DNA from: a virus
IMG/VR virus record: IMGVR_UViG_3300015189_000107
Location: 1 to 24,764 of that record
Length of the DNA: 24,764 nucleotides
Direction: 5' to 3' (one strand)
Of this stretch, positions 1-24,764 are shown in pieces. How positions within the stretch are numbered: position 1 is the first letter of the stretch; each line of letters starts with the position of its first letter. The position numbers and the translations under genes are program-made. The notes under the pieces are model-generated. The model searched no databases and was not told where the DNA came from. It saw nothing but the letters and a program-made list of their open reading frames with translations.

Positions 1-49
1 CGGACTCTATTGAGCGGGGTGTCTCAAAATAAGGGGGGATTTTGAGACG
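1..49 (-). promoter_or_regulatory. Palindromic late-promoter-like element, copy 1
   Basis: This 49-bp segment matches 13503-13551 at 47 of 49 positions and in the same orientation. It contains perfect 10-bp inverted arms (GTCTCAAAAT at 21-30, ATTTTGAGAC at 39-48) around an 8-bp G-rich centre (31-38). Reading the minus strand, the palindrome is followed after 11 bp by TAGAGT (complement of 4-9), which matches the -10 consensus at four of six positions, including the first T-A and the last T. It lies about 110 bp beyond the stop of the last tail gene, so it would drive an unseen minus-strand operon to the left, possibly lysis genes. I infer that it is a binding site for the Mor/C-like activator at 13562-13870. 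The match may extend left of the window. The 110 bp between it and the tail gene hold no convincing gene. Confidence 0.6.
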
Positions 50-159
50 CGAGAGCGGCGAGCCTATCTGCGGATCTCGATGATGGTCATCGACGACGCG
101 TACATTTTTGGGCCCGGGGATCAACTCCCGGAAAAAGTGAGACAGAGTGACGTGGTCGG

Positions 160-801
160 CTAAGCCGCTGGCGGTGGTACCGCCTCGCCCCACCCGAGCG
201 CGTCGACGGCCGCAGCGTTCCCGGCCGCGTCGATTGCCACCCGCAGCGCAGCGGCATGGGATCGAGCGCCTTGCTCCCGAGTATGGCTGGCGCGCCACAA
301 CTCGTTCATCTGCAATGCGGTCAGCGCGACCGGCGTGTTGTCTGCCAGGCTGTAGATGACGCCGGACCCGTTTGCCGCGCAGAACTGTGCCTTTGCGGCG
401 ATCGCCATGCGCGCCTTCTCGTCGTGGTCGAACATACCGTGCGCTGTGGTAAGCGGTGCGTCGATCGCCCTGTCGCGCGCAGCCTTGACCTCAGCCCACT
501 TGTCTGCTTTCGCCTTCTTGAGCCGAGGGCGCAAGTACCACCGCTTGGTGGTCGAGTCCCAGGCCCACACGTACAACGCCAGGTCGGTGCCGTCCCACGG
601 GGGCTCGGGCTTGTGGTCAATCAACGCGCCGGTATCGAGGTGCACACGCATGCTGAGGTAATCAACCTCACCGTCGTGCGCGCCGACACCATCACCCTTG
701 TGAGCTAACTGAGCGGCAAGCTGCTGCGCGGTGCCGATGAACGAGGCGCCGCTGAACAAGCCGCTCGCCAGGTCGTAGAAATGCCATGTCGACTGTGTCA
801 T
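160..801 (-). CDS. DUF4376-type phage tail protein
   Basis: A 213-residue protein. Its C-terminal half (about residues 95-190) has the pattern of the DUF4376 domain found in phage tail and tail-fibre-assembly-like proteins: a lysine/arginine-rich helix followed by 'APLTTAHGMFDHDEKAR', a short helix, and a 'LADNTPVALTALQM' segment. The N-terminal part looks like the short beta-rich front half seen in such proteins. The ATG at 801 overlaps the TGA of the preceding gene as ATGA, which fixes the start; a longer open frame upstream is antisense-like, arginine/histidine-rich and was dropped. It is the last gene of the tail operon visible here. Role inferred: accessory tail-tip or fibre component. 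The domain call is from memory of the family pattern, not a search. Confidence 0.75.
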   Translation of the reverse strand: MTQSTWHFYDLASGLFSGASFIGTAQQLAAQLAHKGDGVGAHDGEVDYLSMRVHLDTGALIDHKPEPPWDGTDLALYVWAWDSTTKRWYLRPRLKKAKADKWAEVKAARDRAIDAPLTTAHGMFDHDEKARMAIAAKAQFCAANGSGVIYSLADNTPVALTALQMNELWRASHTREQGARSHAAALRVAIDAAGNAAAVDALGWGEAVPPPAA

Positions 802-1118
802 TTCTTCACCAGCTGCAGGATCATCTTCAGGTTCGTCATCGAGAAGGTTGCCGTGCCCGCCAAGATGTATGCAATTTCGCTCGTGGAGACTGCCCACGAG
901 ACGCCGCCACCCGGATAGTCGAGTTCCATGTAGGTGACCGGTACGTTGCGGTCGATGGCCGGCATGTCGACGCCGTTGACGGTGCCCTTCAAGAGGATGT
1001 TGCTGGTGCCGCTGGGAAAGCCCGCATCGCGCCCCGTGCCCTGGACGTAGGTGCCGCTGAGGGTCACGCGCAGGCGACCCGCCGCCGCGTTCGAGAAGGT
1101 GCCAGAAATGTTTGCCAT
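798..1118 (-). CDS. Small phage tail-tip accessory protein
   Basis: A 106-residue protein, rich in glycine, threonine and alternating hydrophobics, predicted to be a beta-structured virion protein. It starts with 'MANISGTF' and contains 'SNILLKGTVNGVDMP', a pattern resembling small proteins often encoded just after J-type tail genes in phages. I do not recognise a named family with certainty. The ATG at 1118 follows the J stop by nine bases, and the gene ends with a 4-base ATGA overlap with the DUF4376 gene, so it is translationally coupled on both sides. No signal peptide or membrane segment is seen, which fits a structural protein. Confidence 0.7.
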   Translation of the reverse strand: MANISGTFSNAAAGRLRVTLSGTYVQGTGRDAGFPSGTSNILLKGTVNGVDMPAIDRNVPVTYMELDYPGGGVSWAVSTSEIAYILAGTATFSMTNLKMILQLVKK

Positions 1119-1127
1119 GCGGTTCGT

Positions 1128-4100
1128 TCAACAGGCCGGGCAATGCACGACACCCGCGGCGTCGGCATAGGTGACGGTTTCGGTGACTGCGTTCGTATCG
1201 ATCTGTCCAGTCCCGACAGAACCCAACGTCGCTAGCGCACCGAGCCGCGCCTTGGCGTTGGCAGAGATCTTGTCGAGTAGTGCTTGGCGCGTGGTGTACG
1301 CCGCGATGAACTTGGCCCGGAAGGTCGAGCCGACGATCGTGGTGTTGCCACCAAGGTTGTCCCAGTTGGTCGGCGACGTCAGGCCCGAAAGGTAGGCCGT
1401 CAGATCGCTCACCGCCGTGTCGTACGCGCTCTTCTCGGTCGTGACCGCGTAGTTCGTGGCCTGCGCGTCGATGCCACCCTGCTCGGTGATGAGAACACTG
1501 TAGTCGCGCACCACGGCCGGTTTCTCGACCGGCGTGAGCAGGCTGTCGCTCGCGATGTCGGTCAGCTCGGCCAGCGCTGAGTTGGCGGCGCCCTGGGCGG
1601 TGGCAGCGGCCGCGGCAGCAGCAGCTGCAGCACTCAGCGCGCCGCTGATGTCGGTCAGCGGGCCGAAGCGGATGTGGCGCAGGCTCGAGCCGATCGAGGC
1701 GAACGACGAGTCGAAGAAGAACTTCAGGCCAGACGCCGCAGCGACAGAGCGCATGACGACTCCGTTGCGCAGGTACTTGACGGTGTTGCCGTCGTAGAGC
1801 ACCGCGAAGACATCCGAGGCGGCATAGGTTCCCGACAGCAGATAGCCCGTCCCGCTTTCATACGCGTAGACCAAGGCAGACGCCTGCTCGAAGTAGATCG
1901 CGTAGTCGAGAGACGTGTAGCTCGCGTCCGTCGTGGGATCGCTGTTCAGGCCGAACATCGCGTCCATTGGAACGGTGCCAGGTACGACGCTCGCATAGGC
2001 GCCGCCGGTGAAGCTGTCACGGCTGTAGGCGTCGCTGTCCCAGGCGCCCGCGCCGCTGAGCTTGCTCGCTGAGTTGCCCGCCAGCACCACACCGCGCGCG
2101 ATCAAGGTCAGGTCCGAAGTCGCGTCAAGGGAGCCGGTGTAGGCGTAGTCGGCCAGCGTGCGGGGCGTCGCGCCGGCGCCGGTGATGATCAGGTTGCCGG
2201 CCTGCAGCGAGAAGGTCACGTCGCAGAAGGTGCTGTTCGGAAACGCTGCGTCGCCTTGATAGCTCTCGAAGCCGTTGCCCTCGCCGCAACCTGCTATTGC
2301 GATCAGCACATAGGCGGCGCGGTACGCGAAAGCCGGACTCCCGAAGACGGCTGCCGATGCACCACACCGCTTCATCGCCGCCGGAAGGTTGCCCAAGAGG
2401 CGGCTGGTTTGCGGTTCGTCGTTCGTCCAGATGACGACTATCTGGCCGGAACCCAGTGCGTTCAGATCGGTGGCAAGCCGGTTGGCCTCGCTCAGTCCAA
2501 CGCCCAGTGGGTTGTATGACGTGACCGACGTGACGCTCCCGGTAGTTCGACTGATGACGGCGAGCTGGTACGGCGCCCCGGCCGTGTTCAACGCCGTGTT
2601 CGTTTCGCCGTTGTAGAGTCCGATGCCGATGGGGGCGGCCGTGTCGACGTACCCGCGCGAGACGACCCGGAACAGTTTCGGCCGACCGGCGATGTTGGCC
2701 CACTGCAGTGCGGCCGCTGCGTCGACGACGACTGTGGCCGACGTGGCCCCTGCGGACACGTTGCCGCTGGTGTCGTGATGCTTGGCCAGCACGGTGTAGG
2801 TTCCCAGCGGCGGGGACAGCCAGGTCCAGGTGTCGGCCTTGCCCTGGAAAATCGGCGTTGCCGTCGTCCATGTGGCGCCGAGCCGCAGTTCGGTGTCGGC
2901 AGCGTCGAGCTCGACATTGAGCGTCCAGTTGAAGCGCACGCCGGACTGCACAACTGTCGCTGCGAAGGACGCTACATCGAAAGGCACCGCCGTCTTGCCG
3001 ATCACGTTGTGCAGGACCTGTCCGGCCCAAGGCCCTCTCACCAGCGCATTGAACGCGCGGGCCTTCACGAAGTAGAGACCGCGGTCCTGCACGTTGTCGA
3101 GGTACATGCGGCTCTGACCGGCGGCCGCTGTGTCGCTCTGCCACTGGATCTCTGGCTCGCCGGCGCGGCCCCAACGGATTTCGACGCCGCCGTTGGTGCG
3201 CACCTGTTCGTCGACGATCGCGTCCCACGTGACGAGGATCCGCGAGACGATGGTGCCGTCGACCTGGCGCAGCAGCTGCGCGGTGCCGCTTGCGCAGGCG
3301 AGGCCGGTGACCGCGGGCACGACGAACGGGTTCGGCAGGTTCGTGTTGGGCTCGGCATCGACGGCATCGAAGGCCGACCCGAAGGTGTAGATGCTCGGGC
3401 CGGTCTCGCGCAACGTGAGCACGATCAGGCCGTCGATCGACCACTGGCGATCGAGCACCTCGAACGACTTGTTCGACCAGCCGTAGCGGGTGCAGGTGAG
3501 CGAGATCGTGTCGAACAGCTCGACCGCGTAGGCGCTGAGCTTGAACGTGGCCACCACCGTGAGCGCCTGGCGCGCCTGGCGCAGCATGACGGCGGCGAGC
3601 TGCTGGGTCTGACCCACGCGGTTGACGGACGAGAACTGCACCTCGAGCGGCAGCTCGGCGCCGTCTTCAGCGATGTAGGCCGTGCTTTCGACGCGCGGCA
3701 TGTCGATCACCTGCCAGCCATTCGCAGGGTCCGAAAAAGTGCCGGTCACGACGTTGAACAACTGGTCGCGCGGCACGCGCGGTTGCACCTGCATGCTGCT
3801 GCCCGCGAAGTCGTCGTCGCCCAATGCGAGCAGCGGCACCACGTAGGCGCCGGCCTTCAGGCGCAGCTGGTTGCCTGTGAACGCGACACTGCCGGCCATG
3901 GAGCGGGCGAGATCTGCCAACACGTCGAGCGGGCGGGCGTCGGTCTTGGCCATCGTGCCGGCGGTGTACAGCTTGCCGGCCGTGCCGACACCGGCGACCG
4001 TGTAGACGACCGAGGTGTCGCACACGTTAGCAGCGGCGATCACGTCGCCGGTGTGCACGGAGCCAGCGGACAGCCGGCCGCCGAGCGGCGAAAGCGCGTA

Positions 4101-5027
4101 GTGGCGCATCAGCAGCGCATTGTTTTCGCTCCAAGCGGTGAGACTGCTACGCGGATCGAATACCTTGGCGCCGCGCACGACCGCGCTGACATTCGGCAAC
4201 CCTGCAGGGTAAGCGTCGGGGTCGTAGGAGAAGTAGCACATCAGGTAGGCGACTTCGCGCCCGCGGTGCGTGGCGTCCCACTCGGCCGGCAACAGCGCCG
4301 CGAGCGTGGGATCAACCACCTGGCCCGGCGCGCCCAGGTGACTCGTGATCACGGCGCTGCTGCCGGTGAGCAGGTATTCGAAGTTCACGTTGGCAGTGAA
4401 TGCCAGCGCGGGGTCGACACCAGCCACGGTGACGGTGTTGCCGGCGACGGTACTCGGGTACTGCGGCGAGAAGCCGCCTGGATCGCTTTCGGTGCCCGGA
4501 GTCGACACGACGACCGTGCCGCCAACTAAAGTGCCGGGAAGAACGACGCTGCCGCCTCCACCGGAGATCGCCATCGTGGTGACGCCGGTGGTGCGGCGCG
4601 ACCAAAACCATGGCGGCGTCTGGACCGACCCGCTCCCGTCGAGGTTGACCGGCGTGTCGTCGAAGTAGATCTGCTCCACGGCATCGATCTCGTGCCCGGC
4701 CAGGGCCACGATCATCGCCAGCTGCTCCTTGTGGGGCCCGGTGGTGCCGACAAAGGTCAGGGCACCCCCGACACGCACGCGACCCAACACGACGCGGCTG
4801 GGCTGGATGGTGGACCGCACGGTGATCGTGCGATCTCGGAGGGAATCGTTGTAGTTGTCTTTCGCGTTTCGTCGGGCGCGCGCCTGCTCGCTCTGGGCGT
4901 AGGCGACCGTGGCCGCTGCGACCACAATGGCCGCGATCTCGGGCGCGTAGATGATCAGCGTCGCACCGATAGTGCCGCCGACCTCGCTGCCGATCGCAGC
5001 GACAACTGCGATGACCGCCTCAGTCAT
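1128..5027 (-). CDS. J-like tail-tip host-specificity protein with ILEI-like domain
   Basis: A 1299-residue central tail-tip protein, the analogue of lambda J by position and size. The N-terminus is hydrophobic (residues 5-45), followed by the beta-rich baseplate-hub region to about 560. Fibronectin-III-like repeats occupy about 570-770 ('ILVTWDAI', 'GLYFVKARAFNA'). Residues 785-930 resemble an ILEI/PANDER domain (FAM3, GnT-I stem type): 'YQLAVISRTTGSVTS' gives the first strands, 'GQIVVIWTNDEP' the core strand, and 'AYRAAYVLIAIAG' the last. Residues 960-1090 look like a lectin-type beta sandwich. A run of alanines near 1110 and a helical C-terminus follow, ending in 'CPAC'. The ATG overlaps the previous gene by eight bases. 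It probably contacts the host surface; domain calls are by eye. Confidence 0.88.
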   Translation of the reverse strand: MTEAVIAVVAAIGSEVGGTIGATLIIYAPEIAAIVVAAATVAYAQSEQARARRNAKDNYNDSLRDRTITVRSTIQPSRVVLGRVRVGGALTFVGTTGPHKEQLAMIVALAGHEIDAVEQIYFDDTPVNLDGSGSVQTPPWFWSRRTTGVTTMAISGGGGSVVLPGTLVGGTVVVSTPGTESDPGGFSPQYPSTVAGNTVTVAGVDPALAFTANVNFEYLLTGSSAVITSHLGAPGQVVDPTLAALLPAEWDATHRGREVAYLMCYFSYDPDAYPAGLPNVSAVVRGAKVFDPRSSLTAWSENNALLMRHYALSPLGGRLSAGSVHTGDVIAAANVCDTSVVYTVAGVGTAGKLYTAGTMAKTDARPLDVLADLARSMAGSVAFTGNQLRLKAGAYVVPLLALGDDDFAGSSMQVQPRVPRDQLFNVVTGTFSDPANGWQVIDMPRVESTAYIAEDGAELPLEVQFSSVNRVGQTQQLAAVMLRQARQALTVVATFKLSAYAVELFDTISLTCTRYGWSNKSFEVLDRQWSIDGLIVLTLRETGPSIYTFGSAFDAVDAEPNTNLPNPFVVPAVTGLACASGTAQLLRQVDGTIVSRILVTWDAIVDEQVRTNGGVEIRWGRAGEPEIQWQSDTAAAGQSRMYLDNVQDRGLYFVKARAFNALVRGPWAGQVLHNVIGKTAVPFDVASFAATVVQSGVRFNWTLNVELDAADTELRLGATWTTATPIFQGKADTWTWLSPPLGTYTVLAKHHDTSGNVSAGATSATVVVDAAAALQWANIAGRPKLFRVVSRGYVDTAAPIGIGLYNGETNTALNTAGAPYQLAVISRTTGSVTSVTSYNPLGVGLSEANRLATDLNALGSGQIVVIWTNDEPQTSRLLGNLPAAMKRCGASAAVFGSPAFAYRAAYVLIAIAGCGEGNGFESYQGDAAFPNSTFCDVTFSLQAGNLIITGAGATPRTLADYAYTGSLDATSDLTLIARGVVLAGNSASKLSGAGAWDSDAYSRDSFTGGAYASVVPGTVPMDAMFGLNSDPTTDASYTSLDYAIYFEQASALVYAYESGTGYLLSGTYAASDVFAVLYDGNTVKYLRNGVVMRSVAAASGLKFFFDSSFASIGSSLRHIRFGPLTDISGALSAAAAAAAAAATAQGAANSALAELTDIASDSLLTPVEKPAVVRDYSVLITEQGGIDAQATNYAVTTEKSAYDTAVSDLTAYLSGLTSPTNWDNLGGNTTIVGSTFRAKFIAAYTTRQALLDKISANAKARLGALATLGSVGTGQIDTNAVTETVTYADAAGVVHCPAC

Positions 5028-5445
5028 GCACCACGCGCCAGGCGCACAGGCCGGCAGAGAGCGGCATTGCGGCCAAGCCGGTGGAGCCCGGAGCCAGCAG
5101 TACCGGGCCGTGGCAGACGGTCAGCATCGCGCGCTGGTGTACGTCGTGCGGGTCGATCGCGAGTACGACATCACCGGCGCGAGCGAAGCCGGCCTCGATG
5201 GGCTCGCCGAGGATCTGGGTGATCATGGCCTTCAGGCCGCCGGCTTCGCGCACCAGGCGCGCTGCCTCGCGCTCGCTGGACCAATGCAGCCCCTCAAGCG
5301 GGTTGCCGCCGGTTGCGAGCTCGACGGCCTGCGCGGCGAAGGTGCAGCAGTCATGCCGGCCGACTGCGAAGGGCTTGTGGCGGGCTTCGGCGATCAGCGC
5401 GGCGATGCGTGGGTCGGGTGCGACGGGGTCGTGGTCGATGTTCAT
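5020..5445 (-). CDS. NlpC/P60-like tail assembly cysteine protease (DUF6950 type)
   Basis: A 141-residue protein that fits the DUF6950 group of NlpC/P60-like phage tail proteins, the positional equivalent of lambda gpK. The motif 'GRHDCCTFAAQAVE' (about residues 27-40) supplies the candidate catalytic cysteine at the start of a helix, and 'DVHQRAMLTVCHG' provides later candidate histidines. Such proteins sit at the tail tip and are thought to cleave peptidoglycan or tail components during assembly or entry. The start was set at ATG 5445, five bases after the previous stop, because the upstream extension is low-complexity S/T/P/R shadow sequence. The gene overlaps the J start by eight bases. 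Confidence 0.82.
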   Translation of the reverse strand: MNIDHDPVAPDPRIAALIAEARHKPFAVGRHDCCTFAAQAVELATGGNPLEGLHWSSEREAARLVREAGGLKAMITQILGEPIEAGFARAGDVVLAIDPHDVHQRAMLTVCHGPVLLAPGSTGLAAMPLSAGLCAWRVVHD

Positions 5446-5449
5446 GGCG

Positions 5450-6013
5450 TCACTGGCGGAAGTAGCTGGCGGCCGGCCAGGTGATCTGCTGGTCGGCCTG
5501 GTCGACGACGTACTCGAAGAAGGTGTCGCCGGCATAGCGGCGCTGCTGGTCTTGATTGCTGAAGCGCTGGTTGCCCGGGCGGAGCAGATCGATGCCGACG
5601 TGCTCGGCGCTGACGGTGACGGTGGCCGTCTGTGCAGCTTCGGCGATCGTCATCACGTCGAGCCAGCCGGCCCACTCGACGACGGCATCGAGGATCTGCG
5701 CGTTGGCATCGAATATCGCGGTGTAGATGAAGACCGGCTTACCTTGTACGAGCTCGGAGAGGACCAGGGAGACCATGCTCGACGGCACGCCGGACAGCTC
5801 GAAGCCGAGGCCCTTGAGCTCGCCGGGCTGGTCGTCGATCGTGTCGATGCGACCCGCGCCGGCAATGCCGAGAAACGTGCGGCCTGCCCACGTCAGATCC
5901 CAGCTCGAGGTGTTGACGAGCAGCGGCGTGCTGAGCTGCATCTCGACGAGCTGCACGAGCGTGACGTTCGACTGCGAGAGTGCAGCCGCCACGGGCGCGA
6001 TGAGTGTGCGCAT
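5450..6013 (-). CDS. Phage tail-tip / baseplate hub-like protein
   Basis: A 187-residue protein lying between the distal-tail-type gene and the NlpC/P60-like gene, the slot of lambda L. It is beta-rich. The C-terminal pattern 'RFSNQDQQRRYAGD' followed by 'ITWPAASYF' is characteristic of a common family of siphophage hub proteins that includes DUF2163-like members; I recognise the pattern but cannot assign the exact family. Residues 50-75 ('GIAGAGRIDTIDDQPGE') fit a compact beta domain. The ATG at 6013 is five bases after the upstream TAG. Likely part of the ring closing the tail tube and anchoring J. Confidence 0.75.
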   Translation of the reverse strand: MRTLIAPVAAALSQSNVTLVQLVEMQLSTPLLVNTSSWDLTWAGRTFLGIAGAGRIDTIDDQPGELKGLGFELSGVPSSMVSLVLSELVQGKPVFIYTAIFDANAQILDAVVEWAGWLDVMTIAEAAQTATVTVSAEHVGIDLLRPGNQRFSNQDQQRRYAGDTFFEYVVDQADQQITWPAASYFRQ

Positions 6014-6018
6014 CGGGT

Positions 6019-6597
6019 CTACCAGGTCTCGATCAGCTCGACCTCGACGCCCTGCGCGACGACGGCGCTGTGCCGCACCGGTACGCGAGGATCGGCCAGG
6101 CGCCAGGTGCTGCTCGGGCGATACCAGGTGACGGCGGCTCCGGAGGCCAGCGCGATGCGCGCACGGTTGACGAGCGGCACGGCAATCGTGCCGGCACCGC
6201 TGCAGTCTTCGGCAACCTGAAAGAGCAGCCCACCGACGCCGAGCATGTCGCCTGCGGCGAGTGTGCCGCTGCCTGAGACGGAGAGCGCCGCGGCGCCCTG
6301 CGCAGCAGCGGCCGCGAGCGTGGGCGCACCGCGCAGCGTGCCCACTGGCTCAGGCCGTGCGAGGTGCCAGGCGCGGATGCGATTGACGCCGCGCTGCTTG
6401 TTGAAGAAGGCCTCGAGCGCCCCGCTTTCGCGCCGGTATCGGGGCGGCAGGCTGACGGTCATGCGGAAGCGCTCGCCGAGCAGGTCGATGCTCTGGTAGG
6501 CGCGCGTGAATGGGCTTTCGAATTCGCGGGTATTCGGGTCGAGCAGGATGCTGCACTCGCTGCACAGGAAGGCATCGGGCCAGTCGTAGACCGTCAT
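6019..6597 (-). CDS. Phage distal tail / minor tail protein (lambda M-like position)
   Basis: A 192-residue protein directly after the tape measure gene, the position of lambda gpM or the distal tail protein. It opens with an aromatic segment ('MTVYDWPDAFLCSEC') and contains 'RAYQSIDLLGERFRMTVSLPPR', typical of siphophage proteins that bind the end of the tail tube. A glycine/alanine-rich beta insert (about 100-150) precedes a C-terminus beginning 'WRLADPRVPVRHSAV'. The ATG overlaps the tape-measure stop as ATGA. Function is inferred from position and general pattern; no enzymatic motif is seen. Confidence 0.75.
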   Translation of the reverse strand: MTVYDWPDAFLCSECSILLDPNTREFESPFTRAYQSIDLLGERFRMTVSLPPRYRRESGALEAFFNKQRGVNRIRAWHLARPEPVGTLRGAPTLAAAAAQGAAALSVSGSGTLAAGDMLGVGGLLFQVAEDCSGAGTIAVPLVNRARIALASGAAVTWYRPSSTWRLADPRVPVRHSAVVAQGVEVELIETW

Positions 6598-8843
6598 TCG
6601 AACGCCCCCGCCCGGCGCTTGCTGCGCAGGATCTCGCTCTTGAGCTGGCGGTTGCTGGCTTGCAGAGCCGAGGCCACCTCGGCGCGGCTCACACCTTGCC
6701 CGACGTAAATGCTCTGTCCGCTGAAGTCGAAGACGTCTCCGCCCGCTTGGAGCGCGCTGTTCGGCACGATCGTGCCGTTGACCTGTGGCACGAACAGCTC
6801 GCGGCCGCGCTCGCCGGTCATCACCGGCACGCCGGCACTGACGCTGCCGCCCGAAGCCTTGAAGCCGCCGAACAGGCCCAGGAGGCTGCCGATCGCGCCG
6901 CCACTGCTGCCGGTGGACCCGCCGCCGAAGATGTCGTTGAGCAGCGGCTTGACGATCTTGAGACGAACGAACTCCGCGATGATGGTGTCGACGATCTGGC
7001 GCGCGTCGATCGCCTTGCCGGTAAGCGCACCGGTGAGGCCGTCTTCGAGCGACTTGAGGCTCTCGGTGACGAACTTCTCGGCGTCGAGGCCGGCCTTGCC
7101 GAGCCCATCGGTGTAGGCCTTGAGCGCGCGCTGCGCGCCGGCCAGCGGGTCGTCTTCGGCCTTCGCTGCCTTGGCCGCGAGCTCGGTACGCAGGTCGATC
7201 TGCTTCTGCAGCAGCGCCGCCTTGTCGCGCAGCGCGAGCAGCTCACCCGCGCCGGCGCCGAGGGCTTCTGCTTCTGCGATGGCGCCCTTCTCGACTGCCA
7301 GCGCCAGCTCGAGGCGCTTGATGCGCAGGTTCTCGACCTCGCGTGCGTTCAAGCCGAAGATCTCGATCTGATCGAACAGGCCCCGGTTCTCCTGCAGGCG
7401 TGCTTCGGTCTGCTGCGCGATGAGTTCGAGCGTGTCCTGCTCGACTTTGAAGTCGGCGTCGGCAGCTGCGCGCAGCAACGCCCGTGTCTCCAACTGGCGA
7501 TCGAGCGCCTTCACGTCGGCGAGGCGCGCGCGAACCACGTCCTTCTGCGCGGCGCTGAGCTTCGACTTCGCGCCGCCGAGCGCGGTCTCGACGTCGATGG
7601 CGAACTTCTCGGACTCGGTGAGCTGTCGGTTGAGCGCGATCTGGACCTTGTCGGCCTCGGCGCGCTCCTTCAGCTTGTCGAGCAGCGCGCTGAACTGGTT
7701 GAGACCCGCGTCCTTGTCGGCGCCGCCGGTCTTGTCAGAAACGGGTGCGGCTTGCTTTGACGCGTTCGCGCGGTTCAGCAGGCGCTGCATCTCGCCGGCG
7801 TTTGAGCGAGGGTCGACGACATCGATCTCTGCCTTGAAGACTTCGTTCGCCTTGCTCGCTTCGAGACGCAGCTCCTTCAGCTTGGTGCGCAGGGAGGTGG
7901 CACGACGCTGCGCGGCTTCATTGCCCGGCTCACGAGCGAGCGTGTTGTCGAGGCCGACGAGGATGTTCTCGACGCGCTGCACCTCGGCGCCGCTCGACGC
8001 GACCTTGCGCTCGAGCTCGCCGAGTTTGTCGAGGCCGAGATCAAAGGCAAGCGCCTGCTTGAGCGTGAGAAGCGCCGCGAGAAACAGGTTGCTGTTCTTC
8101 GCGTTCTCGATGAACTGCGCGGCCAACTGGTTGAGGCCCGGAAGCAATTTTTCGAGCAACGCGACCTTGCCGCCCTCGGCCGCCAGCGAGAGGCGCTTCA
8201 GGTTGTCGTGGAAGTCCGCAGCGCCTTTGGCGACCTCGTTGCTGTACACGGCGCCAAGTTCGCGCGCCAGCTTTGTCTGCGCCTCGATGCCGGCGCTGCC
8301 CTGGTTGAGCAGCGGGATGAGTGTCTCGCCGGCCTTGCCGAACAGTTGGGTGGCGAGCGCGCTCTTGGCTGCGCCGTCCTGGTAGCTCTTGAAGCGGTCG
8401 GCGATCTCGAGCAGGACTTCGCTGCTGCTGCGCAGCCCACCCTGCGCGGTCTTGACGCTGACGCCGATCGCCTCGAATGCCGCGCTCGTCTGCTTGCCGC
8501 CGCCCGCGGCGTCTGCCATGTTGACGGCGAGCTTGCGCAAGCCGCCGGCCAGATCCTCGAGTGAGGTGCCGGCGGTTTCGCCGGCGAATCGAAGCGCGCT
8601 CAGCTGCTCGGCGGCGATGCCGGATTTTTCGGCCAGGTCATCGAGGCGGTCGAGCGTATCGATGGCGCCGGCCAGCGTGACGCCTTCGAACGCAGCGGTG
8701 ATGGCCAGGCCGAGCGTGCCGAACGAGGCGCCGGCCTTGCCCGCGGTGTCGCGGACCTGCTGCAGGCCGGCACGCGCACGAGCGAACGCGGCAGCGGTGT
8801 CGTCTTTCGCGCTGAGGACGATGCGGGCAACGTTATCGGCCAC
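6594..8843 (-). CDS. Tail tape measure protein (lambda H family)
   Basis: A 749-residue protein that sets tail length and occupies the tail lumen. The N-terminus ('IVLSAKDDTAAAFARARAGLQQV') and following hydrophobic stretch are typical of the lambda tape-measure family. Long lysine/glutamate/alanine-rich helices fill about 200-560. The C-terminus carries the usual glycine-rich stretch ('FGGFKASGGS'), then 'GERGRELFVPQVNGTIVPN', a standard end of this family. The start is GTG at 8843, four bases after the stop of the T frame, preceded by a G-run that can act as a ribosome site. In lambda this protein is bound by the gpG/gpGT chaperones, which here lie immediately upstream. Confidence 0.95.
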   Translation of the reverse strand: MADNVARIVLSAKDDTAAAFARARAGLQQVRDTAGKAGASFGTLGLAITAAFEGVTLAGAIDTLDRLDDLAEKSGIAAEQLSALRFAGETAGTSLEDLAGGLRKLAVNMADAAGGGKQTSAAFEAIGVSVKTAQGGLRSSSEVLLEIADRFKSYQDGAAKSALATQLFGKAGETLIPLLNQGSAGIEAQTKLARELGAVYSNEVAKGAADFHDNLKRLSLAAEGGKVALLEKLLPGLNQLAAQFIENAKNSNLFLAALLTLKQALAFDLGLDKLGELERKVASSGAEVQRVENILVGLDNTLAREPGNEAAQRRATSLRTKLKELRLEASKANEVFKAEIDVVDPRSNAGEMQRLLNRANASKQAAPVSDKTGGADKDAGLNQFSALLDKLKERAEADKVQIALNRQLTESEKFAIDVETALGGAKSKLSAAQKDVVRARLADVKALDRQLETRALLRAAADADFKVEQDTLELIAQQTEARLQENRGLFDQIEIFGLNAREVENLRIKRLELALAVEKGAIAEAEALGAGAGELLALRDKAALLQKQIDLRTELAAKAAKAEDDPLAGAQRALKAYTDGLGKAGLDAEKFVTESLKSLEDGLTGALTGKAIDARQIVDTIIAEFVRLKIVKPLLNDIFGGGSTGSSGGAIGSLLGLFGGFKASGGSVSAGVPVMTGERGRELFVPQVNGTIVPNSALQAGGDVFDFSGQSIYVGQGVSRAEVASALQASNRQLKSEILRSKRRAGAFE

Positions 8844-8846
8844 AGG

Positions 8847-9191
8847 TCAGCCCCCCGCGGCGTTGAAGCGCGCCATGATCTCGTTGACAGTCATCGGTAC
8901 GGGTAGTGTCGATGCAGGCGCCACAGCGTCGACCTCCGCCAGCGCGCAGAGGTGCACGAAGTCTTCGGCTCGCCACAGGCGACCTGGAGGCGTCTTGAGG
9001 GTGCCGTTGGCGATGGCGGCCTGGAGCTTGCCGAGCATGAGGTTCATGGGTGCAGCGAGCGTCTCGTCGTCTTCCAGTGCCATGTGCAGGCCGAACTCTT
9101 GCGCCGACATGCGGTGCCCGAGTTCTTCGAGGGTGCAGCCGAGCCGTTGCGCCAGCCGGAGTGCGAAGCGCAGCTCCGGCTGGCTGCTCAG
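8847..9191 (-). CDS. Frameshift-encoded T domain of the tail chaperone (gpGT)
   Basis: This open frame has no good start of its own. It is reached by a -1 shift from the upstream G frame at A-AAA-AAC (9197-9191), giving a fusion of about 233 residues. The 114 residues after the shift begin 'LSSQPELRFALRLAQRLG' and contain 'EELGHRMSAQEFGLHMALE', the pattern of the lambda minor tail protein T domain (a helix, then a short SAxE-type motif and an acidic stretch). In the lambda system gpGT bridges the tape measure and the tube protein during assembly and is absent from the virion. The frame ends four bases before the tape-measure start. The extra upstream residues of the same frame are shadow sequence under the G gene. 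Confidence 0.88.
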   Translation of the reverse strand: MSSQPELRFALRLAQRLGCTLEELGHRMSAQEFGLHMALEDDETLAAPMNLMLGKLQAAIANGTLKTPPGRLWRAEDFVHLCALAEVDAVAPASTLPVPMTVNEIMARFNAAGG

Positions 9192-9547
9192 TTTTTTTCG
9201 GAAGCCTTGCCATCGAACCCCGACAGTCGCATCGCGGCGTTGAAGAGGCCGAGCGCTTGCCCCTGCTGCTGACCGCCGAAGACTTCCCACTGCTGCGTTG
9301 TGTAGACGGGATGGCCCTCGTCGTCGATGACCGATAGCGCGAGCACCTCAGGCACAACGGTCATGGTGGGATCTGCACCGCCTTCGACGGCGCTGGCACG
9401 CAGCTGGCGCATGCGAGCCTGAATCGCAAGGCGCTGCGTCAGCAACATGCCGCACACGACCACCTCGCCGCCGAGCGCCTCGACGGTGACGGTCTCCTTC
9501 GGCAGGGTCGGCGCTGGCACCGACCCCCGATTGACGACGCCGCTCAT
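9188..9547 (-). CDS. Tail assembly chaperone (lambda G-like)
   Basis: A 119-residue protein between the tail tube and tape measure genes, the place of lambda gpG. Residues 15-40 ('KETVTVEALGGEVVVCGML') form the compact beta start common to these chaperones, followed by helices. Its last codons are GAA AAA AAC TGA, so the stop falls directly after a canonical -1 slippery heptamer and most ribosomes end here while some continue into T. The ATG at 9547 lies five bases after the tube-gene stop. Role by homology of arrangement: coats the tape measure before tube polymerisation. Confidence 0.88.
   Translation of the reverse strand: MSGVVNRGSVPAPTLPKETVTVEALGGEVVVCGMLLTQRLAIQARMRQLRASAVEGGADPTMTVVPEVLALSVIDDEGHPVYTTQQWEVFGGQQQGQALGLFNAAMRLSGFDGKASEKN
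9191..9197 (-). other. -1 programmed ribosomal frameshift slippery site
   Basis: On the minus strand the heptamer A AAA AAC lies in the zero (G) frame as GAA AAA AAC, followed at once by TGA. A -1 slip pairs both tRNAs with AAA and continues as CTG AGC AGC CAG into the T frame. This is one of the most efficient bacterial slippery sequences known and is exactly placed for a G-to-GT switch. No stimulatory hairpin was assessed. Confidence 0.9.
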
Positions 9548-9552
9548 GGCGG

Positions 9553-10191
9553 TCAGGTCGCGTAGGCCGTGATGCCGCCGCTGAGCTTGAAGCTCACCGG
9601 GCTGGTCACGGGCGCGCCGGCACTGCCGGCCGGGAACAACGGGCAGGTCGGGTAGCAGGCGAAGAACACTTTCGCGCCGGTCGCGAAGCTGATCTGCACG
9701 GCGCGCACGCCCTTCACGTCATCGGCCTTCTTGAGCTCGACCAGGGCGGGGTCGCTCGGGTCCCAGAGGCTGGAGAAGCTGTACGTGATCGCGCTCTTGA
9801 CGCCGGGGATCTCCTTCGTCGTGTCGTCGTGGATCGTCGTCACGTCGATCACGTTCGCTTCGCCGCCGGAACCGTTCACGTCCTGGAACGTGGCGGCGGC
9901 GGCGCCGAAGGTGATCTTCTGCGCGGTGCCGCTGGCGAAGGTGCCGAACAGCGTGGTGTCGACGCCTTCGAGCGTGAAGCTTCCGGCGCTCGGTGCGGCC
10001 ACGCGGACCACGCGACTGTTGAGCTCGGTCATGCCGGAGATCGTGAGCAGCACGATATCGCCCGCGGCGTAGGTGTTCGCCGCGGTGGCGACGCCGGGGC
10101 TCGCCTTGCTGAGCGCAGTGATGGTGACAGCGGCGGCGAGCACGGTCTGCACCGCGACGCCGACCTTGCTCCAGATGTTGATTTGAGCCAT
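9553..10191 (-). CDS. Major tail tube protein (lambda V-like)
   Basis: A 212-residue protein with the composition and arrangement of siphophage tube subunits: small, beta-rich, no cysteine-based or enzymatic motifs. The N-terminus is followed by a segment 'GDIVLLTISGMTELNSRVVRV' and a central 'NVIDVTTIHDDTTKEIPGV', which resembles the typical tube-protein signature in which an 'E/D-V-T' strand precedes the loop 'D..K..IPG..'. The gene lies between a U-like terminator and the G chaperone, as in lambda. An AAGGA sequence about ten bases before the ATG at 10191 supports the start. Confidence 0.88.
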   Translation of the reverse strand: MAQINIWSKVGVAVQTVLAAAVTITALSKASPGVATAANTYAAGDIVLLTISGMTELNSRVVRVAAPSAGSFTLEGVDTTLFGTFASGTAQKITFGAAAATFQDVNGSGGEANVIDVTTIHDDTTKEIPGVKSAITYSFSSLWDPSDPALVELKKADDVKGVRAVQISFATGAKVFFACYPTCPLFPAGSAGAPVTSPVSFKLSGGITAYAT

Positions 10192-10204
10192 GGTGGTGGG
10201 TCCT

Positions 10205-10669
10205 TCAGGAAACGATGTTGTCGGGGTCGTTGCGCACGGTGCGGAACTCTGCGAGCAAAGTGACGGTGACGACGCCGAGCGCGGCCTCGCCTTCGCCGGC
10301 CAGGTCGCGATCGATGCCGGTCAGCGTGAGCTGCAGTCGGTCTTCAAGCGCGCTGAGGGCATCGGACTCGGCCGGCGGGTTGAACAGGCGCGTGCAGACC
10401 TCGCTGGCGAGTGCGTCGAGCGCGTCGTCGAGCAGGTCCACGGCCTTGGCCACACCCTGAAAGTCGACGCGCAGGGCGTGCGCCTGGAGCACGGGGTCGT
10501 GCAGGGTGAGCACGCTGATCTCTTCTGCCTGCGTAACGACTTTCCACGCTGGCAGGTCTGCCTCGGTCAGCGGCCAGGCGCGGCTCTTGAAGACGCGCTC
10601 GGCCGTGCTCGGCAACCCGATGATTCGGGCGGCGAGCGCGTACTTGACCTGGGCAGACGCGAGGGTCAC
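10205..10669 (-). CDS. Tail terminator-like protein (lambda U position)
   Basis: A 154-residue protein between the small head-joining candidate and the tube gene. The fold pattern (a helix 'ASAQVKYALAARIIGL', short strands, then a helix 'ALASEVCTRLFNPPAESDALSALED' and C-terminal strands 'GEAALGVVTVTLLAEFRTV') fits the compact alpha/beta tail terminator group that caps the tube at the head end. I chose the GTG at 10669 ('VTLASAQ'): the longer frame upstream is arginine/proline-rich and overlaps the preceding gene. The family assignment rests on position and size more than on a clear motif. Confidence 0.72.
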   Translation of the reverse strand: MTLASAQVKYALAARIIGLPSTAERVFKSRAWPLTEADLPAWKVVTQAEEISVLTLHDPVLQAHALRVDFQGVAKAVDLLDDALDALASEVCTRLFNPPAESDALSALEDRLQLTLTGIDRDLAGEGEAALGVVTVTLLAEFRTVRNDPDNIVS

Positions 10670-10676
10670 GGCGTGC

Positions 10677-10865
10677 TCAGCCCTGTGCGGCTTCGTCGCC
10701 GCCGGCCGATGCCCGGGCTTTGGCTGAGGCCGGCGTCTCGGCGGAACTCGAGGCGACCAGCTGCGCAGCCTGGGCCTCGGTGACCTCGAAGGTTTCACCG
10801 ACCGCGACGGGCTTGCCGTCGTGGTCGATGGGTTGCAGCGCAACCAGCTTGATGCGGGCCGCCAC
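10677..10865 (-). CDS. Small phage head-tail region protein, 62 residues
   Basis: A 62-residue protein starting at GTG 10865, two bases past the capsid stop. It begins 'MAARIKLVALQPIDHDGKPV' and continues 'GETFEVTEAQAAQLVAS', the pattern of a widespread small phage protein encoded just after the major capsid gene (a two-strand 'GxxF.vt..qA..L' unit) with no experimentally agreed name. The tail end is alanine/serine-rich and disordered. Longer readings of the frame overlap the capsid gene antagonistically and were rejected. It could be a head completion or joining factor. Confidence 0.65.
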   Translation of the reverse strand: MAARIKLVALQPIDHDGKPVAVGETFEVTEAQAAQLVASSSAETPASAKARASAGGDEAAQG

Positions 10866-10867
10866 GA

Positions 10868-11812
10868 TCAGGCCACCGCGTTGGTGATGAGGTAGCCGGC
10901 GAGCGGCGACACCATCACCGGTGCTTCGCAACGGGTGACGGGGAAGATCCACGACTTGCTGTTGCCCTCCCAGTACGGCTCGTCGGCGATGGGGTACTCG
11001 TTGAGCGAGTACGTGTAGCCGTAGGTGGGCGTGCCCATGTCGCGCAGGCTTGCCACTTCGGTGAAGGCGATGACGACATCCTTGCCCCACACGTCGCCGA
11101 ACACACCAGCGTCGGTCGCGAAGATCGACTCGCCGATGTACACGTTGGCGATGCCGAAGAGCGAGCTCAGCAGATCGGTGGTGGCGATGTCGCGGCCGGT
11201 GTACTTGAGCCGGTCGATGATCTTCGGGTGCTGCTTGAGCTTGGACCAGACGGCCGCGCCGATGACGATGACGTTCGGGCGCTTGCCGGTGGAGGCGCGG
11301 ATCGCTTCCTTGGCGGCCTCGATCACCGAAATCGGGTCGCTGACGCCGGTGGTGAAGTCACTCCACTGCCCGGTGCCCGACAACGTTGTCTTGTTGCTGG
11401 CTGCGTAGCTGGCGGCGGCGCGCGCCAGCTGCGCCGACGCGTACTCGAGGCGCAGGGCCATGATGTTCTGCACCTTGCGCACGGTCATGGCGCCGAGATC
11501 GAGCGAGACGCCGTTGGCGGCCTCCTGGTAGATCTCGATCGGCACCTTGCCTTCGAGCCCGAAGTCGATCAGCGCGTAGGGTGCGCCGGCATAGCCGAAC
11601 TGCACACGCTTCGTGTTCTCGCCAGGCGCGCGCTGCGAGTTGTAGAGCATGAAGTCTTCTTTGCCGAAGGTGATGATGTTGCCGCCGCGCAGCGGCACAT
11701 CGACGTTCGGGAAAAGGTACTGGGCGACGAGCTCGCTGTTGGCGTAGCCCTGGGCGATGGTGGTCAGGACCGGGTCGACGATCCGCGCACCTTTGGGTGT
11801 CAGTTGTGGCAT
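10868..11812 (-). CDS. Major capsid protein
   Basis: A 314-residue protein in the lambda E slot, preceded by a decoration protein and protease. It has the usual features of a HK97-fold shell subunit: an N-terminal arm ('YANSELVAQYLFPNVDVP'), an E-loop-like segment ('ALIDFGLEGKVPIEIYQEA'), a long spine helix ('MTVRKVQNIMALRLEYAS'), and a peripheral domain with 'KRPNVIVIGAAVWSKLKQHP', a common motif in phage capsid proteins where the protein folds into an A-domain helix. It ends at TGA 10868. GGAG seven bases before the ATG at 11812 supports the start. No delta domain for proteolysis is obvious. Confidence 0.88.
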   Translation of the reverse strand: MPQLTPKGARIVDPVLTTIAQGYANSELVAQYLFPNVDVPLRGGNIITFGKEDFMLYNSQRAPGENTKRVQFGYAGAPYALIDFGLEGKVPIEIYQEAANGVSLDLGAMTVRKVQNIMALRLEYASAQLARAAASYAASNKTTLSGTGQWSDFTTGVSDPISVIEAAKEAIRASTGKRPNVIVIGAAVWSKLKQHPKIIDRLKYTGRDIATTDLLSSLFGIANVYIGESIFATDAGVFGDVWGKDVVIAFTEVASLRDMGTPTYGYTYSLNEYPIADEPYWEGNSKSWIFPVTRCEAPVMVSPLAGYLITNAVA

Positions 11813-11840
11813 GGGTTGCTCCGTGGGTGTGGGTTGCGGA

Positions 11841-12182
11841 TCAGTTCGGGACGATCAGGATTTCGATCTGATCGCCGGCGGTGGTCGCGGCCGTGAGGGC
11901 ACGACCGATCGTGATGCCGGCGCTCTTCGTCACGACCTGGCCGGCGGCGCCGACCACTTCGACGGCGGCACCGACTGCGATGGCGGCGGAAGCGATGGCG
12001 ATCGAGGTGCCGAGCGCGGTGACGGGCACGCGCTCGCCCGACACGGCGGCGACCTGTGCGAAGCCGACCGCATTGCCTGCCGCGGTGGCGATGACGCCGG
12101 CAGCGGTGACCGCGGCGTACTGGCTGATGGCGGCGGTGGCGAAGACGCCGATATCGAGCCGGCTGATTGCTGCGATGGCCAT
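11841..12182 (-). CDS. Capsid decoration/cement protein (DUF2190-like)
   Basis: A 113-residue protein between protease/scaffold and capsid genes, the position of lambda gpD. It is rich in alanine, valine and isoleucine with short repeated strands and 'VPVTALGTSIAIASAAIAVG' followed by 'GRALTAATTAGDQIEILI', a pattern I associate with the DUF2190 capsid cement family. These trimeric caps stabilise the expanded shell. AAGGAG about nine bases upstream of the ATG at 12182 overlaps the stop of the previous gene. The composition is low-complexity, so family assignment is moderately secure. Confidence 0.75.
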   Translation of the reverse strand: MAIAAISRLDIGVFATAAISQYAAVTAAGVIATAAGNAVGFAQVAAVSGERVPVTALGTSIAIASAAIAVGAAVEVVGAAGQVVTKSAGITIGRALTAATTAGDQIEILIVPN

Positions 12183-12185
12183 GGT

Positions 12186-12608
12186 TCAGGCTCCTTGTTG
12201 AACGGCTTTGACGGCGGCGACGTAGTCGATGCCGGGGTGCGCGGCCTGATAGGCCTTCGCATGCGTGTTGAGCTCCGCGCGGGTGAGCTCTTTCTTGAGC
12301 GGCGCCTCGACGCTCGGGGCGCCGGCGGCCGGGACTGGCTTGGGCGACTCGTTCTCGGCAGCGGTTGCGTGCGCAGCGCGCAGGCCACGCTCGGCCGCGT
12401 TGACTGCCATCGCGGCATCGGCCGGGGTGCTCGTGCCGTCGAACTTCATCGCGGCGATGAGCTTCTCGTGGCCAGGCAGTGCCTGGCCTTCGATGCCCTG
12501 GATGCGGGCACGCTCTGCGGTGGCGCCGGCGGCGTGGCCTTCGGCGAGGATGGCGGCGAGCACGTCGGGGGCGTCGGCCGCGAGTTGGACTCGGGTGATC
12601 GTGGGCAT
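12186..12608 (-). CDS. Internally started scaffold protein (Nu3-like)
   Basis: Inside the protease gene, an in-frame ATG at 12608 (residue 292 of the protease) is preceded by AGGAG with five bases spacing, a better ribosome site than the one for the full-length protein. The product would be 140 residues, starting 'MPTITRVQLAADAPDV', helical and alanine-rich, with a charged C-terminus ('KKELTRAELNTHAKAYQ'). In lambda, Nu3 scaffold is made exactly this way from inside gene C. What I see is the start and its ribosome site; separate expression is inference. Confidence 0.75.
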   Translation of the reverse strand: MPTITRVQLAADAPDVLAAILAEGHAAGATAERARIQGIEGQALPGHEKLIAAMKFDGTSTPADAAMAVNAAERGLRAAHATAAENESPKPVPAAGAPSVEAPLKKELTRAELNTHAKAYQAAHPGIDYVAAVKAVQQGA

Positions 12609-13481
12609 TGCTGCTCCTGGTTGGGTTGAGGCTGGCGCGGCACCGGCGCGGTCTGCGTTGAGCTGGGCGATGAGCTGGTCGAGGGTGGCAACACCGTCCA
12701 CGAGACCTGCATCGATCGCTTGTTGCCCGATGAACATGCGCCCATCGGCCATGTCCCTGAGAACGACCTTGTCGCTGACACCGCGCGCGCTGGCGATGGC
12801 ACCGACGAAGAGGGAGTAGTAGTAGTCGACCTGGTCCTGAATCGTCTGCAGGCCATCGGCCGACAGCGGCGCGTACTGACTGGCGACACGCTTGAACTTG
12901 CCGGCGGCGATCTCGGTGGTCTTGATGCCGCGCTGCGATTCGGCGCCGGACACGTCGGTGTGCGAGGCGACGACGCCGATCGAACCGACCGCGGTGGTGC
13001 TGTCAGCGATGTACACGGCCTGCGCGTGCGAGCCGACCCAGTACGCGGCCGAGGCCATGGTGCCGTTCGCAAGCGTGACGATGGGCTTGATGCCCTTGCC
13101 GCTGGCGACAACATCGGCCAGCGCCTGCGTGCCATCGACGGTGCCGCCAGGGCTGTCGATCGCGAGGATGATGGAGTGCACCGCCGGGTCGGCGAGTGCG
13201 GTGCGCACGTCTCGCGCGACCAGCTCGCTCGATACGCCGCCGCTGATCTGCATGAACAGGTTGGCGCGCTTGGCGATCACGCCTTCGATCGGCAGGACGG
13301 CAACGCCGTCGATCACCTGGTAGGCCTGCTGCTCGTTGGCGAGGGGGCGGCCGAGGCGCTGTTCGACGCCGGCGATGTCGATCTTTTCGCCGCGCAGGTG
13401 TGTGGCGTAGATGCCGTGAATCTCGACGAGCTTCTGCGGCTCAATGGCCCAGGGAGAGGTGACTACGTCGAGGAGTTTCAT
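12186..13481 (-). CDS. S49-family head maturation protease with C-terminal scaffold (lambda C/Nu3-like)
   Basis: A 431-residue protein. Residues 60-285 form a SppA/S49 serine protease: 'IILAIDSPGGTVDG' (oxyanion region), 'TMASAAYW' with likely nucleophile Ser144, 'VGSIGVVASH', and 'AGKFKR' with the likely general base Lys197, 53 residues later as in the SppA dyad. Residues 292-431 are alanine/glutamate-rich and helical, fitting a scaffold. The lambda equivalent cleaves scaffold and portal in the prohead. The ATG at 13481 lacks a strong ribosome site. The gene is the first one after the repeat/promoter element at 13503-13551; portal and gpW genes that normally precede it are absent. Confidence 0.9.
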   Translation of the reverse strand: MKLLDVVTSPWAIEPQKLVEIHGIYATHLRGEKIDIAGVEQRLGRPLANEQQAYQVIDGVAVLPIEGVIAKRANLFMQISGGVSSELVARDVRTALADPAVHSIILAIDSPGGTVDGTQALADVVASGKGIKPIVTLANGTMASAAYWVGSHAQAVYIADSTTAVGSIGVVASHTDVSGAESQRGIKTTEIAAGKFKRVASQYAPLSADGLQTIQDQVDYYYSLFVGAIASARGVSDKVVLRDMADGRMFIGQQAIDAGLVDGVATLDQLIAQLNADRAGAAPASTQPGAAMPTITRVQLAADAPDVLAAILAEGHAAGATAERARIQGIEGQALPGHEKLIAAMKFDGTSTPADAAMAVNAAERGLRAAHATAAENESPKPVPAAGAPSVEAPLKKELTRAELNTHAKAYQAAHPGIDYVAAVKAVQQGA

Positions 13482-13502
13482 CGCGGCATCGGTTGGATGC
13501 AG

Positions 13503-13551
13503 CGGACTCTATTGACGGGGGTGTCTCAAAATAAGGGGGGATTTTGAGACG
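13503..13551 (-). promoter_or_regulatory. Palindromic late-promoter-like element, copy 2
   Basis: This 49-bp segment matches 1-49 at 47 of 49 positions. It has 10-bp inverted arms at 13523-13532 and 13541-13550 with an 8-bp G-run centre, and on the minus strand TAGAGT (complement of 13506-13511) 11 bp past the palindrome. If TAGAGT is the -10, transcription would begin near 13499, about 18 bases before the protease ATG, and the palindrome would be centred near -38 with no recognisable -35, as expected for an activator-dependent promoter. It lies between the activator gene (stop at 13562) and the first head gene. The arms have no U-tract, so it is not an ordinary terminator. Confidence 0.65.
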
Positions 13552-13561
13552 ACTTCAAATT

Positions 13562-13870
13562 TCAATCGTCTCCGGTGGCTGGGCCACGCTTCATGAGGCG
13601 GTAGAGGGTGCTCCTGCTGACTCCCGTGCTCTTGACGATGTCGGTGACCTGGCCCGGTCCGAGCATCGCCTTGAATGCCGAGCGCTGCGCAGAGATCGGC
13701 AATGATGGACGACCCGATCTGCCTTGGGTGGTCTTGGGCATGATCACCTGTTCCCCACCGAGCGCCGCGAGGATCTGCTGGAGCACCTCTTCGCTTGCCT
13801 CTTCCGTGATTTCGGGGCGCTTGACGCGCGCAGCGGCGAGCGCCGCACGAAGACGCGCCAGCACGTTCAC
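13562..13870 (-). CDS. Mor/C-family-like late transcription activator
   Basis: A 102-residue DNA-binding protein. Residues 27-46 ('EEVLQQILAALGGEQVIMPK') resemble the dimer-forming helix plus 'LGGxQVYIPR' turn of phage Mu Mor and C, and residues 72-95 form a helix-turn-helix ending 'STGVSRSTLYRLMKR'. Length fits the family (about 95-140). The start is GTG at 13870, overlapping the terminase stop as GTGA, so it is coupled to terminase translation. Mor and C bind dyad sites and recruit RNA polymerase to promoters lacking a -35 box; the two palindromic elements in this window are the obvious candidate targets. The helix-turn-helix alone also resembles serine recombinase tails, but no catalytic domain is present. 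Confidence 0.75.
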   Translation of the reverse strand: MNVLARLRAALAAARVKRPEITEEASEEVLQQILAALGGEQVIMPKTTQGRSGRPSLPISAQRSAFKAMLGPGQVTDIVKSTGVSRSTLYRLMKRGPATGDD

Positions 13871-16140
13871 TTGAGCGAACGTCCGAATCGGCTGGAGCCG
13901 GCGAGCGAGATGCGGCCGCCAGCGCCAAGCGTGTTCACCGGTGCTGGACGCGCCGGCACTGCTGCGGTGGGCTCCTCGACCAGTTCGAGCTCGGGCATCA
14001 CCGTCGGTGCGACGCCGTCTTCGTCATCGACTTCCTCGGTCGAGGCCTCGGGGGCTGGTTCGTGTGCGTGCGTGTGCACGGGTGCCGGCGGCACATCGAT
14101 CGATTCGTCGGCGGCCTGCTCGTCCGCGTGCTCATCACCGCCGAGCAGCGAAGCCTGGCGCAGCCGCGACTCGATGGCCTGCCATTGCGAGGGCTTGTAG
14201 ACGTTCAGGCGCAGCTGTCGGCAGAGCCACACGAAGTAGACGGTGCAGTCGAGCACCTCGTTGCGCCGATCTGTGCGCTCGGTCCACTCTCGAATGCGCT
14301 TGTTGAAGATGCCCGGGATCTTCATCTCGCCGAGTAGCTGCTCGAAGAAGTCGTCGCGCACGCCCTTGTACCAGTGCATGCGGCCCGGCCCGCGGCCGGT
14401 GAGGCGCACACGGCCGCCTTCTTTCGTGGCCCCGAGAACGAGGTCTTTCGCCTTCGCGGTGCCGACGGTGCTGACCTTGACGCCGGCGCGGTCGGCCTTC
14501 GTGCTCTTGCGGTTCGGATCGATCGCGCGGGGAACGGTCCAGATCTCGACGCGGCCGATGCGGTCGCTGGCCCCCTTGACGGCGTAGACCGGTCGGCGGC
14601 GGTTGTCGTGCTTGCGGATGAAGGCGTAGACGGCGTCACTGGTCTGGCCGTCGCCGCAGTCGATCGCGACGGCGGCGATCGAGATCTCGGCGCCGCTGGC
14701 GTGGCGCACGGTGTGCTGCATCAGCTCCTCGAGCTGGCCCCATGCGCCTTGGTGCGCGAGGATCGTTCGCCCCGAGAGTTCGCCCCAGAACGTGAGCCAG
14801 CACTCTTCGCCGCGGCCGACGACCCAGACGGTGACGGCCAGGCGGTCGTGCTGCACGTCGACGGTCATCAGAGCGACGAGGCCTTCGGCAGGGCACGACC
14901 ACTCGGCGTAGGGCTCGGCGCGATCGCGGAGTTCGTCTTCTTCGGGCAGCTCGCCGCGGTACTCCCACGCCAGGCCGAGGCATGAGTTCCAGAAGGTGAT
15001 CATCTTCTCGGGATCGCCGTTGTCGAACTCGTTCTGCGCGGTGAGGAAGCGCATCGCGAGCACGGGCAGGCGCGAGCCTTCGAAGATGCTGAGCAGCTCG
15101 CTCAGGTAGAAGCCCGGCGTCGAGCTTTGCGCGGTGGCCAGCCAGCCGTAGGCCGGCGCGACGAGCGAGGCGCGCTTTATGTTCTCGATGCGCTCGTCGT
15201 CTGACCAGATCGTGCCGCAGTGGGGGCACGTGTAGTAGGCATCCTCCCATCGAGCCCGGCCGTAGACCTCGCGACGTGGCCACTTCTCGTCGAGCTCGGC
15301 CGGCGGCAGCGCGAGCTCGTCGTCGGAAAGCTTGAGGCCGGGGATGGTGACGTTGTCCCATTCGAGCGCGTGCGTCTCACCGCAGGAATGGCACCCGGTC
15401 ATGAAGTAGCGCTGGTCGGTACTGCGCATCTCTTTCACGATCAGGCTCGTGGCCTTGGCGGTCGGCGTGCCGCCGATGAGCTGCAAGTCGTCAGGCGCGT
15501 ACGTCTTGGTGCGCTCGGCCAACAGCGCGATCGCGTTGCCCTGCCCCGCGACGTTCGTGTTCGTGTCGTCGGGCTCTTCGACGATGCCGATGCGGCCACT
15601 GGACGACTTCACATCGCTGGGGCTGTTGCTGGCGACGAACTTGAGCAGCCCGCCGCGAAACGAGCGCCGCGTGGTGCCGTTGCCGGCCGCGCGGCTGCGC
15701 AGGTTGACGCGTTCGGCGAGCGCCGGCGTCGCGCGTACCATCGGCTCGAACTTCTCGGCAGCGAAATCCTTGCTCGACTTCTCGCGCGGGAACATGACGA
15801 CCTGGACGCTCGGGCGCCAGTGGATGTGATAACCGATCACGTTGCAGACGATGCCGGCGGTGTAGCCGACCTGCGCGCTTTTCTGCACGCAGATCTTGCG
15901 CACGTCCGGGTTGCCGGTCTCGACGAGGATGCCGCGCAGCGCGGGCGTCTCGTCCATCGAATACTTGCCGGGCTTTGCGGTCTCCTCCTCGGCCATCTGC
16001 CGGTAAGTCTCGGCCCACTCCAGCGGCGTGAGGTGCGGCGGCGGCGCGAGCTCGGCCCACACGCGCGTGATCATCGCGTCCAGCGCGGCGGCGGCGCCGG
16101 CGTCGTCGATGAACAGGTGCGAGGGGGCGCGAGCGTTCAT
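13867..16140 (-). CDS. terL: Terminase large subunit (GpA family)
   Basis: A 757-residue DNA packaging motor and nuclease of the lambda gpA type. Residues 87-94 ('KSAQVGYT') match the lambda Walker A variant KSARVGYS. 'RIGIVEEPDDTN' lies in the Walker B region. Paired cysteines 'CHSCGE' and 'CPHCGT' form the zinc-binding insertion known in this family. 'LMTVDVQHDRLAVTVWVVG' carries the first acidic residue of the C-terminal nuclease. The length slightly exceeds lambda gpA (641) because of an acidic, proline-rich C-terminal tail (about 690-757). ATG overlaps the small subunit stop (ATGA), and the stop overlaps the activator start (GTGA). Confidence 0.96.
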   Translation of the reverse strand: MNARAPSHLFIDDAGAAAALDAMITRVWAELAPPPHLTPLEWAETYRQMAEEETAKPGKYSMDETPALRGILVETGNPDVRKICVQKSAQVGYTAGIVCNVIGYHIHWRPSVQVVMFPREKSSKDFAAEKFEPMVRATPALAERVNLRSRAAGNGTTRRSFRGGLLKFVASNSPSDVKSSSGRIGIVEEPDDTNTNVAGQGNAIALLAERTKTYAPDDLQLIGGTPTAKATSLIVKEMRSTDQRYFMTGCHSCGETHALEWDNVTIPGLKLSDDELALPPAELDEKWPRREVYGRARWEDAYYTCPHCGTIWSDDERIENIKRASLVAPAYGWLATAQSSTPGFYLSELLSIFEGSRLPVLAMRFLTAQNEFDNGDPEKMITFWNSCLGLAWEYRGELPEEDELRDRAEPYAEWSCPAEGLVALMTVDVQHDRLAVTVWVVGRGEECWLTFWGELSGRTILAHQGAWGQLEELMQHTVRHASGAEISIAAVAIDCGDGQTSDAVYAFIRKHDNRRRPVYAVKGASDRIGRVEIWTVPRAIDPNRKSTKADRAGVKVSTVGTAKAKDLVLGATKEGGRVRLTGRGPGRMHWYKGVRDDFFEQLLGEMKIPGIFNKRIREWTERTDRRNEVLDCTVYFVWLCRQLRLNVYKPSQWQAIESRLRQASLLGGDEHADEQAADESIDVPPAPVHTHAHEPAPEASTEEVDDEDGVAPTVMPELELVEEPTAAVPARPAPVNTLGAGGRISLAGSSRFGRSLK

Positions 16141-16613
16141 GCGGCGTCGGCGTCCGGATCGTCACCGGTGTTGCGCCAGTCGGCCAGGCGGCGGAGGAAG
16201 GCGTCGAACGCGTCGCGCAGCAGCTGCTCGCGCTTGCGCCGATCGCAGCCTTCCATCTGGCCGGCCAGCGCTGCGGCTGAGCGGAGCAGCAGCTCGCGTG
16301 CAGACACGACCGCCGAGCGGAGCCGCGGCTCGATCGAATCGGAGCGAACGAGCAGGCCCCTCTTCTCGGCCTGGGCGAGCTCAATGTCGTCGGCCTGCAG
16401 GCGGAACAGGCGATCACGCGGCGACTCGCCCTGCACCTTCCGCACCTCGCGGCTCACGAGCCAGTTGATGCAGGCCTCGGCCTCGTATTCGCTCGGCACG
16501 CCGGGACCGCCGCGAAGTGCGATCGGGAAGCCGTCTTCCTGCCACTCGACGATCGTCTTTGGCGCGACGCCGAACACATCGGCGACGCTTTCCTGACCCA
16601 CGATGCGCGTCAC
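16137..16613 (-). CDS. terS: Terminase small subunit (Nu1 family)
   Basis: A 158-residue protein that recognises the packaging site and recruits the large subunit. The N-terminus carries the Nu1 winged helix-turn-helix: 'GQESVADVFGVAPKTIVEWQEDGFPI', followed by 'YEAEACINWLVSRE'. A long charged helix region follows ('RDRLFRLQADDIELAQAEKRG'), as in the family's oligomerisation part. The start is GTG at 16613, with a GAGGT ribosome site about nine bases upstream. A cos site would be expected just upstream, near 16614-16746, but I could not identify one. Confidence 0.93.
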   Translation of the reverse strand: MTRIVGQESVADVFGVAPKTIVEWQEDGFPIALRGGPGVPSEYEAEACINWLVSREVRKVQGESPRDRLFRLQADDIELAQAEKRGLLVRSDSIEPRLRSAVVSARELLLRSAAALAGQMEGCDRRKREQLLRDAFDAFLRRLADWRNTGDDPDADAA

Positions 16614-16738
16614 TTACTTACCTCAGGAGAATCGCCGAAACTGGAGCGATTTCGAGCCGTTTCGCACCCGTGTGGCTGAGGGCGCTGGAAGGACCCGTGA
16701 TCGGGGCTGAACACTGCCAACACCTGGGCTCTGTCCAT
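16610..16738 (-). CDS. Possible small ORF upstream of terminase, 42 residues
   Basis: An ATG at 16738, eight bases after the stop of the Z-like gene, opens 42 codons that end in a TGA overlapping the GTG of the small terminase gene as GTGA. The neat spacing on both sides suggests translational coupling. Against it: the peptide (starting 'MDRAQVLAVFSPDHGSF') has an unusual composition, resembles no family I know, and the same interval is where a cos site would be expected. It may be a leader reading frame rather than a functional protein. Confidence 0.3.
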   Translation of the reverse strand: MDRAQVLAVFSPDHGSFQRPQPHGCETARNRSSFGDSPEVSK

Positions 16739-16746
16739 AGGGCGCG

Positions 16747-17358
16747 TCACCTGCCGCCCCTGTTGAAGCGATCGGTGAAGAAGCGGGCCTCGCGCTCGAA
16801 GACTTCGGGGAAGCGAGCCTTCATGACATCGACCACCTTGGCGTTGATGCGCCTTGTGTTGAACATCTGCGCCACGTCGATGGTCTGCACCGGTTTGATG
16901 GGCAAGCGGCTGTTGCCGGTGCGTTCGAACACCGTGCGACCCTTGTTGCCGATGAAGGCCCCCTTGAGCGCTTTCTTCCCACCGGCGCGCTTGATCTTCA
17001 CGAAGAGCTGGTTCAGCGTGCCAGCCTTGGCGCGCCGCTTGCCCTCGGCCCGCGACACGAAGCCCTCCACGAACGCGATGATGTTGGCCGACCTGGTGCG
17101 ATCCGACTTTCCACCTATGAGTGCACCCTCAATGGTGAATGCACCAGCCCGACCGCTTGCGCGCCTTACCTGCAGGCGCTCGCGTACGTACGCCGCCTTC
17201 ACGTTGAACTCGGCCGTGATCGCTCGGCCCATCTGCGTCTTCGCAAGGTCGAGCGTCTTGTTGATGGCGCTGGCAAGCGCCGGGCCGCGCACGTCGTTGT
17301 GCAGGAGCGAGAGCGAGCGTTCCACCCCCGCGAAGTCGGCCGTGATGATCAGCTGCAT
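16747..17358 (-). CDS. Minor tail protein Z-like (head-tail joining region)
   Basis: A 203-residue protein resembling the prophage minor tail protein Z family. 'GVERSLSLLHNDVRGPALASAINKTLDLAKTQM' near the N-terminus (first helix, then a conserved N-K-T helix) and 'ITAEFNVKAAYVRERLQV' with following 'RRAS' are typical of this family, and the C-terminus is basic. In lambda, Z lies between the capsid and U genes and is needed for correct DNA positioning at the head-tail joint. Here it lies upstream of terminase, about 6 kb from the tail genes. The ATG at 17358 follows the gene-free GTTACGC region. Confidence 0.82.
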   Translation of the reverse strand: MQLIITADFAGVERSLSLLHNDVRGPALASAINKTLDLAKTQMGRAITAEFNVKAAYVRERLQVRRASGRAGAFTIEGALIGGKSDRTRSANIIAFVEGFVSRAEGKRRAKAGTLNQLFVKIKRAGGKKALKGAFIGNKGRTVFERTGNSRLPIKPVQTIDVAQMFNTRRINAKVVDVMKARFPEVFEREARFFTDRFNRGGR

Positions 17359-17409
17359 GGCTCGGCCCTTTCAAACTCCCCTCTTCTCTTCGAAGAAGAA
17401 GGAGTGGGT

Positions 17410-17619
17410 GTTACGCGCGTTACGCGCGACGTTTCGCCCGCAAGCCACGTGGTTACGTGCGTTACGCTGTTACGCGCGCTTCTCCCCCATGAGCAAAGTG
17501 CATATTGAGTGCGGCGTCTCGCATGCGTGCACGCACCTACGTGGAGAAGTGGCGTAACACGCGAAACGCAAGTAACCGCGCGGGCTGGCGCTCGAAACAC
17601 GTTACGCGGGTGGCGTAAC
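17410..17619. repeat. GTTACGC motif cluster, candidate replication origin
   Basis: Within the 271-bp gene-free stretch 17359-17629 there are nine GTTAC-core motifs. Direct copies of GTTACGC are at 17410, 17419, 17461, 17469 and 17601; a GTTACGT is at 17452; inverted copies (GCGTAAC) are at 17552 and 17613, and a shorter GTAAC at 17572. The first two are an exact 9-bp tandem repeat, and the next three are spaced by 9 and 8 bp. Such spaced direct repeats next to a primase-helicase gene look like iterons of an origin. The same GTTAC core occurs in the repressor operators, so a regulatory role is the main alternative. Confidence 0.65.
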
Positions 17620-17629
17620 AGACGGGGCA

Positions 17630-20113
17630 TCATGGCGGCGGGTCCTCGTGCATGGAGACTCGGCCATAGCGCGCCGCCGTGGTCTCGAACGAGTCCACCT
17701 GAGCGGCAGCCCACTCGCCCTCGCTGATGCCTTCCAATGGCGCTGAGCCACGCGGTATCCAGCACCGCACCGCCTTGCGCGGCCCGGTCTCGTGCTTGAG
17801 CATCACGACCTTGTAAGCGAGCTTCGGCGGCAATCGCTCGCCCGACTCTGGGTGCCGCTGCACACGCTCCAGTGCGTGCCGCTGGGCGGTCTGCGTGAAC
17901 TGAGCCTGCGACATCGGCCACTTCTCGCCCGTCATGTCGCACCAGCGCCGGAACACGCGATACAGCTGCTCCGCCGAGCAGACGTGGATAGGCAGGGGAA
18001 GGAGACCCTGCAGCCACTCATTGACGAACCGCTCGGCGGGCTTCAGGCTCAGTTCGATCAGCGACGCCTTCGCCTCGGTCATCAGCGGCTTGGTGTGCTC
18101 GCCGAAGCCCTGCGTGTCGTAGCGCAGCAGATAGTGCATGAACTTCGCAGCGCCGCCGTCTTTCAGGAAGTCGGCGACACGCAGGTAAAGGTCTTCGTTC
18201 GTGGCCACCGGCGTGTACACGACCAAATGGCGCCGGTCGTCTTTCTCGACCGCGATGGGCTGGTTCTCGTTGCTGAGGAACACGACCTGTGCGTGGTTGC
18301 TTTCCCAGCGCACCGTCTGGTGCATGCCCCGGATCGGAATCTCGTCTTCCGTGACGATCCACTTGAGCTTGTTCTTGTTGTGGAACAGCTCCTGCCGGGT
18401 CACGACCTCGTTGCCGATGATCATCAGTTTCGCGCTGAGCCAGTCGTTGAACTTGTCGTCTAGCTCGGTCTGCCCGACCATGCGGCCGTACTTGCCGTAC
18501 ATCGCCCGGATGCAATCGAAGAAGAGATTCTTGCCCGTGCCCTGCGGCCCGTGAAAGACCAGCGCGCTGCGCATCTTCGCGCCGACGTTCTGCAGCGGGA
18601 ATGCGAGCCACTTCAGCACCCAGTCCATCACGTCGTCGGCCGTGGTCGCGCCGGTCGCCGTCATGCCGCACAGGTGCCGCAGCAGTTCCAGCATCACCGC
18701 CACCTCGCTTTCGTCGCAAGGCGTCGGCACCATCGGCAACCCGTCGAACAGGTTGACCTGGTGATCCCCGACCTCGACACCGGGTTCGAAGACCATGTCC
18801 TGCTGCATCACCATGCGCCTGTCGCCACTGGCAAGCCACATCTTCACCGCATCGTTGCCGAACACGAGGCGAAGGTTCTTCACCGCCATCGTGATGCGCT
18901 GCTCGCCGTCCCACACCGCGTCGGTGCCGTAGATCAGCCTGAAGTTCTGCTCCAGGCGCTTGAGTCCACCCCCCACCCCCTCGGGTGGTGTGTCGGCGTT
19001 TTTTCCACGCCGGCCAGCCTTGCGGTTGCCGCCTTGCGGTTGCCCTCCTTCGGACGAATCCAGCGGCGGTTCTGGCCGCTGGTCGCCATCGATGTGCCGC
19101 ACGGTCGATGGCACCAGGTGCAGGCGCCGTTTCTTCGTCAGCTGCACGCCGGTGCGCTCGGCCAGCCAGTGCAGCGCGTCTTTCGGCGTCGTCAGCGACG
19201 ACCATCGCATCACCAAATCGATCGCGGTGAACCCCTGCTCCAGACCGAAGTCCATGATGCCCGTCGGCGCGATCGAGAGGTCTTCCTGCAAGTCGCGGCC
19301 GAGATCCTTCGAGGTGACCCGGTAGCCGTTCGTGCTCGGGTGCACACGCGCCTTCGGGAACAGCTCGGGCACCCAGGCCTGCAGCGACGACAGCGCCGCA
19401 TCGTTGACACGTTTGAAATCGTCACCGCTCGCATGAGGCGCGTTCGGCGCACGCGCTGTCGGTTCGACCGGAGGGGGTGGCGGCGCCGGAACCTTCGCAG
19501 CCTTGGCCTGCAGCTTGGCCGCGTCGATCGTCTCGTGAAGCCATGGCAGCACGCCCTCTTCTGCCGCCCTCACTTCGCGCGGCGCCCCCGGCCACCAACT
19601 GCCGGTGCAGGTGAAATACTGGCGCCCGCAGAACATCTCGAGGCCGATGCCGTTGTCCTTGTTCGTGGTCGTCGTACCGGCCATCACGATGTGCACGCCG
19701 GTGCCGCTTGGGCTGCGCTCGGTGTAGCTGCCGCAGAGTTCGATGACCTTTGCACACAGCTCAGTGACCTCGCCCGTCGCGATGTCGATCGCCGCATCGA
19801 TGTCGACGCCGATCAGCCCGTCGCCTGGCAGGAACGCGAAGCCCAGCCCGGTGAAGTGCATGGCGCCCTTGAGGCGCGCGAGCGCGGCGTCGAAGGTGCA
19901 CAGCGCCTCGCGATCGGCGGCGTCCCCCTGAGTGCCCGCCCGCCGCTTGCCGTTGGCGTAGTAGGGCACCTTGCGCGGCTTCGCTTCGCCTTCGTGCTTC
20001 TCCAGCTTCCACAGCAGCCACTGCGGCAGCGCGCGCATGGCCTCCGGCATGGAGCGCAGGCGCTCGACCAGGTCGGCGCGCTCTGCGATGGCCGTTTCTC
20101 GATCGGCTCTCAC
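17630..20113 (-). CDS. Phage primase-helicase (AEP primase plus SF3 helicase)
   Basis: An 827-residue replication protein. The N-terminal 200 residues resemble archaeo-eukaryotic primases as in NrS-1-type phage enzymes: 'RKVPYYANG', the metal motif 'GVDIDAAID' (Asp104, Asp106), and 'SPSGTGVHIVM' with His141. The C-terminal part (about 390-690) is a DUF5906-type superfamily 3 helicase with Walker A 'GPQGTGKN' at 522-529, 'LMIIGNEVV' as Walker B, and 'VVFLSNENQPI' as motif C. A proline-rich linker near 205-225 separates them. It starts at GTG 20113 with a GTGA overlap to the zinc-finger gene. It would load at the adjacent GTTACGC cluster and prime phage replication. Confidence 0.93.
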   Translation of the reverse strand: MRADRETAIAERADLVERLRSMPEAMRALPQWLLWKLEKHEGEAKPRKVPYYANGKRRAGTQGDAADREALCTFDAALARLKGAMHFTGLGFAFLPGDGLIGVDIDAAIDIATGEVTELCAKVIELCGSYTERSPSGTGVHIVMAGTTTTNKDNGIGLEMFCGRQYFTCTGSWWPGAPREVRAAEEGVLPWLHETIDAAKLQAKAAKVPAPPPPPVEPTARAPNAPHASGDDFKRVNDAALSSLQAWVPELFPKARVHPSTNGYRVTSKDLGRDLQEDLSIAPTGIMDFGLEQGFTAIDLVMRWSSLTTPKDALHWLAERTGVQLTKKRRLHLVPSTVRHIDGDQRPEPPLDSSEGGQPQGGNRKAGRRGKNADTPPEGVGGGLKRLEQNFRLIYGTDAVWDGEQRITMAVKNLRLVFGNDAVKMWLASGDRRMVMQQDMVFEPGVEVGDHQVNLFDGLPMVPTPCDESEVAVMLELLRHLCGMTATGATTADDVMDWVLKWLAFPLQNVGAKMRSALVFHGPQGTGKNLFFDCIRAMYGKYGRMVGQTELDDKFNDWLSAKLMIIGNEVVTRQELFHNKNKLKWIVTEDEIPIRGMHQTVRWESNHAQVVFLSNENQPIAVEKDDRRHLVVYTPVATNEDLYLRVADFLKDGGAAKFMHYLLRYDTQGFGEHTKPLMTEAKASLIELSLKPAERFVNEWLQGLLPLPIHVCSAEQLYRVFRRWCDMTGEKWPMSQAQFTQTAQRHALERVQRHPESGERLPPKLAYKVVMLKHETGPRKAVRCWIPRGSAPLEGISEGEWAAAQVDSFETTAARYGRVSMHEDPPP

Positions 20114-20364
20114 CTGGGCAGGCCCTGCCGGTGCTCATGATCGCCGCGGCAATCCTCGTCGCAATACACCGCGAGCGGCAGGCAGCGCGCGCGGCAGTTC
20201 ATGCACACACCCGGTGTGCCACGCGGTGTCGCCGCCGCGCGCATGCTCTGAATCTTCAGTGCACGGTCGAGAAACTCGGCCTCGCGCTGGGTGGCCTGGT
20301 CGTCGGCGCTCAGACGCTCGCCTTGATCGCGCTCCTCGGCGCGACATGCTTTGCCAACCGCCAT
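20110..20364 (-). CDS. Small zinc-finger protein (TraR/DksA-like tail)
   Basis: An 84-residue protein with a helical, acidic/basic N-terminal half and a C-terminal cysteine cluster (Cys54, Cys57, Cys61, Cys68, Cys72; 'CMNCRARC' and 'YCDEDC'). Similar small phage proteins are often listed as TraR/DksA-type, although the spacing here is shorter than the classic C4 finger. If it acts like TraR it would bind RNA polymerase through the secondary channel. The ATG overlaps the CII-type gene's stop by one base (TGATG), and its own stop overlaps the primase start, so it is coupled in the early operon. Confidence 0.7.
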   Translation of the reverse strand: MAVGKACRAEERDQGERLSADDQATQREAEFLDRALKIQSMRAAATPRGTPGVCMNCRARCLPLAVYCDEDCRGDHEHRQGLPR

Positions 20365-20834
20365 CAGGCCCCCGCTGTCGAGGCTTGCGGGTTGCAGCGA
20401 CGATTCATCGATCGCGCCTGCGCCAGCACGGGCTGACCCGACGCGATCAGTTCGCCCCAGTGGCGCTCGATGCTGCGCAGCTCGTTGTCGGTCACGACCC
20501 CATCGGCCATGCCGGTCGCCACCGCACACATCACGTCCGCGAACTCCTGCGCCACTCGAGCGATGTGCGCAGCGGTGGCAGCATCGGGGGAGTCGAACGC
20601 CGGGAGCGGCACCACCATGCACTGCAGCTCGGCCGCCTGCGCATGCAGGATGCGCAGGTCGCCCGACATGCCCATGATCTTCATTGCGTCGAGCACGCCC
20701 AGTTTCGCGTGCGGCATGTTCTGCGCCACCTCGTGACAGAGGCTCGTGCCGCGCTTGCCCAGCCGGCCCGCCAACGCTTCGGCGCCCCCGGGGTAGTCGT
20801 GCACGGTGTTGTAGGCCGCGTCGAGCACGTTCAT
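20364..20834 (-). CDS. Phage regulatory protein, CII family (PF06892-like)
   Basis: A 156-residue protein. The start 'MNVLDAAYNTVHDYPGGAEALAGRLGKRGTSLCHEV' is the signature of the phage CII-type regulator family (Phage_CP76): a helix-turn-helix built on 'GGAEALAGRLG' and 'TSLCHEV', followed by 'AKLGVLDAMKIMGMSGD'. The C-terminal half is a helical oligomerisation region. Members act in the lysis-lysogeny decision of temperate phages. The start is ATG 20834; longer frames are shadow. The gene leads a coupled group: this gene, the zinc-finger gene and the primase-helicase. Confidence 0.85.
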   Translation of the reverse strand: MNVLDAAYNTVHDYPGGAEALAGRLGKRGTSLCHEVAQNMPHAKLGVLDAMKIMGMSGDLRILHAQAAELQCMVVPLPAFDSPDAATAAHIARVAQEFADVMCAVATGMADGVVTDNELRSIERHWGELIASGQPVLAQARSMNRRCNPQASTAGA

Positions 20835-20914
20835 TGCGAACCCCTGTGTGGCATGGCAGCACCGACGCCGTGTTGTGATAGACCCGCGCCGGCCGCGTGC
20901 CGATAGTTCGCACC

Positions 20915-21202
20915 ATGCCGAACCAAAACAAAACCGGCTTGACGATGGAGGTGCACCTTTGCGTGCCTGACGATCAAGCCCGATATCTGCCGAAGCGCCG
21001 ACGAGCCCCGGCGACGATTCCGCAAGGCGCACCGCTGCCGCGACAAGGCGAGGTCATCTACCTCAGCCCCGGCAGCGCCTGGGGCGTCCACATGGTCGTG
21101 CACAACTGGAAGGCGGCCGACCACCTGCTCGTCGAGGTCTGGCTCACGCACGTGAGCACCTCGAACCACAGCCGCCCGACGGGCTTCTCGCTGACCCAAT
21201 GA
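20915..21202 (+). CDS. Phage hypothetical protein on the plus strand
   Basis: A 95-residue protein of unknown function. The core ('LPRQGEVIYLSPGSAWGVHMVVHNWKAADHLL' and 'EVWLTHV') is a short beta-strand pattern seen in many uncharacterised phage proteins. The ATG at 20945 ('MEVHL') is equally possible; neither has a strong ribosome site. It is transcribed opposite to the flanking early genes, and the opposing reading frame is arginine/histidine-rich and unconvincing. The 80 bp between the CII-type gene and this gene carry the start region of both. Confidence 0.6.
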   Translation: MPNQNKTGLTMEVHLCVPDDQARYLPKRRRAPATIPQGAPLPRQGEVIYLSPGSAWGVHMVVHNWKAADHLLVEVWLTHVSTSNHSRPTGFSLTQ

Positions 21203-21213
21203 GAGCCGCCACG

Positions 21214-21414
21214 TCAGACGCGCCATTTCGACCCCGGCATGGGTCGCAGGTCCATGCTCACGCGGCGCAGCAGTTGCTGACGATCGTCACGCACGCTCGT
21301 GATGTCGATGACCTCGATCCAGATGCGATCGACGATCGTGCCCGTCTCGATCTCCAGATCGCGCAGCACCGCCGCGATGGCCAGCTCGGCCTTGACTTGC
21401 GCAGAGTCACTCAT
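21214..21414 (-). CDS. Small phage hypothetical protein, 66 residues
   Basis: A 66-residue protein starting 'MSDSAQVKAELAIAAVLRDLE', with a helix then short strands, ending 'MDLRPMPGSKWRV'. I do not recognise a family. An AGGAGG about eleven bases before the ATG at 21414 is one of the best ribosome sites in this region and is the main reason for accepting it. It is oriented with the early genes (cro, CII-type) and lies between two oppositely oriented genes. Confidence 0.65.
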   Translation of the reverse strand: MSDSAQVKAELAIAAVLRDLEIETGTIVDRIWIEVIDITSVRDDRQQLLRRVSMDLRPMPGSKWRV

Positions 21415-21472
21415 GGTTCAGGCCGCCTCCTGCGCGGCGGTCAGAATCAGTGCTTTCATCGGGAGTGCTTTC

Positions 21473-21841
21473 ATGGAAGTGAAGCTGATCGATTCGTCGT
21501 CAATCGATGTCGGCGGCGTCCGCCTGGACACCAGCCAGGTCGACCAGTTGCTCCACGACCTCGCGCTGGTGCGGAACGAGTTGACGCCGGAGATCCCGCT
21601 CGACGTTCGGCAAGTCGAAGGGAACGTCGTTCAGCAGCACGACCCCGACTTTCAAATCGCGCTCAACGAGGAGCGCAACATCCTGATGGCCATCCGGCAC
21701 CGCGGCATGGGATGGTGCGTCTTCACTCTGAGTCCTGCGCGAGCGGCCAGCTTGCGCGACTTTCTGGCCAAGCGGACGAAGGGTGTCGGCTCGATCGACC
21801 TTATCGACGCAGAGCCGCCACCCGGCCACCGACCGAACTGA
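21473..21841 (+). CDS. Phage hypothetical protein on the plus strand
   Basis: A 122-residue protein, acidic to neutral and not membrane-bound. It starts 'MEVKLIDSSSIDVGGVRLD', with a helix 'SQVDQLLHDLALVRNEL', a conserved-looking core 'QQHDPDFQIALNEERNILMAIRHRGMGWCVFTLS', and a helical C-terminus. The core 'RHxGxGW' resembles small phage proteins I have seen without function. GGGAG lies before the ATG at 21473. It converges with the cro-like gene, so cro transcripts would run antisense to it. Confidence 0.7.
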   Translation: MEVKLIDSSSIDVGGVRLDTSQVDQLLHDLALVRNELTPEIPLDVRQVEGNVVQQHDPDFQIALNEERNILMAIRHRGMGWCVFTLSPARAASLRDFLAKRTKGVGSIDLIDAEPPPGHRPN

Positions 21842-21879
21842 GGCCGGCGTGTTCGGACCCTGAAAGACGGCCCACGGCA

Positions 21880-22134
21880 TCACTCTGCCTCCTGGGTGGC
21901 GGTCTGCATTTCGCTCGACGGCCACTGCGCCAGCAGCTGGGCCTTCGTCACTTGCCCGTCCGTCAACGACTCGATGCGCTCCGAGTGCCCGGTCTCCCCG
22001 GTCCACTCCGTTCGCGGCATGCGGCCTCCCTTTTCCCACTTGCGTACCGCTTGGTGGGTTACCTCGAGGCCTCGCGCCAGCACGCTGAGGCCCACGATCG
22101 AAATCGCTCGAGAAAGTGGAGTTGACGTCGTCAT
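21880..22134 (-). CDS. Cro/YdaS-like helix-turn-helix regulator
   Basis: An 84-residue regulator. Residues 6-40 ('PLSRAISIVGLSVLARGLE' then 'VTHQAVRKWEKGGRMPR') match the YdaS/Cro-type helix-turn-helix found opposite repressor genes in temperate phages. It is divergent from the repressor at 22211 with a 76-bp shared regulatory region. A TGGACA/TAATAT promoter (complement of 22166-22171 and 22142-22147) would place transcription start at about the ATG, so the message may be leaderless; no ribosome site precedes the ATG. By arrangement it would antagonise the repressor and allow lytic genes to run leftward. Confidence 0.85.
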   Translation of the reverse strand: MTTSTPLSRAISIVGLSVLARGLEVTHQAVRKWEKGGRMPRTEWTGETGHSERIESLTDGQVTKAQLLAQWPSSEMQTATQEAE

Positions 22135-22210
22135 GCACCCGATATTACAACCCGAAGTTACTGTTTGTCCACAACCTCAAGTAACACGTAGGTTGGTTAC
22201 TTTCAGTTGT
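22135..22210. promoter_or_regulatory. Repressor/cro operator and divergent promoter region
   Basis: A 76-bp intergenic region between the two divergent regulators. The operator-like sites are AAGTTACT at 22155-22162, AAGTAAC at 22179-22185, and GTTACTT at 22196-22202; the last two form a perfect 7-bp inverted repeat with 10 bp between. CAACCT (22172-22177) and AGGTTG (22190-22195) form another inverted pair. The leftward promoter has TGGACA (complement of 22166-22171), an 18-bp spacer containing the first site, and TAATAT (complement of 22142-22147). No strong rightward promoter for the repressor is evident, consistent with an activated one. Confidence 0.7.
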
Positions 22211-22654
22211 ATGGACTCCAACCTCGACTCACCACGCACGGACTTCGCGCAGCGCTTGGTTGAAGTTTGCGAAGACATGAACCTGCCCGCACGCGGGCGT
22301 CAGACGCAACTCGCCAAGAAGTTCGGCGTTAGTCAACAGGCCGCCCGCAAGTGGCTTGATGGAATTGCCTACCCGGAAATCGACAAGCTCGTCGCGATGG
22401 CAGACTGGGCCAACATCAATGTCAACTGGTTGCTGCAGGGCGTTGGCCCGAAGCACGGCAACAGGGTTGACGCAAAAGCGCTTGTTCTCGATGAAGCAGT
22501 CAAGCTACTGCCGCGCGAGCTCGGCCTGGACCTCGTCGACAACCTGCGCGCCAAACTCGAACGAGTTGGCAAGCTACGCATAGGCGAGCCCTCGTCACGC
22601 TACTCCACCATGCTCGAGGCCTATGAACACGAGATCGCAAGGAAGCCAAATTAG
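22211..22654 (+). CDS. CI-like phage repressor without peptidase domain
   Basis: A 147-residue repressor candidate. Residues 30-53 form an XRE-type helix-turn-helix ('QTQLAKKFGVSQQAARKWLDG'), followed by 'YPEIDKLVAMADWANINVNWLLQGVGP', a typical XRE continuation. The rest (80-147) is a short helical region, presumably for dimerisation, with no S24/LexA-like serine-lysine peptidase. The ATG at 22211 was chosen by the position of the domain; no ribosome site is visible. Divergent from the cro-like gene, and followed by an overlapping lipoprotein gene. The lack of the peptidase means that RecA-driven self-cleavage is unlikely. Confidence 0.85.
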   Translation: MDSNLDSPRTDFAQRLVEVCEDMNLPARGRQTQLAKKFGVSQQAARKWLDGIAYPEIDKLVAMADWANINVNWLLQGVGPKHGNRVDAKALVLDEAVKLLPRELGLDLVDNLRAKLERVGKLRIGEPSSRYSTMLEAYEHEIARKPN

Positions 22655-23060
22655 GCTTGCAGGATTGTGCCTTGCGTTGGTCGCGGGCGGTTGCAGCACC
22701 ACGATTTACGACCTCGGTCCGACCAACTCCACGACGCGCGTTGCATCGGTCGCCGTGTCTTCGGAGACTGCGTTTCGCAATCTTCTGGAACAGACTCGCT
22801 CCTGCTATCGCAAGCGAGCCTTCACGGTGCAGGGCGACTTCTTCCCTGACACCCGAGGTGCCGTCATATCCGTAACAGCTACACCGGGATCGATCGGCCA
22901 ACAAGCGCTGACGCTGGTGAAAATCCGACCGGTCGACCGTACAGTTTCGGAATTGACAATCACCTATCGAGGACAGCCCGGCAGAGGCTGGGCTGAAGCT
23001 GCGAGTGCATACGAGGACTGGGCTGGCGGGCTTGACAGCAAATGCCCTATGCCAGGGTGA
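22623..23060 (+). CDS. Prophage-encoded lipoprotein downstream of the repressor
   Basis: A 145-residue lipoprotein precursor. The N-terminus has a basic start, a hydrophobic core ('LAGLCLALVAGG') and a lipobox cysteine at Cys24 ('AGGCSTT'). The mature part is beta-rich and ends 'GGLDSKCPMPG'. It has no recognisable catalytic motif. The ATG at 22623 lies 32 bases inside the end of the repressor gene, preceded by GAGG, so it would be made together with the repressor in lysogens. Genes in this position often encode lysogenic conversion or superinfection-exclusion proteins; the specific role is inference. The mature protein also resembles small envelope lipoproteins of unknown function. Confidence 0.75.
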   Translation: MNTRSQGSQIRLAGLCLALVAGGCSTTIYDLGPTNSTTRVASVAVSSETAFRNLLEQTRSCYRKRAFTVQGDFFPDTRGAVISVTATPGSIGQQALTLVKIRPVDRTVSELTITYRGQPGRGWAEAASAYEDWAGGLDSKCPMPG

Positions 23061-23067
23061 GCCACAA

Positions 23068-23113
23068 AAGTAACTTGTGGTTGTTGACAAAACATAACTA
23101 GCGGTTCCACAAT
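23068..23113 (+). promoter_or_regulatory. Candidate operator and promoter for the right-hand operon
   Basis: AAGTAACTT at 23068-23076 matches the repressor-operator core seen at 22155-22202. A perfect -35 TTGACA at 23084-23089 follows, with an 18-bp spacer and CACAAT (23108-23113, four of six -10 positions). The element lies between the lipoprotein stop (23060) and the gene at 23149. It could be a pL-type promoter controlled by the repressor or Cro protein. The -10 is weak, so the promoter call is moderate. Confidence 0.55.
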
Positions 23114-23148
23114 TCGCTCTGCCGCCCCTTTTGGGCGCTGGAGCGAAG

Positions 23149-23370
23149 ATGCTTTTCACCACCGCCCTCCCACAACTGCCCGCCGGCCCTCGGCGCGCTT
23201 CGGCGCCTGATGTCGCTGCCCGCCCCGGCCCCATTGACTGGCCCTTCACGCAGCCGCTGAACGAGCGCCAGCGCGCCGCCGCGCTCGACGGCCTGACCCG
23301 GGCCGACGCCCGCCACGAAGGCCGGCGCTTCACGGGCGCCGTTGTCACTGGCTTCGGAGAGTTCGCTTGA
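23149..23370 (+). CDS. Phage hypothetical protein, 73 residues
   Basis: A 73-residue protein with a hydrophobic start ('MLFTTALPQLPAG') and a basic, alanine/arginine-rich remainder ('ERQRAAALDGLTRADARHEGRRF'). No family recognised. GGAG with five-base spacing precedes the ATG at 23149, supporting it over the earlier GTG/ATG candidates. Its stop overlaps the next gene start as TTGA. It is the first gene of the right-hand operon. Confidence 0.65.
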   Translation: MLFTTALPQLPAGPRRASAPDVAARPGPIDWPFTQPLNERQRAAALDGLTRADARHEGRRFTGAVVTGFGEFA

Positions 23371-23774
23371 GCGCGGCCATCGAGGCCCTGGTGCGGCTCT
23401 GGCCCATCGCCCAGCGCGATCACGGCGGCGCGGGCGTGGTCTGCCGCTTCCTGCTCGGGCTGTACAACGGCACGCGCTTCCCGTTCAACCTGACGGAGCT
23501 GCGGCGGCTCGACACCGACACTCTCGGCGACGTGATGCTCGTGCTGCAGATGGACGCGACCTTCTGTACGCGCGAAGTGCACGAGCTTCTCAACCAGGCG
23601 CTCGGGCGCAGAGACATCGGGCCGCAACTCGAGCTGCTCGCCTACAACCGGCGGCTCAAGGGCGCGATCAAGAAGACGGACCTCGACTACGTGCGCGAGC
23701 GCATCGCGTACCTGAACCTCCCGACCGATCCGGTCAGCTCCGGGGCGGTTCGGCAAGCGGCGGTGACGGCATGA
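23367..23774 (+). CDS. DUF7673-like phage protein
   Basis: A 135-residue soluble protein. The region 'AIEALVRLWPIAQRDHGGAGVVCRFLLGLYNGTRFPFNLTELRRLD' followed by 'VMLVLQMDATFCTREVHELL' resembles the DUF7673 group of small proteins found in phages and integrative elements; the function is unknown. Start codon is TTG at 23367, overlapping the previous stop by TTGA; there is no ATG before the conserved part. It overlaps the next gene as ATGA. Confidence 0.7.
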   Translation: MSAAIEALVRLWPIAQRDHGGAGVVCRFLLGLYNGTRFPFNLTELRRLDTDTLGDVMLVLQMDATFCTREVHELLNQALGRRDIGPQLELLAYNRRLKGAIKKTDLDYVRERIAYLNLPTDPVSSGAVRQAAVTA

Positions 23775-24037
23775 GCACGGTGACCCTCTACATCGTGACT
23801 CAGCTCGTTTTCTCTGTCCTGCTGGTCGCCTCCCTTTTGCTGCGCAAGCCAGGCGAAACGCCGAAGCCGATCGGCGAACGGGGCGAGCGCATCCGGCTGG
23901 TCGTTTGCGTGTGCTTTCTGCTGTGGGAGGTCGCGCTGGTCAGCGCCTGCGGCGGCGGCGGCAACGCCGAGCCGGCTCAGCCTGACCGGACCATCAACCC
24001 GCCCGACTGCAAGACCCACCCGGAGCGCTGCACATGA
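23771..24037 (+). CDS. Small membrane protein with lipobox-like motif
   Basis: An 88-residue protein with a hydrophobic N-terminal segment (about residues 4-24), a charged loop, and a second hydrophobic segment ending 'LVSACGGGGNAEPAQ'. The 'LVSACGGGG' tail looks like the signal-peptide end of Burkholderiales lipoproteins. Either the protein spans the membrane twice, or an internal start yields a lipoprotein. It has no enzymatic motif. The ATG at 23771 overlaps the previous stop (ATGA), as does its own stop with the next gene. Confidence 0.65.
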   Translation: MSTVTLYIVTQLVFSVLLVASLLLRKPGETPKPIGERGERIRLVVCVCFLLWEVALVSACGGGGNAEPAQPDRTINPPDCKTHPERCT

Positions 24038-24147
24038 ACACGCCGATCGATCCCATCCCGACCGTCGAGGAGGAACACCCGTGGCTGCTGCTCGCCTACG
24101 CGATCAGCTTCGTCGCGGCCGTCGCCCTCAGCGCGGTTTTCCGCTGA
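24034..24147 (+). CDS. Small single-span membrane protein, 37 residues
   Basis: ATG at 24034 overlaps the preceding TGA (ATGA). The 37-residue product has an acidic start ('MNTPIDPIPTVEEEHP') and one hydrophobic segment ('WLLLAYAISFVAAVALSAVF') ending in Arg. Because it is so short it is easily missed, but the coupling with its neighbour and the clear transmembrane segment argue for a real gene. Its function is unknown. Confidence 0.6.
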   Translation: MNTPIDPIPTVEEEHPWLLLAYAISFVAAVALSAVFR

Positions 24148-24165
24148 TCACTTACCGGAGCACGC

Positions 24166-24585
24166 ATGCACGCAACCGATCCTGCATTCGCCGAGACCGA
24201 AATGGCGAGCCACGTCCTGCCCTTCCCGTTCGTCGGCCTGCACAGCCGCACAACACCCGAGCGTCGCCCCTCGGTCGATTCGACCACCGACCTCGTCTTC
24301 AACTTCGCCGACCCCGAGCGCGTGCGCCGTGAGCGCTCGATGCTCGTCACCGCTACGCGCGAGCGCGAGCGCCTGCAGACCGAGGCCAACATGCGCATCG
24401 CCGAGGCCGCCAGCGCGGCCTACCAGAACGGAAAGGCCGACGGCCGCGCCGAGCGCGAGCGCGAGGGCTGGACGACCGCCGTCAGCTGGGGCGTCTTCTG
24501 CGGCGCCTTCGGCACCTGCGTGGTGGTGGCGCTCGCCGTCATCGGCATGGTGCTGTACGTCGGCCGGCGCGTGCCGCTGTTCTGA
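24166..24585 (+). CDS. C-terminally anchored phage membrane protein
   Basis: A 139-residue protein with a long charged middle region ('DPERVRRERSMLVTATRERERL' then 'GKADGRAERERE'), likely helical or coiled coil, and a single C-terminal hydrophobic span ('GVFCGAFGTCVVVALAVIGM') followed by a short basic tail. The N-terminal 40 residues are polar and proline-rich. GGAG precedes the ATG at 24166. No family recognised; topology suggests a cytoplasmic domain anchored in the inner membrane. Confidence 0.65.
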   Translation: MHATDPAFAETEMASHVLPFPFVGLHSRTTPERRPSVDSTTDLVFNFADPERVRRERSMLVTATRERERLQTEANMRIAEAASAAYQNGKADGRAEREREGWTTAVSWGVFCGAFGTCVVVALAVIGMVLYVGRRVPLF

Positions 24586-24587
24586 CC

Positions 24588-24764
24588 ATGGCCGCCAGCG
24601 CCGCCGCCATGAGCCTGCCTGATCGCGAGCCCACCGACGAGCAGATGCGCGCCGCGTGGCGTGCGCTCGCGCAGCCCGACTGGGGCGACTACGACCAGGC
24701 CAGGGCCGCTTGGGTGCGCTACGCGATTGCCCGGATGCGTGCCCGCGTGATCGCCAGCGGCCGG
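24588..24764 (+). CDS. Partial phage hypothetical protein (runs off window)
   Basis: An open frame from ATG 24588, two bases after the preceding stop, continues 59 codons to the window end with no stop. It starts 'MAASAAAMSLPDREPTDEQM' and then reads 'RAAWRALAQPDWGDYDQA', a helical, tryptophan-containing, soluble-looking protein. A second in-frame ATG at codon 8 is also possible. I do not recognise it. Confidence 0.5.
   Translation, partial: MAASAAAMSLPDREPTDEQMRAAWRALAQPDWGDYDQARAAWVRYAIARMRARVIASGR

Follow-up and report, generated by a model that had tools for sequence, protein, structure and literature searches.

A small Mor-like transcription activator and two copies of a 49-bp element very probably form a late-gene switch in this viral DNA, and the same module of regulator and promoters, with different operator sequences, appears to drive the head modules across a clade of lambda-like phages. 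The window, that is, the complete stretch of DNA that was analyzed, is an entire IMG/VR contig of 24,764 bp classed as linear. In the proposed mechanism, the activator would be produced at the end of the terS-terL transcript and would bind the 28-bp dyad of both elements as a dimer. Once bound, it may replace the missing −35 and recruit host sigma-70 RNA polymerase to a weak −10, TAGAGT, 11 nt downstream. Transcription of the S49 protease/capsid/tail operon would thereby start from copy 2, and that of a connector/portal operon, expected immediately beyond the end of the contig, from copy 1. Binding as a dimer, activation, start sites and timing are what we infer; the gene position, the repeated dyads, the fixed hexamer spacing, the downstream genes and a partial co-variation of dyad arms and regulators are read directly from the sequences. 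The features concerned are as follows:

16137-16613, minus strand: terS
13867-16140, minus strand: terL, terminase large subunit (Pfam GpA_ATPase 8e-66 and GpA_nuclease 1e-75)
13562-13870, minus strand: gene of the Mor-like transcription activator, 102 aa (Pfam Mor E = 5e-5 and profile match to canonical Mor-family genes)
13503-13551, minus strand: candidate late-promoter element, copy 2, ahead of the S49 protease/head operon (matches copy 1 at 47/49 positions; same two-block layout before S49 in the relative L003)
13523-13550, minus strand: 28-bp dyad of copy 2, GTCTCAAAAT-N8-ATTTTGAGAC, presumed activator site, centre at about −37.5 (from the sequence; same arms in the relatives L003 and L115)
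13506-13511, minus strand: −10-like hexamer TAGAGT of copy 2, 21 nt past the dyad core CCTT (nAnnnT offset in relatives)
12186-13481, minus strand: S49 head maturation protease (Pfam Peptidase_S49 2e-32; PHROG head maturation protease 5e-86)
160-801, minus strand: last tail gene, immediately before copy 1 (PHROG tail protein 4e-14)
1-49, minus strand: candidate late-promoter element, copy 1, behind the tail genes and presumably the connector/portal promoter (47/49 identical to copy 2; synteny with the relatives G004 and G005)
21-48, minus strand: 28-bp dyad of copy 1, with the same sequence as that of copy 2
4-9, minus strand: −10-like hexamer TAGAGT of copy 1

Along the minus strand the order is terS, terL, the 102-aa gene, copy 2, S49 protease, capsid, tail, a J-like tail-tip gene, the last tail gene and copy 1. 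The GTG start of the 102-aa gene overlaps the terL stop (GTGA), and the S49 protease is the first gene past copy 2. Proteins scanned from the window included lambda-like packaging, head and tail proteins, a DUF5906/VapE-like ATPase, and the products of CII-like and repressor genes; within this set, which is a subset of the ORFs of an incomplete contig, there were no matches to MuA or MuB. Early-switch genes of lambda-like type lie upstream of the late module, namely a CII-like gene (Phage_CP76, 20364-20858), a Cro/YdaS-like gene (21880-22134) and a CI-type repressor gene (22055-22654).

An earlier reading, made from the sequence only, had described a 49-bp element at 13503-13551 and 1-49 in the same orientation. 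Self-comparison of the contig confirmed this pair (47/49 identity) as its sole significant repeat, with E = 5e-17. Read on the minus strand, the element consists of GTCTCAAAAT-CCCCCCTT-ATTTTGAGAC, followed by 11 nt and TAGAGT. The absence of a −35 from this −10-like hexamer was likewise borne out: a mechanical scan of the element detected neither a sigma-70 −35/−10 pair nor an intrinsic terminator, and no TTGACA-like hexamer was present at a spacing of 15-19 nt. A dyad upstream of a −10 hexamer, with the −35 absent, is the arrangement of a Mu-type Mor/C promoter, and it was also seen in the 63 copies described below. Each copy had been placed between minus-strand gene blocks, which is correct for copy 2; copy 1 coincides with the end of the record, so that its downstream side is unreadable.

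No portal gene was present among the ORFs from terL to the S49 protease, and tblastn with the portal of the nearest relative, L003, found none in the entire window. In G004 and G005, the gene order is terL, Mor, element, protease/capsid through tail, element, connector and portal. Because the window matches this order up to the contig end, copy 1 probably heads a connector/portal operon beyond that end. The original proposal that copy 1 drives the next operon fits the relatives of the same module order, in which the second copy stands before connector and portal. Alternatively, the contig could be misassembled or deleted, with the portal module between near-identical copies dropped and copy 2 as the junction. 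Such a loss would agree with the order in L003 (Mor, element, connector, portal, and later element and S49), with the missing portal, and with a contig that terminates exactly within an element. However, a post-tail copy like that at 1-49 is absent in L003 and present in G004 and G005, whose order needs no deletion. A skipped module would also leave this copy of the window unexplained. We consider misassembly rather unlikely, and if real it would leave the promoter reading unchanged. The portal-less stretch between TerL and the S49 protease, window 13482-13561, may reflect either a portal past position 1 or a contig misjoined at the element.

To place the window among its relatives, TerL was used as bait, gathering 43 and then 80 viral contigs. 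The clade was defined as phages whose TerL matched a reference at a level of at least 53%, and the remainder served as the outside group. With an HMM built from 15 regulators, a Mor-like gene was found directly after terL in 59 of 64 testable clade phages versus 0 of 50 outside; 14 of the 59 are seed sequences and a few are near-duplicates, and the contrast holds without them. The other five clade phages had no Mor-like gene detectable by the HMM. In the outside phages, connector and portal come straight after terL. An annotated phage collection held no TerL above about 43% identity to the clade, and two Mor-family matches inspected there were in other settings. The 49-bp element as a query recovered nothing from the phage collection, and the exact dyad nothing from the viral contigs, because the arms change too fast. 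A search for the element in related phages, as the sequence-only reading had suggested, was therefore empty as a direct query but succeeded in another form, as relatives carry dyads of the same layout with other arms.

When the genomes of relatives were each compared with themselves, many showed a dyad immediately behind the regulator that recurred at another place in the late region. Altogether, dyad elements were found in 34 phages, ahead of one or both of two modules, connector/portal and protease/capsid. Regardless of module order, the genes behind the copies encode either connector/head-tail joining proteins and portal, or protease/capsid. The dyads range from 26 to 28 bp in length, and their arms vary between phages. 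Some phages have a third copy before another short late-region ORF; in L082, L108 and L130 (third copies at 11241, 11630 and 19625, respectively) this ORF starts with MNPAADLALFYVDF or similar and is possibly a head-tail connector gene.

The distance between dyad and hexamer was then read from 63 copies in 34 phages, aligned on the core CCTA (CCTT in the window) and blind to the downstream sequence. The pattern nAnnnT occurred exactly 21 nt past the core in 61/63 copies (43/45 non-redundant) and at other offsets from +8 to +24 in only 0-4 of the 63. With one copy per phage, it was at +21 in 33 of 34, with six or fewer at random offsets. Hexamers at this position include TAGAGT, GACACT, GAGACT, CACGCT and CATGCT; the A at position 2 and the T at position 6 are the bases that matter most in a sigma-70 −10. 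The hexamer is fixed relative to the dyad and not to the start codon, which lies anywhere from just past the hexamer to about 60 nt beyond. Twenty phages outside the model served as a held-out test and gave 14 sense matches above 17 bits versus 1 antisense match, most of them with an ATG closely behind. With the hexamer placed at −12 to −7, the dyad would span about −51 to −24, with its centre near −37. A fixed spacing of this kind is what an activator-dependent −10 predicts. The motif CCTA(G/C)AAA, which many relatives have within the dyad, was considered as a −10 and rejected, as the column count puts the conserved A and T 21 nt downstream. A dyad in L004 was left out of the counts, both the Mor-like gene and the hexamer being absent there. 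In L093 (12418-12473 and 21185-21240), and also in L097, L099 and L104, the −10-like hexamer is enclosed by a GC-rich palindrome, TGCCACGCTGGCAGGCATGG, which extends as far as the start codon and is conserved across copies and phages.

The constant spacing also bears on whether the Mor-like protein is instead a repressor, with the dyads as operators that hold the head genes off until late. An HTH protein adjoining dyad operators is what such a system would look like, and dyads near a promoter would permit steric block. One fixed distance to the −10 would be unneeded for repression, yet it is 21 nt in 61/63 copies; there is also no −35 with which the promoter could work alone, and Mor and C are activators (PMC4390567, PMC4461284). 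We therefore regard a repressor as improbable.

We find it very improbable that the dyad functions at the RNA level, as an inter-operon hairpin serving as terminator, processing site or translational operator. The window copies do fold well (−11 and −14 kcal/mol, z about −5), and the arms are complementary in nearly all phages. However, no T-run follows the dyad, an RNA signal leaves the fixed −10 spacing unexplained, and the portal-side copy of L003 cannot fold (z +0.3), although its left half and hexamer are preserved exactly. This copy (L003 9072-9130) has lost the right dyad arm while retaining left half, core, spacing and TAGACT, and may represent a weaker or half-site promoter.

Under the preferred reading, in which the dyads are activator-dependent promoters, the position of the start codons has a further consequence. 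In 41/63 copies, about two thirds, an ATG begins 6-8 nt past the hexamer, and in the cases read it is the start of a connector, capsid or other gene. As this ATG coincides with the expected transcription start, leaderless mRNAs are predicted in these cases. The S49 copy of the window has its ATG 24 nt past the hexamer, and no Shine-Dalgarno sequence was seen before it; by this spacing, the window's S49 mRNA would not be among the predicted leaderless ones. We give about even chances to the broader proposal of a clade-wide late switch in uncultured lambda-like phages, in which Mor-like activators with their own operators would use a dyad covering the −35 region at a fixed −10 distance, and head mRNAs would start at or next to the AUG. 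If true, the activation geometry would be unlike that of Mu and would give leaderless structural-gene transcripts, which would be unusual for phage structural genes in Proteobacteria.

Directly upstream of copy 2, the earlier reading had noticed a 102-residue protein with an LGG-QVIMP turn and an HTH. This agrees with the ORF at 13562-13870 on the minus strand, which encodes LGGEQVIMPK and a C-terminal HTH. Its resemblance to Mu Mor and C was upheld through profiles, whereas the direct Pfam Mor score stayed under the cut-off. Pfam Mor (PF08765) matched residues 7-95 with E = 5e-5 and 23.6 bits, 1.3 bits below the gathering cut-off of 24.9. At the same locus, the Pfam Mor score is 19.6 bits in L115 and 49.4 bits in L127, and canonical members of the relative set match Pfam Mor with E-values of up to 1e-16. 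Single-sequence searches found no relatives of the window protein, and its plasmid matches were recombinase HTHs only. Its nearest homologue is the L003 gene at the same place (43% over 79 aa), and the window, L003 and L115 proteins have HGISRAGLYRLIKR in common. A profile of these three matched 12 canonical members of the Mor family, encoded at this locus in other phages, with a probability of 96.7% and E = 4e-10 (hhalign), the homology of the window protein covering the beta/Gly-Gly and HTH region. Searched against the PDB, those 12 members in turn hit the solved structures of Mu Mor and C at about 1e-8, and a profile of 45 regulators matched solved Mor with E = 3e-7 and C with 1e-3. The predicted fold was of middling quality (pLDDT 77, pTM 0.40). 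With 1rr7 and 9l0y as Mor fold references, it matched the 9l0y Mor chain weakly (Z 2.3, rmsd 13.4 Å, 90 aligned), and Foldseek returned no match. Taken by its profile matches, the window protein is Mor-like by descent, divergent, and at the edge of the family. In L121, 130 bp from the 3′ part of the Mor-like gene (6567-6696) are repeated with 98% identity about 3.7 kb downstream (10233-10362), with similar cases in L123 and L124; the repeat in L121 perhaps belongs to a second paralogous activator, comparable to the Mor/C pair of Mu.

The HTH of the window protein also matched the resolvase-type HTH_7 (E = 1e-4), which would suit elements that serve as recombination sites for shuffling head modules. 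The copies flank modules whose order differs between phages, and the dyad resembles an invertase half-site pair. However, HTH_7 is the only part of a resolvase or invertase that matches, the 102 aa containing no recombinase catalytic domain; orientation is locked to transcription, the −10 spacing is fixed, and any repeat could serve for shuffling. Recombination sites are thus so improbable an explanation that we give it almost no weight.

The arms GTCTCA/TGAGAC and the helix SRxxLYRLxKR are common to the window, L003 and L115, and ..RTRxYEI.. helices occur with GTCCGG-type arms. A VRR helix pairs with the arm AATTTC in 5/5 cases and VRH with AATGTC in 5/5 (Fisher p = 0.008, an optimistic value as the pattern was chosen by eye). 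Over 33 phages, arm distance tracks HTH distance (Mantel r = 0.46, p = 0.0002) and also TerL distance; once TerL is controlled for, little correlation is left (partial r = 0.12, p = 0.02). This co-variation supports, short of proof, a direct recognition of the dyad by the regulator. The element of L135 at 302, with arms GTCTCATTT..AAATGAGAC near those of the window and a regulator that looks different, offers a test case for operator recognition.

No paper describing such an arrangement was found in the full-text literature, where most subscription papers fall outside coverage. The switch offers a testable answer to how a large lambda-like group, represented here almost only by metagenomic sequences, turns on its head genes without a known late regulator. 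It also provides dozens of natural activator-operator pairs, with recognition helices and half-sites differing stepwise, which would help to decipher DNA recognition by the Mor family and to design orthogonal promoters.

Several known systems share parts of this design. Lambda Q, P2 Ogr and staphylococcal Ltr are likewise phage proteins that switch on head genes, but the proteins and mechanisms are unrelated, and no regulators of these types were found near the window locus. Serine resolvases and invertases have a similar DNA-binding domain (HTH_7), and the window and L003 proteins carry GRxGRP before such an HTH; however, the catalytic domain is missing here, and in L115, whose arms and helix are the same, the usual short Mor linker takes the place of the GRP stretch. 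The closest likeness is to Mu. In Mu, the binding site of Mor is a 16-bp element with its centre at −43.5 that contains a pair of 5-bp inverted repeats and takes the place of the −35 (PMC4390567), and Mu C activates four late promoters, with DNA unwinding at Pmom and other steps elsewhere (PMC4461284). Like Mor, the proteins described here would be, by homology, small activators that have helices at the N-terminus, a Gly-Gly/beta segment, and an HTH at the C-terminus, and as in Pm the dyad lies upstream of a −10 with the −35 absent. In contrast to the 16-bp dyad of Pm at −43.5 (PMC4390567), those found here measure 26-28 bp with a centre near −37 by the hexamer. Mor serves one promoter, which makes C, whereas here 2-3 copies stand ahead of structural operons, and the Mor-like gene follows terL in apparently non-Mu-like genomes. 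The scheme resembles that of Mu C in having one activator for several dyad late promoters before structural blocks (lys, I, P and mom in Mu). However, C is expressed from a middle promoter of its own and controls the tail, lysis and mom genes, while the gene described here sits inside the packaging/head cluster, and the operator arms vary from phage to phage, unlike in the Mu C system. The initial proposal of a Mu-like late switch over a lambda-like head-tail cassette is well supported by the comparative evidence, but its geometry is not that of Mu. As far as the sequences indicate, the principle is shared with Mor and C of Mu, while the dyads differ in length and position, and the genes in location and in the type of genome that carries them.
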